Assembly: GCF_003236305.1 (NCBI RefSeq)
Contig: NZ_POTX01000004.1
Location: 1 to 64,000, forward strand
DNA from: Micromonospora endophytica
GTDB taxonomy: Bacteria > Actinomycetota > Actinomycetes > Mycobacteriales > Micromonosporaceae
DNA: 64,000 nt
Direction of reading: 5' to 3'
This document shows, piece by piece, positions 1-64,000 of this stretch. The notes under the pieces are model-generated. The model was given only the letters and a program-made list of their open reading frames with translations, ran no database searches and was not told where the DNA came from. The first letter of the stretch is position 1. The number at the start of each line of letters is the position of its first letter. The position numbers and the translations under genes are program-made.

Positions 1-2
1 CC

Positions 3-1124
3 CCGCCACCGACCACCTCGCCGACGACCCCGCCCCCGCCGTCGAGCGGCACACTGTACGTGGCGCCGACCGGCACCGACAGCGCGGCCGGCACGCTGGC
101 GAACCCGACGACGCTCACCTCCGCGATCACCAGGATCCCGGCTGGCGGCACGATCTTCCTGCGCGGCGGCACCTACCGCTACTCGCAGACCATCACCATC
201 GCCCAGAGCAACAACGGCACGTCGAGCGCCCGCAAGAACATCTTCGCGTACGCGGGTGAGACCCCGATCCTGAACTTCTCGGCCCAGAGTGAGGACCCGG
301 CGAACCGGGGGCTCGAAATGGGCGGGTCGTGGTGGCACGTGCGCGGCATCGTCGTCGAGCGGGCCGGCGACAACGGCATCCTGCTCGCCGGCAACAACAA
401 CATCGTGGAGCGGGTGGTGACCCGCCACAACCGGGACTCGGGGCTGCAGCTCTCGCGGCTGATCGCCAACGCGCCCCGGGACCAGTGGCCGGCAAACAAC
501 CTGGTGCTCAGCACGGTGTCGCACGACAACGTCGACTCCGACGGTGAGGACGCCGACGGTTTCGCCCCGAAGCTCACCGTCGGCTCCGGCAACGTCTTCC
601 GCTACACCGTGGCCCACAACAACATCGACGACGGGTACGACCTCTACACCAAGAGCGACACCGGGGCCATCGGCGCGGTGACCATCGAGTCGTCCCTGGC
701 GTACAACAACGGCACCCTGAGCAACGGCGGTCAGGCCGGCAACGGCGACCGCAACGGCTTCAAGCTCGGTGGCGAGGACATCGCGGTGAACCACACCATC
801 CGGGGCAACATCGCCTACAACAACGGCAAGCACGGGTTCACGTACAACCGCAACCTGGGCACGATGACGGTGTCGAACAACGCCAACATCGGTAACGCCG
901 AGCGTAACTTCAACTTCGACGGTGGTTCCTCGGTGTTCCGGAACAACACCTCGTGCAACGGTGGCTCGAACGACCGGATCATCGGCAACTCCGACAGCTC
1001 GAACCAGTTCTGGTCCGGCACCAACGGATCCCGGTGCTCCTCGTACACCGGGGCTCTGGGCTGGTCCTTCGCCTCCGACGGTCGGCTCGTCGTGACCTTC
1101 GGCGGCCGAGTGGTCACCCCGTAA
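3..1124 (+). CDS. Pectate lyase, family PL9 (5' end outside window)
   Basis: Secreted polysaccharide lyase expected to cleave polygalacturonate by calcium-assisted beta-elimination. The frame is open from base 3 with a Pro/Thr-rich linker (PPPTTSPTTPPPPSSG), so the signal peptide and probably another domain lie upstream of the window; the GTG at 60 is only an internal valine. The body is a right-handed parallel beta-helix rich in Asn-ladder turns (GNNNIVERVV, AYNNG). The PL9 signature is visible at bases 534-572 (DSDGEDADGFAPK), a cluster of acidic calcium ligands followed by the lysine that acts as base in this family. Further family motifs are DDGYDLYTK and GDRNGFKLGG. It converges on an XRE gene with a shared hairpin terminator. 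Function is confident from motifs; substrate is inferred. Confidence 0.88.
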   Translation, partial: PPPTTSPTTPPPPSSGTLYVAPTGTDSAAGTLANPTTLTSAITRIPAGGTIFLRGGTYRYSQTITIAQSNNGTSSARKNIFAYAGETPILNFSAQSEDPANRGLEMGGSWWHVRGIVVERAGDNGILLAGNNNIVERVVTRHNRDSGLQLSRLIANAPRDQWPANNLVLSTVSHDNVDSDGEDADGFAPKLTVGSGNVFRYTVAHNNIDDGYDLYTKSDTGAIGAVTIESSLAYNNGTLSNGGQAGNGDRNGFKLGGEDIAVNHTIRGNIAYNNGKHGFTYNRNLGTMTVSNNANIGNAERNFNFDGGSSVFRNNTSCNGGSNDRIIGNSDSSNQFWSGTNGSRCSSYTGALGWSFASDGRLVVTFGGRVVTP

Positions 1125-1130
1125 CTAGCG

Positions 1131-1171
1131 GCCGATGCCGGCGTCACCGTAGTGGTTACGCCGGCATCGGC
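1131..1171. terminator. Bidirectional hairpin terminator
   Basis: Perfect 14-bp inverted repeat GCCGATGCCGGCGT (1131-1144) / ACGCCGGCATCGGC (1158-1171) with a 13-base loop. It lies between the convergent pectate lyase and XRE genes and overlaps the stop codon of the XRE gene. There is no T tract, as is common in actinomycetes. Confidence 0.75.
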
Positions 1172-2001
1172 TGCTCTGCACCGATGCCGGCCAGCAACTC
1201 CAACTTGTGGTAGCTCTCGCTTCCGGGCACGGCGGTGTAGACGAGCAGCCGGTGTGACTGCCCCGGGTCGAGGAGTGTCTGGCAGTCGAGCGCCAGGACA
1301 CCTAGTTCCGGATGCATGAAGCGTTTGCCATCGTCGAAGCGCACCCCGACTTCGTGTTCGTGCCACAGATCGGCGAACTCGCGACTCTCGGTAAGCAGAC
1401 GCTGCGCGAGGCGGGCGGCCTTCGACCCGGGTCCGCGAAGGGTGGCCAGGTTACGCGCCCCGGAGGCGAAGACGCGGGACATGTGCTCATGGTCCTCTGG
1501 GTGGTATCTGGCTCGAGCGGCCGGATCGGTGAACCAGCGGTAAGGCAAGCTGCGGGCAGGGCCGGAATATCGGCTGGTGTCGCCGGTGAGCGCGACGCCC
1601 ATCGGGGTCTGCCGCAGCGTCTCGCCGAGTTCCGTGACGATCTCGGCGGGGCTGTCGGTGAGTCGATCGAAGATGCGCAGCAGCCCGGGACCGATGTGCT
1701 CGCTGTCCGAGCCTCGGGGCGGCGGGTGGTGGCCCGCGAGGCGGAACAGGTGGTCGCGTTCGTCGAGGGACAGGTGCAGGCCCTGGGCGATGGCGGCGAT
1801 CAGACGTTCGGAAGGATGCGGCCCACGTTCCTGCTCGAGGCGGCTGTAGTAGTCGGTGGAGATGTGGCAGAGGGTAGCGACCTCTTCGCGGCGAAGCCCA
1901 GCGGTCCTGCGGCGTTGTCCCCGAGGCATGCCGACGTCCTCGGGCTGTAGCGACTCCCGCCGGTGACGCAGGAACTCGGCCAGTCCGGCCCGATCGATCA
2001 T
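1156..2001 (-). CDS. XRE-family regulator with MmyB-like ligand domain (copy 1)
   Basis: DNA-binding regulator of 281 aa. Residues about 30-75 hold the helix-turn-helix (GLRREEVATLCHISTDYYSRLE), preceded by the usual PRGQRRRTAGLRREE stretch. Residues about 105-275 form an MmyB-like PAS-type domain of the kind reported to bind fatty acids in relatives, ending in LLVYTAVPGSESYHKLELLA. It starts at ATG (MIDRAGLAEFLRHRRE) and is divergent from an SDR reductase, which it probably controls; regulators of this family often sit divergently from a short-chain dehydrogenase. A second, very similar copy lies at 4648-5487 beyond the SDR-MFS pair. Confidence 0.9.
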   Translation of the reverse strand: MIDRAGLAEFLRHRRESLQPEDVGMPRGQRRRTAGLRREEVATLCHISTDYYSRLEQERGPHPSERLIAAIAQGLHLSLDERDHLFRLAGHHPPPRGSDSEHIGPGLLRIFDRLTDSPAEIVTELGETLRQTPMGVALTGDTSRYSGPARSLPYRWFTDPAARARYHPEDHEHMSRVFASGARNLATLRGPGSKAARLAQRLLTESREFADLWHEHEVGVRFDDGKRFMHPELGVLALDCQTLLDPGQSHRLLVYTAVPGSESYHKLELLAGIGAEQPMPA

Positions 2002-2040
2002 GTCCGTTTCCTCCAGTGCTGTACTTCTGTCCCCGTTCTA

Positions 2041-2066
2041 CCGTGGATGCCCGTCGGCATCCACGG
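2041..2066. promoter_or_regulatory. Perfect palindrome in the XRE/SDR divergent region
   Basis: CCGTGGATGCC (2041-2051) and GGCATCCACGG (2056-2066) form a perfect 11-bp inverted repeat with a 4-base loop. It sits 39 bases before the XRE start codon and 141 bases before the SDR start. It could be an operator or an mRNA hairpin in the XRE leader. Confidence 0.5.
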
Positions 2067-2128
2067 ATTGTCGATCCCCCTCTGCGGCGGTGCGGGCGAG
2101 CCATGATCGCGTACGGGAGGCACGGACT

Positions 2129-2144
2129 GACAGACCCTGGTTGC
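2129..2144. promoter_or_regulatory. 16-mer shared by both XRE upstream regions (copy 1)
   Basis: GACAGACCCTGGTTGC matches GACAGACCGTGGTTGC at 5593-5608 in 15 of 16 bases. Both lie about 105-130 bases upstream of an XRE/MmyB start codon, in the gap to a divergent gene. This is a candidate common operator, inferred from conservation only. Confidence 0.45.
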
Positions 2145-2207
2145 TCCTCTCGTTGTGCACGAATCTCGGTGCCGTAACCAATGACGGTATCGAGCAGGAG
2201 CAGACAG

Positions 2208-3152
2208 ATGGCACGTAAGCCGATCGACATCAGGGTTCCCGACCTGTCCGGGAAGTTGGCTGTGGTCACCGGGGCGAGTGACGGGATGGGCCTGGGAACG
2301 GCCACGCGGTTGGCCGCGGCCGGTGCCGAGGTGATCCTTCCGGTGCGTAACCCGGCCAAGGGCAAGACAGCGATCTCGACGATCCGGCAGGCTGCTCCCG
2401 CGGCGAAGGTGTCGCTGCGCAGCCTGGACCTCTCCTCGTTGGAGTCGGTCGCGGCGCTGGGTGACACCCTGCGAGAAGAGGGTCGCCCGATCCATGTTCT
2501 GATCAACAACGCGGGTGTGATGCGACCGCCGACCCGGCAGAGCACCGTTGACGGGTTCGAGTTGCAGTTCGGCACCAACCACCTGGGGCACTTCGCGTTG
2601 GTGGCCCGGCTGCTGCCGCTGCTGTCCGCGGGTCGTGCCCGAGTGACGTCGCAGCTCAGCATCGCCGCGCGTCGGGGCAGGATCAACTGGGACGACCTGA
2701 ACTGGGATCGTTCGTACCACGTCATGCGTGCCTACAGTCAGTCGAAGATCGCGTTCGGGTTGTTCGGCCTGGAGTTGGAGCGCCGTAGCCGGACGCACGG
2801 GTGGGGGATCACCAGCAATCTCTCCCACCCGGGTATCGCTCCCACCAGCCTGTTGGCGGCTCGGCCGGAGCTCGGTCGTGGCCAGGCCATCCCGCAGTAC
2901 CGCCTGATCCAGGCCCTGTCCGCTCGGGGCATCTTGCTGGGCACGGTCGAGACCGCGAAGCTGCCCGCGTTGATGGCGGCCACCGACCCTGGCGCCAAGC
3001 CCGGTGTCCTTTACGGGCCCAGTGGCCCGGGGAACCTGGGAGGCCCGCCGGCTGAGCAGCAGTTGTATCCGCCGCTGCGGAGCGTCGAGGAGGCCGCGCG
3101 GATCTGGCGGGTCTCCGAGCAACTCACCAAGACCGCGTTCGTCACGGCCTGA
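2208..3152 (+). CDS. Short-chain dehydrogenase/reductase (SDR)
   Basis: NAD(P)-dependent oxidoreductase of 314 aa, cytoplasmic. Rossmann motif TGASDGMG near the N-terminus, VRN after the second strand (suggesting NADP preference), NNAGVM, and the catalytic pair in YSQSK. It resembles the retinol-dehydrogenase/WWOX-like branch by layout ([19 protein letters not shown]). The ATG at 2208 is chosen because CAGGAG lies 7 bases upstream; the frame also allows 2181. It is divergent from an XRE/MmyB regulator and followed after 32 bases by an MFS transporter, so the two are likely cotranscribed. Natural substrate unknown. Confidence 0.88.
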
Positions 3153-3184
3153 GCCGACAGCCGCGCAACCAGCCGAGGAGCCTC

Positions 3185-4546
3185 ATGAGTACGGACGCCC
3201 TGCGCACGTCTAAGACCCGGAGCCCGTGGTGGGTGGTGGTCGGTGCTGGCATCGCCGCCGCCGTCGGTCCCCAGGTGTACCTGGCCACCATCGGACTCTT
3301 CGTGCTGCCGATAGCCGAGGACACCGGCTTCAGCCGCACCACCGTCACCGGTGCCTACTCGGTCGCTGCCGTCGGGATGGCTCTCGGCATGCTCATCGTG
3401 GCGCAGGTGGTGGACCGTTTCGCCGCGCGATACATCCTCGTGCCGAGTTTCGTGCTGTTCGCGTCCTCAATGGCGCTGATCGCGCTGGTACCACCGATCG
3501 CACCGATCTACTTCATTCCCTGCTTCTTCGTGGGATTCTTCGGCGGCGGAACCATAGTCCCGGCCACCAGAGCCGTCGTGAGCTGGTTCGACAACAACCG
3601 CGCCCTCGCCATCGGGATCGTGACCGGCATCATCGGCCTGGGCACGGCCCTGGCCCCGGTGCTGGCGGGTGCGCTCATCGACAGCGTCGGGTGGCGGTTG
3701 GCCTATGTCGGCATGGCACTGATCTCCGCCGTCGTGGCGGTCACGATGATCACCGTGTTCGTCCGCGCCCGCGCGGAACGGCACATCAACGGACGCCTGG
3801 TCAAGGAAACGCAGGTAGCGGGCCGTGACGTCAGCCTCGAACTCCCGGGCCTGACCATCCAGGAAGCGGTCCGCACCCGGCAGTTCTGGCGCATCACCCT
3901 CGGGCTCGGCCTGGTCGGAATCGTGGTCATCGGCCTTCAGGTGCACCTTGTGCCGATGATGACCGATCGCGGGCTGAGCGACGCCCAGGCAGCTTCGCTG
4001 CTTGTCATCTTCGGTCTCTCCTCACTGGTCGGGCGGGTGGTCGGTGGTTTCATCATCGACCGGGTGCATGGCGCCATCGTCGGGCCGATCGTGATGCTCG
4101 CCCCCATCGCCGGCCTGTTCTTCCTGCATCCGCCCTTCACCAGCGCAGCCGTCGCGGTCGCCTTCATCGGTGTCGCCTTCGGCATCGAGGGCGACCTGCT
4201 CGCCGTGCTCATCACCCGCTACCTCGGCACCCGAAACTTCGGCCGGATCCTCGGCCCGGTCCAAGCCGCATTCCTGCTCGGCAGCGCCTTCGGGCCGCTG
4301 CTGCTCGGCCTGGGATACGACACGTGGGGCTCCTACGACCCTGTCATTCCGGTCCTGATGGGCGTCCTGGTCGTCGGCGCGCTCCTCATCGCGACCCTGG
4401 GTCCCTACGCCTATCCCGCCATCGACGGATTCGATCAGCTCGCCGCACGTGACGAACTCGCCGCGTCGACAGTCCTGAGCGACATCGCCGGGAGCAGCGA
4501 CAGCAGCAGCTCATCGGGGCGGAACCATAGCCACGTCCACGGCTGA
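3185..4546 (+). CDS. MFS transporter
   Basis: Integral membrane permease of 453 aa with 12 predicted helices in two halves. The first loop carries the MFS-type DRF (VVDRFAARY), and the second half repeats it as IIDRVHG. The central cytoplasmic loop (RARAERHINGRLVKETQ) and the ordering of helices resemble oxalate/formate-antiporter-like and monocarboxylate-type carriers, but the substrate cannot be told. The C-terminal tail is Ser- and His-rich (SSDSSSSSGRNHSHVHG). It probably shares an mRNA with the upstream SDR gene and may move its substrate or product. It converges on the second XRE regulator; I see no clear hairpin in the 101-base gap. Confidence 0.85.
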   Translation: MSTDALRTSKTRSPWWVVVGAGIAAAVGPQVYLATIGLFVLPIAEDTGFSRTTVTGAYSVAAVGMALGMLIVAQVVDRFAARYILVPSFVLFASSMALIALVPPIAPIYFIPCFFVGFFGGGTIVPATRAVVSWFDNNRALAIGIVTGIIGLGTALAPVLAGALIDSVGWRLAYVGMALISAVVAVTMITVFVRARAERHINGRLVKETQVAGRDVSLELPGLTIQEAVRTRQFWRITLGLGLVGIVVIGLQVHLVPMMTDRGLSDAQAASLLVIFGLSSLVGRVVGGFIIDRVHGAIVGPIVMLAPIAGLFFLHPPFTSAAVAVAFIGVAFGIEGDLLAVLITRYLGTRNFGRILGPVQAAFLLGSAFGPLLLGLGYDTWGSYDPVIPVLMGVLVVGALLIATLGPYAYPAIDGFDQLAARDELAASTVLSDIAGSSDSSSSSGRNHSHVHG

Positions 4547-4647
4547 GCAACCACGCGGACGCCGCCTCCCTCCGCGACGTGCTCGCGCAGGGGGGCGTGG
4601 ACCGGAACGCGCCTGTCGCGTGCATGGTGCCGGCCGGGTAGGCGTTC

Positions 4648-5487
4648 TCAGCAGAGCTTCTGGGTGCCGATGACGGACAGCATCTGGAGCTTGTCGTAAC
4701 TCTCGCTGCCGGGAGTGGCGGTGAAGACCATCAGTACGTGGGCGTGGCCCGGATCGACCAGCCGTTGGCAGTTCAGCTCCAGCGTGCCGACCTCGGGGTG
4801 GACGAAGCGCTTGACCTCGTGCGGTCGGATCCCGATCTCGTGGTCGTCCCACACCCGTCGGAACTCCTCACTACGGGCCAGCAGCAACTCGGTCAGCTGC
4901 GCCGCCCGGGAGTCGGGGCCTCGGAGGGTGACCAGTTCGCGCAGCATGGAGCCGTACATCCGGGTCAGGTAGGCATGCTCCTCGGGCGCGTAGATCTGCC
5001 GGCTGGTGGGGTCGGTGAACCACCGGTAGGGCATGCTGCGGGCCGGGCCGGAGTAGCGCGTGAGGTCTCCGGTGAGCGCGACGCCCAGCGGAGACTGTCG
5101 CAGGGTCTCGCTCAGTTCGGTCATGATCTGGGCGGGGGTGTCGTCCAGGCGGTCGAGCACCCGCAGCAGGCCGGGACTGATGTGGTCGGTGGCGGGGCCT
5201 CTGGGCGGCGGATTCTGACCGGCCAGGCGGAACAGGTGGTCCCGCTCGTCGATCGACAGGTGCAGGCCCTGGGCGATCGAGGCGAGCATCCGGTGCGACG
5301 GCTGAGGGCCGCGTTCCCGCTCCAGCCGGGAGTAGTAGTCGGCCGACATGTGGCACAGCGAGGCGACCTCCTCGCGCCGTAGCCCGCTGGTCCGGCGACG
5401 CTGCCCGCGCGGCAGACCGACGTCCTCTGGTTGCAGTGCCTCCCGCCGACTGCGGAGGAACTCCGCCAGCCCGCTGCGATCGATCAC
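4648..5487 (-). CDS. XRE-family regulator with MmyB-like ligand domain (copy 2)
   Basis: 279-aa paralogue of the regulator at 1156-2001, matching it along the whole length: VIDRSGLAEFLRSRREALQPEDVGLPRGQRRR at the start, GLRREEVASLCHMSADYYSRLE in the helix-turn-helix, and LMVFTATPGSESYDKLQML at the end. GTG at 5487 is chosen because it aligns with the copy 1 start and has GAGGGAGAG about 5 bases upstream; the open frame extends further to 5682. It is divergent from the MocA-like gene. Both copies have a CGGTAGAA box in the upstream region on their own strand and share a 16-mer, so cross-regulation is plausible. Confidence 0.88.
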   Translation of the reverse strand: MIDRSGLAEFLRSRREALQPEDVGLPRGQRRRTSGLRREEVASLCHMSADYYSRLERERGPQPSHRMLASIAQGLHLSIDERDHLFRLAGQNPPPRGPATDHISPGLLRVLDRLDDTPAQIMTELSETLRQSPLGVALTGDLTRYSGPARSMPYRWFTDPTSRQIYAPEEHAYLTRMYGSMLRELVTLRGPDSRAAQLTELLLARSEEFRRVWDDHEIGIRPHEVKRFVHPEVGTLELNCQRLVDPGHAHVLMVFTATPGSESYDKLQMLSVIGTQKLC

Positions 5488-5592
5488 GACGCTCTCCCTC
5501 TCGCGCACTGGCTCGTTTCTACCGCCCCTGGAAAACGGTAACCAGGCATCGTCGGTCCCCCCATCTCGATCGACCTCACGGAACCTGTGATC

Positions 5593-5608
5593 GACAGACC
5601 GTGGTTGC
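5593..5608. promoter_or_regulatory. 16-mer shared by both XRE upstream regions (copy 2)
   Basis: GACAGACCGTGGTTGC, one mismatch from the copy at 2129-2144. It lies between the second XRE gene and the divergent MocA-like gene. Confidence 0.45.
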
Positions 5609-5680
5609 CGCCGCGCTTCGGATGAACCATCGATTGCGAGGTCTGCGGAACATCGGCAGAGGGGGGGCACAGAAAATGGC

Positions 5681-6274
5681 ATGTGCCAGCGAGATCGGCA
5701 GATCGAGGTGAGTCCTCCCGGCGTGGCGAGGGAGCGGGTCGCCGGGCTGGTCCTGGCCGCCGGGGCGGGCCGCCGCTACGGCGGCCCCAAGGCACCCGAG
5801 TTTCTCGGGCAGGCACTCCGGGTGCTTCGCGACGGGGGCTGCGACCCGATCATCGCCGTGCTCGGTGCCGGAGCCCGCCACACGCGGGCCGTGGTCGACC
5901 TGGCCGGTGTGCAGGTGGTCGAGAATCCGGACTGGCCCGAGGGCATGGCCTCGTCGCTGCGGCTCGGCATCGCCACGGCCACCCGCGTACCGCAGGTCTC
6001 GGCCGTGTGCGTGCACCTGGTCGACATGCCGGGGGTTTCCGCGACGGCGGTGGCACGGCTGCTGACGCAGGCGCACGCCGGCTGCCTGACCCGCGCCGGC
6101 TACGACGGCGCGCCGGGCCATCCGGTGGTGCTGGGTCGTGACCATTGGGCTGAGATCGCCACGACCGTACGCGGCGATCAGGGAGCCCGGGCATACCTAC
6201 GGCGGCACGCCGCCGACGTCACGGTGGTCGAGTGCGGTGACGTGGCCGCCGGGTACGACATCGACGAACGGTGA
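5681..6274 (+). CDS. MocA/MobA-like nucleotidyltransferase
   Basis: 197-aa cytoplasmic nucleotidyltransferase. The NTP-binding signature LAAGAGRRYGGPKA is near the N-terminus, NPDWPEGMASSLRLG follows, and the metal-binding DMPG is in the middle. This combination is typical of molybdenum cofactor cytidylyltransferases, which transfer CMP to molybdopterin for xanthine- or CO-dehydrogenase-type enzymes. No molybdoenzyme gene is nearby, so the pathway assignment is an inference; the family also holds enzymes of unknown substrate. ATG at 5681 is assumed (G-rich stretch about 14 bases upstream); GTG at 5708 is a reasonable alternative. It is divergent from the second XRE regulator. Confidence 0.75.
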   Translation: MCQRDRQIEVSPPGVARERVAGLVLAAGAGRRYGGPKAPEFLGQALRVLRDGGCDPIIAVLGAGARHTRAVVDLAGVQVVENPDWPEGMASSLRLGIATATRVPQVSAVCVHLVDMPGVSATAVARLLTQAHAGCLTRAGYDGAPGHPVVLGRDHWAEIATTVRGDQGARAYLRRHAADVTVVECGDVAAGYDIDER

Positions 6275-6309
6275 CCCCGCGAGCTGCTCTAGCTCATCGA
6301 GGAATACCG

Positions 6310-6349
6310 CATGGTGGGCCGGGCGACGGGAGGTCGCCGGCCCACCATG
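6310..6349. terminator. Bidirectional hairpin terminator
   Basis: CATGGTGGGCCGGGCGAC (6310-6327) pairs with GTCGCCGGCCCACCATG (6333-6349) with one bulged G and a 5-base loop. It lies between the convergent MocA-like and esterase genes. Confidence 0.8.
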
Positions 6350-6357
6350 TCCGCTGG

Positions 6358-8244
6358 TTACCGCACCCGCAGCTGCTGGTGTACGGCGGCGGCCGGAGCG
6401 TAGGTCGAGTCACCGGAGTAGGCGACGTGGACCGGGTAGTTCCCGGCCTTCAGGCCGGCGGTCGGCAGCTTGACGACTGCCGAGCCGTTGGCGAGCGGAA
6501 CCACAGTCGTGGTGCCGGCGAAGGTGACGGCGATTTCCCCTGTCACCTTCGGCGCCTTCTTGTGCTGGTGCTGCGCCCGCACGTCGACGTCGAGGGTGAA
6601 GGTGCCGCCCCGGGCGACCGAGGCAGGTGCGGCCTTCGCCTTGACCACGGTCTTGGCCGTGCCCGGGGCCCGCAGGGTGACGGTGGCGGATCCCGACTTG
6701 GTCGGGTCGACCACCGACGTCGCCACGACGGTGAGCGACGACGCCTTCTCCTTGGTGGCGACCGAGAGCAGACCGTCCGCGGAGATGGTGGTGTCCGCCG
6801 AGGTCGCGCCCTGGACCGACCACGTCACCGCCGGGCTGACGCCCTCGTTCGTGGACACCTTGGCGCTGAACTGCTTGGTCCAGTTCCAGCCCTTGGTCAG
6901 GTCCACCTTCGCGGGTGCCACCGTCACCGAGTCGACGCCCGTCCACAGGTGGTCCCGGGCGAAGATCGTGAAGAGCTGGCTCGCCGTCATCCCGTCGTGC
7001 GCGCCGGGGACCTGGGTGGTCGCGGCGGAGTAGCCACGGGCCCGGAAGTTGTCCGCAATGCCGTTCTGGACGTTGAGGTTGCCCTCGAAGACCCCGTTGC
7101 CGAGGAAGACGAAGAGGTCGTCGTCCCCGACCGCGGCGGCGACGTTGTCGTAGTCCTGGGTGGACAGCGACGGGTTGCCGGAGAAGTGTCCGTAGAACGC
7201 GAACGTGGTCGGGTAGCCCCGGATGACGTGGGCACCGGTCATGCCGCCGTACGAGAATCCGGCGTAGGCCCGGCCGTCGCGGGTGGTGGCGACGTGGTAC
7301 CGCTGCTCGATCAGCGGCAGGATCGTCTGGACCAGGTTGTTCGCGGCGTTGGTCTGGTTGTACGAGGCGAAGCCGAGGCCGGTGCCGGTGAAGTGGTTGC
7401 CCATGGTGACCACGACGGTGGGCTCGATCTCGCCCTTGGCCGTCATGTTGTCCAGGATGTTCGGCACGTTCGCCGGGACCATGAAGTCGGTCTCGTCACC
7501 GAAGATGCCGTGCGCGAGGTACGCCACCTTGTACGGCTCCGCCCGGTTGGGGTCGTAGCCGGCCGGCAGGTAGACACCGAGGTAGTGGCCGCTGTCGCCG
7601 AGGATCGTGGTGTAGGGGATGTACGTGACGGTGCCCCGCTTCGACCGGTCCTTGATCGGCAGCTCGTACTCGGCGCGTTCCTTCAGCACCGGGTCGTTCT
7701 GCTTGTCGGCGTACGGCACGTACACGGCGTCGAGCACGTCGTTGTTGCGGACCCGGAACGAGGACTCGCCCGGGGGCCGGGGGTTCGTCGAGGCGGGGTC
7801 CCAGATGCGCTTGTTCTCCCAGCCCTGGGCCGGGTCCCAGACCCGGTACCAGTAGCTGATCCCGCCGGCGTGCAGCGGGAGCGAGACCGACCAGTTCCCC
7901 TGCGCGTCCTTGGTCATGTCCCTGAGGAACTCGGTGCCGCCGGAGTGGTACCGACCCGGCTGCCACTGCTCCGGCTGGTACCGGGTGGTGCCGGTGTTGA
8001 CGTCGAGCAGCGTCAGGTCGCCGGCCAGGCGGACCTGGGTGGCGTTGGGGTTGTGGTAGACGAACGTGACCGTGTATCCGGTGGGTGAATTGCGATCCGC
8101 GGTGACGGTCGCGCCCTGCTTGGTCGCGGGCTTGTGCTTGCCCCCCGCAGTAGCCGGAGCGGAGATGACACCCGCACCGAGTGACATGATCGCGAGCATC
8201 GAGACGGCCTGCCCGAGCCTGCGCCTTCCGATCGCTTTCCTCAT
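6358..8244 (-). CDS. Secreted multidomain esterase (CE1/esterase-D-like)
   Basis: 628 aa. Signal peptide at residues 1-33 (charged RRR, hydrophobic core, APATA cleavage). Residues about 45-165 form an E-set/CBM48-like domain (YHNPNATQVRLAGDL, YWYRVWDP) as found before enterochelin-esterase-like enzymes. Residues about 195-440 are the alpha/beta hydrolase, with nucleophile S331 in GFSYGG and a likely catalytic H416 in GAHDG. The C-terminus holds two Ig-like domains (BIG2-like TWSVQGATSADTTISADG, then an Ig-like fold ending VAYSGDSTYAPA). Likely acts outside the cell on plant-derived or acyl-sugar esters; substrate unknown. GAGGAG about 11 bases upstream supports the ATG start. Confidence 0.82.
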   Translation of the reverse strand: MRKAIGRRRLGQAVSMLAIMSLGAGVISAPATAGGKHKPATKQGATVTADRNSPTGYTVTFVYHNPNATQVRLAGDLTLLDVNTGTTRYQPEQWQPGRYHSGGTEFLRDMTKDAQGNWSVSLPLHAGGISYWYRVWDPAQGWENKRIWDPASTNPRPPGESSFRVRNNDVLDAVYVPYADKQNDPVLKERAEYELPIKDRSKRGTVTYIPYTTILGDSGHYLGVYLPAGYDPNRAEPYKVAYLAHGIFGDETDFMVPANVPNILDNMTAKGEIEPTVVVTMGNHFTGTGLGFASYNQTNAANNLVQTILPLIEQRYHVATTRDGRAYAGFSYGGMTGAHVIRGYPTTFAFYGHFSGNPSLSTQDYDNVAAAVGDDDLFVFLGNGVFEGNLNVQNGIADNFRARGYSAATTQVPGAHDGMTASQLFTIFARDHLWTGVDSVTVAPAKVDLTKGWNWTKQFSAKVSTNEGVSPAVTWSVQGATSADTTISADGLLSVATKEKASSLTVVATSVVDPTKSGSATVTLRAPGTAKTVVKAKAAPASVARGGTFTLDVDVRAQHQHKKAPKVTGEIAVTFAGTTTVVPLANGSAVVKLPTAGLKAGNYPVHVAYSGDSTYAPAAAVHQQLRVR

Positions 8245-8292
8245 CCGAGCACTACTCCTCTGTAGTCACTAGCGCTCTTGGGACTTAACTCT

Positions 8293-8308
8293 GCTAAATC
8301 GAATTAGC
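8293..8308. promoter_or_regulatory. AT-rich palindrome in the esterase/lipoprotein gap
   Basis: GCTAAATCGAATTAGC is a 16-base palindrome with a single mismatched pair, in an AT-rich patch 49 bases upstream of the esterase start. It is a candidate operator for the esterase. The rest of the 8245-8570 gap holds no convincing gene; the lipoprotein ribosome-binding site GAGGGAAGG is at 8552-8560. Confidence 0.45.
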
Positions 8309-8570
8309 GTGGCCAGTGTGGCGGGGTGTGACTATCGATGTCAAGAGTGTTGCGGGGCTGTTGCGCAGTCGGGTCGCTCCTGCTCAGGGGCGCCGCCGAG
8401 CGCCACCACCGACGACGGCGGGTGCACCGCTGACCCGCCCCGGGCACCCACCGGCCCAACCTGACATGTTCCTCACTTCCGCTCGCCAGGCTGGCTCCGA
8501 CCGGCCGACTGGCCGGGATCGAAGCGGTCCGGGAGCGGCCCGGGCACACCTGAGGGAAGGGCAGATCGTC

Positions 8571-9146
8571 ATGCGGAGGAGTCGGGCGCTGTTGATGTGT
8601 GCCGTGGCGCTTGTCGCGCTCTCGGCCTGCGGGGCGGGCGAGGAGACGAAGACGGAGCAGAGTGCCCCGCAGGTGGCCACCTTGGCCACTCCCGAGCCGA
8701 AACGCACCGGCTCGGCGCAGCCGACGGAACAACGGCCGCGCGAGCGGCTCGACACCACGCAAGAGGAGTTTCTGGCAATGCTCGGGCCGTACCACAAGTG
8801 CATGCAGGAGCAGGGGTTCGGCCCCAAACCGGAGCAGGGCCCCATCGGCAAGCCACGGCCGGGCAACGCGAAGGAGGCGGAGAAGTACGAGGCGGCGAAC
8901 CGGATCTGCGAGCCGCAGTTCTATCCGCTGCCGCCGTGGGAGAAGGACCCGGCCAACCCGGAGGCCCGGGACTTCGCCCTCGACGTGGTGAAGTGCCTCA
9001 AGGAGAAAGGCGTCAAGTACGTCGAGGTGAGCGAGGACGGCATCAGCATCGCCTTCGGCGGCGACCAGAACGACTCCCGCTCGATCAGCATGGGCCTGGA
9101 CCTCGCGCCCGAGTGCGAGCGCAAGGTGGCTGCCGCGTCGAAGTGA
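8571..9146 (+). CDS. Lipoprotein with two CMxExG/Cys repeats (module 1)
   Basis: 191-aa predicted lipoprotein. Signal peptide MRRSRALLMCAVALVALSAC with lipidated C20, then a Thr/Glu/Pro-rich spacer. The mature part has four cysteines: KCMQEQG (C77), ICEPQ (C113), KCLKEKG (C142) and ECERK (C182). The C77-C113 and C142-C182 gaps are 36 and 40 residues, almost the same as in the lipoprotein at 41802-42335 (37 and 41), which also sits beside a MacB-type exporter. ATG at 8571 is set by the GAGGGAAGG ribosome-binding site and the signal peptide; the frame is open further upstream. Function unknown; probably an extracytoplasmic partner of the adjacent exporter. Confidence 0.8.
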   Translation: MRRSRALLMCAVALVALSACGAGEETKTEQSAPQVATLATPEPKRTGSAQPTEQRPRERLDTTQEEFLAMLGPYHKCMQEQGFGPKPEQGPIGKPRPGNAKEAEKYEAANRICEPQFYPLPPWEKDPANPEARDFALDVVKCLKEKGVKYVEVSEDGISIAFGGDQNDSRSISMGLDLAPECERKVAAASK

Positions 9147-9160
9147 CGCAGGGCGAACAG

Positions 9161-9197
9161 CGAGTGCGGCGGCCGGAGAACCCGGCCGCCGCACTCG
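9161..9197. terminator. Strong bidirectional hairpin terminator
   Basis: Perfect 16-bp stem CGAGTGCGGCGGCCGG (9161-9176) / CCGGCCGCCGCACTCG (9182-9197), 5-base loop, followed by TTT. It separates the lipoprotein from the convergent permease gene. Confidence 0.9.
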
Positions 9198-9233
9198 TTT
9201 CGTACCGGCCTCCGCCAGCCGGAGGCGGGGACC

Positions 9234-10445
9234 TCAGCCGGCGGCGAGGGCCTGCGTCGGGGGCAGCCGCGCCGCGCGTACGCACGGATAGACACCGGCG
9301 AGCACGCCGATCACGACGGCCCCACCCACCCCGAGGACCGCCGACTCGGCGGGTATCACCAACGGCCAGCCCTGCCAGGTCGCGTACCCGATGGTGGCGA
9401 GCAGGCCCAGCGCCGTGCCGACCAGCCCACCGAGCACCGCCAGCACCACCGACTCGGTCAGGAACTGGCTGCGGATCTGCCCACGGGTGGCGCCGAGTGC
9501 CCGCCGCAGGCCGATCTCGGCACGCCGCTCCAGCACCGAGACGACCATGGTGTTGGCCACCCCGATGCCACCGACCAGCAGGGCCACCCCGGCCAGGGCC
9601 AGGAAGAGGACGGCGAAGCTGCCCTCGGTGGCCCGCTTGGCGGCCAACGCGTCCGAGGGGCGGCTCACCACCACCTGACCGGGCCGTTCCGGGAAGATCG
9701 TCTCCGCCAGCACCCCTCGGACCGTCTCCAGCTGCGACTCCTCACACCGCAGGTAGATCACCGTCGGGTGGCCGTCGAAGCGCAGCTCGCTGCGGGCCGC
9801 CGCCCAGCCGACCAGCACCGACCTGTCGATGTCCGGCGACAGTGGAGTCTGCGCCAGGATGCCGACCACGGTGAACCGGCGATCGGAGATCATCACCTGG
9901 GGTGCGGGCTGGCCGGTGGGCAGGTCGGTGATGCCGAGCCGGGTGGCGGCGACGGAACCGAGCACCACCGTGGGAAAGTTCGCCGTGGCCGGGTTCAGCC
10001 AACTGCCGACGCGGACCCGTGCGTTGATGGTGGGCAGCAGGTCCAGCTGGCTGGCCAGCACGGTGAGGCCGGAACCGTCCGTGGGGGCGACGCGGTCGTT
10101 TCGGCGTACCACGGTGTGGGTGTTGGCGACCGCGCTGACCGCCGTGACCGGACCGATGCGCCGGACCATCCCCACCGCCGATTCCGGCAGCTTGGTGGGG
10201 GGATCGCGGTCCACCGCCATCGCCTGAAGGCTGTTCGTGCCGAGCGCGGTCAACTCGGTCAGCAGCGCGGCCTGGCTGGACGCCGGGATACCGGTCACCA
10301 CGATCATGGTGGCGATGCCGATCGCGATGCCCAGCGCCGACAACACCGCCCGCAGCGGGCGGGTCCGCAGGCCGGTCAGCCCGAGCGCGAGCAGATCCGG
10401 TACGGCCAACCGGACCGGCCGCGCCCGATCGAACTGCCCGCTCAC
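9234..10445 (-). CDS. MacB/FtsX-type ABC transporter permease (module 1)
   Basis: 403-aa inner-membrane subunit. One helix near residues 25-50 ([29 protein letters not shown]), a long extracytoplasmic MacB-PCD-like domain, then three C-terminal helices of the FtsX domain ([45 protein letters not shown]). Such permeases do not channel substrate across the membrane themselves but couple ATP hydrolysis to movement of envelope substrates. Its start overlaps the ATPase stop by 4 bases, and the order membrane-fusion protein, ATPase, permease indicates one operon. It is the counterpart of the permease at 38803-40023. Confidence 0.9.
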
Positions 10446-11149
10446 CGGTCCGCCACCACGGTGTGGGCCGCTGGCGCGTCGTCGCTGATCAGCCGCCCGT
10501 CGCGGATCTCGATCCGGCGGGGCAGTGCCGCGGCGATGTCCCGGTCGTGGGTGATCAGCACGATGGTGGTGCCCTCCTCGTTGAGCCGGCGCAGCAGGCG
10601 CAGCACGGACTGCCCGGTGGCGGTGTCCAGCGCGCCTGTGGGTTCGTCGGCCAGCACCAGCGAGGGCCGGTTGGCCAGGGCGCGGGCGATCGCGACCCGC
10701 TGTTTCTCGCCACCGGAGAGCTGCTGTGGGCGGTGCTCGGTGCGGTGCGCCAGGCCGACCCGGGCCAGGGCGCGCATGGCGTGTTCCCGCCGCTGCCGGC
10801 GCGGCACCCCGGCGTAGAGCAGGCCGGTGCTGACGTTGTCGACAGCGCTCAACCCGTCGGCGAGGTGGAACTGCTGGAACACGAAACCGATCTCTTGAGC
10901 CCGCAGCGCCGACAACTGCCGGTCGCCGAGCGTCGCGACGTCCTGACCCGCGATGTGGACGCTGCCCGAGGTGGGGCGGTCCAACGTACCGATGATGTTG
11001 AGCAGGGTCGACTTGCCCGATCCGGACGGCCCGACGATGGCCACCAGCTCTCCGGCGGCGACGTCCAGGCTCACCCTGGCCAGCGCGGTCACCCCGCCCG
11101 GATAGACCATCGACGCGTCGCGTACCGAGAGCACCTGTCGCCCGGTCAC
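10442..11149 (-). CDS. ABC transporter ATPase, MacB/LolD type (module 1)
   Basis: 235-aa cytoplasmic ATPase that powers the adjacent FtsX-type permease. Walker [10 protein letters not shown] at residues 40-48, Q-loop in FVFQQFHL, signature [15 protein letters not shown], Walker [13 protein letters not shown] and the switch histidine in LITHD. The [10 protein letters not shown] signature and short length place it in the MacB/LolD/FtsE group. It overlaps both neighbours by 4 bases. Confidence 0.95.
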
Positions 11150-12369
11150 GCGGGCACCACCAGCGCGACGCCCTCGGTCAGCCCCTCGCCGGTGATCTCG
11201 ACCCAGCCGTCGGCGAACATGCCGGTGCTTACCGCGACCAGTCCGTTGGCGGTCTGCACCGCGTAGCCGCCCTCGCGCAACGCCACCAGCGCCTCGACCG
11301 GCGCGACCAGCACGTCAGTGGCGGTACGTCCGGTGAACTGCACCTGCACCTCACCGGAGTCGAGGTTGGCGATGGCCTTCGGCTTGTCCACGGCCACCGT
11401 CACGGTCAGCATTTGTGGGCTGCTGGTGACGCCGTTCTCGGTCGCGACCAGATCACGACCGACGGTGACGACACGGGCGGGGACCGTACGCTCGTCGGGC
11501 AGTTCCACGGTGACCCGGTCGCCCCGCTTGATCGTGGCGGCGTCGGCGAGTTCGGCACCTACTGTGATCACTTTGCGGACCGCAGTCACCGTCAGCAGGG
11601 GCTCGTTGGCCGAGCCACCAGGTGCGCCGGTGATCGAGTCCACCCGGACCGCCCCGCTGGCGATCTCGACGTGTCCCACCGGGATGGTGCCGGTCGCCGG
11701 CACGCCGAGATCGGTCTGCCAGCGTTTGATCGCCGTGATCAGGCTCGCGGTTAGCACGCCCTCGCCGCTGCGTACCCGCTGGGGTTTCGGGTCGGCGGCC
11801 TCGGCGTCGCCGTCGGTGGCTTCCGCAGCCGGCGGCGTGACCCACTCGCCGGGCGACGGTTGCGGGCCGATGGCGTAGCCGAGCGTACGCAGGTTGTCCG
11901 CGACGATCCGCACGTCCCGGCCGACCAGGTTCGGTCCGGCGATTTCCCGGTACATCGGCATGCTGCCGTAGAAGAGCACCACCGGCCGGTCGTCGGCCCG
12001 GAACAGTTGCCCACCCCGCTTGATGGTCTCGCCGGCCTGCGGCAACCAGGTCACCGTCGCGTCCAGGTGCCCGGCCAACGGACGGGCCGTGCCGAACCCG
12101 ATGGTGCCGGCGAGCTTCCTGGTGGTGGAGAGGTCGCGACGCTCGATAGTCGCGGTCGCTACGGGGTCCGTCGCACCCGTTGCCGGTTCGGCGGCGGCCC
12201 GGTGCCGGGTCACCGCGATCCCGGAGCCGACCAACGCCAGGCTCCCCAACACCAGGCCCGCGACGAGCCACCGGAGCGCACCACGCCGCCGTGCCGGCCG
12301 GTCGGGCACGCGAGGGATGATCTCGGTCGAGTCGTCAAGCTTCGGATACATGCCGACGAGACTGGCCAC
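11146..12369 (-). CDS. Membrane-fusion/peptidoglycan-binding periplasmic adaptor (module 1)
   Basis: 407 aa. A cytoplasmic leader, one helix at about residues 32-52 ([22 protein letters not shown]), then HlyD/RND-MFP-like barrel strands ([49 protein letters not shown]). Inserted is a peptidoglycan-binding-like helical segment ([10 protein letters not shown]...[21 protein letters not shown], given in parts). The C-terminal barrel ends EGVALVVPA. It should link the permease to the cell wall side. GTG at 12369 is used; ATG at 12351 (MYPKLDD) is possible, and neither has a strong ribosome-binding site. First gene of the exporter operon, divergent from the response regulator. Confidence 0.82.
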
Positions 12370-12429
12370 GGTTCGTTAGGAACCTGTCAGATATCGCGGC
12401 CGGACCCGGGGTGGTGGGGAATCCAGACC

Positions 12430-12435
12430 TATCAT
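12430..12435 (+). promoter_or_regulatory. -10-like hexamer, probable leaderless promoter
   Basis: TATCAT followed by 7 bases and the ATG at 12443. This spacing would start the mRNA at or next to the start codon. No clear -35 is visible and no ribosome-binding site precedes the gene. Confidence 0.45.
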
Positions 12436-12442
12436 CGCCGCC

Positions 12443-13150
12443 ATGTGTGCGCAGGTTCTGGTCGCCGACGACGATCCCCGCCAGGCCGAGGTGGTACGCC
12501 GCTACCTGATCGCCGAGGGCCACGGCGCGGTGGTGGTGCACGACGGCCGGGCGGCGCTGGAGACAGCCCGGCGGATCCGGCCCGACCTGCTGGTGCTGGA
12601 CGTGATGATGCCGGTGCTCGACGGCCTGGCGGTGTGCCAGGCGCTGCGTCGGGAGTCGGACGTGCTGGTGCTGATGCTCACCGCCCGGGCCAGCGAGGAC
12701 GATCTGCTGACCGGCCTGGAACTCGGCGCCGACGACTACCTGACCAAGCCGTACAGTCCCCGGGAGCTGATGGCCCGGGTCCGTACCCTGCTGCGGCGGG
12801 TGGGTCGCGGCACGTCGGTGCCGGTCGGTGCCGGGTTGCGGCGGATCGGGCCGATCGAGATCGACACGGCCGCGCATCAGGTGACAGTGGACGGTGCCCG
12901 GGTCGAGTGCACCCGTGGCGAGTTCGCCATCCTGGCGGCCATGGCCGAGCAGCCCAACCGGGTCTTCACCCGGGCCCAGCTGCTGCACCACACCCGGGGC
13001 ATCGACCGCAGCTCGACCGAACGGACCATCGACGTGCACGTGATGAACCTGCGCCGCAAGATCGAACCCGATCCCCAGCGACCCACCCGGTTGGTCACCG
13101 TCTTCGGCGTCGGCTACAAGCTCGCCACCGTCGCGGCGACGCCCCGGTGA
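12443..13150 (+). CDS. OmpR-family response regulator (module 1)
   Basis: 235 aa. Receiver domain with acidic pocket D9-D11, phosphoacceptor D53 (VLDVMMP), T80 and K102 (TKPYSPREL). The C-terminal winged helix (about 135-230) shows ECTRGEFAILAAMAEQPNRVFTRAQLL in parts and ends GVGYKLA. Translationally coupled to the kinase by a GTGA overlap and divergent from the MacB-type exporter operon, which it most likely controls. Confidence 0.93.
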   Translation: MCAQVLVADDDPRQAEVVRRYLIAEGHGAVVVHDGRAALETARRIRPDLLVLDVMMPVLDGLAVCQALRRESDVLVLMLTARASEDDLLTGLELGADDYLTKPYSPRELMARVRTLLRRVGRGTSVPVGAGLRRIGPIEIDTAAHQVTVDGARVECTRGEFAILAAMAEQPNRVFTRAQLLHHTRGIDRSSTERTIDVHVMNLRRKIEPDPQRPTRLVTVFGVGYKLATVAATPR

Positions 13151-14946
13151 GCGGCCGGCGGGTACCGATCCGGCACAGCCTGGTGACCCGGCTGCTCGTC
13201 ACCTCGGTGCTGATCGCGGTCGCCGCCATCGCGGCCACCGCGTGGCTGGCCACCCGGACCGCGACCCGGGCGATCAGCCAGGAGCAGGGTCGCTCACTGG
13301 CCGAGAACAGAAGCGTGTACGACATGCTCGTCGGCTACGCCGCCGCCCACCCCGACTGGTCCGGGGTGCGGCCGCTGATCGAGGAACGCGCCGCCGAACT
13401 GGACCGCCGGATCACCCTGATGACCGAGGACCGGGCAGTCATCGCCGACACCCACTCGGGCCCGTCGTTGCATACCGCCCGGCCGGCGGCAGTGGTGGAT
13501 CCGTTGAATCTGGATCTCGGTCTCACCGGCGGAACGGACCGCATCGACCGCCGGGCGGTCGGCCCGTTCCGGGTGTCGGCGGCCGAGAGCGCCAAGCTGC
13601 GCGAACTGGCCGAAAAGCAGTTGTCCTGCATCCGATCCGGAGCCGACGGGGAGATCAAGGAGCAACCCGACGGTCGATTCGAGATCATCGTGACCACACC
13701 GGACCCGAACAACCTGGCCTCGCGATGCAGCTCGGATCTGGCGTTCGAGTCGCCGAGAACCGGATCCGAGCCGAAGGCACTGCGGTCGCTGAGCCGGTTG
13801 GCGGGCCGCTGCCTCAACCTCGACGAGAAGACCCAGCGCCTGGAGGTCCTGCCGGACTTCACCGCGTACCCGGTCGCGCTACCGCCGAAGGGACGGGACG
13901 AGCGAGTGGTTCCGCAGGATGCCCTTGGCGCTCGGGTGGACGCGGCGGGCGCGGCTCGGATCAACAGCTGCGTGGAGAAGTCGCGGCGGACGTTGCTGCA
14001 ACCGTACGTGGCCCCGGCCGTGCTGCTGTTCATCACCGCCCCGGACACCGGCGCCGACCAGACCACGTTCACCCTCTCCGGCGCGAACACCATCCGCATC
14101 GTCACGGTGACCGGCGCGGTGCTGGTCGCCACCATCATCGTCACGGTGCTCGTCGGTCGCCGGCTGGTCCGCCCGTTGCAGACGCTCACCGACGCCGTCG
14201 ACCGGCAACGCCCCGCGCCGGTCTCCGCCCCGGACGAGATCGGCAGGCTGGCCCGCGCCCTCAACGACTCGACCCAGCGCCGCGACCGGGCCGAGGCGCA
14301 GCGACGGGCCATGGTCAACGACGTGGCGCACGAACTGCGTACCCCGCTGACGAACATCCGCAGCTGGCTGGAGGCGGCCCAGGACGATCTCACCCCGACC
14401 GACAACCAGCTGCTCGAACTGCTGCACGAGGAGGCGGTGCTGCTGCAACACATCATCGACGACCTGTCCGACCTGGCCGCCGCGGACGCGGGCACGCTGC
14501 GCATCCATCCCGAGCCGACGTACGTGCGCGACGTGCTCACCCAGGTCGTCGACAGCCACCGGGGCACGGCACACGCGGCCGGCGTCGACCTGACCATGCA
14601 GGTCCACGACGATCCGGTGCTGTCGGCCGACGCGGTGCGGCTCCGGCAGATCGTCGGCAACCTGGTCTCCAACGGGATCCGCTACACCCCGTCCGGCGGG
14701 TCGGTCACCGTCACCGCGCACAACAACATCATCACCGTACGGGACACCGGTGTCGGAATCGCGGCCGAGAACCTGTCGAAGATCTTCGACAGGTTCTGGC
14801 GGGCGGACGAGTCACGCAACCGGGCGACCGGCGGCAGCGGCCTGGGCCTGGCGATCGCCCAGCAACTGGTCACCGCGCACGGCGGCACCCTGACCGTGCA
14901 GAGCACCCCCGGCCAGGGCAGCCTGTTCACCATCCAGTTGGGCTAG
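13147..14946 (+). CDS. Sensor histidine kinase with four-cysteine extracytoplasmic domain (module 1)
   Basis: 599 aa from GTG at 13147, inside the response regulator stop (GTGA). Helix 1 at about 15-35, an unusually long extracytoplasmic sensor of about 280 residues with cysteines at 161, 194, 222 and 275, helix 2 at about 316-337, HAMP, then H395 in DVAHELRTPLTNIRS. N box VGNLVSNGIRYTP, G1 RDTGVGI, and G2 GGSGLGLAIAQ are intact, so it should be active. The sensor matches nothing I recognise; its even number of cysteines suggests disulphides or a redox cue, which is inference. The frame is open far upstream, but coupling to the regulator decides the start. Confidence 0.92.
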   Translation: MSGRRVPIRHSLVTRLLVTSVLIAVAAIAATAWLATRTATRAISQEQGRSLAENRSVYDMLVGYAAAHPDWSGVRPLIEERAAELDRRITLMTEDRAVIADTHSGPSLHTARPAAVVDPLNLDLGLTGGTDRIDRRAVGPFRVSAAESAKLRELAEKQLSCIRSGADGEIKEQPDGRFEIIVTTPDPNNLASRCSSDLAFESPRTGSEPKALRSLSRLAGRCLNLDEKTQRLEVLPDFTAYPVALPPKGRDERVVPQDALGARVDAAGAARINSCVEKSRRTLLQPYVAPAVLLFITAPDTGADQTTFTLSGANTIRIVTVTGAVLVATIIVTVLVGRRLVRPLQTLTDAVDRQRPAPVSAPDEIGRLARALNDSTQRRDRAEAQRRAMVNDVAHELRTPLTNIRSWLEAAQDDLTPTDNQLLELLHEEAVLLQHIIDDLSDLAAADAGTLRIHPEPTYVRDVLTQVVDSHRGTAHAAGVDLTMQVHDDPVLSADAVRLRQIVGNLVSNGIRYTPSGGSVTVTAHNNIITVRDTGVGIAAENLSKIFDRFWRADESRNRATGGSGLGLAIAQQLVTAHGGTLTVQSTPGQGSLFTIQLG

Positions 14947-14957
14947 CCTGCCTGGTC

Positions 14958-15734
14958 ATGGAGGCATCCGACGACCGGCTCGAACTGGCCGTCGACCCGG
15001 CCCGGCCCACCGGGCGTACGCTCCTCGCCGGCGGCGTCGAGCAGTCCTACGTCGACCTCGCCGATCCCACGTACCTGCACTTCGAGTACGTCCGCCGGAT
15101 GGCCGCCGTGGCCGATCTCGCCGCGCCGGCCGGTGCTCCCCTGGACGTGCTGCACCTCGGCGGCGGCGCGCTGACCCTGCCGCGTTACGTCGCCGCGACC
15201 CGTCCCGGCTCGGTGCAGGTGGTCGTCGAGCGGAACCCGGCAGTGGTCGACCTGGTGGCGCGCGACCTGCCGGCCACGCCGGCCGGCGTCGAGGTCCGGG
15301 TCGCCGACGCGCGGGAGGCAGTCGTCACGGCCCCTGCCAGCGGGTACGACCTGGTGCTCGCCGACATCTACCGGGCGGCCCGGATGCCGCCGCACGTGAC
15401 CACCGTGACGTTCGCCGCCGAGGTGGCCCGGGTGCTGCGACCGGACGGCATCTACCTGGTCAACGTGACCGACCTGCCACCCCTGGTGCTGACCCGGGTG
15501 CAGGCGGCCACTCTGCGGGCGGTCTTCGCCGACGTGTGCGTGGTCGCCGACCGGCGGATGCTGCGCGGCCGGCGGTACGGCAACATGGTGCTCGCCGCGA
15601 CGCCGCGACCGCACCGGCTGCCGGTGGCGCGCCTGGCGGCGCGGGCGCGGCGCGACCCGGTGCCCGGCGGTGTGCTGCACGGGCCGGCGCTCGACACGTT
15701 CATCGCCGGTGCCCGGCCCCGCACCGAGCCTTGA
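14958..15734 (+). CDS. Spermidine-synthase-like SAM-fold protein
   Basis: 258-aa Rossmann-fold protein. LDVLHLGGGALTLPRY is the cofactor-binding loop, VVVERNPAVVDLV the acidic strand 2, and YDLVLADIYRA the active-site strand. Genuine spermidine synthases keep GGGxG followed by Glu/Asp residues and DSTDP; those are changed here, so aminopropyl transfer is doubtful and a methyltransferase-like role is as likely. It starts 11 bases after the kinase stop and may be cotranscribed, although TAGCCT lies 8 bases before its ATG and could give a separate leaderless mRNA. Nothing shows a link to the exporter beyond position. Confidence 0.7.
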   Translation: MEASDDRLELAVDPARPTGRTLLAGGVEQSYVDLADPTYLHFEYVRRMAAVADLAAPAGAPLDVLHLGGGALTLPRYVAATRPGSVQVVVERNPAVVDLVARDLPATPAGVEVRVADAREAVVTAPASGYDLVLADIYRAARMPPHVTTVTFAAEVARVLRPDGIYLVNVTDLPPLVLTRVQAATLRAVFADVCVVADRRMLRGRRYGNMVLAATPRPHRLPVARLAARARRDPVPGGVLHGPALDTFIAGARPRTEP

Positions 15735-15744
15735 GCCGGATTCT

Positions 15745-15774
15745 CACCGTCACCGTCACCGTCACCGTCACCGT
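15745..15774. repeat. Five tandem CACCGT hexanucleotides
   Basis: Five perfect copies of CACCGT followed by two variants (CAGCGT, CCCCGT) fill the short gap between two convergent genes. This is a microsatellite that could vary by slippage; it is outside any coding frame I accept. Confidence 0.85.
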
Positions 15775-15785
15775 CAGCGTCCCCG

Positions 15786-16316
15786 TCAGCGGAGGGCGTC
15801 GGGCTGTTCGGCATCCTGAAGTGGGGCCGCGTAGACGGTCATCCAGTGCGGCTGCAGCCGGTAGTAGACCACCTCGTTGTCCCAGTCGAAGGCGTCAGCG
15901 CCGTAGAAGCCCTGGAAGTAGGCGAGCAGGTCCGGCCAGTCGGCGGCCGGTTCGCCGCCGCTGGGGTTGAGGATCTCGACGGTGCCGTGAGTGAACACAC
16001 CGAGGTCCTCGCCCCGCATGTGGGCGACGCTGGCGGCCGGGCGGGCGGCGAGGTGGCGGGCCTTGGCGGCACCGGGTGCGGTGCCGAAATGCCACCTGCC
16101 GTGCAGGAAGTGCCCGTCCGCGCCGCTGATCCGTGGCTCGCCCTTCGCCGTCACGGTGGACAGGGCGAGGGTGCACATGCCGGTCAGCACCTGGGTGAGC
16201 TGCACCGCGGTCAGAGTGCGTTCCCCGACGATCGAGCGAAGGTGGGCGGTGGAGCGGGACAGGGAGGAGTCGAGCAGAGCCTGAAGCTCGGCGAGTTCCT
16301 CGGGCGTTTCGCGCAA
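15786..16316 (-). CDS. Pyridoxamine 5'-phosphate oxidase-like flavin protein
   Basis: 176-aa protein of the PPOX/split-barrel flavin superfamily: CTLALSTVTAKGEPRISGAD, FGTAPGAAKARHLAARPAASVAH (given in parts) and a C-terminal YRLQPHWMTVYAA. Such proteins bind FMN, F420 or haem and reduce or sense small molecules; true PdxH residues are not evident, so vitamin B6 synthesis is unlikely. It runs opposite to the GH62 gene, with a 445-base regulatory gap between them. Confidence 0.75.
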   Translation of the reverse strand: MRETPEELAELQALLDSSLSRSTAHLRSIVGERTLTAVQLTQVLTGMCTLALSTVTAKGEPRISGADGHFLHGRWHFGTAPGAAKARHLAARPAASVAHMRGEDLGVFTHGTVEILNPSGGEPAADWPDLLAYFQGFYGADAFDWDNEVVYYRLQPHWMTVYAAPLQDAEQPDALR

Positions 16317-16491
16317 TGTGATCGTCCTCAGCTGTCAGTGGGTCGCTGCACGTCCGCGAGGGACGCGGCCCCACCATGCTCCACCGAAAACCTGACACCT
16401 CTTGTCATGTTGCGTCGCGCGCCTCGGGAACTTCCACCCACGACGAGGTGCGCGGTGGGCGCCGGGCGGAGCATCCAACAGCGATCGCCGA

Positions 16492-16506
16492 TGTTAGCGC
16501 TCCACA
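16492..16506. promoter_or_regulatory. Degenerate LacI-type operator
   Basis: TGTTAGCGCTCCACA keeps the left half of the perfect operator at 16662-16675 and a decayed right half. Two sites 170 bases apart would allow DNA looping. The gap 16317-16761 shows no gene. Confidence 0.45.
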
Positions 16507-16661
16507 CCAGGGCTCGAAGATTCCGAGAAAGTTACGACTTGACGAACGGCATGTTATCGCCCACAGTCGATGCTCAAGGAGTGAAGACGCCGGTGGCTCG
16601 CCGGGCAAGCCTGGTTCGTCGGATCTTGAGTTGTGCGTTCGTCAGGGCACTCGGACGTCGA

Positions 16662-16675
16662 TGTTAGCGCTAACA
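16662..16675. promoter_or_regulatory. LacI-family operator upstream of the arabinofuranosidase
   Basis: TGTTAGCGCTAACA is a perfect 14-bp palindrome with the central CG typical of LacI-family sites, 86 bases before the GH62 start. Such sites repress plant-polysaccharide genes in actinobacteria until a sugar inducer is present. No lacI-type gene is in the window, so the regulator acts from elsewhere. Confidence 0.75.
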
Positions 16676-16761
16676 CTCGCCACTGCGGGTGTCTGACGCA
16701 TGCGTCCCGGTCCGGCCGTCCTCAACTGAACCGCTCGGGCCTTGGTCACTGAAGGAGGATC

Positions 16762-18291
16762 ATGTCTGCTCTGGATACGTCCCCACCTCTCGCGCCGCCA
16801 CGGCGGCGGAGGTGGTTGCCGCGCGTGGTCGCCGCCGGCGTGACGGCGGTGCTGGCCGGTGTCGCCGGCGCGGCCGTGGTGTCGACCCCCGCGGCAGCGG
16901 CGACCGTCGACACCAACGCGTGGTACGTGTTGGTGAACCGCAACAGTGGCAAGGCGTTGGACGTCTACAACCTGGCCACCAACGATGGGGCGCGGATCAC
17001 CCAGTGGACGCGTAACAACGGCAACCAGCAGCAGTGGCAGTTCGTGGACTCCGGTGGTGGCTACTACCGGGTCAAGTCGCGGCATTCCGGCAAGGTGCTT
17101 GACGTCTACAACTTCTCCACCGCCAACGGCGCGTCGATCGTGCAGTGGAGTGACGGCAACGGCACCAACCAGCAGTTCCGCCTGGCCGACTCCGACGGCG
17201 GTTACGTGCGGCTGATCAACCGCAACAGCAACAAGGTGCTGGAGGTGCAGAGCGCCTCGACCGCCGACGGCGGCAACATCGTCCAGTACGACGACTGGAA
17301 CGGCGCCAACCAGCAGTGGCAGCTCGTCCGGGTCGACGGCACCAACCCCACCCCGGGGCCGACCACGCCGCCGCCGTCGGGCAACTGTGATCTTCCGTCG
17401 TCGTACCGGTGGTCGTCGAGCGGTGCGTTGGCGCAGCCGAGGTCGGGGTGGGTGTCGCTGAAGGACTTCACGCATGCGCCGTACAACGGTCGGCATCTGG
17501 TCTACGCCACCACGCATGACACGGGTACGTCGTGGGGGTCGATGAACTTCGGTCTGTTCGACAACTGGTCGCAGATGGGTTCGGCGAGTCAGAACCAGAT
17601 GCCGTTCTCGGCGGTGGCGCCGTCGTTGTTCTACTTCGCGCCGCGCAACATCTGGGTGTTGGCGTACCAGTGGGGTGGGCCGGCGTTCTCGTACCGGACC
17701 TCGACGGATCCGACGAACGTGAACAGTTGGTCGGCGCATCAGACGTTGTTCAGCGGGAGCATCTCCGGTTCCGGCACCGGGCCGATCGATCAGGCGTTGA
17801 TCGGTGACGACCAGAACATGTACCTGTTCTTCGCCGGTGACAACGGTCGGATCTACCGGGCCAGCATGCCGATCGGTAACTTCCCGGGCAGCTTCGGTTC
17901 GAACTACACCACGATCATGACCGACACCACGAACAACCTGTTCGAGGCGGTTCAGGTGTACAAGCTCGCGGGTCAGAACCGGTACCTGATGCTGGTCGAG
18001 GCGATCGGTGCGCAGGGTCGTTACTTCCGGTCGTTCACCGCCACCAGCCTGGGTGGGACGTGGACGCCGCAGGCCGCGACCGAGAGCAACCCGTTCGCGG
18101 GCAAGGCCAACAGCGGCGCGACCTGGACCAACGACATCAGCCACGGTGAGTTGATCCGGACCAACGCCGACCAGACCATGACCGTGGACCCGTGCAACCT
18201 GCAACTGCTGTACCAGGGTCGCGCGCCGAACTCCGGCGGTGACTACGGCCTGCTGCCGTACCGGCCGGGCCTGCTCACCCTGCAACGCTGA
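16762..18291 (+). CDS. CBM13 plus GH62 alpha-L-arabinofuranosidase
   Basis: 509-aa secreted enzyme that removes arabinose side chains from arabinoxylan. Signal peptide at residues 1-47 (PRRRRWLPR, hydrophobic core, AAAA). Residues 52-191 are a ricin-type CBM13 trefoil with three repeats ending NQQQWQF, NQQFRL and NQQWQLV. A Pro/Thr linker (196-206) leads to the GH62 domain (208-509), with the likely catalytic residues D235 (SLKDFT), D343 (PIDQAL) and E395 (LFEAVQ). ATG at 16762 follows GAAGGAGGA. Regulated through the LacI-type palindrome upstream and ended by a strong hairpin. Confidence 0.93.
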
Positions 18292-18307
18292 CGAGGTAAC
18301 TGGATTG

Positions 18308-18337
18308 GGGCGGGCTCGGCACACGCCGAGCCCGCCC
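18308..18337. terminator. Bidirectional hairpin terminator
   Basis: Perfect 13-bp stem GGGCGGGCTCGGC (18308-18320) / GCCGAGCCCGCCC (18325-18337) with ACAC loop, between the convergent GH62 and hydrolase genes. Confidence 0.9.
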
Positions 18338-18344
18338 GAATCTG

Positions 18345-19139
18345 TCAACGCGCGTGTTGCAGCGCCCAGCCGAGCGCCTTGTCCGCGACCGCCTCCCAGC
18401 CCGGCTCGGCGCAGGTCCAGTGCGACCGTCCCGGGAACTCGTGATACTCGGTGATGGTGTCCGGCGCCTTGTAGTGGTTGGCGTTGGACTTGTTCACCGA
18501 CGGCGGCATGATGTGGTCCGCGCCGCCACCGATGAACAGCAACGGCGCCCGCTCGTTGTTGTGGAAGTCGACCCAGGTCTCCTGCTTGCCCGGCTTGAAG
18601 TTGGCGATCAGCCCGTACGCCCAGACCCAGCTGCCGGGCGCAGGGATCGCGTACCTGTCGTACGCGGCTCGCGACTCCTCCTCCGACAGCGTGTTGCAGA
18701 ACGCGTAGTGCCACTGCTCCGGGGTGAACCCGGCTGCCTGGTGCCGCTTCGCCGGGTTGTTGAGGATCGGGAAGAGGGACTTGATCTGCGACGGCGGAGT
18801 GACCCGGATGCCCTCCGGCGGGGCCGAGCCGATGACCACGCCGGCGGCGCCGTGGCCCCGGTCGAGCAGCAGTTGAGTGAGGGTGCCGCCGAACGAGTGA
18901 CCGATCAGGATCGGCTTCTCCGGCAACGCGTTGATGACCTTCTCCAGGTGGGCCAGAGTCTCCGGGACCGTCACCGTGGCGATCGGCGTCGGGTCGGCGC
19001 GCAGCGCCTCCACCTCCACCTCGAAACTCGGATAGGCGGGAGCGACGACGGTGTGTCCCTGGGCCTCGTAGTACGGGATCCACTGCTCCCAGCTGCGTGG
19101 AGTGACCCACAGGCCGTGGATGAGGACGATCGTGCTCAT
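18345..19139 (-). CDS. Alpha/beta hydrolase (third gene of hydrolase operon)
   Basis: 264-aa cytoplasmic serine hydrolase. Oxyanion region IHGLW at the N-terminus, nucleophile S82 in GHSFGG, and a probable catalytic His in GRSHWTC near the C-terminus. No signal peptide. It overlaps the upstream hydrolase by 4 bases (ATGA), so the three hydrolases are one translational unit. Substrate unknown; the family includes esterases and lactonases. Confidence 0.8.
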
Positions 19140-19969
19140 GCGTCGTACTCCTTCAGGAACGTGAGCAGGTCGTTGCCGAGCTGCTCCTTGTGGGTGTCGG
19201 TGATGCCGTGCGGTGCGCCCGGGTAGACGATGAGCTGGGCGCCCTTGACCAGAGCCGCCGACGCCTTGCCGCCGACCTCGAAGGGCACGACCTGGTCGTC
19301 GTCGCCGTGAATGACAAGCGTCGGCACGTCGAACTTCGCGAGGTCGTCCCGGAAGTCGGTGGCCGAGAAGGCGGCGATCGACTCGTACGCGTTGCGATGC
19401 CCCGCCGCCATCGACTGGAGCCAGAAAGCGCGCCGGACACCCTCGGAGATCTGCACACCGGGGCGGTTGTTGCCGAAGAACGGCCCGTCGGCGAGATCGC
19501 GGTAGAGCTGCGAGCGGTCTGCCAGGGACCCGGCCCGCAGCCCGTAGAACACCTCGACCGGTACGCCGTTCGGGTTGTCGTCGCCGCGCACCATGAGCGG
19601 CGGCACGGCGGAGACCAGCACCGCCTGCGCGACCCGGGCGGTGCCGTGCCGGCCGATGTAGCGGGTGATCTCGCCGCCGCCGGTGGAGAAACCGACAACC
19701 GTGACGTCCCGCAGCTCCAGCTGCTCGATGAGGGCGTGCAGATCGTCGGCGTACGTGTCCATCTCGTTGCCGTGCCAGGTCTGCGTCGACCGGCCGTGTC
19801 CGCGCCGGTCGTGTGCGATCACCCGGTACCCGTTGTTTGCCAGGAACAGTTGCTGCGCCTCCCAGCTGTCGGAGTTCAGCGGCCAGCCGTGGCTGAGCAC
19901 GACCGGGCGTCCGCTGCCCCAGTCCTTGTAGAAGATCTGCGTTCCGTCGGCGGTGGTCACGAAGCTCAT
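19136..19969 (-). CDS. Alpha/beta hydrolase of the non-haem chloroperoxidase type
   Basis: 277 aa. HGWPL oxyanion loop, DRRGHGRS, nucleophile S95 in GFSTGGGE, catalytic Asp in HGDDDQVV and His in GAPHGI. This layout matches cofactor-free haloperoxidases/perhydrolases, which act chiefly as esterases; peroxidation is a side activity. Middle gene of the operon, with 4-base overlaps on both sides. Confidence 0.88.
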
Positions 19970-20748
19970 CGAGCTGCCTTCCGGATCAGTTCAGCGGTGA
20001 CGCGGGGCTGGGAGATCATGGCGACGTGCGAGGCCCGCACCTCGACGGTGTGTGCGCGGGCACGGCTGGCCATGAACCGCTGCGCGGCGGCCGGGATCAG
20101 GTTGTCGTCCCGCGCGACCAGGTAGAAGGAGGGGACCGTTCGCCAGGCGGGTGGGCCGGACGGCTCGCCCAGGGTGGTGGTGTCGCCGGGACGCTGGGTG
20201 GCGGCCATCAGGTCGGTGGTCGAGCGAGGCAGGTCGCCAGCGAAGACCTCCCGGAACACCTCCGGCTTGACGTAACCGTCCACACCCCCGGGATGCTGCC
20301 GGAAGTCCAGGGCGGCCTCACCGAGCTTGGTGCCCGGGTACTTGAGCTGGAGTTGTTGCAGCGTCTCGCCGCTGTCGGGGGCGAACGCGGCCACGTACAC
20401 CAGGGCCTTGACGTTGGGGTTGCCGAGCGCGGCGTTGGTGATCACCATGCCGCCGTACGAGTGCCCGACCAGCACCAGCGGTCCGGGCAGCGTGGCCAGG
20501 ATGCTCGCCAGGTAGGCCGAGTCGCCGGAAACGCTGCGTAGCGGGTTGGGCGGTGCGAGCACCCGGTAGCCGTCGTGCAGCAGGATCCGGGCGACATCGT
20601 TCCATCCTGAGGCGTCGGCGAACGCGCCGTGGACCAGGACGACTGTCGGCTTACTGCGGGTGGATGCGGCGGCCGGTGCCCCGATGAGGGCGCCGGTCGC
20701 GATCGCCGCCGAGCCGGCGATGAGGTTCCGTCGAGTTGGCATGCTCAT
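19966..20748 (-). CDS. Exported alpha/beta hydrolase with twin-arginine signal
   Basis: 260 aa. The N-terminus [20 protein letters not shown] has a twin-arginine motif and a mild hydrophobic core ending APAAAS, so Tat export is likely. The hydrolase has [10 protein letters not shown], nucleophile S97 in GHSYGG and a C-terminal [11 protein letters not shown] that supplies the His. It resembles the alpha/beta hydrolases annotated as esterases near EstC/salicylate esterase families. The start at 20748 is fixed by GAGGAG 7 bases upstream; the frame is open to 20955. First gene of the three-hydrolase operon. Confidence 0.82.
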
Positions 20749-20788
20749 CACGCTCCTCGATCCGACGACGGTAGCGGTATCAGTAGGT

Positions 20789-21565
20789 TTACGGTGCCGA
20801 CAGCGGCAGCCAGTGCAGGCGCTCGCCGAGCCCGTCCGGGGTGGCGGCGAACGCGCGCTCGACCGCCTGGCGGCCCTGACTGAAATGCGACCAGCCTTCG
20901 TAGTGCACCGGGATGATGGTTCGGGGCCGGACCAGGCGGCAGAGTTCCACGGCATCGGCGGCGGTGAGGCTGTAATGCAGTCCGCCGCTGATCGGGAACC
21001 GCACCGCGCCCAGGTGCAGCAGGACGGTGTCCACGGTCATCCGGCGTGGCACCTGGCGGACGCCCGGGTAGAGCACCGTGTCACCGGTGATCCAGAGGAC
21101 CCCGTGCTGCTGGCCCGCCCAGGCCAGCGCGAACCCGATCACCTGCCCGACGATGGGCCGACTCAGCGCCGGACCGTGCCGGCACGGTGTCGCGGTAACG
21201 GTGATCGCTGGGCGGTCGTCGCCTTCCAACACCGTCTCCTCCCAGGCCCGCAACCCTCGGACCTGGCCACCGAGACGACGGGCCCCAGCCCGCGTGGTGA
21301 TCACCACCGGTGCCTCGGCCAGCAGCTCACGTCCCCGATCGTCCAGATTGTCGGCGTGGTGGTCGTGACTGAGCAGGATCGCGTCCACCGGCCCGATCTC
21401 TTCCGGTCGCCGCGCTGGCCCGGTTCTCTTCCGCGAACTGGTGCCCCATCCGAACGAATAGCGCCGGCCCGGCGGGTCGAAGGTCGGGTCGGTGAGGATC
21501 CGCCATCCGGACACCTCGATCAGGGCCGTCGGACCGCCGATATGGGTCACTCGTACGTCCTTCAT
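20789..21565 (-). CDS. MBL-fold metallo-hydrolase
   Basis: 258-aa metallo-beta-lactamase-fold enzyme of the UlaG-like group. The metal site is SHDHHADN (residues 66-73) followed by a distal GDT and a C-terminal VHYEGWSHF. The start at 21565 (MKDVRVTHIGG) matches the first strand of the fold; an in-frame extension to 21601 is unlikely. It lies 40 bases upstream of the hydrolase operon in the same direction and may be cotranscribed. Reaction unknown; relatives hydrolyse lactones, N-acyl amides or phosphodiesters. Confidence 0.82.
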   Translation of the reverse strand: MKDVRVTHIGGPTALIEVSGWRILTDPTFDPPGRRYSFGWGTSSRKRTGPARRPEEIGPVDAILLSHDHHADNLDDRGRELLAEAPVVITTRAGARRLGGQVRGLRAWEETVLEGDDRPAITVTATPCRHGPALSRPIVGQVIGFALAWAGQQHGVLWITGDTVLYPGVRQVPRRMTVDTVLLHLGAVRFPISGGLHYSLTAADAVELCRLVRPRTIIPVHYEGWSHFSQGRQAVERAFAATPDGLGERLHWLPLSAP

Positions 21566-21600
21566 GTACCCGACCCTGCACGGCTGCCGGCAGCGGTGCA

Positions 21601-24348
21601 TCAGTCAGTTGACTGCGGCAGCGCCTCCAGGGCCGCGCGCAGCTGAGCCCGACCGCTGATGCCCAGCTTCGGGAAGAGCCGGTACAGGTGTGAGCTGACC
21701 GTGCGATGCGATATGAACAACCGCTGGGCGATCTCCCGATTGGTCAGGCCCGCCGCGGCGAGCATCGCCGTCTGCAACTCCTGCGACGTCAGTTGCTCAC
21801 CGGACGAGGCGGCCCGCCCCGCGCTCTCCTCACCGGCAGCGCGCAACTCCTCCCGGGCGAGGCGGGCCCAGACCGCCGCGCCGAGCGAGTCGAAGCCGTC
21901 CCGCGCCGCGCGCAGCGGCGCCCGCGACTCCAGGATCCGCCGGTTGCGTCGCAACCAGGAACCATGTGCCAGGTGCAGCCGGGCACGGTGCACCGGCCAC
22001 GCCGTCAGATCCATGGCCAGGGCTTTCGCGTACGCCTGCGCCGCGTCCTGCTCGGCGGCGAGCAGGGCCTCGGCGTACGCGAGGCAGCGGTGCAGCATCG
22101 GCGAGGGGAACCTGGCCGCCCGTTCCCTGGCCCGGGTCAGGATCTCCCGTACCTCGCCGTGGCGACCCGACCGGACCGCGGCGTCGGCGAGATCCGGCAG
22201 CGCCCATCCGGACATGTCCGGATGGAAACAGTCGTCCTGCGGGTCGAAGACCCGCAACAGCAGATCAACTGCCTCATCGTGTCGGCCGGCGGCGTTCGCG
22301 GCCAGCCCGCGAGCGTGCTGCGCGGCCTCGGCGACGAACCGGACCCCGACCACGAGCGGACTGGACAGCACCGAGTCGGCCAGCCGGGACGCCGTCTCGT
22401 GGTTGCCGTACATCGCCTCCAGCAGCGCCCCGGCGGCCCGGGCGGCGACGGTCCAGAAGTGGTCGCCGGTCTCCTCGGCCAGCGCACCGGCCTCCGCCAG
22501 GTCGGCCCGGACCGCCGGCCACCGTCCCAACCACAGCCGGATGAAGCCGCTCGACGAGAGCGTGCGGGCCAGCAGCGCGGCGCGGCCCTGTGCCCGGTAT
22601 CCGGCGGCGGCGGTGGCCATGAACGACGAGGCGGTGACGAAGTCACCGAGAATGAGCGCCGCCCCGCCGAGGAACCGCATGGCGTCGATGTCGCTGCGGT
22701 CCGGGATCAGGCTGGGAAGCTGGCGCAGCACGTCGGGTCCGTGCACGTCCGGCTGGGCGTACGCGGCGATGGCGAGCGCCGCCGGCTCGTCGGCGGCGAA
22801 GCCGAGCTTGCCCAGCACCCCGGTGATCCGCGCGCCCGCCTCCGACGGCAGGCCCGCCCACCAACAGCGGGACGCGGCTCGCCAGCAGAGCATGGCGGCC
22901 AGGTCGGGGTGACCCTCCGCCTGGGCCTCCAGCGCGAGGTCGCAGAGCAGGTCCAAGCGGCCGGTGTCGCCCACATCGCCGGGCTCCACGATGTCCCGGA
23001 CCAGCGCCAACCGGGCCCGGTCGGCGGGACCGCCCCCGTCCAGATCGACCTTGGTGAGCAACTGCACCACGAGCTGGCGGTCGTGCAGTTGGGAAGCCAA
23101 CTCGGCGGCGCGCAGCAGCAACGACGAACGCCGTACCGGGCTGCCGGTCAGATCCGCGGCCCGGTCCAGGCCAGTGACCGCGACACCGAGTGCACCCCGT
23201 TCGAGAGCACGCGCGGCGGCGGCTTCCAGCTCACCACTGACCTGCTCGTCCGGGCCCAGCGCCGCGGCGCTGCGATGCCAGGCCCGCCGGTCCGGTTCGT
23301 CGGCGAGCTGTTCGGCCAACGCGGTGTGGATGGCCATCCGGGCGATGTCGTGGACTGCGGCGTACACCGCCGAACGGACCAGGGGATGCCGGAACCGCAA
23401 CCGGCGGCCCTGAACCTGGAGCAGGCCCGCGTCGATGGCCGGCTGGATCACCTCGGCGGCGATCGGTGTGCCGGTCAGCGTCTGCGCTGCCGCCAGCAAC
23501 CTGGGTAGCGGACAACCGGCGTCCGCGGAGAACGCCGCCACCAGTGCGCGAGTCGCTTCCGGCAGTTGCGCGTAGCGGTCCGCGAACGCCGATTCGAGGC
23601 GTTCGTTGAGCGGCAGCAACTCGGGCGGCTCCGCACCGGGCGAGAGCAGGCGCGGCAGCTCCACCAGCGCGAGGGGATTACCGGCCGCTTCAGCGAGCAC
23701 CCGCTCACGCAGCCGGGGAGCCAGACCCGGGGCGTGTTCGGTCAGTAGCCGCTGCGCGGCGCCGTCATCCAGTTCGGCGAGTGACAACTGGCCGAGGCCG
23801 GTGCCGGCGAGTACCCCGGCGTGCTGGGCGCGGACCGCCATCAGCGCCGCGATCGGCTCCACCGTCAGCCGGCGAGCCACGAACACCAGCACATTCAACG
23901 TCTCCGGGTCGAGCCAGTGCGCGTCCTCGGCCACGATCAGCAGCGGAGTGCGGGCCGCCCGGTCGCCGAGCAGTTCCAGCACGGCCAGCCCGACAGTGAA
24001 CAGATCCGCCGGGGCGTCCTCCTGACCGAACGCGCCGCGCAGTGTGCGCTGTAGTCGCGGGGTCAGCGTGTGCATGTTGCCCAGCAGCGGGGCGAGGAGC
24101 TGGTGCAGGCCGGCGAAGGGCAGCGCCGACTCGGCTTCGACGCCATTCATCACGAGCACCGCCATCTCGGCTTCGCTCGCTGCCCGCTGCGCGGCGGTGA
24201 GCAGCATGGTCTTGCCGATGCCGGGGTGGCCCCGGACCACCAGGGCCGCGCCACGGCGGTTACGCGCCTCAGCGAGAAGCTGTGTGATGATCGCCAGTTC
24301 GTCGTCTCGGCCGTGCATGCCGTGCCGACGGGCATCCACCTCGGTCAT
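21601..24348 (-). CDS. LAL-type LuxR transcriptional regulator (copy 1)
   Basis: 915-aa large ATP-binding LuxR regulator. AAA/NACHT-like ATPase with Walker A GHPGIGKT at residues 40-47 and Walker B LLIVAEDAHWLD, a helical TPR-like centre, and a C-terminal LuxR helix-turn-helix (LTNREIAQRLFISHRTVSSH). It probably activates nearby genes on binding a ligand, in the manner of MalT. Its start is about 100 bases from that of a second LAL gene pointing the other way, so the two can share one control region. Confidence 0.9.
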   Translation of the reverse strand: MTEVDARRHGMHGRDDELAIITQLLAEARNRRGAALVVRGHPGIGKTMLLTAAQRAASEAEMAVLVMNGVEAESALPFAGLHQLLAPLLGNMHTLTPRLQRTLRGAFGQEDAPADLFTVGLAVLELLGDRAARTPLLIVAEDAHWLDPETLNVLVFVARRLTVEPIAALMAVRAQHAGVLAGTGLGQLSLAELDDGAAQRLLTEHAPGLAPRLRERVLAEAAGNPLALVELPRLLSPGAEPPELLPLNERLESAFADRYAQLPEATRALVAAFSADAGCPLPRLLAAAQTLTGTPIAAEVIQPAIDAGLLQVQGRRLRFRHPLVRSAVYAAVHDIARMAIHTALAEQLADEPDRRAWHRSAAALGPDEQVSGELEAAAARALERGALGVAVTGLDRAADLTGSPVRRSSLLLRAAELASQLHDRQLVVQLLTKVDLDGGGPADRARLALVRDIVEPGDVGDTGRLDLLCDLALEAQAEGHPDLAAMLCWRAASRCWWAGLPSEAGARITGVLGKLGFAADEPAALAIAAYAQPDVHGPDVLRQLPSLIPDRSDIDAMRFLGGAALILGDFVTASSFMATAAAGYRAQGRAALLARTLSSSGFIRLWLGRWPAVRADLAEAGALAEETGDHFWTVAARAAGALLEAMYGNHETASRLADSVLSSPLVVGVRFVAEAAQHARGLAANAAGRHDEAVDLLLRVFDPQDDCFHPDMSGWALPDLADAAVRSGRHGEVREILTRARERAARFPSPMLHRCLAYAEALLAAEQDAAQAYAKALAMDLTAWPVHRARLHLAHGSWLRRNRRILESRAPLRAARDGFDSLGAAVWARLAREELRAAGEESAGRAASSGEQLTSQELQTAMLAAAGLTNREIAQRLFISHRTVSSHLYRLFPKLGISGRAQLRAALEALPQSTD

Positions 24349-24439
24349 GCGCTGAAGTTATGTGCCGGGAAAAGGCGCTCGCGTCCGCCGAGTCACGTAG
24401 TCGTCACCGCGGAATGCGTAGCGCGACTCACGTATCGCG

Positions 24440-24445
24440 TAGTCT
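24440..24445 (+). promoter_or_regulatory. -10-like hexamer, probable leaderless promoter
   Basis: TAGTCT followed by 7 bases and the GTG at 24453. No Shine-Dalgarno is present before that GTG. The neighbouring GACTCACGTATCGCGTAGTC (24425-24444) is a loose palindrome that may be an operator. Confidence 0.4.
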
Positions 24446-24452
24446 GCTGGCC

Positions 24453-27179
24453 GTGCTGCTGGGACGAGCCACCGAACGTGCCGCGCTGGAGACCCTGCTG
24501 GACCGGGTCCGGGCCGGGATGAGTCAGGTGATCGTGTTGCGCGGTGAGGCCGGGATCGGCAAGACGGCGCTGCTCGACGCGGTCGCCGAGGCCGGCACGG
24601 ACCTGCAGGTGTTGCGGGTCGCCGGGGTCGAGGCGGAGGCGGAGTTTCCGTTCGCCGCCCTGCATCGCCTGCTCGTCGCGTACGTCAACGATCTCGACGG
24701 GTTGCCGGCCACGCAGCGGCAGGCGCTGTCGGTGGCCTTCGGCCTCACCGACGGCCTGGCCGCCGACCGGTTCCTGGTGAGCCTCGCCGTGTTGTCGCTG
24801 CTCGCCCGGACCGCCGTCCGTGGCCCGGTGCTGTGCTGCGTGGACGACACCCAGTGGTTGGACCGCGAGTCGCTGAACGTGCTCGCCTTCGTGGCCCGTC
24901 GGGTGCACGCCGAGGGCATCGGCCTGGTCTTCACCGTCCGCACCGGCACCGACGACGTGGCCGTGCTGGAGGGGCTGCCGGTGCTGATGGTCGAGGGGCT
25001 GCCCCAGCCGGACGCCCTGGAACTGCTGCGTTCGGTGGTCAGTGGGGTCCTCGACCCGAAGGTGGCCGGGCAGATCGTCACGGCGACCCGGGGCAACCCG
25101 CTCGCCATCACCGACCTCTCCGCCTCGCTCACCGGCAACCAGTTGGCCGGTGCGCTGCTGTTGCCCGAGCCGCTGCCGGTCGGCAACCGGCTCGAAGCGC
25201 ACTACCTCCAGCAGGTGCGCCGGTTCGCGTCGGCGACCCAGCGTTGGTTGCTGGTGGCGGCGGCCGAACCGCAGGGCGACATCGGGTACGTCACCGCAGC
25301 TGCCGCCGACCTCGGTGTCCGACCGGAAGCCGCCGACGAGGCCGAGCGCGCCAAACTCGTCACCCTGGCCGCGGAGATCCGGTTCCGGCACCCGCTCGTC
25401 CGGTCGGCCGTCTACGGTGGCGCGACGAGTTCCGAACGCCGGCGGGCGCATCAGGCGCTGGCGGTGGCGACCACCCGCACCGCCGACGCCGACCGGAGGG
25501 CGTGGCACCGGGCCTCCGCCGCGCTCCAGCCGGACGAGGAGGTCGCCGCCGATCTCGTCCTGGCCGCCGGGCGGGCCGCGAACCGAGGCGGGTACGCCGC
25601 ACGGGCCACCTTCCTCACCCGCGCCGCCGAACTCACGCCCGACGAACGGGCCCGCGCCGGGCGGCTGCTCGCTGCCGCCGACGCCGCCTTCACCTCGGGC
25701 GCACCGACCCAGGCGCAGATGTTGCTGGACGCCATCGACCCGGACCTGCTGGACGCCACCGGCCAGGGAAACCGTCTGATGCTGCGTGCTCGGACGATCG
25801 TCGCCCTCGGTGCCGAGCGCGGCATGGCCCAGGTGCCGGCCACCTGCCTGGCCGCGTACGAGGCGTTCCGTGGCGACCGCCCGGAACTGGCGCGTACCGC
25901 CCTGCTCGGTGCCATCGACGGCTCGCTGGCCTCGGAATATCTGATCGAGGGCACCGACCTGCGGCGGATCGCCGAAACGGTGACTCGGCGGCCCGGCCGG
26001 GGCGAGACCCTCACCGATCTGGTCCTGGACGCCTTCGCGATGTCCGTGGTCAGTGTCCCCGACGCGGTGCCGCTGATCCGCCGCGCGACGACCTGGCTCG
26101 CCACCGGTGAGGTCTCCGACACCGTGCTGCTCACCCACTACCTCACCGGGGTCACCCTGTGCACCCGGATCTGGGCGGACCGGACCCGCGAGGCGATCCT
26201 GCACCGGACCGCGGCGGTGGCCCGGCGTACCGGTGCCCTCCAGGTGCTGGAGATCGCGCTGTTCGCGCTGGCCACTCACGAGACCACCCTGGGCCGGCTG
26301 GAGGCCGCCGACGAACTGCTGCTCGAGGTGCACCAGCTGCGTAGCGCGGTGGCGAGCACGCCGTACATGTGGGAGGTGTTCCGCAGCCCGGAGCAGGTCG
26401 GCTGGCGGGCCCTGGACGATGCGCCGGAACACATCGGTCGCGCCCGGCAGGCCGCGACCTGGCTCGGGATGGGCGCCAGCGTCTGCCTCACGGACCTCGG
26501 GTCGATCATCCTCGACCTGGCCCGGGGCAACTACGCGGCAGCGGCCACCACCGCCGCCGCACTGATCGAGGACGACTACGCGGGTGCGTACGCCCGGGTG
26601 CTACCTGACCTGATCGAAGCGGCTGTCTACGCCGAGGACCGGGACCGCGCCGGGCAGGCGCTGGAGTTGCTCATCGAGCGGGCGACGACCAGCGGCAGCC
26701 CGTGGGCGTTGGGCCTGCTCGACCGGTCCCGCGCGCTGCTCGCGCCCGACTCGGCGGCGGAGGACCTTTTCCGGTCCGCGATCGCGACGCTTGGCGACAC
26801 CGCCGCGGTCGGTGACCTCGCCCGCGCCTACCTGCTCTACGGCGAATGGCTGCGGCGGCAGCGGCGGCGCCGGGACGCCCGTGACCCACTGCGTACCGCA
26901 CTGGCGATGTTCGAGGAGTTGGGCGCACCCGCCTTCGCCGAGCGGACCCGCCAGGAGCTGCTCGCCACCGGCGAGACCGCCCGCAAACGCAACCCGGAGA
27001 CCGCCGGCGACCTGACTCCGCAGGAGGCCGCGATCGCCGCACTGGCCCGCGACGGGCTGACCAACCCCGAGATCGCCGAGCGGCTCTTCATCAGCACCAG
27101 CACCGTCGATTACCACCTGCGCAAGGTGTTCCGGAAACTCGGGGTGGAGTCGCGCCGACAACTCGGCCGGGTGCTCTGA
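24453..27179 (+). CDS. LAL-type LuxR transcriptional regulator (copy 2)
   Basis: 908 aa from GTG 24453. Walker A GEAGIGKT at residues 31-38, Walker B VLCCVDDTQWLD, and the sensor region FRHPLVRSAVYGGA. Tetratricopeptide-like helices fill the middle, and the C-terminal LuxR helix-turn-helix is LTNPEIAERLFISTSTVDYH. The frame is open to an ATG at 24360, but homology to other LALs (VLLGRATERAALE) and a well-placed -10 favour 24453. It is divergent from LAL copy 1; the two share architecture but are clearly diverged. Confidence 0.88.
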   Translation: MLLGRATERAALETLLDRVRAGMSQVIVLRGEAGIGKTALLDAVAEAGTDLQVLRVAGVEAEAEFPFAALHRLLVAYVNDLDGLPATQRQALSVAFGLTDGLAADRFLVSLAVLSLLARTAVRGPVLCCVDDTQWLDRESLNVLAFVARRVHAEGIGLVFTVRTGTDDVAVLEGLPVLMVEGLPQPDALELLRSVVSGVLDPKVAGQIVTATRGNPLAITDLSASLTGNQLAGALLLPEPLPVGNRLEAHYLQQVRRFASATQRWLLVAAAEPQGDIGYVTAAAADLGVRPEAADEAERAKLVTLAAEIRFRHPLVRSAVYGGATSSERRRAHQALAVATTRTADADRRAWHRASAALQPDEEVAADLVLAAGRAANRGGYAARATFLTRAAELTPDERARAGRLLAAADAAFTSGAPTQAQMLLDAIDPDLLDATGQGNRLMLRARTIVALGAERGMAQVPATCLAAYEAFRGDRPELARTALLGAIDGSLASEYLIEGTDLRRIAETVTRRPGRGETLTDLVLDAFAMSVVSVPDAVPLIRRATTWLATGEVSDTVLLTHYLTGVTLCTRIWADRTREAILHRTAAVARRTGALQVLEIALFALATHETTLGRLEAADELLLEVHQLRSAVASTPYMWEVFRSPEQVGWRALDDAPEHIGRARQAATWLGMGASVCLTDLGSIILDLARGNYAAAATTAAALIEDDYAGAYARVLPDLIEAAVYAEDRDRAGQALELLIERATTSGSPWALGLLDRSRALLAPDSAAEDLFRSAIATLGDTAAVGDLARAYLLYGEWLRRQRRRRDARDPLRTALAMFEELGAPAFAERTRQELLATGETARKRNPETAGDLTPQEAAIAALARDGLTNPEIAERLFISTSTVDYHLRKVFRKLGVESRRQLGRVL

Positions 27180-27314
27180 CCTTCCGACGTCCGGCACCAT
27201 GCCCGCAACCGCGCTCGAAGCCGCCGCGAATCGAACGCCATCCCGTCGCCGATCGGAAGCCGAACGCTCGCAGATCGAACGGCAAACGATCGCAAACCGA
27301 AAATTCTAGTTCTG

Positions 27315-27345
27315 TCAGTGTCGCTGGCAGCGACAGCGGCACTGA
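27315..27345 (+). terminator. Hairpin downstream of the LAL gene
   Basis: TCAGTGTCGCT (27315-27325) pairs with AGCGGCACTGA (27335-27345), including one U-G pair, with a 9-base loop, 136 bases past the LAL stop. The gap 27180-27573 otherwise holds two more inverted repeats and no gene. Confidence 0.55.
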
Positions 27346-27480
27346 GCAGGCCAGGCCGCATTGCCGACCAGGTGTTCACCTGTGTGGTGGTCGCTTTGCG
27401 GGCTGGCCCGTCCGTTCCGTTTGCGCTCTCAGCTCGATAGTCCCGGCTCCCCACGTGCCCCGGCCGGCCGGGCCCGCGCC

Positions 27481-27546
27481 GAGGCAGCAACTTCGGGGAC
27501 GTTGCTGCCTCACACCCGTGCCCTGCCGACAACTTCGGTGAAGTTG
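27481..27546. repeat. Pair of related palindromic elements with AACTTC core
   Basis: Element 1 is GAGGCAGCAAC (27481-27491) / GTTGCTGCCTC (27501-27511), a perfect 11-bp inverted repeat. Element 2 is CAACTTC (27530-27536) / GAAGTTG (27540-27546). Both are followed by a copy of TTGCTGCCTCACACC, so the unit has been duplicated. The core GGCAGCAACTTC resembles GGCAATAACTTC in the long palindrome at 45870-45926. Confidence 0.65.
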
Positions 27547-27573
27547 CTGCCTCACACCTGCGGCGGGAGCGGC

Positions 27574-27807
27574 TCAGGGCTTCTCGGCGACGTACGTACC
27601 GCGTCCCGTAAAGGTGACGACCAGGCCCCGCTCCCGCAGTAGTCGCATTGCGGCGCGGACGGTGCCTCGGGCCACCCCGTACTCCTCCTGCAAGGTCGAC
27701 TCGCTCGGGAGTGGTTGGCGCGGCTTGAGTTTGCCCTCCTCGATCTGCTTTGCGAGGAGGTCTGCGAGCTGGACGTAGAACGCCACCGGGGACATCTCGT
27801 CAACCAT
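27574..27807 (-). CDS. Small GntR-family regulator (DNA-binding domain only)
   Basis: 77-aa winged-helix protein: YVQLADLLAKQIEEGKLKP, LPSESTLQEEYGVARGTVRAAM and the wing GLVVTFTGRGTYV. It stops right after the wing, so the usual UTRA or FadR effector domain is absent; it may respond through dimerisation or a partner. The start MVDEMSPVAFYVQ at 27807 is preferred over the longer frame to 27861. Divergent from two tiny genes that it probably controls. Confidence 0.85.
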   Translation of the reverse strand: MVDEMSPVAFYVQLADLLAKQIEEGKLKPRQPLPSESTLQEEYGVARGTVRAAMRLLRERGLVVTFTGRGTYVAEKP

Positions 27808-27860
27808 GTGCGGGACCTTAAGGACGATCAGGACTGCCAACGCGTGCGATACGGGCAGCA

Positions 27861-27880
27861 TGTGCAGGACGTGCTGTACA
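27861..27880. promoter_or_regulatory. Candidate GntR operator
   Basis: TGTGCAGGACGTGCTGTACA is a 20-base near-palindrome (8 of 10 pairs match), 54 bases upstream of the GntR start and 59 bases before the divergent gene. Its position between the two promoters fits autoregulation and control of the neighbour. Confidence 0.5.
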
Positions 27881-27891
27881 GGCTGAACGGG

Positions 27892-27920
27892 TTGGACTAC
27901 CTTCAGTGGGGCTTGGTAAA
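27892..27920 (+). promoter_or_regulatory. Possible promoter of the small-gene pair
   Basis: TTGGAC (27892-27897) and GGTAAA (27915-27920) are separated by 17 bases and lie just before the CGGGAGGGGG ribosome-binding site of the next gene. The -10 is poor, so this is tentative. Confidence 0.3.
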
Positions 27921-27938
27921 CCTCGGGAGGGGGCGGGT

Positions 27939-28118
27939 GTGGAGCGGGAAGTCACCCGAGTGCCGTTCTTGGTGGAATTGTCCTGTCGAGTGCTTGACTA
28001 TCACCGGCTGCAACGGTGCGGCAGGTGCCATCCCGACGGTTGGTGCCCGAGGGTTGCCGTGGCACGAGCGCGGATCCTGGCGTGGCGGCGGGTGTGTGGT
28101 CCGTGGCCGCCGAACTGA
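27939..28118 (+). CDS. Small Cys-rich protein of unknown function
   Basis: 59-aa protein beginning VEREVTRVPFLVELSCRVLD. It has a compact CGRCHPDGWC segment (C27, C30, C36) that looks able to bind zinc with the adjacent His, followed by an Arg-rich helix. GTG at 27939 is set by CGGGAGGGGG 5-15 bases upstream. Its 3' end overlaps the next gene, and both lie divergent from the small GntR gene. I have seen similar GntR-linked small genes in actinomycetes but cannot assign a function. Confidence 0.65.
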   Translation: MEREVTRVPFLVELSCRVLDYHRLQRCGRCHPDGWCPRVAVARARILAWRRVCGPWPPN

Positions 28119-28414
28119 GAGGGGCCGCCGAACTGAGAGCGGGAGATCTGCTGCACCTGACCCGGGAGGCGAGCGTCCAGTTCCGCCGGCCGATGCTGCT
28201 GCGGCTGATCCGGGTGCTGCCCCGGCGGACGTACGACGGGTGGATGTGGATCGAGGGATACCAGTTGGATGCCCGGGGTGACGCGGTGCAACGGCGCGAA
28301 CTCTTCGTCTGGGCAGCCGGGGTCCGGAAGTTCCCGACCGGGTCACCCTCCTCGGCCCGGCGGGCCGGCGACCCGTACGGACGAGATCGACGGGGTGGGG
28401 TGGGCAGGCGATAG
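28103..28414 (+). CDS. Small conserved-looking protein (TYDGWxWxxGYxL type)
   Basis: 103 aa from GTG 28103 (GTG 28094 also possible). The core reads DLLHLTREASVQFRRPMLL, then RTYDGWMWIEGYQLDARGDA and RRELFVW, with a basic, disordered C-tail. It looks like a small beta-barrel, and the DGWxWxxGY motif recurs in actinobacterial proteins beside small GntR regulators (recollection, not a search). It overlaps the upstream gene by 16 bases. Its N-terminus contains a fresh 18-bp in-frame duplication. Function unknown. Confidence 0.65.
   Translation: MAAELRGAAELRAGDLLHLTREASVQFRRPMLLRLIRVLPRRTYDGWMWIEGYQLDARGDAVQRRELFVWAAGVRKFPTGSPSSARRAGDPYGRDRRGGVGRR
28106..28141 (+). repeat. 18-bp in-frame tandem duplication
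   Basis: GCCGCCGAACTGAGAGGG (28106-28123) is followed directly by GCCGCCGAACTGAGAGCG (28124-28141), 17 of 18 identical, giving AAELRG-AAELRA at the start of the small protein. It looks recent. Confidence 0.9.
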
Positions 28415-28498
28415 GCTGCCGACGGTGTTCGAGTGGCCTAAGGGGAGCGTGATGGGCGGTACGGTTCGCGCAGTGGTCGCGGGCTGCGAGGATCCGGC

Positions 28499-30106
28499 GT
28501 GAGCAATCCGTTGCGTCCCGGCGACCCCAGTCGACTCGGTGGCTACCAGATCGTCGGCCGGCTCGGCGAAGGGGGCATGGGCAGCGTCTTCCTGGCCCGG
28601 TCGGCGCAGGGACGGTGGGTGGCGATCAAGGTCGTCCGGCCGGAGCTGTCGCACGACCGCGAGTTTCGGGCCCGCTTCCGCAGTGAGGTGAACCGGGCTC
28701 GTCAGGTGCCACCCTTCTGCACGGCCGAGGTGCTGGACGCCGACCCGGACCATGAGCCGTCGTACCTGGTGGTGGAGTACGTCGAGGGTCCCAGCCTGGC
28801 CCAGGTGATCCGGGAACGGGGGCCGCTGGGGGCCGGAGGGCTGCACAGCATCGCGGTCGGGGTGGCCACGGCACTCACCGCCATCCACGGGGCCGGGGTG
28901 ATCCACAGGGATCTGAAGCCGGCGAACGTCCTGGTCGCGCCGGGTGGCGTCAAGGTCATCGACTTCGGCATCGCCCGGGCGTTCGAGGCGACGAGCGAGC
29001 ACACCCGGACCAACCAGATGGTCGGCACGGTTGCGTACATGGCGCCGGAGCGCCTCGACGCGGTGTCCGGCCAGCCGGTGGGGCCGGCGGTGGACATCTT
29101 CGCCTGGGGTGCCGTGGTCGCCCACGCCGCGACCGGCCGTAACCCCTTCGGGGGCGATTCCGCGACCGCCACCGCGATGCGGATCCTCACCCAGCCGCCG
29201 GACCTGAGCGGGCTCACCGGGCCGCTCCGCGAGTTGGTCGCTCGGGCGCTGGAGAAGGACCCTGCCGCCCGGCCGAACGCCCGGGAACTGCTGGACGGAC
29301 TGCTGACCGCGGCGAACGCGGGCGCGCTGACCGCGACGCCCACGCCGAGCGCCGCCACACCTGGCCCGTCGTCGGGCGTGACGCCGGCGGCGGGGGTCCC
29401 CGACGACCAGGGTGGGCGGTCGACCACCTCGGGGCTGGTTAGTACCCGTCGGCGCTGGTTGGCCGGGTTGGGCGCGACCGCCGCGGTGATCGCGGTGCTG
29501 GTGCCGGGCTTCGTGTTCGGCCCGAAACTGTTGGGCGGCACTGCCGGTCCGGATCCCACCGGTTCGACGGCGGCCGGTACGTCGACCGGCCAGCCGGCGA
29601 CTGACGGGTCGGCGCCCGCAACGGGTCCGGCGAGCAGTTCTCCGTCCGCCGGGGTCGACCCTACCCGGGCCATGCTGGCCGGGCAGCGAAAGATCCTGCT
29701 GCATTTGGTGGAGATCGACCGGGACCTCTCTCTGCCGTTCGACGGTGAGGTGCACGTCGGCGACGGCACTGGGCCGGATGCCCTCTTCGTGCTCGAACCG
29801 GTGGGTGTCGACTACATGATCAAGTCGCTGAACCCGGACGTCGCGCACCAACCCTGCCTCGGCGTCAAGCTCGATTCGGAGGGGTACGCGTTCCTGGTGG
29901 GGGCCGAGTGCTATCCGACCGGCGCCACCATGTTCGGGCTCGCCCGCCAGGGCAAGGACGACAAGGGGCGCACCTCGTACTCCATCCACAACGAGAAGTA
30001 CGGCGTGGTGGAGTGGAGCCCGAGCCGGAAGAAAATCTACGTGGAGCACCTCGGCGACGCCCCGGTCGGCACCACCTTCAGCATGGTCGACCGGGGCGCG
30101 GTCTGA
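28499..30106 (+). CDS. Membrane Ser/Thr protein kinase (PknB-like)
   Basis: 535 aa. Complete Hanks-type kinase: glycine loop GEGGMG, K44 in VAIK, HRDLKPAN (136-143), DFG (155-157) and the APE-like MAPE. A Pro/Thr/Ser-rich juxtamembrane segment leads to a single helix at about 319-340 and an extracytoplasmic domain of about 140 residues after another low-complexity stretch. The outer domain has two cysteines (QPCLGV, AECYPT) and no PASTA repeats. GTG at 28499 is used. It contrasts with the degenerate kinase at 53296-55155. It converges on a carboxylate-amine ligase with a hairpin built from both stop codons. Confidence 0.92.
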   Translation: MSNPLRPGDPSRLGGYQIVGRLGEGGMGSVFLARSAQGRWVAIKVVRPELSHDREFRARFRSEVNRARQVPPFCTAEVLDADPDHEPSYLVVEYVEGPSLAQVIRERGPLGAGGLHSIAVGVATALTAIHGAGVIHRDLKPANVLVAPGGVKVIDFGIARAFEATSEHTRTNQMVGTVAYMAPERLDAVSGQPVGPAVDIFAWGAVVAHAATGRNPFGGDSATATAMRILTQPPDLSGLTGPLRELVARALEKDPAARPNARELLDGLLTAANAGALTATPTPSAATPGPSSGVTPAAGVPDDQGGRSTTSGLVSTRRRWLAGLGATAAVIAVLVPGFVFGPKLLGGTAGPDPTGSTAAGTSTGQPATDGSAPATGPASSSPSAGVDPTRAMLAGQRKILLHLVEIDRDLSLPFDGEVHVGDGTGPDALFVLEPVGVDYMIKSLNPDVAHQPCLGVKLDSEGYAFLVGAECYPTGATMFGLARQGKDDKGRTSYSIHNEKYGVVEWSPSRKKIYVEHLGDAPVGTTFSMVDRGAV

Positions 30107-30128
30107 GCGCGTCGAGGCCGCGCGCTCA
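30104..30128. terminator. Hairpin formed by the two convergent stop codons
   Basis: TGAGCGCG (30104-30111) and CGCGCTCA (30121-30128) form an 8-bp perfect stem with a 9-base loop. The first TGA ends the kinase, and the TCA is the complement of the TGA that ends the ligase. Confidence 0.55.
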
Positions 30129-31256
30129 CCCGGCGACGGTCTGGGCGATCAGGTGGCTCAGCACGGCGCGTACGTCTCCATCGGCGCCGGCCATGATCCG
30201 GCGCTGTCGGGTCGCTCCGGTGCCCTCGCGGCGCAGCCGGTCGACCTGCCCTCGCACCAGGTCGAGATCGTCGTGCCGGGTCAGCGCCGGCTCGACGGTG
30301 GCCAGCAGGTCGTCGACGAGTTCCCAGGCCGGCCTGGCGCCACCGTGGTGCAGGTCGACGAGGTCACCGTCGAGGCCGTCGTGGGCCGCCCGCCAGTGCG
30401 CGGCCGCGACCAGGCAGCTGCGGATCCGCGGCGGCGGCACTCCGCTGCGGACCCGGTCGATCATCGCGTCGACGAGCGCCCGCACCAGCGCGGCGACGAG
30501 GACCGTGTCGTCCACCGTCGGGCAGACGTCACCTACCCGGATCTCGACCGTGGGATAGCTGGTGGACGGGCGGGCGTACCAGTAGGTCATCGCGGCATCG
30601 AGCATGATCCCGGCCGTGATCAGCTCCTGCACGGTGGCGTCGTAGTCGGCGACCGACTCGAAGTGCGGTGTGGGTCCGATGCTCGGCCAGCGTTCCAGTT
30701 GCAGGGACCGCCAACTGCCGTGCCCGGTGTCACGCCCGTCGTACAGCGGCGAGTTGGCGGTGAGCGCCTGCACCACCGGCAGCCAGGGACGCAGCTGGTT
30801 GCAGACCTGCACGGCCAGTTCCCGGTCGGGCACGCCGACGTGCACGTGGCAGCCGCACACCGCCGGATCGTGCGCCACCGGACCGAAACGGCGCGACATC
30901 GCGTGGTACCGCTGCTCGTCCGGCACCGACAGGTGCGCCTCGCGGACCGGGGTGGCGCCCACCGCCACCAGCCGGGCCCCGGCCGCCCGGGCCGCCTCGG
31001 CGGCGGCCTGGCGCAGGGCGACGAGCTGCGTACGTAACTGCGTCAGGTCGGTGCAGACGGGAGTGACCATCTCGATCATGCTGTGCCGGAACTCCTGCCG
31101 GCTCTGCTCCCGGGCGGTGCCGGAGAGGCTCTGGCGCACCTGCTCGGCGACGGGCAGGCTCTCCCCGGTCTCCGGGTCCAGCAGCAGGAACTCCTCCTCC
31201 ACCCCGAGGGTGAGCGGGCGGCGCACCGGCGCGCCGGCCAGGTCAGTGGACGCCAT
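30126..31256 (-). CDS. GCS2-family carboxylate-amine ligase (YbdK-like)
   Basis: 376-aa ATP-dependent ligase of the glutamate-cysteine ligase type 2 family. N-terminal LTLGVEEEFLLLDPETG, then CGCHVHVGV (ATP/metal site), and SYPTVEIRVGDVCPT. Such enzymes join an amine to a carboxylate such as glutamate-gamma; true substrates are often unknown. The start at 31256 lies inside the end of the amidotransferase gene (14-base overlap), so the two are coupled. The partner makes it likely that this ligase feeds or modifies a glutamine-derived dipeptide osmolyte, which is inference. Confidence 0.85.
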   Translation of the reverse strand: MASTDLAGAPVRRPLTLGVEEEFLLLDPETGESLPVAEQVRQSLSGTAREQSRQEFRHSMIEMVTPVCTDLTQLRTQLVALRQAAAEAARAAGARLVAVGATPVREAHLSVPDEQRYHAMSRRFGPVAHDPAVCGCHVHVGVPDRELAVQVCNQLRPWLPVVQALTANSPLYDGRDTGHGSWRSLQLERWPSIGPTPHFESVADYDATVQELITAGIMLDAAMTYWYARPSTSYPTVEIRVGDVCPTVDDTVLVAALVRALVDAMIDRVRSGVPPPRIRSCLVAAAHWRAAHDGLDGDLVDLHHGGARPAWELVDDLLATVEPALTRHDDLDLVRGQVDRLRREGTGATRQRRIMAGADGDVRAVLSHLIAQTVAG

Positions 31257-33027
31257 GGGTCTGCAACCACAGTTCGAGCAGACCGAGTTGCCACAGTTTG
31301 TTGCTGCCGGCCACCGCCTGCGCCGCCGACGGGTCGGCGAGCAGCCGGTCGACGTACTCCGGCCGGAACAGCCCACGGCGGCGGGCGGCCGGCGCGCGGA
31401 GCGCCTCCGCCACCAGGTCACGGACGGCACCGTCCACGTTGCGCAGTGCCGGCACCGGAAAGTAGCCCTTCGGCCTGTCGATCACCTCGGCGGGCAGCAC
31501 CTGCCGGGCCACCTCCTTGAGCACCCCCTTGCCGCCCTGCGCGGTCTTGTGCTCTGGTGGGCAGGCGGCGGCGAGCGCGACCAGATCCTGGTCGAGGAAG
31601 GGCGTACGCACCTCCAGTCCCCAGGCCATGCTCATGCTGTCGACCCGCTTGACCGGGTCGTCGGGGAGCATCCGGTGGCTGTCCAGGCGCAGCACGGCAT
31701 CCAGGGCGGTGTCCGCGCCGGGCGCGGTCAGTTCCGCGTCGACCAGGTCACCGCTGGCATCGGCAGCCAGGGCGTACGCGGGGCCGACGACCCGACTCAG
31801 CGCGGCGTGGTCGTAGTCGAAGAACGCCTCGGTGAAGGCCCGGGCGGCCTGCTCCCGGGGCACCTCGGCGAGCGACTGGTGATAGCCGTACCCGGCGAAC
31901 ACCTCGTCGGCGCCCTGCCCGGACTGCGCCACCTTGACGTGCCGGGCCACCTGCTCGGAGAGCAGGTGGAAGGCGACCACGTCATGGCTGCCCATCGGTT
32001 CGGTCATCGCCTCGACGGTCCGGCGTACGGCCGGCACCAGGTCCTCGTCGGAGAGCTGGATGCGCTCATGGTCGGTGCCGTACGCGCGAGCCACCAGATC
32101 CGAGTAGTGGAACTCGTCGCCGGTCTCGTCGCCCCGGCTGTCGAAGCCGATGCTGAAGGTACGCAGGCGGTCCTGCCCCGCCTCGGCGAGCAGCGCCACG
32201 ATCAGGCTGGAGTCGAGCCCGCCGGAGAGCAGGACACCGACCGGCACGTCGGCGACCAGCCGTCGCGCCACAGCGGTGCGCAGCGCGTCACCGATCGCGG
32301 CCTGCCAGTCCTGGGCGTCCCAGCCGGTGTGGGCGGGGTCGCGGACGTAGTCGGGCCGCCAGTAGACACGTTCCCGGCTTCGCCCGTCCGCCTCCACCAC
32401 CCGTACGGTGGACGGCGGCAGCTTCCGCACGCCGCGCAGGATGGTGTGGGGCGCGGGCACGATCGAGTGCCAGGACAGGTAGTGGTGCAGCGCCACCGGG
32501 TCGACGCCGGTGTCCACCTCACCGGCGGCCAGCAGCGCCGGCAGCGTCGAGGCGAACCGCAGCCGACCCGCCGTCTCGGCGAGATAGAGGGGCTTGATGC
32601 CGAGCCGGTCGCGGGCCAGCACGAGCCGTCGCCGGGCCCGGTCGACCAGGCCGATGGCGAACATGCCGACCAGGTGGTCGACGAAGCTCTCCCCCCACTG
32701 CGCGTACGCCACCAGGATCACTTCGGTGTCGCTTGTGGAGTAAAAGGTGTGGCCGGCGGCCCGCAACTGCTCGCGCAGCTCGGGATAGTTGTAGATGCAG
32801 CCGTTGAAGACCAGGGCGAGCCCGAGATCGGCGCGCACCATCGGCTGGCCGCCGGCTTCGGAGAGGTCGATGATGGTCAACCGGCGGTGCCCGAGGGTCA
32901 CCCAGCCGTCGCTCCACAGGCCCGAGCCGTCCGGGCCCCGGGACCGCATCGCCTCGCTCATCCGGGTCACCGCGTCGGCGTCGGGCGTGGTGCCGTCGAA
33001 CCTTGCCTCACCACCGATTCCGCACAT
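31243..33027 (-). CDS. asnO: NAGGN-type amidotransferase (asparagine-synthase family)
   Basis: 594 aa. Class II glutaminase with nucleophile C2 (MCGIGG), RGPDGSG and FNGCIYNY, followed by the synthetase domain with PP-loop LLSGGLDSS at about 270 and SGQGADEVFAGY. The segments LGLALVFNGCIYNYPELREQL (in parts), ASTLPALLAAGEVDTGVDPV and the ending KLWQLGLLELWLQTHG match the amidotransferase that makes N-acetylglutaminylglutamine amide, an osmoprotectant, rather than AsnB. In known clusters it stands beside a GNAT/ATP-grasp synthetase and an M42 peptidase; neither is here. Gap 33028-33199 holds its promoter and a twice-repeated CCTGACCTGAC. Confidence 0.8.
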   Translation of the reverse strand: MCGIGGEARFDGTTPDADAVTRMSEAMRSRGPDGSGLWSDGWVTLGHRRLTIIDLSEAGGQPMVRADLGLALVFNGCIYNYPELREQLRAAGHTFYSTSDTEVILVAYAQWGESFVDHLVGMFAIGLVDRARRRLVLARDRLGIKPLYLAETAGRLRFASTLPALLAAGEVDTGVDPVALHHYLSWHSIVPAPHTILRGVRKLPPSTVRVVEADGRSRERVYWRPDYVRDPAHTGWDAQDWQAAIGDALRTAVARRLVADVPVGVLLSGGLDSSLIVALLAEAGQDRLRTFSIGFDSRGDETGDEFHYSDLVARAYGTDHERIQLSDEDLVPAVRRTVEAMTEPMGSHDVVAFHLLSEQVARHVKVAQSGQGADEVFAGYGYHQSLAEVPREQAARAFTEAFFDYDHAALSRVVGPAYALAADASGDLVDAELTAPGADTALDAVLRLDSHRMLPDDPVKRVDSMSMAWGLEVRTPFLDQDLVALAAACPPEHKTAQGGKGVLKEVARQVLPAEVIDRPKGYFPVPALRNVDGAVRDLVAEALRAPAARRRGLFRPEYVDRLLADPSAAQAVAGSNKLWQLGLLELWLQTHGVH

Positions 33028-33199
33028 CGTGGCTCGTCACCTGACCTGACACCGGGCATCCCTTCGCCGTACGACCGATGGGGCCCACGTGTTCCCACTC
33101 GGCGGGTCCGACCTGACCTGACCGTATGCCGGTTGGCGGGACACCATGGCTAGATCGACAAAGAGGATTGCCTTGGCTGATCGCCGTGCAGGTCAGGCG

Positions 33200-34030
33200 T
33201 TATGACACCAGCCAGTCGAGGATCGCGGGCGTCGCGGCGAAGTGCCCCGCGTGCCCGGCGTCGTCTTGTATCTCCCACTCGGCGGCCGGGATGCGCTCGG
33301 CCAGCCACCTGCCGTGCCCGGCCGGGACGGCCTGGTCGAGCGCGCCGTGCCAGAGCCGCACCGGCCGGGAGATGGCCGCCGGATCGAACCCCCACGGCAG
33401 GCCGAAGAGGGCGTGCAGGTCGTCGACCCAACCATCGAGGCCCGGCCGGATCGCCTCGGCGAACGCCGCGCCGACCATGGCGCTGATCTCGGGGCGCGCC
33501 AGGACGGCCTGGTCGTTGGCGGGCAGCAGCGCCGGACCACCCTGCCCCAACCCGCCGAGGTACGCCGCGATGGCGGCGCGACCCTCCAACGCCACCGCCG
33601 CGCTGCGGCGGTTGCCGTCACCCATCCCGGCCGTCCAGTCCAGACCGGGGGCGTCGCGTGGCGCGAGACCGGCAAGCACCGCCGCCCGGGTGACCCGGTC
33701 CGGGAACCGCGCCACGAACGCGAGCGCGTGCGGTCCGCCGCCGGACACCCCGATGATCCCGAAGCGGTTCAGGCCCAGCTCGTCGGCGATGGCCGCGATG
33801 TCGTAGGCGCCGTCGACGACACGCCGTCCCGGCATCGGGGTGGAGTTGCCGAAGCCGGGACGGTCGTAGGTGATCAGCCGGACGTCGAGCCGTTCGAAGA
33901 GTGCCGGATCCGGATACCGGGCCAGGCGGCTCATCGGGCTGCCGCAGACCGACACGACCGGGATGCCGGCGGGCACACCCCACTCCTCGACCGCCAGCAC
34001 CCGTCCGTCGGTCGTTTTCACCTCACGCAT
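33200..34030 (-). CDS. Alpha/beta hydrolase
   Basis: 276 aa, cytoplasmic. TYDRPGFGNS after the third strand, nucleophile in GVSGGGP, probable acid in HGALDQAVP and catalytic His in DDAGHAGHF. The VCGSPMSR loop replaces the usual HGxPxS oxyanion motif. ATG at 34030 matches the conserved start of the fold; the open frame runs on to 34552 without support. Substrate unknown. Stands alone between the amidotransferase and the ABC-2 exporter. Confidence 0.8.
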   Translation of the reverse strand: MREVKTTDGRVLAVEEWGVPAGIPVVSVCGSPMSRLARYPDPALFERLDVRLITYDRPGFGNSTPMPGRRVVDGAYDIAAIADELGLNRFGIIGVSGGGPHALAFVARFPDRVTRAAVLAGLAPRDAPGLDWTAGMGDGNRRSAAVALEGRAAIAAYLGGLGQGGPALLPANDQAVLARPEISAMVGAAFAEAIRPGLDGWVDDLHALFGLPWGFDPAAISRPVRLWHGALDQAVPAGHGRWLAERIPAAEWEIQDDAGHAGHFAATPAILDWLVS

Positions 34031-34098
34031 GACGCCGACGGTAATCGGCGTGGGCGCACGGCACCGGATTCGTCTGCCGGCAGCAGAAGCAACCGCTC

Positions 34099-34911
34099 CT
34101 ACGCGTCGGAGCGCTTCAGCCGCCAGGCTGCCGCGACCAGGATCGCGAGGAGGTACGCGGCGAACACCGCGAGTCCCGCTGCCGGGGCGAGTGCTCCCGA
34201 TTCGGCACTGACCGCGGTGAACGAGTTTGCCGCGTTGGTCGGGAGAAACTCCACCACGTCGCCCCAGGAGTCCGGCAGGAGCAGGGCGGCGACCCCGCTG
34301 AGCAGGAACATGAGGCCGAACAGGCTGCTGATGGCGGCCGGGGTGGACCGCAGCAGCGCGCCGAGGCCGAGGCCCAGCAGCCCTGCGCCGGTCACGGTGA
34401 CGGCGGAGCCGATGACCGCGCGGGTGACACCGGGATCCGACCAGGACGCGCCGCTGTCGCCGAGGATCGCCTGGCCGGCGGTGAAGGCGATGACGGTGGC
34501 GGCCAGGCTGACCACGAACACCACTGCGGCGAAGACGGCGATCTTGGCCCACAGGACGGGCAGCCGCTTGGGGACCGCGGCCAGCGACGACCGGATCATG
34601 CCGGTGGCGTACTCGCTGGCCATGAAGAGCACTCCGAGGGTGCCGAAGGCGAGCTGAGCGAAGTTGGTGCCGGCCAGGCTGATCTCGACCGGGCCGACGG
34701 GCCCTCCCCCCGGACCGCCGGGACCGTCACCGATGGTGGGACCGCCGCTATCGAAGGTCGAGGTGGCGAGCAGGCCGATGCCGACGAGGAAGAGGACGCC
34801 GACGCCGAGCGTGATGATCGATGATCGCAGGGACCAGAACTTGATCCACTCTGCACGGATGACGCGTCGCGGGGTGACGCGCAGGTCGGGCATGCTGACG
34901 GCGGTGGTCAT
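34099..34911 (-). CDS. ABC-2 type transporter permease
   Basis: 270-aa membrane subunit with six predicted helices, including IITLGVGVLFLVGIGLLA, LGVLFMASEYATGMIRSSLA and the last AAGLAVFAAYLLAILVAAAW. The EYATGMIRSSLA stretch is typical of actinobacterial ABC-2 permeases in drug or peptide-resistance exporters. The Gly/Pro-rich loop at residues about 55-75 is extracytoplasmic. Its start overlaps the ATPase stop by 4 bases. Confidence 0.88.
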   Translation of the reverse strand: MTTAVSMPDLRVTPRRVIRAEWIKFWSLRSSIITLGVGVLFLVGIGLLATSTFDSGGPTIGDGPGGPGGGPVGPVEISLAGTNFAQLAFGTLGVLFMASEYATGMIRSSLAAVPKRLPVLWAKIAVFAAVVFVVSLAATVIAFTAGQAILGDSGASWSDPGVTRAVIGSAVTVTGAGLLGLGLGALLRSTPAAISSLFGLMFLLSGVAALLLPDSWGDVVEFLPTNAANSFTAVSAESGALAPAAGLAVFAAYLLAILVAAAWRLKRSDA

Positions 34912-35846
34912 CGCGCTAGGGCTCCTGTCGCTTCCGCGATCGTGGCGGTGGCCTGGTATTCGACCGCGTCTCGGGTCAGTTCCATGAAGGCTTCCTCGAG
35001 CGAGGGGCGTTTGTGGGTGAGTTCGTACAGCGGTATTCCGTGCGCGGCGGCCGTGTCGCCGATCTGCTCGGCCGTGACGCCGGAAACCTCCAGCACGTCG
35101 CGTTCGACGGTACGAATAGTCGTTTCGGGTCCGGCGATCATCCGGTGCAGTTCCGCGGCCCGGCTGGAGCGAATCCGGATGGTGTCGGGCGATGCCTGCG
35201 CGATGAATTCCCCCACCGACACGTCAGCGATCAGCTTGCCGCGCCCGATGACGATGAGGTGTTCCGCGGTCAGCGCCATTTCGCTCATGAGGTGTGACGA
35301 CACGAACACGGTGCGGCCCTGGGTGGCCAGATCCTGCATGAGGGTCCGGATCCACAGGATGCCCTCCGGGTCGAGCCCGTTCACCGGCTCATCCAGGATC
35401 AGCACCTCGGGGTCTGCCAGCAACGCGGAGGCGATGCCCAGGCGCTGACCCATGCCCAGCGAGAACCCGCCGGCCCGCTTGCGGATGACGCCATGCAGGC
35501 CCACCAGGTCGATCACCTCGTCGACCCGGGCCCGGGGCACACCTGTGGTGGCGGCCATCGCGGTCAGGTGATGGTAGGCGGACCGGCCGGGATGCACGGC
35601 CTTGGCATCGAGGAGGGCACCCACTTTGCGCAGCGGCGCCGTCAGGTCGGCGTATCTCTGACCGTTGATGGTGGCGGTGCCTGCGGTCGGCCGGTCAAGC
35701 CCGAGAATCATGCGCATGGTCGTCGATTTGCCCGCGCCGTTGGGGCCGAGAAAGCCGGTGACGATACCCGGCTTGACGGTGAACGTCAGCGCGTCGACGG
35801 CTGTTTTGTCGCCGTACCGCTTGGTCAGATTTTCTACCTCGATCAT
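34908..35846 (-). CDS. ABC transporter ATPase (DrrA/BcrA type)
   Basis: 312 aa. Walker A GPNGAGKST at residues 34-42, signature FSLGMGQRLGIASALL, Walker B VLILDEPVNGLDPEG, switch SSHLMSEM. The roughly 90-residue C-terminal extension (SPDTIRIRSSRAAELHRM and onward) is typical of multidrug/bacitracin-type exporter ATPases. Pairs with the ABC-2 permease and is divergent from a NarL-type two-component system, a common arrangement for antibiotic-sensing exporters. Confidence 0.93.
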   Translation of the reverse strand: MIEVENLTKRYGDKTAVDALTFTVKPGIVTGFLGPNGAGKSTTMRMILGLDRPTAGTATINGQRYADLTAPLRKVGALLDAKAVHPGRSAYHHLTAMAATTGVPRARVDEVIDLVGLHGVIRKRAGGFSLGMGQRLGIASALLADPEVLILDEPVNGLDPEGILWIRTLMQDLATQGRTVFVSSHLMSEMALTAEHLIVIGRGKLIADVSVGEFIAQASPDTIRIRSSRAAELHRMIAGPETTIRTVERDVLEVSGVTAEQIGDTAAAHGIPLYELTHKRPSLEEAFMELTRDAVEYQATATIAEATGALAR

Positions 35847-36005
35847 GCGTCAATCGTGCGTTCCGGCAAGGGTGGCCACATCGTCTGCGCGCAGCGCGCC
35901 CATACCGCGTGCGGAGTACCTGGCCGGTCCCGGGCTACTGCCACGAGAGGACGTTTCCGGGTAGGCGGGCAGCGTAACGTCGACCTCGTGATATCGGGGA
36001 GCACA

Positions 36006-37199
36006 GTGCGGCACCGGGCCGTCACGGCTGCCCGGAGACACCCGCAGGTGGTGGACGGCGCCTTCGCCGCCAGCCTCGCCGCCATCTACCTCGGGGTCAT
36101 ACTCTCCGGGTTCACCCACCCCGGGCGTGGCGAGCGCCCCCACCTTTCGGTGGCACTCGCCGCGACAGTGGTGGCGGCGCTGGCGATCGCAGGCCGGCGG
36201 CGCCGCCCCATGCCGGCTCTGCTGGTGGTGACGGCAGGCACGATCGTCTTCCTCGTGCTGGGCCACGAGCAGCCGATCCTGATGGTTGCGCTGGTCATCG
36301 CCACCTACACCATGGCCTCCCGGGCCCACCGTCGGTCAGCCTGGCTCGTCGGGACGGCTGTCGCGTTGGCTCTCTATCTGGTGCGGGTGATGACGCTCGG
36401 CGACGGTTGGTGGGCACCGGAAGCGCTCGGGACGGTGGCCTGGGTCGGCATGGCCATCGCTTTCGGCGACGCCACCCGTAACCGCCGGGCCTATGTCGCC
36501 GAGATCGAGGCACGTGCCCACCGTGCCGAGCAGACCCGCGAGGAAGAAGCCCGGCGGCGGGTGGCCGAGGAACGTATCCGGATCGCCCGCGAGTTGCACG
36601 ACGTCGTCGCCCATCACATCGCCGTGATCAACGTCCAGGCGGGTGCCGCCGCCCACGTCCTGAACGACCAGCCCGAGAAGGCGGGACCGGCCCTGGCACA
36701 CATCCGCCGCGCCGCCGACACGGTCATCAAGGAACTGGCGTCCGTGGTCGGTGTGCTGCGCCAGCCCGACGACGTGTCCACCGAACCGACGCGTGGCCTG
36801 GCGGGAATCGAGGACCTGCTGGAGATGCTGGCCTCGGTCGGCCTGACGGTCCAGCGCCAGCAGCACGGCACGGCCCGGGAGCTGCCGGCCGTGGCCGACC
36901 TGGCGGCCTACCGGATCGTGCAGGAAGCCCTCACCAACGCGCACAAACACGGGACCGGCGGCGCCACCCTCAGCATCACCTACGCCCCGGACGAGATCAT
37001 CATCGAGATCACGAACCCGGCCCCCGCCGAGCACCGGTCCGCCGACATCGGCGGTTACGGGATCATCGGCATGCGCGAACGGGCCGCCGCGGCCGGCGGT
37101 GCCATCAGCGTGGGCCGCCGAGCCGACAACCAGTTCGTCGTCCGTGCCGTGCTTCCCCTGCCGGCCGACGACCAGGAACCGGCCGAGAGGCGTCCATGA
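36006..37199 (+). CDS. NarL-type sensor histidine kinase (HisKA_3)
   Basis: 397 aa from GTG 36006 (GGGGAG just upstream; GTG 35988 is possible). Four to five N-terminal helices with very short loops make an intramembrane sensor, then a coiled coil (HRAEQTREEEARRRVAEE) and H198 in ARELHDVVAHHIAVI. The HATPase has EALTNAHKHG and GGYGIIGMRERAAAAGG. Divergent from the DrrA-like exporter and coupled by 4 bases to its response regulator; it likely senses a membrane-active compound. Confidence 0.9.
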   Translation: MRHRAVTAARRHPQVVDGAFAASLAAIYLGVILSGFTHPGRGERPHLSVALAATVVAALAIAGRRRRPMPALLVVTAGTIVFLVLGHEQPILMVALVIATYTMASRAHRRSAWLVGTAVALALYLVRVMTLGDGWWAPEALGTVAWVGMAIAFGDATRNRRAYVAEIEARAHRAEQTREEEARRRVAEERIRIARELHDVVAHHIAVINVQAGAAAHVLNDQPEKAGPALAHIRRAADTVIKELASVVGVLRQPDDVSTEPTRGLAGIEDLLEMLASVGLTVQRQQHGTARELPAVADLAAYRIVQEALTNAHKHGTGGATLSITYAPDEIIIEITNPAPAEHRSADIGGYGIIGMRERAAAAGGAISVGRRADNQFVVRAVLPLPADDQEPAERRP

Positions 37200-37873
37200 C
37201 CATCCGGATAGTGCTCGCCGATGACCAGGCCCTCATCCGGGCCGGCTTCAAGATGATCATCGAGTCCGAGCCCGGCATGCAGGTGGTCGGGGAGGCGTCC
37301 GACGGGCGGGAGGCGCTGGCCTGCGCCCGCAGCACCCGCGCCGACGTCGTGCTCATGGACATCCGCATGCCGGGGATGGACGGCATAGAAGCCACCCGGC
37401 GCATCGTGGCCGAGGAGGACCTCGCCGGCGTACGGGTGCTCGTACTCACCACCTTCGAGATGGACGAGAACGTCGTACGGGCGTTGCGGGCCGGTGCGAG
37501 CGGCTTTCTCGGCAAGGGCGTCGAACCGGCCGAACTGCTGCGGGCCATCCGCGTCGTAGCCGCCGGCGACGCGCTGCTGTCACCGCAGGCCACCCGGGGT
37601 CTGATCGGCCACTTCCTCGCCACCATCGAGGCGGACGAGCAACCCGCCCCGGCCGCCCTGGGCTCCCTCACCGACCGGGAGCGTGAGATCGTCATCCTGG
37701 TCGCGCACGGGCTGTCCAACGAAGACATCGCCGAGCGGCTGTTCCTCTCGCCACTCACGGTCAAGACCCACGTCAACCGGGCCATGAACAAGCTCGACGC
37801 CCGCGACCGTGCCCAACTCGTCGTCATCGCCTACCAGAGCCGGCTGGTCCGACCGGGTGAAGCGATCCGGTGA
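37196..37873 (+). CDS. NarL/FixJ-family response regulator
   Basis: 225 aa. Receiver with D9/D10, phosphoacceptor D55 (VLMDIRMPGMDG), T-T in VLTTFE and the conserved Lys in GFLGKG. The C-terminal LuxR helix-turn-helix reads LTDREREIVILVAHGLSNEDI in parts, LFLSPLTVKTHVNRAMNKL. Overlaps both neighbours by 4 bases, so kinase, regulator and DMT transporter form one unit. Confidence 0.93.
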   Translation: MTIRIVLADDQALIRAGFKMIIESEPGMQVVGEASDGREALACARSTRADVVLMDIRMPGMDGIEATRRIVAEEDLAGVRVLVLTTFEMDENVVRALRAGASGFLGKGVEPAELLRAIRVVAAGDALLSPQATRGLIGHFLATIEADEQPAPAALGSLTDREREIVILVAHGLSNEDIAERLFLSPLTVKTHVNRAMNKLDARDRAQLVVIAYQSRLVRPGEAIR

Positions 37874-38766
37874 ACTTCACAGTCGCCATCGGGCTCTGCG
37901 TGGCGTCGTCGGTCGCGTACGCCGTCGCGGCACTGCTGCAACGTCGGCTGGCACCCCACCCGCTCACCGCCCTCGCCCGGAACCCGTCCTGGTGGTACGC
38001 CCTGCTGCTCAACGGGGCTGGCGCGGCGCTGCACGTCGCCGCCCTGCGGTACGGCCCACTGCTGCTGGTGCAGCCCTTCGGGCTGCTCACCCTGGTGCTC
38101 GCCGTCGTCATCGTCGCGATCGAGCGCAACCGGCCGGTCACCGGCCCGCAGTGGCGAGGGCTCGGCCTGACCTGTGTCGGACTGGGCGGCCTGCTCGCCC
38201 TCATCGATGCCGGCCACGCCACCACACTGCGCGCGGACCAACTTCCCGTCCTGCTCGTCGGCACCGCCGTGCTGCTGTTGACACTAACCGTCGTCAGCCG
38301 CCGGCCCGCCGCTTCGAACCTGTGGGCGGCCGGTGCCGCAGGCATCAGCTTCGGCGTCGCGTCCGCCCTGACCCAGACCGTCACCCTCGAACTGAGCACC
38401 GGCAACCTCCTCGCCCCGGTGGCCCTGACCGCCGCCACGGCCACTGCCGCGCTCGCGCTCGCCGGGGTGCTCTTCACCCAGGTGTCCTACCGCCGTCGCT
38501 TCGGTGCCGCCCTGGCCACCAGCACGTTGACGAATCCCGCCGCCGCAGCCGGAATCGGCATCATCCTGCTCGGCGAGGGATTCCGCTTCGGGCTGCTCGG
38601 GGCCGTGCTCGCTGCCGCCTGCGCCGTGCTCGCCGGCAGCGGCATCGCCCTGCTGACGGTGGCCGCCGAACCGGCACCCACGCTGCCCGGACCGCGCCGC
38701 GTGCCACTGGTGGCGCGGCGATCGCGTGCGCGTGCGGGCAGCAGAAGGCCCCCGGATGCCAGGTGA
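37870..38766 (+). CDS. DMT-superfamily membrane transporter
   Basis: 298 aa with about nine to ten hydrophobic helices in an EamA-like pattern (VASSVAYAVAALLQRR, AALRYGPLLLVQPFGLL, then a second half). Relatives export metabolites or flip lipids; the substrate is unknown. GTG start overlapping the response regulator stop (GTGA), an unusual place for a transporter gene and a sign that it belongs to the same response as the divergent ABC-2 exporter. The basic C-tail ends at a hairpin terminator. Confidence 0.8.
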   Translation: MNFTVAIGLCVASSVAYAVAALLQRRLAPHPLTALARNPSWWYALLLNGAGAALHVAALRYGPLLLVQPFGLLTLVLAVVIVAIERNRPVTGPQWRGLGLTCVGLGGLLALIDAGHATTLRADQLPVLLVGTAVLLLTLTVVSRRPAASNLWAAGAAGISFGVASALTQTVTLELSTGNLLAPVALTAATATAALALAGVLFTQVSYRRRFGAALATSTLTNPAAAAGIGIILLGEGFRFGLLGAVLAAACAVLAGSGIALLTVAAEPAPTLPGPRRVPLVARRSRARAGSRRPPDAR

Positions 38767-38779
38767 GGCACCGGGGGCC
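38747..38779 (+). terminator. Hairpin terminator overlapping the DMT stop codon
   Basis: GGCCCCCGGATGCC (38747-38760) pairs with GGCACCGGGGGCC (38767-38779) with one bulge and a 6-base loop containing the stop codon region. It also separates the convergent permease gene. Confidence 0.75.
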
Positions 38780-38802
38780 GTCCGCTGTGTCGTGCCGTGC
38801 CG

Positions 38803-40023
38803 TCACACCGTGGCGAGTGCCTCAGTGGGTGCCAGCCGAGAGGCGCGGATCGCCGGATAGAGGCCGGCGAAACCACCGATCACCAGGGTCGCGGCGACAC
38901 CGCCGAGGGTCGCCCAGGCCGGCACCACCGTCGGCCAGCCCTGGGACAGCGCGTACCCGCCGGTGACCAGGATGCCGAGCAGCACCCCGCCGATCCCGCC
39001 GAGCGCCGACAGCAGCAGCGACTCGGCGAGGAACTGGGTGCGGATCTGCCCCCGGGTGGCGCCGAGCGAGCGGCGCAGACCGATCTCGGCGCGCCGCTCC
39101 AGGACCGAGATGACCATCGTGTTGGCCACCCCGACCCCACCGACGAGCAGCGCCACCGCACCGAGGCCGAGCAGCAGCGCGGTGAACGTCTCGTCGGTGG
39201 CCTGGGCGGCGGCCAGGGCGTCCGACGGGCGGGAGACGTCCACCTCGTTCGGTGCCTCCGGGTTGGCCGTCGCGCCGAGCACCGCGCGGACCGCCTCGAC
39301 CTGGTCGGCTTCACTGCGGGTGTAGACGGTGGTCGGGTGGCCGTCGAAGCCCAGGTGGCTGGCGGCGACCTCCCAACCGATCAGCGCCGAGCTGTCCAGC
39401 TCCGGCGCGAGCGGCGCCGGGGCGAGGACGCCCACCACGGTGAACCAGCGGCCACCGAGCCACACCTGCACGTCCGGGCCGGCGGTCGGCAGCCCGAGCC
39501 GCTCGGCAGCGGTCGCGCCGAGCACCACGGCCGGGTACCGGGCGGTGGCCGGGTTCAGCCAGGTGCCGCTCACCACCTCGACCCCGACCGTATCCAGCAG
39601 GCCGAGCTGTGCCGCCCGGACGGCGATGCCGCCGCTCTCCGCCGCCGGGACGCGGTCGGTCCGGTAGACGTTGCCGTCGACCTGGCCGGTGGCGGTCGCG
39701 TGGGTCACCGGCCCGATCCGGCTGATCATCGCGACCGCCTCGGACGGCAGTTGCGCGTCGCCGTTGAAGAGGGTCCGGCCCGGCGACACGGTGAGCAGGT
39801 TGGTGCCGAGCGCGGCGAGGGTGCGGTCCAGTTCGGCCCGCGACGACGAGGAGATCCCGACCACGGAGACCATCGCGGCGATGCCGATGGCGATGCCCAG
39901 TGCGGAGAGGAACGCCCGCAGCGGCCGGGTCCGCAACCCCACCCCGCCGACGCGGACCACGTCGGCCGCGGGCATCCGGGCCGGGACGAGCCGGGGGGAC
40001 CGGTCCGGGGAGAGCACCGCCAT
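38803..40023 (-). CDS. MacB/FtsX-type ABC transporter permease (module 2)
   Basis: 406 aa, closely similar to the permease at 9234-10445: [21 protein letters not shown] at the first helix and LLLGLGAVALLVGGVGVANTMV, then [22 protein letters not shown] in the FtsX domain. The central extracytoplasmic MacB-like domain is likewise conserved (WLNPATARYPAVVLG here, [15 protein letters not shown] in module 1). One base separates the ATPase stop from its ATG (TGAGATG). Confidence 0.9.
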   Translation of the reverse strand: MAVLSPDRSPRLVPARMPAADVVRVGGVGLRTRPLRAFLSALGIAIGIAAMVSVVGISSSSRAELDRTLAALGTNLLTVSPGRTLFNGDAQLPSEAVAMISRIGPVTHATATGQVDGNVYRTDRVPAAESGGIAVRAAQLGLLDTVGVEVVSGTWLNPATARYPAVVLGATAAERLGLPTAGPDVQVWLGGRWFTVVGVLAPAPLAPELDSSALIGWEVAASHLGFDGHPTTVYTRSEADQVEAVRAVLGATANPEAPNEVDVSRPSDALAAAQATDETFTALLLGLGAVALLVGGVGVANTMVISVLERRAEIGLRRSLGATRGQIRTQFLAESLLLSALGGIGGVLLGILVTGGYALSQGWPTVVPAWATLGGVAATLVIGGFAGLYPAIRASRLAPTEALATV

Positions 40024-40024
40024 C

Positions 40025-40720
40025 TCAGCTCACCCCGCTCGACACCGGCCGGGAGTCGGCGCGCAGCCGCCCGTCGCGCATCTGCACCTGGCGGGGCAGG
40101 CCGGCGGCGATCTCCCGATCGTGCGTGATCACCACGACGGTGGTCCCGGCCCGGTTGAGGTCGTGCAGCAGGTCGAGCACGGCCGTACCGGAGCTGGTGT
40201 CGAGGTTTCCGGTCGGCTCGTCGGCCAGCAGCACGGCCGGCTCGCCGACCACCGCGCGGGCCACCGCGACCCGCTGCCGCTCACCGCCGGAGAGTTCGTG
40301 CGGCCGGTGCCCGAGCCGGTGCCCGAGACCGACGCGGTGCAGCGCGGCCTCCGCGCGCCGCCGCCGCTCCCGTCGGGGTACGCCGGAGTAGAGCAGCCCG
40401 TCCGCCACGTTGTCCAGCACCGGTACGCCGGGTGCCAGGTGGAACTGCTGGAACACGAAACCGATCCGGCTGGCCCGCAGCGCGGAGAGTTGCCGGTCGG
40501 TCAGCCGCGCCACGTCGTGCCCGTCGATCAGGACGGTGCCCGAGCTGGGCCGGTCCAGCGTGCCGATCAGGTTCAGCATCGTCGACTTGCCGGAGCCGGA
40601 CGGCCCGACGATCGCCACCAGCTCACCGGAGGCGATGCGCAGCGACACGTCGGCGAGGGCGACCACCCCGCCGGCGTACCGCTTGCCGACCTGGTCGAGC
40701 ACGATCACGTCCGCGGTCAC
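40025..40720 (-). CDS. ABC transporter ATPase, MacB/LolD type (module 2)
   Basis: 231 aa. Walker [10 protein letters not shown] at 39-47, [35 protein letters not shown] and VITHD. The second motif set is nearly word for word that of the module 1 ATPase. Overlaps the adaptor gene by 4 bases. Confidence 0.95.
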
Positions 40721-41805
40721 CGGGGCATCCCGACGGTCGTACCCTCGGTGATGCCGTCGCCGGTGACCTCGACCCGGCCGTTGGCGAACAGCCCGGTGGT
40801 GACCGCGACGATCCGGCGGGAACCGCCCTCGACGATCTCCAGCCCGTAGCCACCCTCGGCCAGGGCCAGCAGCGCGGCGACCGGGACGGTCAGCACGTCG
40901 GGGCGTTCGCTGACGGTGAAGGTCAGCTCGGCCGAGGCCCGGTCGAAGTCGGCCAGGGCCTTCTGGTCCTCGACGCTGACCACCACCTCGATCTTCGTCT
41001 CGGTGCCGGAGTCCCCGGACGTACCCGCCGACGTGCTCTTGACGACCGTCTCGACGGTGCTGATCTTCCCCTCGACCCGCTTGTTGTCGGGCAGCGTGAT
41101 CTCGACCGACTCACCCCGCTTGGCCAGCCGCTGATCGTCGACGTCGAGTTCGGTGGTGACCAACCGATCGGTGCCGGTGTACGTGAGCACGGCCTGGCCG
41201 GGCTGCACGGCCGCCCCGACGTCGAGCTGATGCCCCTCGACCCGGACCGCGGAGTCGGCGTACACGATCTGGCCCAGCTCGACCCGGCCGGTCTCGGCCA
41301 CCCCGAGGTCGTCCTGCCAGGCCTGGACCGCGTCGGCGGTGGCCCAGGTGTACTCGTCGTCCACGGTGAAGCCGGTGTAGCCGAGCGCCTTCAGGTTCCG
41401 CTCCAACTGCGCGACGTCCGCACCCTCGACGCCGGGCTGGAGAGTCCGGTACGCGGGCACCTTTCCGTAGAGCAGCACCACCGGATCACCGTCGACGGTG
41501 TAGAGCGCCTTCCCGCGCCGGACCGTGGCGCCGGCGTCGGGCAGCGCGGTGATCGTGCCGGACAGCCGGCTGGCGGCGGTCCGGCTGGGGCCGTACCCGA
41601 GTTCCCCGTCGACGGTCTCCGCGTCGGCGAGCGTCTGCTTGGTGACGGTGGCGCTGGCGGACGACACCTTGTCGGCCTCGGCCGCGTCATCCTCCGCGCC
41701 ACCGCCGAAGCCGATCGCGGCGGCCACGCCGGCGACGGCGACGAGCAGCAGCGCCACGCCGCCGGCGACGGCTCCCAGACGGGTACGGCGGTGGGGCGGG
41801 GTCAC
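40717..41805 (-). CDS. Membrane-fusion/peptidoglycan-binding periplasmic adaptor (module 2)
   Basis: 362 aa from GTG 41805, which overlaps the lipoprotein stop (GTGA). One helix at about residues 11-31, then MFP strands ([20 protein letters not shown]), [19 protein letters not shown], a peptidoglycan-binding-like segment ([29 protein letters not shown]) and the C-terminal barrel ending EGTTVGMPR. It has the same order as the module 1 adaptor and should play the same role. A spacer [14 protein letters not shown] interrupts the second barrel strand pair. Confidence 0.85.
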
Positions 41806-42335
41806 CGGCCGCCCCCGAACTGCGGCGCGTACTGCCGGCACTTCTCCATCGCCGCCTGGAACGTCGGGTCATCCATGTCGAACCGGAAGGCGTCCCGATC
41901 GATCTGGATCCGGCCGTCCGCCGCCGGGTCCGGGAAGTCGGCTACGCCGTTCTCCCGCATGCACTTGGCCATCGCCCGCATCTGTTCGAGCTGCTGCGCG
42001 TCGAGCTGCGGCGGCTGGCCGCCGTTGGGCATCAACTCGCGACACTTCTCCATCGCCGCTTGGAGCTTGCTGCGGTCCACGTCACCGTTGAACTGGAACC
42101 TCGACCCGCCGTCACCCCCCGGATCAGGCATGTCCACACCGTTCTCCCGCATGCAGCGGGCGAATTCGAGCCGCTGTTCCTCTTCGCTGCCGCCGGTGCT
42201 GCCGCTCGCCGAGGCGGAGGCTGCGGCCCCGCCCCCACCGGCTGTCGCCACCTGAGTCCCGCTGTCGTCCTGGCCGGCGCACCCGGCCAGCGCGAACGCC
42301 AGCAGCACGGGGAGCAAGAGTGTTCTCCGTCGCAT
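41802..42335 (-). CDS. Lipoprotein with two CMRENG/Cys repeats (module 2)
   Basis: 177 aa. Signal peptide with lipobox LAGC (lipidated C19), Ser/Ala/Gly-rich spacer, then two repeats: RCMRENGVDMPDP ending in AAMEKCRELMP (C61, C98), and KCMRENGVADFPDP ending in AAMEKCRQYAP (C125, C166). Cysteine gaps of 37 and 41 residues mirror those of the module 1 lipoprotein. ATG 42335 is set by GGGAAGGGACACCG upstream and the signal peptide. First gene of the exporter operon and translationally coupled to the adaptor. Function unknown; an extracytoplasmic accessory is likely. Confidence 0.85.
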   Translation of the reverse strand: MRRRTLLLPVLLAFALAGCAGQDDSGTQVATAGGGGAAASASASGSTGGSEEEQRLEFARCMRENGVDMPDPGGDGGSRFQFNGDVDRSKLQAAMEKCRELMPNGGQPPQLDAQQLEQMRAMAKCMRENGVADFPDPAADGRIQIDRDAFRFDMDDPTFQAAMEKCRQYAPQFGGGR

Positions 42336-42461
42336 CGTCGGTGTCCCTTCCCAGCGTCCGGCGACCTTCGCCGAACGGTTCGCCCGGCGGCTGTGCGCCG
42401 GGACGCGTGCCCGGCGCATCCGCCGGACACCCGGACAGTTCAGCCGAGACCGCGTATCGCG

Positions 42462-42495
42462 GGCGTAACCGAATCCGTTTACGGCGGCGTTACCG
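42462..42495 (+). promoter_or_regulatory. Direct repeat upstream of response regulator (module 2)
   Basis: GGCGTAACCG (42462-42471) and GGCGTTACCG (42486-42495) are a 9-of-10 direct repeat, 24 bases start to start, in the divergent promoter region. OmpR-type regulators bind direct repeats, so this is a candidate site for the adjacent regulator. CGGCGG/CCGCCG around the second copy is also a short inverted repeat. Confidence 0.45.
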
Positions 42496-42505
42496 CCGGT
42501 CGCGG

Positions 42506-42511
42506 CACTAT
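42506..42511 (+). promoter_or_regulatory. -10-like hexamer, probable leaderless promoter
   Basis: CACTAT lies 6 bases before the GTG at 42518. No ribosome-binding site precedes the gene. Confidence 0.35.
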
Positions 42512-42517
42512 TGGCCG

Positions 42518-43174
42518 GTGCGAGTGCTGGTGGTGGAGGACGAGGACGTGTTGGCGGACGCCATCGCGGAGTGGCTGCGCCGGGAGGCGTTCGCGGTCGA
42601 CGTGGCGTACGACGGTGACGCCGCCCTGGAACGGCTGGGCGTCAACACGTACGAGGTGGTGGTTCTCGACCGGGACCTGCCGGTGGTGCACGGCGACGAG
42701 GTGTGCCGGGCGATCGTCGACGCGGGTGGCGAGACCCGGGTGCTGATGCTCACCGCGGCGGCGGCGGTCCGCGACCGGGTGGCCGGTCTCGCGCTGGGCG
42801 CCGACGACTACCTGGTGAAGCCGTTCGCGCTGGTGGAACTGGCTGCCCGGGTGCACGCGCTGACCCGGCGGGCCGGCCCGGTGGCGCCACCGACGCTGCG
42901 CCGGGCCGGGATCGTGGTCCAACCGGCCCGGCGTGAGGTCCACCGCGACGGCCGGCTCGTGCCGTTGACCCGTAAGGAGTTCGCGGTGCTCGTCGAGTTG
43001 CTGCGCGCGGACGGCGCGGTGGTCTCCGCCGAGGACCTGCTGGAGCGGGCCTGGGACGAGCACATCGACCCGTTCACCAACGTCGTCCGGGTCACCATGA
43101 TGAAGCTGCGCCGCAAACTCGGTGACCCGCAGGTGGTGGAGACCGTGCCGGGAGTGGGGTACCGGATCCGATGA
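42518..43174 (+). CDS. OmpR-family response regulator (module 2)
   Basis: 218 aa from GTG 42518. Receiver with acidic residues at 7-10, phosphoacceptor D51 (VVLDRDLP), T79 and K101 (VKPFALVEL). Winged-helix domain with PLTRKEFAVLVELLRADGAV and ending PGVGYRIR. The open frame continues upstream, but the receiver begins exactly at VRVLVVEDED. Coupled to the kinase by an ATGA overlap and divergent from the exporter operon. Confidence 0.93.
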   Translation: MRVLVVEDEDVLADAIAEWLRREAFAVDVAYDGDAALERLGVNTYEVVVLDRDLPVVHGDEVCRAIVDAGGETRVLMLTAAAAVRDRVAGLALGADDYLVKPFALVELAARVHALTRRAGPVAPPTLRRAGIVVQPARREVHRDGRLVPLTRKEFAVLVELLRADGAVVSAEDLLERAWDEHIDPFTNVVRVTMMKLRRKLGDPQVVETVPGVGYRIR

Positions 43175-44328
43175 AACGGCTCAGCCTTCGCGGCCGGCTC
43201 ACCCTGGTCTACGGCGGTCTCTTCCTGCTCGCCGGCATCGTCCTGCTCGGCGTCACGTACGTGCTGGTGGACCAGCGGACGCCACAGCCGTTCCGGACCG
43301 AGTTCCTGGACCGGGGCACGCTACCCACCCGCACGTACCCCAGCGAGCAGGACTTCGAGCGGTTCCGGGCGCTGATCCAGGACGTGCAGAGCGAGGCGAA
43401 GCGGGACGCGCTGGAGTCTCTGCTCACCCAGGGCGGCATCGCGCTTGTGGTGGTTTCGGCGGCGGCCGTCGCGATCGGTTGGTTGATCGCCGGCCGGGCG
43501 CTGCAACCCCTGCACCAGATCACCGGAACGGCCCGCCGGATCGCCAGCGCCGACTCCGCCGGGCGCGGACTGCACGAGCGGATCGCGTTGACCGGCCCCC
43601 GCGACGAGGTACGCGAACTCGCCGACACCTTCGACCAGATGCTGGAGCGGCTGGACCGTTCCTTCGACGGGCAACGGCGCTTCGTGGCGAACGCGTCGCA
43701 CGAGCTGCGGACCCCGCTGACCATCAACCGGGCGCTTGTGGAGTTGGCGGTGAGCCGGCCGGACGCCCCGGCCGAGCTGCGCCGCCTCGGCGAGGCGCTG
43801 CTGTCGGTGAACGAGCGGCACGAGCGGCTCATCGACGGCCTGCTCACGCTCGCCGACTCGGAGAACGAGCTGACCGAACGCGCCGAGGTGGACCTGGCCG
43901 AGATCGCCGCGTACGTGATCGACCAGGCCGGGGCGGCGTCACCCGGCATCGCGGTGCGCCGATCGCTGGATCCGGCCCCGACGCAGGGCGACCCGGTGCT
44001 GCTGGAACGGTTGACGTTCAACCTGGTGGAGAACGCGTTACGGCACAACGTGCCGGCCGACGGCTGGGTGGAGGTGCGGACCGCGATGGCGGCCGGACGC
44101 CCGACGCTCGTGGTGGTCAACACCGGCCCGGTGGTGCCGGGCTACGACATCGAGACGATGTTCCAGCCGTTCCGGCGGTTGAGCCGGGAGCGACTGGCCG
44201 GGGCCCGCGGCTTCGGGCTGGGCCTGTCGATCGTACGGGCGGTGGCGCGGGCCCACGGCGGCACCGCCGAGGCCGCCCCGCGCCCCGGCGGCGGCCTGAC
44301 CGTCACCGTCACCCTGCCGCCAGCCTGA
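43171..44328 (+). CDS. Sensor histidine kinase (module 2)
   Basis: 385 aa. Helices at about 12-33 and 88-107 enclose a short 55-residue sensor loop without cysteine, in contrast to module 1. HAMP, then H177 in NASHELRTPLTINRALVEL. N box NLVENALRHN, G1-like VVNTGPV and G2 FGLGLSIVRAVA. The G1 Asn in place of Asp is usual in this subfamily. The small sensor suggests it reads the membrane or an accessory protein rather than binding a large ligand. Confidence 0.92.
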   Translation: MKRLSLRGRLTLVYGGLFLLAGIVLLGVTYVLVDQRTPQPFRTEFLDRGTLPTRTYPSEQDFERFRALIQDVQSEAKRDALESLLTQGGIALVVVSAAAVAIGWLIAGRALQPLHQITGTARRIASADSAGRGLHERIALTGPRDEVRELADTFDQMLERLDRSFDGQRRFVANASHELRTPLTINRALVELAVSRPDAPAELRRLGEALLSVNERHERLIDGLLTLADSENELTERAEVDLAEIAAYVIDQAGAASPGIAVRRSLDPAPTQGDPVLLERLTFNLVENALRHNVPADGWVEVRTAMAAGRPTLVVVNTGPVVPGYDIETMFQPFRRLSRERLAGARGFGLGLSIVRAVARAHGGTAEAAPRPGGGLTVTVTLPPA

Positions 44329-44373
44329 CGTCTCGGTGCGGGTCGGCGCCGCAACACCGATGGCGGTGCCGGC

Positions 44374-44379
44374 CATAGT
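44374..44379 (+). promoter_or_regulatory. -10-like hexamer before the ECF sigma gene
   Basis: CATAGT ends 5 bases before the GTG at 44385, with no ribosome-binding site, consistent with a leaderless mRNA. Confidence 0.35.
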
Positions 44380-44384
44380 TGGTT

Positions 44385-44966
44385 GTGACGCATCAGGTAC
44401 GGCCGTCCGACGAGGAGCTGTGGTCTTCGATCACCGCCGGTGACGAGACGGCTTTTGGACGGCTCTTCGACCGCTACTCGCGTGCGATCTACAACCACGC
44501 CTTCCGGTTGACCGGCTCCTGGTCGACGGCGGAGGACGTCACCCAGACGACCTTCCTCGTCGCGTGGCGGCGGCGCCGGAAAGCCCACCTGGTGGCGGGT
44601 TCGGCATTGCCGTGGCTGCTTGTCGTCGCGACGAACACGGTGCGCTCGGAGTGGCGGTCGGCCCGCCGGTGGCTGGCGCTGCTGCGACGGGTACCGGCAG
44701 CGGAACACGCCGACGGCGATCTCGCCGACGAGGTCGTCGCCCGGTTGGACGACGAGCGGCAGATGGCCGCTCTGCTCGCGGCCGTACGTCAGCTTCCGCC
44801 GGCCGAGCGGGAGGCGGTGGCGTTGTGCCTGTGGTCGGGCGTGTCGTACGCGGATGCGGCATCGGTGTGGGGAATCAGCGAGGTGGCGGTGCGATCGAGG
44901 GTGAGTCGTGCCCGCAGTCGCCTGGCCGGCCTGCTGTCCGAGAAGATTCAGGAGGCGAAACGATGA
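44385..44966 (+). CDS. ECF-type RNA polymerase sigma factor
   Basis: 193 aa. Sigma2 region FGRLFDRYSRAIYNHAFRLTG, then WSTAEDVTQTTFLVAWRRR, and the sigma4 helix-turn-helix LPPAEREAVALCLWSGVSYAD, WGISEVAVRSRVSRARSRL. The two domains are linked by a short acidic stretch. GTG 44385 fits the usual N-terminus; a TTG at 44379 is in frame. The coupled downstream membrane protein probably holds it inactive. Lies 56 bases after the module 2 kinase. Confidence 0.92.
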   Translation: MTHQVRPSDEELWSSITAGDETAFGRLFDRYSRAIYNHAFRLTGSWSTAEDVTQTTFLVAWRRRRKAHLVAGSALPWLLVVATNTVRSEWRSARRWLALLRRVPAAEHADGDLADEVVARLDDERQMAALLAAVRQLPPAEREAVALCLWSGVSYADAASVWGISEVAVRSRVSRARSRLAGLLSEKIQEAKR

Positions 44967-45838
44967 ACGACATGCTTGAACCGCCGGCGGAGCGGGACCT
45001 GCCGCCGCGTGCGGCGTACGCGATGCGGGCCCGACTGTTGCGCGCGACCGGGCACCGTCCGGCCCGCGCGGGACGGCGGAGGATCGCCGTGGCCGGGTTG
45101 GCGCTGTCGCTCGCGACCGCTGGCGTGGTGGCCGGGGTGTGGGACCGTCCGGACCGGCCGACTGAATCGGGACCGGGGGTACGTCTGGTGGCCATGGGGG
45201 TCGCCGAGGCGTCACCGACTTCGCGCGACGCGGCCGAGCGGTGCCTGAGTTGGTTCGCCAGGGAAAGCGGCACCGGCTCGGTGCGGGGTGGGCAGCGGTT
45301 CCGGCTGACCATAGACGATCTCGCGGTGTCGATCGATGCGGATGATCGCACGCTGGTGTTGTTCATGAACGACGCCGGCTACGCGACCTGTGACTCCCGG
45401 GTGCTGGGGGTGCAGGCGCCCGGCGACACGGCGGTGGGCGGCAGCGTCGCCCAGGACCGCTGGCCGCGCGGCGGCTGGCTGCCGGGGCCGGTGCAGCGGC
45501 TGCTGTTGACCACGACCGAGGCCGACGGCGGGGACGTCGCGGTCAGCGGCCGGGTCAGCGCCCGGGTCGCCCGACTGGTGCTCGACCACGGCGACGGCCG
45601 GACCACCACCGCGCGGCTCTCCGACGGTGCGTTCGGTCTGCTGACGACCGACGCCCGACTCACCGCAGCAGACAATCCGGAGCTGGCCAGCTACGACGCC
45701 GAGGGCACGGAGATCGACAGGCGTCCGCTGTTCCAGGCCGAGGACCAGCTCGCCCACTGTTACACCACGCCGGCGGGCGAGGTGGTCTACGGCAAGCCCG
45801 CCGCCGACTGCCGCCCGGCAGAGCCCTGGCAACGCTGA
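44963..45838 (+). CDS. Membrane-anchored partner of the ECF sigma factor
   Basis: 291 aa, start set by AGGAGG and an ATGA overlap with the sigma gene. A cytoplasmic head of about 40 residues (RAAYAMRARLLRATG), a helix at about 43-60 and a large outer domain with four cysteines (RCLSW, ATCDS, AHCYTT, ADCRP). The head lacks the HxxxCxxC zinc motif, so this is not a classic zinc anti-sigma factor; position and layout still favour an anti-sigma or sensor role. Confidence 0.7.
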   Translation: MNDMLEPPAERDLPPRAAYAMRARLLRATGHRPARAGRRRIAVAGLALSLATAGVVAGVWDRPDRPTESGPGVRLVAMGVAEASPTSRDAAERCLSWFARESGTGSVRGGQRFRLTIDDLAVSIDADDRTLVLFMNDAGYATCDSRVLGVQAPGDTAVGGSVAQDRWPRGGWLPGPVQRLLLTTTEADGGDVAVSGRVSARVARLVLDHGDGRTTTARLSDGAFGLLTTDARLTAADNPELASYDAEGTEIDRRPLFQAEDQLAHCYTTPAGEVVYGKPAADCRPAEPWQR

Positions 45839-45869
45839 GGTGCCGGACCGCACACCCCACCACCCGCGC

Positions 45870-45926
45870 TGATCATGAAGTTATTGCCCTAGGAAGGCGA
45901 TTTCCAGGGCAATAACTTCATGATCA
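45870..45926. repeat. Long perfect palindrome, REP/MITE-like
   Basis: A perfect 21-bp inverted repeat: left arm 45870-45890 (begins TGATCATGAAG, ends TTGCCCT), right arm 45906-45926. After one bulged A the stem continues GGAA/TTCC, leaving a 6-base loop. It is AT-rich in a GC-rich chromosome and lies between two convergent genes. It could serve as a terminator, but its length and composition suggest a dispersed intergenic element. Confidence 0.85.
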
Positions 45927-45935
45927 ACCAGTGGG

Positions 45936-48900
45936 TCAGGACGAGGTGCGAGGGGCTTGGATGGACTCGATCACTCGGGGACGGAGTTCGGCGGCGCGGA
46001 TGACGGCGTCGACCGAGCCGACCTCGACCGCGCGCTGGATGTTGTGCACCCGGTCGAACTCCGCGGCCACCTCGCCGAGCTTCTCCGCGTGCACCGACGA
46101 GCGCAGTTCGTCGAGTTCGGCGGTGAGCGTGGCCCGGTCGGCACCGCTGGCGGCGGCGACCCGGGCCTCCAGGTCGCGTACCCGGGAATCGGCCGCGGTG
46201 CGGGACTTGACCTCGCCGGCGAAGACCACGGCGGCGGCCGGAGCGCCACCGAGCACCGACGCGAACGAGCCCTCCAACGCCAGCACCGTCATGTTCGGGT
46301 TCAGCGCCTTCGAGAAGACCACGAACGCACCACCGTGGTACCGCGAGATCACACAGAACACGATGGGCCCGCGGAAGTTCACGATGGCCCGGCCGATCTC
46401 CGCGCCGTACTCCAGTTGCAGCTTGCGCATCGACTCGGGTGAGCCGTCGAAGCCGGAGAGGTTCGCCAGCACCACCAGCGGGCGGTTGCCGCTGGCCGCG
46501 TTGATCGCCCGCGCGGCCTTCTTCGACGAGCGCGGGAAGAGCGTGCCGGCGGTGTAGGTGTCCGGGCCGTCGGTGGGCGGGAAACCGCGCCGGGGGACCG
46601 AGCGGGACTCGATGCCCAGCAGGCACACCGGGATGCCGCCGAGATGCACGTCCTGCACCACTGCGGTCTCCGCGTCGGCCATGCCCGCCCAACGTTCCAG
46701 CACCGGGTGGTCCTGGTCGGCGAGCGCCCGCATCACCGTCCGGATGTCGAACGGCTTCTTGCGCTCCGGGTTGGCGGTGCTGGAGAAGATCTCGCCGACG
46801 GTGGCGAAGTCGCTGCCGGCCACGGTGTGCGGGAAGTCGGAGATGTCGCGGTCGACAGGGTCGATGGTGGTGGTCCGGCGCGGCCCCGCCTCACCCGGTA
46901 CGACGTACGTGTGGTCGTAGTGCGACATCAGCACGTCCCGGGCGGCCGGCAGGTCCGGCGCCCAGTACTGCGCCTGCCCGTTCGGGCCCATCACCCGGTC
47001 GTAGCCGCCGATGCCGAAGTTGTCCTCGGCGGACACCCCACCGGAGAAGTCGAGCGACTGCTTGCCGGTGAGCACCATCGCCGAGTCCGGCGTCATCACC
47101 AGGATGCCCTTGGTGTGCATGAGCATCGTCGCCTCGGCGTTCCAGTACGGCTGCGCACCGACGTTGATGCCCGCCACCACGATGTTGATCTCACCGCCGT
47201 CCTGGGTGAACTCGACGATCCGCTTGAGCGCCGCCGCCACCCAGTCCATGTTCTCGGTGCCCGACGTCATCGAGATCCGGGCCCCGGCGGAGAGCGCGTA
47301 CCACTCCAGCGGCACCCGCATCCGCTCGGCCAGGTCCAGCGCGGCGATCACCCGCCGGCACTCCGGTTCGGAGAGGGCACCCAGCGACTTCGTGGGATCG
47401 CCGAGCAGCACGACCCGGCTGATGCCCTCCGGGTGTCGCGAGGTCACTGTGGTGACCACACCGGCGACGATCGCCGCCCGGTTGCGCCCCTTCGGCCGGT
47501 CGACCGGCACCAGCACGTGGTTCTCGTCCAGGTCGTGCTCGACGAAGTCACCGAGCAGCCGGGTCAGCTCGTACGGGTAGACCGTGTTGCGGCTGCTCGC
47601 GCGCAGCACCTTGAGCCGGTAGTCGTCGAGCGGCTCCACCGCGTCCACCGGCGGCTCACCGATGGTCAGCTCGGCCTCGCCGGTGGCGTCGAAGGAGATC
47701 CGTACGCCCACCTTCGTCAGCTCTCCGGTGGCCCGGTTGCGCTGCCGGGCGATGAAGAGGATCTCCTCCAGGCCGGCACCGATCGTCGTCGGCCGGACCC
47801 GACCGGCGATCATCTCCATCTCGGCGCGGGTGAGTTCGCTCGGCGGCCAGACGTAGATCACGATCCGGTTGGTGGGGAAGCGGGTCTTCGACGGCCGTCG
47901 CGACTGGGCGCGGCGGATCGAGTCGAGGCAGGCGGCGACGGCGTCCTCGGTCGTCGGCAGGGCGACCAACCGGCCATCCTGCTCCCGCAGCTCGGTCAGG
48001 TCACGCACCTGCGCGAACGCGACGAGACGCTCGTCGGAGGGGTTCTCCCGGGCCACGCACTGGAAGAGGTAGACCTCCTCGTCCGCCGACGGCAGCCGGG
48101 TCAGGTCGAACTTGTGCAGCCGCTCCAGCTGCATCCGCTGCGCGATGTACGGGTGCAGGCCACGGATCAGCCGCTCCTCGACCATCCCGGTGCTGGCCGG
48201 ACGGAACGTGAAGTGGTGGTGCATCACCGCCCCGCCGCGCCCGGCGACGGTGGTGGTGAGCCGGTGCACCTGGCGCGGCAGCGGATGCGCGTTGATCACG
48301 TCGAGTAGCGTGGCGGCCGTCGCGTCGAAGTCCTCCGGCTGGTTCTCCCAGGCCAGGTAGATGTCGGCGTCGATGGCGTCGCCGTCGCCCGCCAACTCGG
48401 CGAGCCCCCGCAGCGCGCCACCGAGCGCGTCGAAGTTCACCGCGGCGGAGACGACGCTGGAGTCGGCCCGGTCGGCGACCACGAAGGTGCAGCCGGCGAC
48501 GGCGCGGGTGCGTACGCCGGTCAGCCGCTTGTTGCCGTAGTACCGCCGGGTCAGCACCTCAAGCATCACCGCGTTGTCCAGGTGGTCCCGGACGAGCCGC
48601 TGGCCGAGCAGCCGGACCAGTGGCTCGGTGCTGCGTACCATCGCCGCGATCCGGTCGGCGCGGTCCGGGGAGTCCGGGTGCGTGTCCAGGTGCCGCAGGT
48701 GACCGCGTACCTCGGCGTAGACCCGGGCCCGGTTGCGGCGCAGCAGCGGCTGGGCGAACCAGGCGAACACCACGCCCCGCGCCAGGTCGGCGACCACCGG
48801 GAAGCGGACCTGCGTCGCGGCCACCAGCCGCTCCAGCGCGAGCCCGGCCGGCTCCCGGAGCGCCTGCTCCGGCGGCGGTTCGCGCAGCCAGGACCGGAGC

Positions 48901-51398
48901 AGCGTGGCGATGACCGAGGCGTCGGTGGCACCGCGCTGCTGGGCGAGGAAGATCCGGAAGACGGCGGCTTCCAGCTCGGGGGAGCGTTCCAGGTCGGTGA
49001 CGCCGTAGTGGCCGAGCGCCCGGGAGAGCCGGGCCTGGAACGCGTCCGGCAGCCCGGCCCGCTCGACGTCGAGGCTCTGCAGGTAGGTGTGGAAGTACTC
49101 GCGGGCGCTGTGCAGGTGGGCCCCGCCGTCCTCACCGCTGGGCCGGTTGCGGCTCAGCTCGGCGAGGTCGGCGAACGCGTTGACCAGGTCGATCTCCTCG
49201 GCCAGCGGCCGATGCCCGTCCTCGGTCGCGGCCTGCCGCGCGGCGAGGTAGTCGTCGAGCACCCGGCGGTCGTCGTGCGGGTCGACGTCGAAGCCGAGCA
49301 GCAGCCCGCGCAGATCCTCCTGGCAGCGGCGGACCTGCTGGGCCGCCGGGGCCGCGCTGGCCGCGGCGGGCAGGTCCAGTTCGACGGCGGTGGTCGGTGC
49401 CTCGGCCGCCTCGTCGGCCTCGTCGCTGAGCGGCTCCAGCCGCAGCAGCGCCGCGCCGGCCTCCACCTGGCTGCCCACCGAGACGGAACATTCCCGCAGC
49501 CGTGCCTTGAACGGTGCCCGCAGCACCGTCTCCATCTTCATGGCCTCCAGCACCAGCACCGGTGCGCCCGCCTCGACCTCGGTGCCGACCTCCAGCGGGG
49601 TGGCGACCACCAGCGCGGGCATCGGCGAGCGGAGCACGCCGCCCTCGTCACGGCTGACCCGGTGGGTGACCCCGTCCACCTCGATCAGGTGGACCGGCCC
49701 GTGGGTGCCGGTGAGCAGCCGGTACCGGGTGCCGTTGACCACGATCTGACCGGTGTGCCTGTCGAAACGGTCGAGTTCGACATCGGCGGTACGCACCGCG
49801 CTGCCCGCCTCGATGCCGACCCGGAACCGGTGCGCGCCGATCCGGGCCACCCGGGTGCGGTAGCCGACCCCGCGCAGCTTGAGGTCCAACGGCCGGCCGC
49901 TGGCGTGCCGCACCTGCGGCCGACCACCGGCCGCCGTCGCCAGCAGCCGCTGCCGCTCGACGCGCTCCTCTTCCTCGTACGCCTCGATGGCGGCGGCCGC
50001 CAGCGCGACGGCGGAGTGCCGGTGCCCGACCAGCCGGCCCTCGCCCCGGACCCGGTCGATCCAGCCGGTGTCCGCGCTGGCGTCGATCACCTCGGGCTGA
50101 TCCAGCAGGTCGAGCACGAAGCTCTTGTTCGTGGCACCGCCCTCGATGATCACTGTGGTGTTCGCCATGGCCCGCCGCAGCCGGCCGAGCGCCTCGTCGC
50201 GATCCCGCCCATACGCGATGATCTTGGCGATCATGGAGTCGAAGTCGGCGGGGATGGTGTCACCCTCGCTGACCCCGGTGTCCACCCGGATGCCCGGCCC
50301 GGCGGGCAGGTCCAGCCGGGCGATCCGGCCCGGTGAGGGCGCGAAGTCGCGGTCCGGGTCCTCGGCGTTCAGCCGGGCCTCGATGGCGTGCCCCCGCTCC
50401 AGCGGCGGCGAGCCCTCCAGCCGGCCCCCCGACGCCACGTGCAGTTGCGCCTTGACCAGGTCGAATCCCGTGGTGGCCTCGGTGATCGGATGCTCGACCT
50501 GCAACCGGGTGTTGACCTCCAGGAAGGCGAACAGCCGGTCGCCGGGGTGGTAGAGGAACTCGACGGTGGCCGCGCCCCGGTAACCGACCGCGACGGCCAG
50601 CCGCTCGGCGGACGCCTTCAGCTCGGCGGCCTGGTCCGCGTCGAGCACCGGCGACGACGACTCCTCGATGACCTTCTGGTTGCGCCGCTGCACCGAACAG
50701 TCCCGGACGCCGAGCGCCCACGCGGTGCCCTGACCGTCGGCGATCACCTGCACCTCGACGTGCCGGGCACCGGTGACCAGGCGCTCCAGGAACACGATGC
50801 CGCTGCCGAACGCCCGTGCCGCCTCCTGGCTGGTGCGCTCGTACGCGTCGACCAGCTCGGCCTCATTGTTGATCACGCGGATGCCCCGCCCGCCGCCACC
50901 CGCGGTCGCCTTCAGCATCAGCGGGTAGCCGATCCCGGCCGCGGCGGTCCGCGCGGCGTCCAGGCTCTCGACCGCGCCCCGGCTCCACGGCGCGACAGGT
51001 ACGCCGACCTCCTCGGCGATCAGCTTCGCGCCGATCTTGTCGCCGAGTTGCCGCATGGCGTCCGCGTGCGGCCCGATGAAGGTGACGCCGACCTTCTCGC
51101 ACAGCTCCGCGAACGCCGGATCCTCGGCGACGAAGCCCCAACCGACCCAGGCGGCGTCCGCCCCGGTCTCCACCAGCGCCCGCTCCAGCACCTTCAGATC
51201 GAGGTACGGGCGTCGGGACGCGGGCCCGAGGTCGTAGGCGATGTCCGCGGAGCGGACGAAAGCGGCGGTACGGTCGACGTCGGTGTAAAGGGCGACAGTC
51301 TCGACCCGCGCCCCGGTCTCGGCAGCCAGCTCTCGGACCGCGTGGATGAGCCGCATCGCGGCCTCACCACGGTTGACGATGGCGATACGGCTGAACAC
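45936..51398 (-). CDS. Single-chain multidomain acyl-CoA carboxylase
   Basis: 1820 aa, joining all parts of an acetyl/propionyl-CoA carboxylase. Biotin carboxylase at about 1-450 (IVNRGEAAMRLI, ATP-grasp GGGGRGI at 167-173, FLEVNTRLQVEHPITE), a linking barrel, biotin carrier with biotinyl K621 in LEAMKMET, a central helical region (about 700-1130) and the carboxyltransferase (about 1180-1790: GKQSLDFSGGVSAEDNFGIG, YDRVMGPNGQAQYW, GGIPVCLLGIE). This order is that of eukaryotic ACC; most actinobacteria use separate alpha and beta subunits. It should make malonyl- or methylmalonyl-CoA. No birA or fatty acid genes are adjacent. The gap 51399-51670 shows no gene. Confidence 0.93.
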   Translation of the reverse strand: MFSRIAIVNRGEAAMRLIHAVRELAAETGARVETVALYTDVDRTAAFVRSADIAYDLGPASRRPYLDLKVLERALVETGADAAWVGWGFVAEDPAFAELCEKVGVTFIGPHADAMRQLGDKIGAKLIAEEVGVPVAPWSRGAVESLDAARTAAAGIGYPLMLKATAGGGGRGIRVINNEAELVDAYERTSQEAARAFGSGIVFLERLVTGARHVEVQVIADGQGTAWALGVRDCSVQRRNQKVIEESSSPVLDADQAAELKASAERLAVAVGYRGAATVEFLYHPGDRLFAFLEVNTRLQVEHPITEATTGFDLVKAQLHVASGGRLEGSPPLERGHAIEARLNAEDPDRDFAPSPGRIARLDLPAGPGIRVDTGVSEGDTIPADFDSMIAKIIAYGRDRDEALGRLRRAMANTTVIIEGGATNKSFVLDLLDQPEVIDASADTGWIDRVRGEGRLVGHRHSAVALAAAAIEAYEEEERVERQRLLATAAGGRPQVRHASGRPLDLKLRGVGYRTRVARIGAHRFRVGIEAGSAVRTADVELDRFDRHTGQIVVNGTRYRLLTGTHGPVHLIEVDGVTHRVSRDEGGVLRSPMPALVVATPLEVGTEVEAGAPVLVLEAMKMETVLRAPFKARLRECSVSVGSQVEAGAALLRLEPLSDEADEAAEAPTTAVELDLPAAASAAPAAQQVRRCQEDLRGLLLGFDVDPHDDRRVLDDYLAARQAATEDGHRPLAEEIDLVNAFADLAELSRNRPSGEDGGAHLHSAREYFHTYLQSLDVERAGLPDAFQARLSRALGHYGVTDLERSPELEAAVFRIFLAQQRGATDASVIATLLRSWLREPPPEQALREPAGLALERLVAATQVRFPVVADLARGVVFAWFAQPLLRRNRARVYAEVRGHLRHLDTHPDSPDRADRIAAMVRSTEPLVRLLGQRLVRDHLDNAVMLEVLTRRYYGNKRLTGVRTRAVAGCTFVVADRADSSVVSAAVNFDALGGALRGLAELAGDGDAIDADIYLAWENQPEDFDATAATLLDVINAHPLPRQVHRLTTTVAGRGGAVMHHHFTFRPASTGMVEERLIRGLHPYIAQRMQLERLHKFDLTRLPSADEEVYLFQCVARENPSDERLVAFAQVRDLTELREQDGRLVALPTTEDAVAACLDSIRRAQSRRPSKTRFPTNRIVIYVWPPSELTRAEMEMIAGRVRPTTIGAGLEEILFIARQRNRATGELTKVGVRISFDATGEAELTIGEPPVDAVEPLDDYRLKVLRASSRNTVYPYELTRLLGDFVEHDLDENHVLVPVDRPKGRNRAAIVAGVVTTVTSRHPEGISRVVLLGDPTKSLGALSEPECRRVIAALDLAERMRVPLEWYALSAGARISMTSGTENMDWVAAALKRIVEFTQDGGEINIVVAGINVGAQPYWNAEATMLMHTKGILVMTPDSAMVLTGKQSLDFSGGVSAEDNFGIGGYDRVMGPNGQAQYWAPDLPAARDVLMSHYDHTYVVPGEAGPRRTTTIDPVDRDISDFPHTVAGSDFATVGEIFSSTANPERKKPFDIRTVMRALADQDHPVLERWAGMADAETAVVQDVHLGGIPVCLLGIESRSVPRRGFPPTDGPDTYTAGTLFPRSSKKAARAINAASGNRPLVVLANLSGFDGSPESMRKLQLEYGAEIGRAIVNFRGPIVFCVISRYHGGAFVVFSKALNPNMTVLALEGSFASVLGGAPAAAVVFAGEVKSRTAADSRVRDLEARVAAASGADRATLTAELDELRSSVHAEKLGEVAAEFDRVHNIQRAVEVGSVDAVIRAAELRPRVIESIQAPRTSS

Positions 51399-51670
51399 CC
51401 GATCGACCCCTCCGCTAGACCTACCTCGAACGATGCCTCAGGCTGGCAACCCCGGCAGCAATCACCTTTGTGCCTACGGGCCGACCACGCCATACCGTAA
51501 CCACCGAACCCTACGTGGCCGCGATTGTAGGAACCCGACAAAATCTTTTGGCTGTCGCAGCCCAGCCCGGTGAGCCGCGCTGGTTGCGGCACGCCGTCCG
51601 GGCCGGCAGAGGCCACAGGTTGCCGCGTCTCGTGCACCAGCGCTCAGCGGGCACCTGCTCGCGTCGGTGG

Positions 51671-52387
51671 CTAGGCCGGATGGGCGTGGGCGAGCGTGGC
51701 GTAGACGATGATGTTGTCGCGGTAGCTGTTCCGGGCGCCGTCGAACTCGCCGCCGCAGGTGATCAGCCGTAGCGCGGCGTGGTCGGTGGGCCCGTAGACG
51801 GCCTCGCTCGGAAAGTCGTCCTTCGGGTGCCGTTCGACTTTGATGACGGTGAACATGGCCCGACTGCCGTCGGCGCGGTCGATGGTGATGCCGGCACCGG
51901 GTTCGAGGTCGACGAGATCGTGGAAGCTTCCGTCGTGGCCCTTCCAGTCGACGTGGCCGGCGAGTACGGCGGGCCCGAGGGCGCCGGGCGTGGGGGCCCT
52001 GGTGTACCAGCCGACGTCGGTGGCGGAGTCGGGCACCTGCATCGTCCCGTCGGCTTGCAGGCCGAGCGGCACGGTTTCGGCGCTGACCTTCAGCGACGGG
52101 ATGGACACCCTGGTCGGAGCTGCGCTGGACATCAGCGGCCCCGAAGTCAGTTCACCCCGCTGACCGTCCGTCCGCGCAGCGCCGTCGGGTGCCATGCCGC
52201 CGTCGGGTGCCGTGCCGCTGTCCGGTGCAGCGGTGGCGGTCGTCGACGGGGAAGCGTCCGGTCGGTCAGCCACGAGGCGTCCAATGTTGATGGTGACGGC
52301 TGCGGTGAGGGCGAGCGTGGCGGCCACCGCCAGGAGCGTTCGCCCCCGGTAGTGGCCGGCTCGCGCACCGGGTTCGCCGATGGTCAT
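51671..52387 (-). CDS. Class F sortase
   Basis: 238-aa membrane-anchored transpeptidase. N-terminal helix at about 17-36, Ala/Pro/Asp-rich stalk with a GTAPDGG/GMAPDGA repeat, then the sortase barrel with H145 (AGHVDW), C211 (LITCGGEFD) and R223 (RNSYRDNIIVYA). Class F enzymes anchor proteins to actinobacterial cell walls. It lies 15 bases downstream of the CHRD surface protein, its probable substrate or operon mate. ATG 52387 gives a complete signal anchor. Confidence 0.9.
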   Translation of the reverse strand: MTIGEPGARAGHYRGRTLLAVAATLALTAAVTINIGRLVADRPDASPSTTATAAPDSGTAPDGGMAPDGAARTDGQRGELTSGPLMSSAAPTRVSIPSLKVSAETVPLGLQADGTMQVPDSATDVGWYTRAPTPGALGPAVLAGHVDWKGHDGSFHDLVDLEPGAGITIDRADGSRAMFTVIKVERHPKDDFPSEAVYGPTDHAALRLITCGGEFDGARNSYRDNIIVYATLAHAHPA

Positions 52388-52402
52388 CGCTCGGGCTCCG
52401 GG

Positions 52403-53191
52403 TCAGCTCTGTCGGGCCGGTCGACGACGCAGGCCGACGAGCACGGCGATGCCGAGCAGCGCCGCACCACCGGCCGCGTACCGGCCGAGGCTCGCCGAGT
52501 CGGCGCTGCTGCCGTCGCCCGTGGCGACTCCACCAGCGGGAACGGAACCCGCGGCGGCGCCGCTGACCATGCCGCAGGTGGCGGGGTCGGTGGCCTCGGC
52601 CGGGATGCCGTTCACGCCGACGGACTTGGCGAAGGTCGATTCGCCGAGGGCCTCCATGTCGTACTTGCCGTTGTCGTTGGCGTCGATCCCGTGCTGCACG
52701 ATGTGCAGGTCCTTGAGGTGCTCGATGGTGCCGGCCGGCAGCTCGGCGGCGGGGATGGTGCGCGCGTAGGTGAGGTTGCCGTCGCCGTCAGCGGTGGGCA
52801 TCCGGTCCACCGCCAGCCCACTGGCCTTGGTCATGTCCCCGGTGGTGGTCAGGGAGATGAAGATGTCCCCGTACATCTTCAACCCTTCCTCGGTGCTGAC
52901 GAACCCGTTGCCGTCGGCGTCAGCGGACTTGTCGGGGCAGTGGAAGTCCATGCCGTCGACCGAGCCGTGGATGTGCTGGGCATGCGGCGAGTTCGGCGTC
53001 ATGCCCTGCGACTTGATCTCCACCCGCAGGTCGCCGTCGTTGGTCGCGGTGAGCGTGGCGGTGCCGGTGGCACCGGTCTCGTTCAGATCCAGGAGCTTGA
53101 CCTGGACACTCTCATCGGCGTGCGCCGCGCCCGGGAAGGCGAAGACCAGCGCGACCGCGGGCAGGGCGAGCAGGGTACGGGACAGTCTCAC
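52403..53191 (-). CDS. CHRD-like surface protein with EF-hand and C-terminal anchor
   Basis: 262 aa from GTG 53191 (GGGAGA 7-9 bases upstream). Signal peptide to about A25, then a CHRD-like domain (VQVKLLDLNETGATGTATLTA in parts, HAQHIHG at 70-76). A canonical EF-hand loop DADGNGFVSTEE at 91-102 and a weaker one, DANDNGKYDMEA, suggest calcium binding. The C-terminus has a helix (YAAGGAALLGIAVLVGL) and basic tail RRRPARQS, the shape of a sortase sorting signal, but no LPXTG precedes it. Probably displayed on the cell surface. Confidence 0.8.
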   Translation of the reverse strand: MRLSRTLLALPAVALVFAFPGAAHADESVQVKLLDLNETGATGTATLTATNDGDLRVEIKSQGMTPNSPHAQHIHGSVDGMDFHCPDKSADADGNGFVSTEEGLKMYGDIFISLTTTGDMTKASGLAVDRMPTADGDGNLTYARTIPAAELPAGTIEHLKDLHIVQHGIDANDNGKYDMEALGESTFAKSVGVNGIPAEATDPATCGMVSGAAAGSVPAGGVATGDGSSADSASLGRYAAGGAALLGIAVLVGLRRRPARQS

Positions 53192-53210
53192 GGTATGTCT
53201 CCCATCGCTG

Positions 53211-53232
53211 ACCCCGGCCACCGTGCCGGGGT
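53211..53232 (-). terminator. Hairpin after the pseudokinase gene
   Basis: ACCCCGGC (53211-53218) / GCCGGGGT (53225-53232), perfect 8-bp stem with a 6-base loop, between the pseudokinase stop and the CHRD start on the same strand. Confidence 0.6.
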
Positions 53233-53295
53233 GTCGTCACCCGGTATTCGTCTCTGGTGCTTGTTCGGATGGGTCGGAGATTCCGGGAAACCGTC

Positions 53296-55155
53296 TCAGC
53301 CGGAGCGCCGGAAGCTGTCGGACAACACCCGGTAGACGGCCTCGCCGTCGGCCCAGCCGGCGTCGGGGGTGACCCAGGTCAGCGCGTACGCCTTGCCGGG
53401 CCCGGTGCCGTTGACCAGTAGCCGCCGGGCATGCTGCCGTTGCCCGGCCGGGCTGTCCCAGGTGTACTCCCATTCGGCGGCGCCGCCGGGACGGATCAGC
53501 GGCCCGATGCTGATCTTCGTGTAGCCGGGCAGCGCGCCAGCCGCAGTCAGGCGATCGGCCTCGGCCCGCCAGTGGTCACTCGGAATCTTGCGCCGGCTGA
53601 CCGCCAGGTCGACAGCGAGAAACCGATCGCCGCGCGGATCCGCCAGGCAGATCACGTCGCCATCGAAGAAACGCCACCAACCCGGTGGCACCGCGAGGTG
53701 GAAGTCCTCCTCGTCGACGTGCCACGACCAGCCGGGCGGCAGGGCATCGCGGTCGCCGCCCGTAGGCCGTCCCGACGAGACCACGCGCGCCGCAGCTCGT
53801 GACGGTGTCAGGCACGCAGCGGCCGGAACCGTGCTGGTCGCCGCACTGAGCGGAGCCGGACTGCCGGTGGCGGCGGGCGAAGCTCCATCGGCAGCCGCGC
53901 CCGCGTCCGAGCCCGGATCCGCATCCGCATCCGCATCCGCATCCGCGCCCGCGCTGGTGTCGGTGTCCGCGTCGGGGCCGGCGTCGGTGCTGGTGCCGAT
54001 GACCGTGCCGTGCAGACCGCCGAGGGCGCGTTGCGCACCGACCACGGTCAGGCCGCCGGCCGCCGCCAGCGCGACCAGTGCGGCCACCAGGGTCGCTGCA
54101 CTGCGCAGGCCGGTCCGACCGTCGGCCCGTGTCGCCGGCAGCAGCGCCGTGTCGTCGTGCTGATCGGCCGGGCTGGCTGCACCGGGCAGTACCTGCGTGG
54201 TCGCGCCAGATCCGGTGTCGGGAAGCCGTTCGGTGCGGTCGTCCGGCCGGCTGGTCGGCACCACCCAGGTCGCGTCGGCGGCGTCTGTGCTGGCAGCGTC
54301 GGGTCGTACGCCCAGGTGGAACGACCGGGTCGGAGCGGGCGCGGTGCCGGCGATCTTGCGTAACCTCCGGGCCACCTGGGCGGCGTCCGGACGCCGGCGT
54401 ACCTCCCGTTCCAGTAGCCCTTCGATGACCCGCTTCAGGGGACCGGCGCGATGCATCTGGTCCGGCGGATCGGTGGACAGGGCCAGCAGCGTCTCCACCA
54501 GTCCGGTCCGGCCGTACGGTGGACGCCCCTCGACCGCGGCGTACAGCGTCGCACCGAGCGCCCACAGGTCCGCCTCCGGCGACGACACGCCGGTGCGGAC
54601 CCGTTCCGGCGCCACGTACTGCGGTGAGGTGCCGATCCCCCAGGACTGGCTGACCGCCGCCGCGCCCTCGATCGCCGCGGACCCGAAGCCGGCCAGCATC
54701 GCCCGCCCGTCCTCGGCCAGCAGTACGTTGCGGGGCGTGACGTCGCGGTGCAGCACCCCCGCCCGATGCGCCGCGCGCAGCGCCTCCACCAGCTCGATCC
54801 CGATCCGGGCGACCGACTTGACCGGCAGCGGACCGTCATCGGTGAGCACCCGGTGCAACGAGCGCGAGGGCACGTACTGCATGACGATCCATGGCCGGTC
54901 GACAACCGAGACCACGTCGTAGACCCAGACCACATTCGGGTGATCCAGCTGGGCCGCTGCCCGCGCCTCCCGCAGGGTCCGCCGACGAAGGTCGGCGCTC
55001 TCCTCGGCGGACAGGCTGGCGCGGAACAGCACTTCCTTCAGGGCGACCTCGCGGCCGAGCAGATCGTCGCGGGCCAACCAGATCCGACCCATCGCGCTCT
55101 GGCTGATGCATCGAATCAGCCGATAGCGCCCGATATGCTGCGCATCTTCCATCAT
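53296..55155 (-). CDS. Membrane pseudokinase with extracytoplasmic domain
   Basis: 619 aa with a Hanks-kinase fold whose catalytic motifs are eroded. The glycine loop reads ISQSAMGRI in place of GEGGMGxV, the HRD loop is HRDVTPRN (T140 instead of Lys), and DFG has become GFG (G156). K40 (VALK), D138 and the APE motif remain. Nucleotides at 54672-54704 confirm GGC TTC GGG on the coding strand. A linker, one helix at about 360-385, an Asp/Ala repeat and an outer domain of about 170 residues with two cysteines follow. ATG 55155 is chosen at the start of the fold; the frame is open further. Divergent from SigK/RskA; probably a signalling scaffold. Confidence 0.82.
   Translation of the reverse strand: MMEDAQHIGRYRLIRCISQSAMGRIWLARDDLLGREVALKEVLFRASLSAEESADLRRRTLREARAAAQLDHPNVVWVYDVVSVVDRPWIVMQYVPSRSLHRVLTDDGPLPVKSVARIGIELVEALRAAHRAGVLHRDVTPRNVLLAEDGRAMLAGFGSAAIEGAAAVSQSWGIGTSPQYVAPERVRTGVSSPEADLWALGATLYAAVEGRPPYGRTGLVETLLALSTDPPDQMHRAGPLKRVIEGLLEREVRRRPDAAQVARRLRKIAGTAPAPTRSFHLGVRPDAASTDAADATWVVPTSRPDDRTERLPDTGSGATTQVLPGAASPADQHDDTALLPATRADGRTGLRSAATLVAALVALAAAGGLTVVGAQRALGGLHGTVIGTSTDAGPDADTDTSAGADADADADADPGSDAGAAADGASPAATGSPAPLSAATSTVPAAACLTPSRAAARVVSSGRPTGGDRDALPPGWSWHVDEEDFHLAVPPGWWRFFDGDVICLADPRGDRFLAVDLAVSRRKIPSDHWRAEADRLTAAGALPGYTKISIGPLIRPGGAAEWEYTWDSPAGQRQHARRLLVNGTGPGKAYALTWVTPDAGWADGEAVYRVLSDSFRRSG
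53917..53946. repeat. Five tandem ATCCGC hexanucleotides inside the pseudokinase gene
   Basis: Five perfect copies of ATCCGC encode the alternating Asp-Ala spacer (ADADADADAD) between the membrane helix and the outer domain. Slippage would lengthen or shorten the stalk by two residues without a frameshift. Confidence 0.9.
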
Positions 55156-55266
55156 GCGCGGTATTCGTAGCGAGTAGCGAACTGGATGGGTGTGCGGGGC
55201 CATCCGATCCCCGGGCCGTCTCGAACCAGACGCGAGCGGTATGCGTGGACGGAAAGGTGACAGCAG

Positions 55267-55887
55267 ATGGGGGAATCCGGCAAGGATCGGGTTCGTCGCT
55301 GGCGACCGGTGGCCCTGAGTTCGCCACAGGCGCCGAGCGTGGAGGAGTTGCTGCGGCAGGTGGGGCGGGGCGACCAGGCGGCATTCGCCAGCCTGTTCGA
55401 CGCCGTCATCGGCAAGGTGCTCGGTCTGGCCAGTCGGGTGCTGCGTAACCCGCAACTCGCCGAGGAGGTCGCCCAGGAGGTCATGGTGCAGGTGTGGCGT
55501 ACCGCGGCCCGCTTCGACGCCGAGCGCGGGTCCGGCCTCGCCTGGGTGCTGACCTTGACGCACCGGCGCGCGGTCGATCGGGTACGCGCGGAGCAGGCGC
55601 TGACGGATCGGACCGAGCGCGTCGCGGCGATGGACGCGCAGGTGCCGCATGACCAGGTCGCCGAAGCCGTCAGTGCCCGACTGGACCGCGAGCAGGTGCG
55701 GCGCTGCCTGGGTCGACTGACCGACCTGCAACGGGAGGCGGTGACGTTGGCCTACTACGAGGGCTACACCTACCGGCAGGTCGCCGAGCGGCTGGACGCA
55801 CCGTTACCGACGATCAAGAGCCGTATGCGGGACGGGCTGATCCGGATGCGCGACTGCCTCGGCGTGACGATGGGAGAGCGGGCGTGA
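55267..55887 (+). CDS. sigK: SigK-type ECF sigma factor
   Basis: 206 aa. Sigma2 with FASLFDAVIGKVLGLASRVL, NPQLAEEVAQEVMVQVWR; sigma4 with LTDLQREAVTLAYYEGYTYRQ, LDAPLPTIKSRMRDGLIRM. The sequence layout and the coupled RskA-type gene downstream (GTGA overlap) match SigK of mycobacteria, which drives genes for secreted and envelope proteins. It is divergent from the pseudokinase with a 111-base gap. Confidence 0.9.
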   Translation: MGESGKDRVRRWRPVALSSPQAPSVEELLRQVGRGDQAAFASLFDAVIGKVLGLASRVLRNPQLAEEVAQEVMVQVWRTAARFDAERGSGLAWVLTLTHRRAVDRVRAEQALTDRTERVAAMDAQVPHDQVAEAVSARLDREQVRRCLGRLTDLQREAVTLAYYEGYTYRQVAERLDAPLPTIKSRMRDGLIRMRDCLGVTMGERA

Positions 55888-56606
55888 GCGGCGACATCCA
55901 CACTCTGGCCGGCGCGTACGCCCTCGACGCGGTCGACGACCTGGAGCGGACAGCGTTCGAACGACACCTGGCGGCGTGCGAAACCTGTCGCCTGGAGGTG
56001 GCCGAACTGCGGGAGACCGCCGCCCGCCTCGCCGACGACGTGCCCGACAACGCGGCGCTGCCGGCCGGGCTGCGGGAACGGACCCTGGCCCTCGCGGCGC
56101 GGACCCCGCAGGAGCGCGTCGACTCCCCGACGGGCCGTCGCCTGGGCGGCTGGCGGCAGTGGGTGGCCGCCGCGGTGGTGGCAGCGGTCGCGGCGGCTGG
56201 CAGCAGCGCGGTCACCTGGGCACTGGTCGACCGTAACCAGCCGGACCGGACGGTCGCCGAGCAGACCCGCCGGATCGCCGAGGTGATCGGTGCCCCCGAC
56301 GCGCGGGTGTTCCAGGGGACGATCGACGGTGGTGGCAGCGCCACGCTGGTCGCCTCCGCGCAACGCGATCAGGCGGTCGTGGTGCTGCGGGATCTGCCGA
56401 GCCCGGGAACGGGCCGCGCCTACCAACTGTGGCTGATCCCGACGACCGGAGCGGCTCGACAGGCCGGTCTGTTGCCCGGTGGCGACACGACCGCGACGAC
56501 GGTCGTCGGGCCGCTGGTCGACGTGCAGGCGTTCGGTGTGTCCAATGAACCCGAAGCCGGGTCGCCAGCGCCGACCGACGTCGTCGCGCTGCTGCCGCTG
56601 GAGTGA
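55884..56606 (+). CDS. rskA: RskA-type anti-sigma-K factor
   Basis: 240 aa. Zinc anti-sigma head with H28, C32 and C35 (HLAACETC), one helix at about 95-113 (WVAAAVVAAVAAAGSSAV) and an outer RskA domain with YQLWLIPTTG and a C-terminal APTDVVALLPLE. It should hold SigK at the membrane until cut by site-1 and site-2 type proteases. GTG start inside the sigK stop. Confidence 0.92.
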   Translation: MSGDIHTLAGAYALDAVDDLERTAFERHLAACETCRLEVAELRETAARLADDVPDNAALPAGLRERTLALAARTPQERVDSPTGRRLGGWRQWVAAAVVAAVAAAGSSAVTWALVDRNQPDRTVAEQTRRIAEVIGAPDARVFQGTIDGGGSATLVASAQRDQAVVVLRDLPSPGTGRAYQLWLIPTTGAARQAGLLPGGDTTATTVVGPLVDVQAFGVSNEPEAGSPAPTDVVALLPLE

Positions 56607-56620
56607 CGAGGTGCTGTTCG

Positions 56621-57547
56621 CTAGGCGGCGTCGGTCCGGGCCGCCGACTCCAGTCGCTGGCGATCATCGGGCGGCTGGGTCGGTTCGGGCGGTTGGGGCG
56701 GTGCGATCCAGGTGACCAGCACCACCGAAATGATCATGAGGAGGAACCAGGAGGCCAGTTTCGTCAGCGACACCGGATGCCAACCGTCCACCTGGCTGGG
56801 GTAGAGCCAGGCGTTCGACCAGGTGGCGATGTTCTCGGCGAGCCAGATGAAGAAGGCGACGAGGAGGAAGGCCAGCAGCAGCGGCATCCGCCAGTGCAGC
56901 CGGAAGATGCGGAACCGCATGACACAGCGGCCGAACACCAACGCCACGATGGCGATGAGCAGCCACCGGACGTCCTGCACATAGTGGTTGGTGAAGAAGT
57001 TGAGGTAGATCGCGGCGGCCACGCCGGCGGTCAGCCAGCGCCTCGGATACCGGCTGAATCGCAGGTCGAAGAGTCGATTCACGCGCACCATGTAGGAGCC
57101 GACCGCGGCGTACATGAACCCGCTGAACAGCGGCACCGCGCCGAGCCGGAGTACGCCGTCGGGTTCGTACGTCCAGGAGCCGATGTGTGTCTTGAACAGC
57201 TCCATGATCGTGCCGACCAGATGGAACAGCACCACCACCCGCAGCTCACGCAGGGACTCCAGGCGCCCGAGCAGCATGGCGATCTGGATGGCGATCGCGG
57301 CGACGGTCAGGAAGTCGTTGCGGGCCAGCGGCGCATCCGCCGGATACCACAGATGCGCCGCGAGGATGACCGCCAGCATCGCTGCACCGAAGACACACGC
57401 CCAGGCCTGCTTGAGCCCGAACACCAGGAACTCGGTCAGCCAGCCGACCGGCCCGCGCTGAGGCAGCCGGGCCAGGACCGCGCGGAACCGGGCGTCGATG
57501 GCGCGTTCGGTGGTGGTCAGGGAGACTGCTCCGTCAGGGGTATCCAT
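56621..57547 (-). CDS. DUF817 integral membrane protein
   Basis: 308 aa with about eight helices. FLVFGLKQAWACVFGA, MELFKTHIGSWTYEP and VPLFSGFMYAAVGSYMVRV are the recognisable blocks of the DUF817 family, whose function is unknown. ATG 57547 gives the family length; the frame extends far upstream without support. The Pro/Gln-rich C-tail is cytoplasmic. It converges on rskA with only 14 bases between stops. Confidence 0.85.
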   Translation of the reverse strand: MDTPDGAVSLTTTERAIDARFRAVLARLPQRGPVGWLTEFLVFGLKQAWACVFGAAMLAVILAAHLWYPADAPLARNDFLTVAAIAIQIAMLLGRLESLRELRVVVLFHLVGTIMELFKTHIGSWTYEPDGVLRLGAVPLFSGFMYAAVGSYMVRVNRLFDLRFSRYPRRWLTAGVAAAIYLNFFTNHYVQDVRWLLIAIVALVFGRCVMRFRIFRLHWRMPLLLAFLLVAFFIWLAENIATWSNAWLYPSQVDGWHPVSLTKLASWFLLMIISVVLVTWIAPPQPPEPTQPPDDRQRLESAARTDAA

Positions 57548-57621
57548 CGGCCCTGACGCTAGCGGGTCGGTGCAGGTCAACTCGCCCCTGGTGGGGTTCG
57601 GGCCGGCCTCCTGGGGCGTTG

Positions 57622-57627
57622 TAGGTT
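57622..57627 (+). promoter_or_regulatory. -10-like hexamer before the NYN remnant
   Basis: TAGGTT is followed by 7 bases and the ATG at 57635, the same spacing as at 12430 and 24440. The promoter of the lost gene seems to be intact. Confidence 0.4.
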
Positions 57628-57634
57628 GCCTCTC

Positions 57635-57693
57635 ATGAGCCACACCCGAGCGGCGCTTTACCTCGACTTCGACAACGTGTTCGGCGGGCTCTA
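57635..57693 (+). pseudogene. 5' remnant of an NYN-domain gene
   Basis: MSHTRAALYLDFDNVFGGLY is the start of an NYN/LabA-type nuclease domain, whose first strand carries the metal-binding LDFDN. After about 20 codons the homology ends at the stop codon of the oppositely oriented surface-protein gene (57691-57693). The open frame runs to 57856, but that part is only the antisense of the neighbour. This suggests the gene was cut by insertion or replacement. The family call rests on about 19 residues. Confidence 0.55.
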
Positions 57694-59487
57694 CCGACGT
57701 ACGGTGACCTTGGCGCTGGTGGCCTTGCCGTCGGTGTACCCGGCCTTGCGGGCGATCACCATGACGGTGAGCGTCTTGCCGCGCATCGCGGAGGTCAACT
57801 TCAGCGTCTTCCCGGTCGCCCCGCGGATGACCTTCCCGTTGAGCCGCCACTCGTAGCGGTAGGAGTCCACCTTCGGTGACCAGGTGCCGACCGAGGCGGT
57901 CACCTTCCGGCCCACCTTGGGCGTGCCGGTGACCTTGGGCTTCTTCGTCGCCTTGGGCGCCTTGCCCTTGGCGACCGCGCTGGTGGCCTTGGAGGTGGCT
58001 TTGCCGTCCGGGTGACCGGGCAGGAGCGCGGTCACGGTGACCGTGAGTTTCTTGCCGAGCAGGTTCACCGGGATGGTGATCGACGCACTGGTCGCACCCT
58101 TGATCGCGCTGCCGTTCGCCGCCCACTGGTATCGGTACGACGTCGCGGCGGGTGTCCACGCGCCGGTGCTGGCCTTCACCACGCTGCCCACGGAGACCGT
58201 CCCGCTGACCGCCGGCAGCTTCGTGGCCTTCGGCGCCGGCGGCGGCACGATCTGCAGCTTCATGGGCATCGTCACCGAGTACCCGAGTTCGTTGTGGGGG
58301 TGCAGGACCACCGTGGCCGGTCCGGTGGCCACGCCGGTGAGGTCCACGAAGACGTTCATCTGCTGGCGCGGGCCGGTCGTCTGGTGGTTCCGGGCCCGCA
58401 CCGGCGGGCCGCTGGCCGGAATGACCTCCACGATGTCCTGTAACTGCAGGTCGAAGCCGTGCAGCTCCAGCATGTGCACCTCGCCCGTGGTCACCGAGCT
58501 GGGGTAGAGGTAGTCCAGGGTGAGCGGTCGGTTCTCGATCGTGAAGTCGTACTCGTTGACCGACGAGAGGGTGCCGTTGCTGGCCACGCTGTCGACGCGA
58601 AGCTGGTAGCTGCCGACGGCGGGTGGCGTCCAGGAAACGGTGGCCGTGCCGTCCGGGCCGACCGGCACGGTGACCGTCGGCTCGCTGTTGATCCGGTAGC
58701 GGAACGTCGTCGAGTCGGGCATTCCGGCGGCGAAGGTGAAGGTGCCCGGCCAGACCCGTCCGACGCCCTTGGTCGGGAACGCGGTCGAGGTCACGTGGGG
58801 GCGGTTGGACCTCGACCAGAGCGTGACGGAGGTGCGTGTCTGCACGCCGGCGGCGTTGCGGGCGAAGACGGAGATGTAGTGGCTGCCCTTGACGGTGGGC
58901 AGCAGCGGGAAGCTGGCGGTGCCGTCGGCCGCGGGCGTCAGGATCAGTGGATTGGCATGGTCGCTGTTCACCACGACCACGTACTCGGTGGGGTTCACCA
59001 TCCGGGTCCGTGCCACGAAGGTGGCGGGTTCCACCCAGCCCAACCCGCCGGAGTACCCGACCTGCGGGCTCGCCCCATCGACCTCGTAGCCGATGTAGCG
59101 CCTGGCGGAGACCGTGCCGTCGGCGCTCACACTCCGCACCGTCAGGTTGTTGATCTCATGGTGGATGGCCGTCCAGGTGAGGTCCGCGGTCCCGTCCGGG
59201 TGCGCGGCCACGCTGCCCGTGTCGTACGCCGTTCCGAAGACGTCGCGCAGCTCGTAGCGGTACGACACGACCTGGGGCGCCCCCGGCAGCAGGCGTACCG
59301 TCCGGGAATCCCCGACCACCAACTTCTGGCCGTCCTCGGCCGGATCGGCGAGGCGCGGGCTGTCGTCCACTGTGTTGCTGACCGCCACGGCCGGCGTGGC
59401 GACCGGTACGACCGCCGCCGTTGCGCTGAGCGCCGCCACCGCGAGCACTGCCACGATCCGTCGACGCGAGCGTGAGCCGATGCGCAT
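57691..59487 (-). CDS. Secreted Ig-like repeat surface protein
   Basis: 598 aa from ATG 59487 (GGGGGACAGG just upstream). Signal peptide at 1-36 (MRIGSRSRRRIVAVLAV...). Three to four beta-sandwich repeats follow (FVARTRMVNPTEYVVVVNSDH, GSHYISVFARNAAGVQTRTS), then an IPT/TIG-like unit and two C-terminal repeats with the pattern KVGRKVTASVGTWSPKVDSYRYEWRLNG (in parts) and GKTLTVMVIARKAGYTDGKAT. No anchor or catalytic motif. It shares the last two repeat types with the gene at 61374-64000. Probably structural or adhesive. Confidence 0.75.
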   Translation of the reverse strand: MRIGSRSRRRIVAVLAVAALSATAAVVPVATPAVAVSNTVDDSPRLADPAEDGQKLVVGDSRTVRLLPGAPQVVSYRYELRDVFGTAYDTGSVAAHPDGTADLTWTAIHHEINNLTVRSVSADGTVSARRYIGYEVDGASPQVGYSGGLGWVEPATFVARTRMVNPTEYVVVVNSDHANPLILTPAADGTASFPLLPTVKGSHYISVFARNAAGVQTRTSVTLWSRSNRPHVTSTAFPTKGVGRVWPGTFTFAAGMPDSTTFRYRINSEPTVTVPVGPDGTATVSWTPPAVGSYQLRVDSVASNGTLSSVNEYDFTIENRPLTLDYLYPSSVTTGEVHMLELHGFDLQLQDIVEVIPASGPPVRARNHQTTGPRQQMNVFVDLTGVATGPATVVLHPHNELGYSVTMPMKLQIVPPPAPKATKLPAVSGTVSVGSVVKASTGAWTPAATSYRYQWAANGSAIKGATSASITIPVNLLGKKLTVTVTALLPGHPDGKATSKATSAVAKGKAPKATKKPKVTGTPKVGRKVTASVGTWSPKVDSYRYEWRLNGKVIRGATGKTLKLTSAMRGKTLTVMVIARKAGYTDGKATSAKVTVRR

Positions 59488-59509
59488 CCTGTCCCCCGGT
59501 ACCCCGATC

Positions 59510-59526
59510 CGAGTGATGATCACTCG
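59510..59526. promoter_or_regulatory. Palindromic operator candidate between divergent surface genes
   Basis: CGAGTGATGATCACTCG is a perfect 17-base palindrome, 23 bases before the start of the minus-strand surface gene. A half-site GATCACTC recurs at 59607-59614, 48 bases before the plus-strand start, so one factor could control both genes. Confidence 0.5.
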
Positions 59527-59661
59527 TGAGCACCTGAGGATGACAGAAGTCCGCAGGTCTGAGCAACGAGGCAAACGGGTCAGCGCTCCGGCCATCCGTC
59601 ACCTACGATCACTCTTCCCGCCGTTGTCGTACGCCGGGGATCACCCTCCACTCCTGGGGAT

Positions 59662-61299
59662 GTGGAATTGTCTTCTCTCGCTGACCGGGCCGGGTTCGGT
59701 CTCGGCTCGTCGTTCCGTTCCCGTCGCGGTCTGGTCACCAGGATCGTCGCGGCGGCTCTCGTGCCGGCCATCGTGCTCGGCGGGGGCGTTGCGGCGGTCG
59801 CCGCGAGCAACACGCTCGCCCTCACCACGCTGGACCGCAGCGGCAAGAAGGTCACCGTCACCGCCCTGGCGGTCAACCTCAGCACCCACTCCAGCTACAC
59901 GGTGAAGTCCAACAAGCCCAAGAAACTGCCCAAGGGCAGCTACGCGGTGTTCGCCAACATCGGGGACAAATCATCGACGACGCTCGGCGTGCGGACGGTC
60001 AAGGTCTCCGGCACCAGTAAGACCACAGTGGACGCGCGCAAGGGCAAAAAGGTCACGGTGGGCCTCAGCCCGGCACCCGCCGAAGCGGGGCTCTACACGC
60101 AGACCGAGGTGGAGATCTGCCTCAAGGCCATGCCGCTCAGCTACAACGTCCAGGGTTCGGACTTCTACGGCGACCTGTACGTAATACCGAACTCGTCGAA
60201 GAAGTACACCTTTGCCGCGACGCGTGCCTGGACCGACCGCCTGTTGAACCCCGGGCCGACCCAGTACGCGGTGATGTACACGACCGCCGGCGTGCCGAGC
60301 AAGCCGTCGCGGACCATCAAGCAGTCCTCGCTCGCCACCATCAACGTGACCGCCCGGCGTGGCCCGTCCGCGGGCCGCGACAGCAGCTTCGTCGCACAGC
60401 CGGCCGACCGTTCGTGCGGCAACGGGTTCTACCAGCAGTTGGTGAGCGCCGACCAGCCGTACCGGACAAAGGTCAAGGTGACGGCCGGTAAGTGGGACTT
60501 CCAGGCGGACAGCTCCGGCACCGCCAAGGACGGCTCGTCGTACGGCCTCGGCGGCCTTACCGCGACGCGCAAGGTGGTCGCGGGCAAGTCGTACGGCCTG
60601 AACTTCTACCGCTCCGCCTGGGGCCCGTCGGCGAGGTTGCCGGTGGTGCTCAACGGCCGGATCTCATATTTGCTGGAAGAGATGTTCGCCGACCCCGGCT
60701 TTCCCATGAAAAACGCTGAGGGGGGCGACAAGGCGACCGCGACGCTGAGCTTCGGCGGCAAGATCGTGAAGACGGTCAAGGACAAGGGCTGGGAGCCGTA
60801 CGGAAAGGAGCTTGAGTACCGGGTGAAGAAGGCTGGTTGGTACAAGTTGACCAACGACGCCAGCCGCTACTACCCGGAGATCACCTTCCCGGCCGGGATG
60901 CTGTCGACGAAGGCCAGCGTCACGTACCGGTTCAAGGCGAAACCGAACACCTATGCGACGGTGCCGGTCTACGCGATCACCATGCTGCCCACCGGTCTGA
61001 GCCTGCACAACCGGGCGAAGCCGGCTAGCACCACCAACGTGCAGCTCAAGCTGAGCCGCACCAAGTGGGAAGCGGACTCCACGCTGGGCAAGAACCCGAA
61101 GATCAAGTCGGTGGGTGCCAAGGCGTCGTTCGACGGTGGGAAGACCTGGCGGTCGGTGAAGGTCAAGAAGGTGAGCGGGGTGTGGACCGCGCAGGTGCCG
61201 AACCCGGCCTCGGGTGCGGTGTCGCTGCGGGCCCGGGTCACCGACACCACCGGCGGCTACACCGACGTGACGATCTACCGGGCGTACGCGATCGGCTGA
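59662..61299 (+). CDS. Secreted Lys-rich protein of unknown function
   Basis: 545 aa from GTG 59662. Signal sequence RRGLVTRIVAAALVPAIVLGGGVAAVAAS, then beta-rich, Lys-rich repeats without known catalytic motifs (KVTVTALAVNLSTHSSYTVKS in parts, RKVVAGKSYGLNFYRSAWGP). Two cysteines (VEICLKA, RSCGNGF) may form a disulphide. The end (ASFDGGKTWRSVKVKKVSGVW, SLRARVTDTTGGYTDVTIYRAYAIG in parts) resembles the terminal domain of actinobacterial secreted subtilases, but no protease domain is present. Divergent from the preceding surface gene. Confidence 0.7.
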   Translation: MELSSLADRAGFGLGSSFRSRRGLVTRIVAAALVPAIVLGGGVAAVAASNTLALTTLDRSGKKVTVTALAVNLSTHSSYTVKSNKPKKLPKGSYAVFANIGDKSSTTLGVRTVKVSGTSKTTVDARKGKKVTVGLSPAPAEAGLYTQTEVEICLKAMPLSYNVQGSDFYGDLYVIPNSSKKYTFAATRAWTDRLLNPGPTQYAVMYTTAGVPSKPSRTIKQSSLATINVTARRGPSAGRDSSFVAQPADRSCGNGFYQQLVSADQPYRTKVKVTAGKWDFQADSSGTAKDGSSYGLGGLTATRKVVAGKSYGLNFYRSAWGPSARLPVVLNGRISYLLEEMFADPGFPMKNAEGGDKATATLSFGGKIVKTVKDKGWEPYGKELEYRVKKAGWYKLTNDASRYYPEITFPAGMLSTKASVTYRFKAKPNTYATVPVYAITMLPTGLSLHNRAKPASTTNVQLKLSRTKWEADSTLGKNPKIKSVGAKASFDGGKTWRSVKVKKVSGVWTAQVPNPASGAVSLRARVTDTTGGYTDVTIYRAYAIG

Positions 61300-61316
61300 C
61301 CGGGAACGGGTACTGA

Positions 61317-61361
61317 AAACGGTGCCCCGGGCGTGACATGGTCACACCCGGGGCACCGTTT
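61317..61361. terminator. Long bidirectional hairpin terminator
   Basis: AAACGGTGCCCCGGG (61317-61331) pairs perfectly with CCCGGGGCACCGTTT (61347-61361), and an inner GTGAC/GTCAC stem continues it around an ATG loop. It separates two convergent surface genes and has A/T tracts on both sides. Confidence 0.92.
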
Positions 61362-61373
61362 CGTGCCGGCGGG

Positions 61374-64000
61374 TCAGCGGCGGACCGTTACCGCCGTGCT
61401 GGTGGCCCGACCGTCGGCGTACCCGGTCTTCCTGGCGATCACCGTCACGGTGATCTTCTTGTTGCGCATCGAGGATTTGAGCTTGAGCGTACGGGCGGTG
61501 GCGCCCTTGATCAGCTTGCCGTTCAGGCGCCACTCGTACCGGTACGAGTCGACCTTCGGTGACCAGGTCCCGACGTCGGCCTTCACGGTCCGCCCGACCT
61601 TGGCCGTACCGACGATCTTCGGCTTCTTGGTCGCCTTCGGTGCCTTGCCCTTGGCAACCGCCTCAGTGGCGGCCGAGGTGGCCTTCGTGGCGGTGTGGCC
61701 GGCACGGCTGGCGGTCACCGTGACGGTGAGCCGCTTGCCGAGCAGCGACGCGGGAACCTGGTAGGTCGCCTTGGTCGCGCCCTTGATCGCACTGCCGTTC
61801 GCCAACCACTGGTAGGTGTAGGCCGTCGCGGTGGGTGCCCACTCGCCGGGGCTCGCCTTGGCGGTGCCGCCGACTGCCACGGTGCCGCCGATGGTGGGCT
61901 TCTTCACCGAGCGCAGCGCCGGAGCCGCGGTGATGGTGACGGCACCGGCGCGCACCAAGGGGTCGCGCGCACCGTACGGGTGCAGGGTCAGCGTGGCCGG
62001 CCCGGTCGCTGCCGACGCGAGGTTCACCTCGGCGGTCATCGTCTCACCGTCCGTCGACACCGTCTTCACGTTGGCGGTCAGTGCCGCTCCGCCGGCCGGG
62101 GTCAATCGGAGCACGTCGCGTCGGTGCAGCCCGGTGCCACTGATGGTGATCGTCGAGACGCCACCGGCCGGCACGGTGGCCGGGGACACCGAGGCGATGG
62201 TGGCGACGGCGGCTTCGACGCCGAAGCCGTGCCACGTGATCGCGGATCGGGTGCCGGCGGCCGTCACGCTCCGCACCGCCAGGAGTTGTTGACCTTCCTC
62301 GCCCGGCGTCCAGGTCAGGGTCGCGGTTCCGGTCGGCCCGGCTTCGATCCGCAGGTACGGTCCGTGGTTGAAGGAGTATTCGTACCCGGTGGTGCCGGCC
62401 AGCCGCGGCGCGAAGGTGAAGGTGCCCTCCGCGAGTCGGCCGCTGCCGTTCATCGGGAAGTCGGTCGAAGTGACCCGGGGGCCGTCGAGCACCGTCCAGG
62501 AGGTGCCACCCGACTCCGTCGCTATTCCCGCAGCGTTGCGGGCGACCACCGAGACGTAGTGGTAGCCGCCCTTGGCCGGAGTGAACTGGAAGGTGGCGCT
62601 GCCGTCTGCGTTCGCCTTCACGATTTTTTCGGTGGCCGGATCGCCATTCAGGGCCACCAGGTAATCGACCGGGTTCTCCATCCTGGTGCGGGCCGTGAAG
62701 GTGGCGGAGGTGGCCACGTCGGTGCCGCCGGTGCGGGTCACCCTGGGGGCCGCCATGTCGACCGAGAAGGCGTACAAGCGCGGCTCCGAGAGCGTGCCGT
62801 TGGCGCTGCGACTCTGGAAGTACAGCGCTTCGACACCGCCGGCGGTGGCCGTCCAGGTCGCCGTTGCGGTGCCGTCCGGCCGGGCCGCGACGGTGACCTT
62901 CTCGATCGGCCGTTCCTCTGGCCACCGGTACTGCACCCAGTAGAGGTACGCCTCGACCTCAGGTACGCGCGGCGCGAGCTGGAAGGTGTACGACGACCCG
63001 ATCACCACCTCGCGGTCCGTGTCACCGGTGAGCAGCGGGCCGTTGTCGACGAAAAACTTGTAGGCGCGGGCGGGGTGCGCCGTACCGCCGCTGGTGATGC
63101 TGTGCACGTAGAGGGTCTGCTGGCCGGCGCGGGTCGGGGCGATCATTGCGGTGGCCTTGCCGTCGGCATCCGCTGGTACGGTGCCGGACGGCCCGCCGCC
63201 ATCGATCCGCCAGCCGAACGAGGCGGTGTCGGGAACGCTGCTTCGCAGCTCGAATGCGCCGGGCACGCCGACGTTGTAGTCCAGGTTCCGACCCCAATCC
63301 GGGTACGCCGCCGAGAAGATCGAAGGCCGGGTCTCCCGGACGACGAAGTCGTGGACGGCCCGCTCGGACCAGTTGCCAGCGCGGTCGATCGCGTAGACGA
63401 CGAGCGAGTGCAAACCGGCCACCTGCGGGGTCCACCGGATCGAGGCCGAGCCGCCGAGGCCATCGGCCGCCACGTCGGAGTACTCGTTCGAGCCCTCCAG
63501 TTCGCTGGCGTCCATGCGGTACCGATAGCTGACCGTGTCCTCGGAGGCTGAGGTCAGCCGAAAGACCCCGGGTACGCCGATGGCGCCACCGGGATTGTCC
63601 CACCAGCCAGGGGCATACTCGGTGGAGGCGACGCCCGGTGCCGGGCCGCCGCTGCGGTCGACGGTGAAGTAGCAGGTGACGCTCCACGGCCCGGCCTCCG
63701 CGCCGTCGAGCACCCGTACCCGCCAGGCGTACGTGACGCCGTCGAGCTGCCGCGATTCGTCCTCAAGCTGGACGTAGACCTCGTTGGCCTGGTTGCCCAC
63801 GATGCGGAGCCACTGCTGCCGGTTCTCCGGGTCGGTGATGTCCCATACCTGGAAGTCGGCCTGCAGGTTGGTGCCGGCACCGGTGCGATCGAAGGTGCCC
63901 TTGAGCACGACGGCCCGCGCGTCGTTGAGCCTTCCTGGGCTCAGGTATGGCCCCGGTGCCGCGGTGACACAGGGCTGGTCGGCGTTCTGGAGTCCGGTCG
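61374..64000 (-). CDS. Large Ig-like repeat surface protein (5' end outside window)
   Basis: At least 875 aa; the frame is still open at the window edge, so GTG 63908 is internal. Repeats of beta-sandwich type (GVPGVFRLTSASEDTVSYRYR, GVPGAFELRSSVPDTASFGWR), then FTARTRMENPVDYLVALNGD and GGYHYVSVVARNAAGI matching the gene at 57691-59487, a TIG-like domain and two C-terminal repeats ending TSTAVTVRR. The last 90 residues of the two proteins are nearly superimposable (KGKAPKATKKPK, VGTWSPKVDSYRYEWRLNGK). The two are paralogues in one island. N-terminal modules cannot be seen. Confidence 0.78.
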   Translation of the reverse strand, partial: TGLQNADQPCVTAAPGPYLSPGRLNDARAVVLKGTFDRTGAGTNLQADFQVWDITDPENRQQWLRIVGNQANEVYVQLEDESRQLDGVTYAWRVRVLDGAEAGPWSVTCYFTVDRSGGPAPGVASTEYAPGWWDNPGGAIGVPGVFRLTSASEDTVSYRYRMDASELEGSNEYSDVAADGLGGSASIRWTPQVAGLHSLVVYAIDRAGNWSERAVHDFVVRETRPSIFSAAYPDWGRNLDYNVGVPGAFELRSSVPDTASFGWRIDGGGPSGTVPADADGKATAMIAPTRAGQQTLYVHSITSGGTAHPARAYKFFVDNGPLLTGDTDREVVIGSSYTFQLAPRVPEVEAYLYWVQYRWPEERPIEKVTVAARPDGTATATWTATAGGVEALYFQSRSANGTLSEPRLYAFSVDMAAPRVTRTGGTDVATSATFTARTRMENPVDYLVALNGDPATEKIVKANADGSATFQFTPAKGGYHYVSVVARNAAGIATESGGTSWTVLDGPRVTSTDFPMNGSGRLAEGTFTFAPRLAGTTGYEYSFNHGPYLRIEAGPTGTATLTWTPGEEGQQLLAVRSVTAAGTRSAITWHGFGVEAAVATIASVSPATVPAGGVSTITISGTGLHRRDVLRLTPAGGAALTANVKTVSTDGETMTAEVNLASAATGPATLTLHPYGARDPLVRAGAVTITAAPALRSVKKPTIGGTVAVGGTAKASPGEWAPTATAYTYQWLANGSAIKGATKATYQVPASLLGKRLTVTVTASRAGHTATKATSAATEAVAKGKAPKATKKPKIVGTAKVGRTVKADVGTWSPKVDSYRYEWRLNGKLIKGATARTLKLKSSMRNKKITVTVIARKTGYADGRATSTAVTVRR

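Follow-up and report, generated by a model that had tools for sequence, protein, structure and literature searches.

A small secreted lipoprotein with four conserved cysteines is, by genomic evidence, a core member of an actinobacterial MacB-type exporter module: its linkage to the exporter is near constant in both directions, and the gene order is conserved. In MacB-type exporters of actinobacteria the lipoprotein is close to obligatory, and the sources searched contain neither a family model nor a name for it. Two such modules, with lipoproteins here called lip1 and lip2, are encoded in the 64,000-nucleotide stretch of Micromonospora endophytica DNA that we analyzed (the window).

In module 1, lip1 (8571 to 9146, forward strand; recognized by translation, family alignment, and the lip profile) encodes a 191-amino-acid lipoprotein with two C[ML]xExG units and is convergent with the gene for permease 1 (MacB_PCD plus FtsX; 9234 to 10445, reverse strand; Pfam PF12704, 3.5e-15, and PF02687, 6.5e-21). 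ATPase 1 (ABC_tran; 10442 to 11149, reverse; Pfam, 1.3e-36) and adaptor 1 (11146 to 12369, reverse) complete the exporter. Divergent from it are an OmpR-type response regulator (regulator 1; 12443 to 13150, forward; Pfam) and histidine kinase 1 (13147 to 14946, forward; HisKA, HATPase_c, and HAMP domains). In module 2, lip2 (41802 to 42335, reverse; translated from the ATG at 42335) encodes a 177-amino-acid lipoprotein, and heads the operon, overlapping the GTG start codon in the open reading frame for adaptor 2 (40717 to 41841, reverse), which has a peptidoglycan-binding domain and an HlyD_3 domain (Pfam PF01471, 2.2e-9, and PF13437, 5.5e-6). ATPase 2 (40025 to 40720, reverse; Pfam) and permease 2 (MacB_PCD plus FtsX; 38803 to 40023, reverse; Pfam) are encoded on the same strand, and response regulator 2 (42518 to 43174, forward; Pfam) is divergent from lip2 and adjoins histidine kinase 2 (43171 to 44328, forward), which by translation has a 55-amino-acid ectodomain without cysteine.

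Both permeases exceed the Pfam cutoffs for MacB_PCD and FtsX, placing them in the MacB family. Adaptor 2 exceeds the cutoff for HlyD_3 and is an MFP/HlyD adaptor, whereas adaptor 1, for which a Pfam search returned no significant match of its own, can be assigned to this class only by being 33% identical to adaptor 2; it scores 9e-117 against the adaptor profile, of which it is itself a row. To our knowledge, a TolC-type outer membrane exit duct is not expected in these hosts. The open reading frames and Pfam matches bear out the exporter coordinates given in a preliminary description of the window (9234-12369 and 38803-41805), as well as its placement of lip2 first in its operon, overlapping the adaptor, and of lip1 convergent at the far end. 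The right edge drawn there, at 15734, takes in a methyltransferase/spermidine synthase-like gene (approximately 14955 to 15734) with Pfam scores below the cutoff. Because tblastn at E ≤ 1e-10 matched this gene in none of 63 related loci, we rejected it as a member of the module.

RNA folding predicts a strong, GC-rich hairpin (approximately 9153 to 9203) where the lip1 and permease 1 genes converge; it is probably their shared terminator. In the intergenic region between lip2 and response regulator 2, an alignment of 27 genus loci reveals four TAAC-like boxes at 11- to 13-bp intervals (42454 to 42494, reverse strand) that are largely conserved in relatives. This array is a candidate regulator site through which the operon may be controlled.

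Sequence comparisons show that lip1 and lip2 are homologous and that their likeness is not due to chance. Each translation reads as a single signal peptide with a lipobox followed by a polar remainder. The cysteines of lip1 lie at residues 20 (lipobox), 77, 113, 142, and 182, plus C10 inside the signal peptide, and those of lip2, counting from the ATG at 42335, at residues 19 (lipobox), 61, 98, 125, and 166. Spacings between the mature cysteines are 36/29/40 and 37/27/41, respectively, and C77 to C142 and C61 to C125 span 65 and 64 residues, so that the translations reproduce the spacings first noted for the pair (36/40 versus 37/41; 65 versus 64). The preliminary description considered the rest of the two sequences barely alike, which understates the relationship: homology extends over most of their length and includes a VAT motif after the lipid cysteine of both. 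BLASTP of lip1 against lip2 gives an E value of 2e-4 (single comparison), hhalign of the lip1 family against the class-wide lip alignment gives a probability of 98.6% (P = 5e-16), and a lip profile trained without any lip1-locus sequence recovers lip1 at 43 bits (E = 1.2e-11 among 5,356 sequences).

Neither protein matches a Pfam or NCBIfam family at cutoff or the sequence of a solved structure in the PDB; a match to CHCH was rejected (E = 0.033; 14.8 bits versus a cutoff of 27.2). These searches likewise gave no Pfam domain of the substrate-binding proteins of ABC importers. Subject-term and motif-string searches of open-licence PMC papers returned no description of the family; PMC8939145 mentions an uncharacterized lipoprotein of graspetide clusters that is marked by conserved histidine and arginine. 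Predicted structures of modest confidence (mean pLDDT of 68 for lip1 and 64 for lip2) place each cysteine within one of four helices. With these weak models, neither Foldseek, run for both proteins, nor VIA-align, run for lip1, returned a credible known fold, the periplasmic-binding-protein fold included; the highest-ranked Foldseek entries, for a metal-binding domain (E = 2.6) and a mite odorant-binding protein (E = 4.2), were dismissed as noise.

Like lip1 and lip2, members of the lip family have a lipobox and four cysteines arranged as two C[ML]xxxG units. These four cysteines are near invariant: across 201 profile matches, C1, C2, and C3 are aligned in 196, 192, and 193, and C4 is aligned in 142, many of the remainder being lip1-type sequences whose C4 lies beyond the aligned end. 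Neighboring cysteines are mostly 24 to 45 residues apart, and all three spacings vary within the family, so spacing statistics alone cannot decide which cysteines pair. Pairing within units is favored by a pectinacetylesterase-like protein (L246) that carries a single unit with its two cysteines and by second lip copies at two loci (L131 and L144), in which the C2-C3 distance stretches to 60 to 64 residues and the unit spacings are still 35 to 39. The sequences support pairing of C1 with C2 and of C3 with C4, putatively as disulfides. An EF-hand-like reading of a PDPxxDG stretch was dropped, as it fit 16 of 142 sequences in unit 1 and 35 of 142 in unit 2.

The cysteine pairs might instead act as thiol switches that sense or shuttle the extracytoplasmic thiol state, as proposed for CutS, making the lipoprotein the redox subunit suggested in the preliminary description. 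Conservation of four cysteines through a divergent family is compatible with this idea, and two ectodomain cysteines control CutS in Streptomyces (PMC12802291). However, lip1 and lip2 have no CxxC motif, the wide spacing with one cysteine per predicted helix fits structural staples, and the same paper reports that 74% of S. venezuelae Sec-signal proteins hold at least two cysteines. Near-invariant cysteines fit structural disulfides at least equally well; the suggestion gained no specific support, and we regard it as very unlikely.

Linkage to the exporter was assessed from both sides. Among the best 100 listed relatives outside the genus, 96 have an adaptor, an ATPase, and a MacB/FtsX permease within 6 kb, compared with approximately 1 expected (1.3% by chance, based on 140 MacB_PCD matches in approximately 136 Mb from 20 lip-bearing genomes). 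Three of the four exceptions are loci cut by contig ends, and the fourth (L136) has an adaptor only. The lipoprotein is nearly always the first gene among those of the best 100 listed class-level loci that have the exporter, and 88 of the 100 combine adaptor, permease, response regulator, and histidine kinase. In the reverse direction, all 17 adaptors detected at E < 1e-90 in genomes other than that of the window have a lip match within 150 bp, one of them (G076:C67, at L131) being itself a row of the adaptor profile alignment. Within the genus, an adaptor is present at 29 of the 30 loci returned (L016 is cut by a contig end), and a regulator and kinase are present at all 30. Streptomyces clavuligerus is a further carrier of the module (lipoprotein I3J09_RS31575, adaptor RS28730, ATPase RS28725, and permease RS28720). 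The enrichment of profile hits near MacB/FtsX permeases, a check set beforehand, is therefore evident, and the proposal that an unnamed four-cysteine lipoprotein travels with this exporter holds for the class-level loci and more loosely for lip1-type sequences.

The association persists in the lower-scoring tail, where 28 of 40 loci have an adaptor and permease and 4 more have a permease and ATPase without an adaptor. Here, each place counts once even where it gave tandem or repeated rows (one tail locus is G076:C40), and the count leaves out G114 (two rows), whose lip gene lies 60 bp from its adaptor. Three places (L288 to L290) among 17 weak adaptor rows (E = 7e-38 to 4e-14) have a large, distant lip-like gene in the same position (weak matches, E = 2e-3 to 1e-6). 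A lip match at L279 proved on reading not to be lip-like and was left uncounted.

Among 34 distinct lip1-type loci, 17 encode both an exporter (adaptor plus permease) and a kinase (regulator plus kinase) within the stretch, 4 encode the kinase only, and 13 encode neither, three of these last being near a contig end (L175/L039, L201, and L204). These numbers derive from 36 loci (18, 4, and 14), with L041/L176 and L039/L175 each counted once, since equal lengths mark each pair as presumably one contig. Copies without an exporter imply that the domain does not belong to exporters exclusively. They bear on an alternative that we judge unlikely, though worth weighing, in which the lipoprotein mainly assists the histidine kinase in sensing, similar to CseA or AfsQ3: it would bind the ligand or register envelope damage and tune the output of the kinase, and the exporter would be its neighbor merely as the regulon. 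Nine loci with a regulator and kinase and no exporter in the stretch (L040, L197, L199, L206, L211, L233, L248, L253, and L272) speak for this alternative, as do kinase ectodomains with a similar four-cysteine segment, a lip domain beside an ECF-type sigma gene, and the precedent of the CseA and AfsQ3 lipoproteins, which are encoded with S. coelicolor two-component systems (PMC9739842). At class-level loci, however, lip almost always keeps its place beside the adaptor, whereas the kinase is placed variably, and 8 of the 100 loci retain the lipoprotein and exporter but lack a complete two-component system within 6 kb. Kinase ectodomains at these loci are mostly short, with zero cysteines in 81 of 89 (one of the 89 lacks a measured ectodomain). 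Co-variation likewise favors the adaptor and permease over the kinase: across 125 full modules (4 of 129 loci were dropped, with lip too far from the adaptor), lip distances track those of the adaptor and permease with partial rank correlations of 0.24 and 0.25, versus 0.01 for the kinase, 0.18 for the regulator, and -0.18 for the ATPase, values that still include shared species history and, for the ATPase, use the best-scoring copy per locus, which need not belong to the module in every case.

Kinase 1 has an ectodomain (13249 to 14097, forward) whose four cysteines (codons at 13627, 13726, 13810, and 13969) are spaced much like those of the lipoprotein; its close relatives also hold four ectodomain cysteines, and kinase 2 holds none. 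Neither these cysteines nor the two-component system as a module component figures in the preliminary description. Comparison of lip with the kinase ectodomain by hhalign gives probabilities of 10 to 50%, with scores that fall sharply when the cysteines are masked, and a lip profile search returned no kinase at E < 10. This weak, one-way match suggests that the kinase 1 ectodomain may carry the four-cysteine domain of lip, in which case sensor and capture protein may recognize the same thing. The lip domain is also found on a membrane-anchored protein (L251), the one encoded beside the ECF-type sigma gene. We tentatively raise the possibility that the lipoprotein, the kinase, L251, and the esterase-like protein share a new, mobile domain for extracytoplasmic recognition, namely the two-cysteine helix-loop-helix unit. 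In the exporter modules it would serve a circuit of capture, sensing, and export, with one ligand bound by both the pump partner and the sensor.

Overall, we lean modestly toward the lipoprotein being an extracytoplasmic ligand-binding core subunit of a MacAB-like exporter that usually has its own two-component system; a role in substrate capture, also raised in the preliminary description, is plausible. The module comprises the lipoprotein, a peptidoglycan-binding adaptor, an ATPase, a MacB/FtsX permease, and usually a dedicated two-component system. After export by Sec, the lipoprotein would be anchored through its lipobox cysteine on the outside of the membrane, with a mature part made of two helix-loop-helix units that are probably each held together by a single disulfide. 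There it may bind the module's ligand, perhaps an envelope-active peptide, a lipid-like molecule, or another amphiphile, and pass it to the adaptor and permease, whose ATP-driven stroke would drive the ligand away through the wall. Presence of the ligand would switch on the operon through the two-component system.

It is very unlikely that the lipoprotein is instead cargo, with the MacB-like machine moving its own lipoprotein through or onto the cell wall in the manner of LolCDE or Aat. An outer membrane is mostly absent from these actinobacterial hosts, some lip1-type copies are found where no exporter is encoded, and the likeness to the kinase ectodomain would be left unexplained. In favor of cargo, the lipoprotein is usually the first gene of its operon, and LolCDE (PMC5985334) and Aat (PMC7943197) handle lipoproteins in Gram-negative bacteria. 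The lipoprotein offers a handle on the substrate, with one short gene, four cysteines, and a dedicated kinase; if the kinase truly carries the lip domain, one ligand can test the specificity of both pump and sensor. Antibiotics, toxins, peptides, and lipoproteins are all moved by pumps of the MacB family, and actinobacteria are known for many natural antibiotics. Substrate loading and the role of the adaptor are puzzling for such pumps where there is no outer membrane, and the lipoprotein is an obvious missing part.

In NisI-NisFEG-type immunity, a surface lipoprotein and an ABC exporter act on a membrane-active peptide, as in the proposed module; that transporter class differs from the MacB type, and we know of no four-cysteine units in NisI-type lipoproteins. 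YknXYZ with YknW, AS-48FGH with AS-48E, and Spr0693-0695 of S. pneumoniae likewise bring together an HlyD/MacA-like adaptor, an ATPase, and a MacB-type permease, and YknW and AS-48E are examples of an additional accessory protein in pumps of this kind (PMC5985334, PMC4887032, and PMC5768738). YknW and AS-48E are multi-pass membrane proteins, whereas the extra protein here is, by translation, a secreted four-cysteine lipoprotein with no Pfam family. Also unlike the YknXYZ/AS-48FGH type, the module 2 adaptor has a peptidoglycan-binding domain and most loci have a two-component system. CseA and AfsQ3 share a locus with a sensor kinase and are proposed to act on or through it; the likeness noted here is one of arrangement, and the part of PMC9739842 consulted does not mention a MacB exporter alongside them. 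CutS and CssS are actinobacterial kinases with conserved ectodomain cysteines, as in kinase 1, described in a paper whose main text does not use the word lipoprotein (PMC12802291). CutS has two such cysteines, whereas kinase 1 has four, spaced like those of the lipoprotein.

The window's two four-cysteine lipobox lipoproteins, lip1 (8571-9146, +) and lip2 (41802-42335, -), lie beside its two MacB-type exporters and carry the cysteine spacings reported in the preliminary description, as coordinates and translations confirm. Sequence comparison identifies the two as genuine homologues. Single-pair BLASTP gives E = 2e-4, hhalign places the lip1 family against the class-wide lip alignment at 98.6% (P = 5e-16), and a lip profile built from class-level loci and lip2-type sequences of the genus, lip1-locus sequences being excluded, finds lip1 at E = 1.2e-11. 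Neither protein matches a Pfam or NCBIfam family above cut-off, and an NCBIfam scan of all 16 members of alignment A1 returned just two weak families (E about 0.007 to 0.009). In a Streptomyces clavuligerus plasmid record, a relative is annotated "hypothetical protein" among neighbors annotated "peptidoglycan-binding domain-containing protein," "ABC transporter ATP-binding protein," "ABC transporter permease," "response regulator transcription factor," and "HAMP domain-containing sensor histidine kinase." The convergent gap between lip1 and permease 1 (9153-9203) holds a strong GC-rich hairpin, probably a two-way terminator.

Relatives of lip2 occur in 36 of 61 genomes of the genus; regulator and kinase genes adjoin them in all 30 loci returned, and the adaptor gene does so in 29, the remaining locus ending at a contig edge. 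At class level, 107 of 394 genomes (42 of 137 genera) have a lip match. For the best 100 listed matches outside the genus, up to 6 kb was fetched on either side. Adaptor, ATPase, and permease were present in 96 of these loci; contig ends truncate three of the four exceptions, and the fourth has an adaptor alone. Since 20 lip-bearing genomes (about 136 Mb, from summed rounded sizes) contain 140 MacB_PCD matches, about 1.3 per 100 loci would lie that near by chance, and the expected enrichment of profile matches near MacB/FtsX exporters is thus borne out. The order lip-adaptor-ATPase-permease is almost invariable among the best 100 listed loci, with the two-component genes placed divergently, upstream, or downstream. 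The full set of adaptor, permease, regulator, and kinase is found in 88 of the 100; another 8 have adaptor and permease but no complete regulator-kinase pair.

In the reverse search, an adaptor profile (A4) run against 60 class genomes gave 19 matches at E < 1e-90, two of them the window's own adaptors; all 17 others, one of which is a row of A4, have a lip match within 150 bp. Because A4 was built solely from lip-linked loci, this result holds for close adaptors and not for every adaptor; the search also returned adaptors of greater divergence, which had no lip match. At the three of these distant-adaptor places that were fetched (loci L288-L290), a large, distant lip-like gene with a weak E value occupies the lipoprotein's usual position, and L286 and L287 resemble them. 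Large lipoprotein-like genes (roughly 300 aa upward) that encode a related CMxxxG...C unit, next to the same exporter and kinase types, were seen at L148:9435-10361 (+), L162:2450-3451 (-), and L286-L290.

Among 40 further class loci from the lower-scoring tail (down to E about 1e-8), adaptor and permease are both present in 28, permease and ATPase occur with no adaptor in 4 (L243, L245, L249, and L256), an adaptor stands alone in 1 (L239), and 7 have neither adaptor nor permease; regulator and kinase are present in 4 of these 7 (L233, L241 [contig end], L248, and L253). In the lipoproteins of L243, L245, L249, and L256, repeats rich in proline, serine, and arginine separate the first two cysteines; their genes adjoin a kinase and a MacB-type permease/ATPase, with no adaptor found. 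The lip1 subfamily is more loosely linked to the exporter. At E ≤ 1e-3, its profile matched 74 of 200 family genomes, with many of the matches weak. Among 34 strong distinct loci, exporter and two-component genes are both present in 17, two-component genes alone in 4, and neither in 13; the eight weaker matches fetched divide 6, 1, and 1. Two lip1 copies flank one exporter or stand in tandem at L042 (8001-8516, +, and 15688-16260, -), L177, and L180.

Lip loci with a kinase but no exporter would suit a lipoprotein with a purely sensory role. We consider that role less likely, as lip distances group with the exporter: in 125 full modules, distance matrices form two blocks, exporter plus lip versus regulator plus kinase. 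The regulator-kinase partial rank correlation is 0.75; lip correlates most with permease and adaptor (0.25 and 0.24), then with regulator (0.18), kinase (0.01), and ATPase (-0.18). These blocks, together with the near-constant place beside the adaptor, lead us to favor a lipoprotein that is a subunit of the exporter and also has a part in sensing.

The ectodomain of kinase 1 (13249-14097, +) is about 283 aa long and contains four cysteines at spacings of 33/28/53. The 23 family rows of this type, window included, range over 31-35/25-39/30-56, a single row departing from a second spacing of 25-28. The four class-level kinases that share the profile differ, with spacings of 47/26/35 (L139) or 29-36/21-22/9-12 (L142, L153, and L171). 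The first cysteines of the ectodomain and lipoprotein profiles align in register. Against the lip alignment, the ectodomain scored 34.1 in hhalign (P = 1.7e-4; probability 50%, or 29.5% untrimmed), a score reached by 0 of 100 column shuffles (maximum, 18.3) and 0 of 100 shuffles keeping the cysteine columns (maximum, 17.4). With the lip1 alignment the score was 27.0 (10%, or 23% untrimmed), and the shuffle maxima were 18.5 and 24.1. Run over the 19,436 ORFs in the fetched loci, 194 of them lipoproteins, the ectodomain profile gave 51 non-kinase matches at E ≤ 1, of which 48 were lipoproteins. For its four-cysteine part at E ≤ 10, lipoproteins made up 100 of 128 non-kinase matches, versus 0/37, 1/28, 11/39, 1/33, and 0/49 in five shuffles keeping the cysteine columns. 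Two results count against kinship: the converse search with the lip profile found no kinase ORF at E < 10, and cysteine masking lowers the hhalign scores to 20.5 and 14.9. On these comparisons, the kinase 1 ectodomain is probably akin to the lipoprotein domain.

At E ≤ 1e-6, 30 of 197 class genomes encode such a kinase. Similar four-cysteine ectodomains were seen at L040-L042, L176, L177, L179-L190, L196-L199, L206, L211, and L271-L290. Among the 20 loci L271-L290, a lip or lip-like gene accompanies an exporter in 6, and 12 show regulator and kinase alone; L272 has a lip1-like gene without an exporter, and L273 has such a gene at the far end of the stretch. Immediately 3' of kinase 1, a weakly spermidine-synthase/methyltransferase-like gene (14955-15734, +) had no match among 63 related loci searched.

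Exactly five mature cysteines (the lipid cysteine plus C1 to C4) are found in 93 of 102 extracted class sequences; the exceptions include two membrane-anchored second copies with four, and most others have extra cysteines upstream of the likely start. In a wider set (n = 142), median spacings are 38 for C1-C2 (quartiles, 36-39; range, 28-103), 27 for C2-C3 (27-29; 24-64), and 38 for C3-C4 (36-40; 26-48). As all three vary, spacings alone do not decide the pairing. The second copies of L131 and L144 have a C2-C3 spacing of 60-64, yet keep unit spacings of 35-39, and a pectinacetylesterase-like protein (L246:5011-6402, -) carries just one two-cysteine unit, toward its N terminus; both lead us to favor pairing within units. 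AlphaFold models of lip2 (single sequence, residues 48-177) and lip1 (six sequences) have four helices with one cysteine in each (mean pLDDT, 68 and 64), and fold searches with them returned no matching solved fold.

At L251 (5149-6480, +), an ECF-type sigma gene is directly followed by the gene for a membrane-anchored protein in which a short N-terminal segment precedes a single membrane helix and the four-cysteine part comes after it; the two are possibly an anti-sigma-like pair. Taken together with the kinase ectodomains and the exporter lipoproteins, this protein suggests that the four-cysteine domain serves in recognition. Between lip2 and regulator 2 (42336-42517), four TAAC-like boxes at 11- to 13-bp intervals form a candidate site for regulator 2; they are largely kept across 27 aligned genus loci, some being missing in L037, the most divergent of nine rows printed.

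MacB-family pumps with adaptors are known from Gram-positive bacteria, where YknW and AS-48E are extra proteins still lacking an explanation; a review allows for additional partners (PMC5985334). In S. coelicolor, the lipoproteins CseA and AfsQ3 are encoded with two-component systems (PMC9739842). Our searches of open-licence PMC papers showed no description of a near-constant lipoprotein in an actinobacterial MacB module. The recognition domain itself is possibly new; set against the known MacB pumps with extra proteins, the novelty therefore lies in the lipoprotein as a near-constant part of the module.
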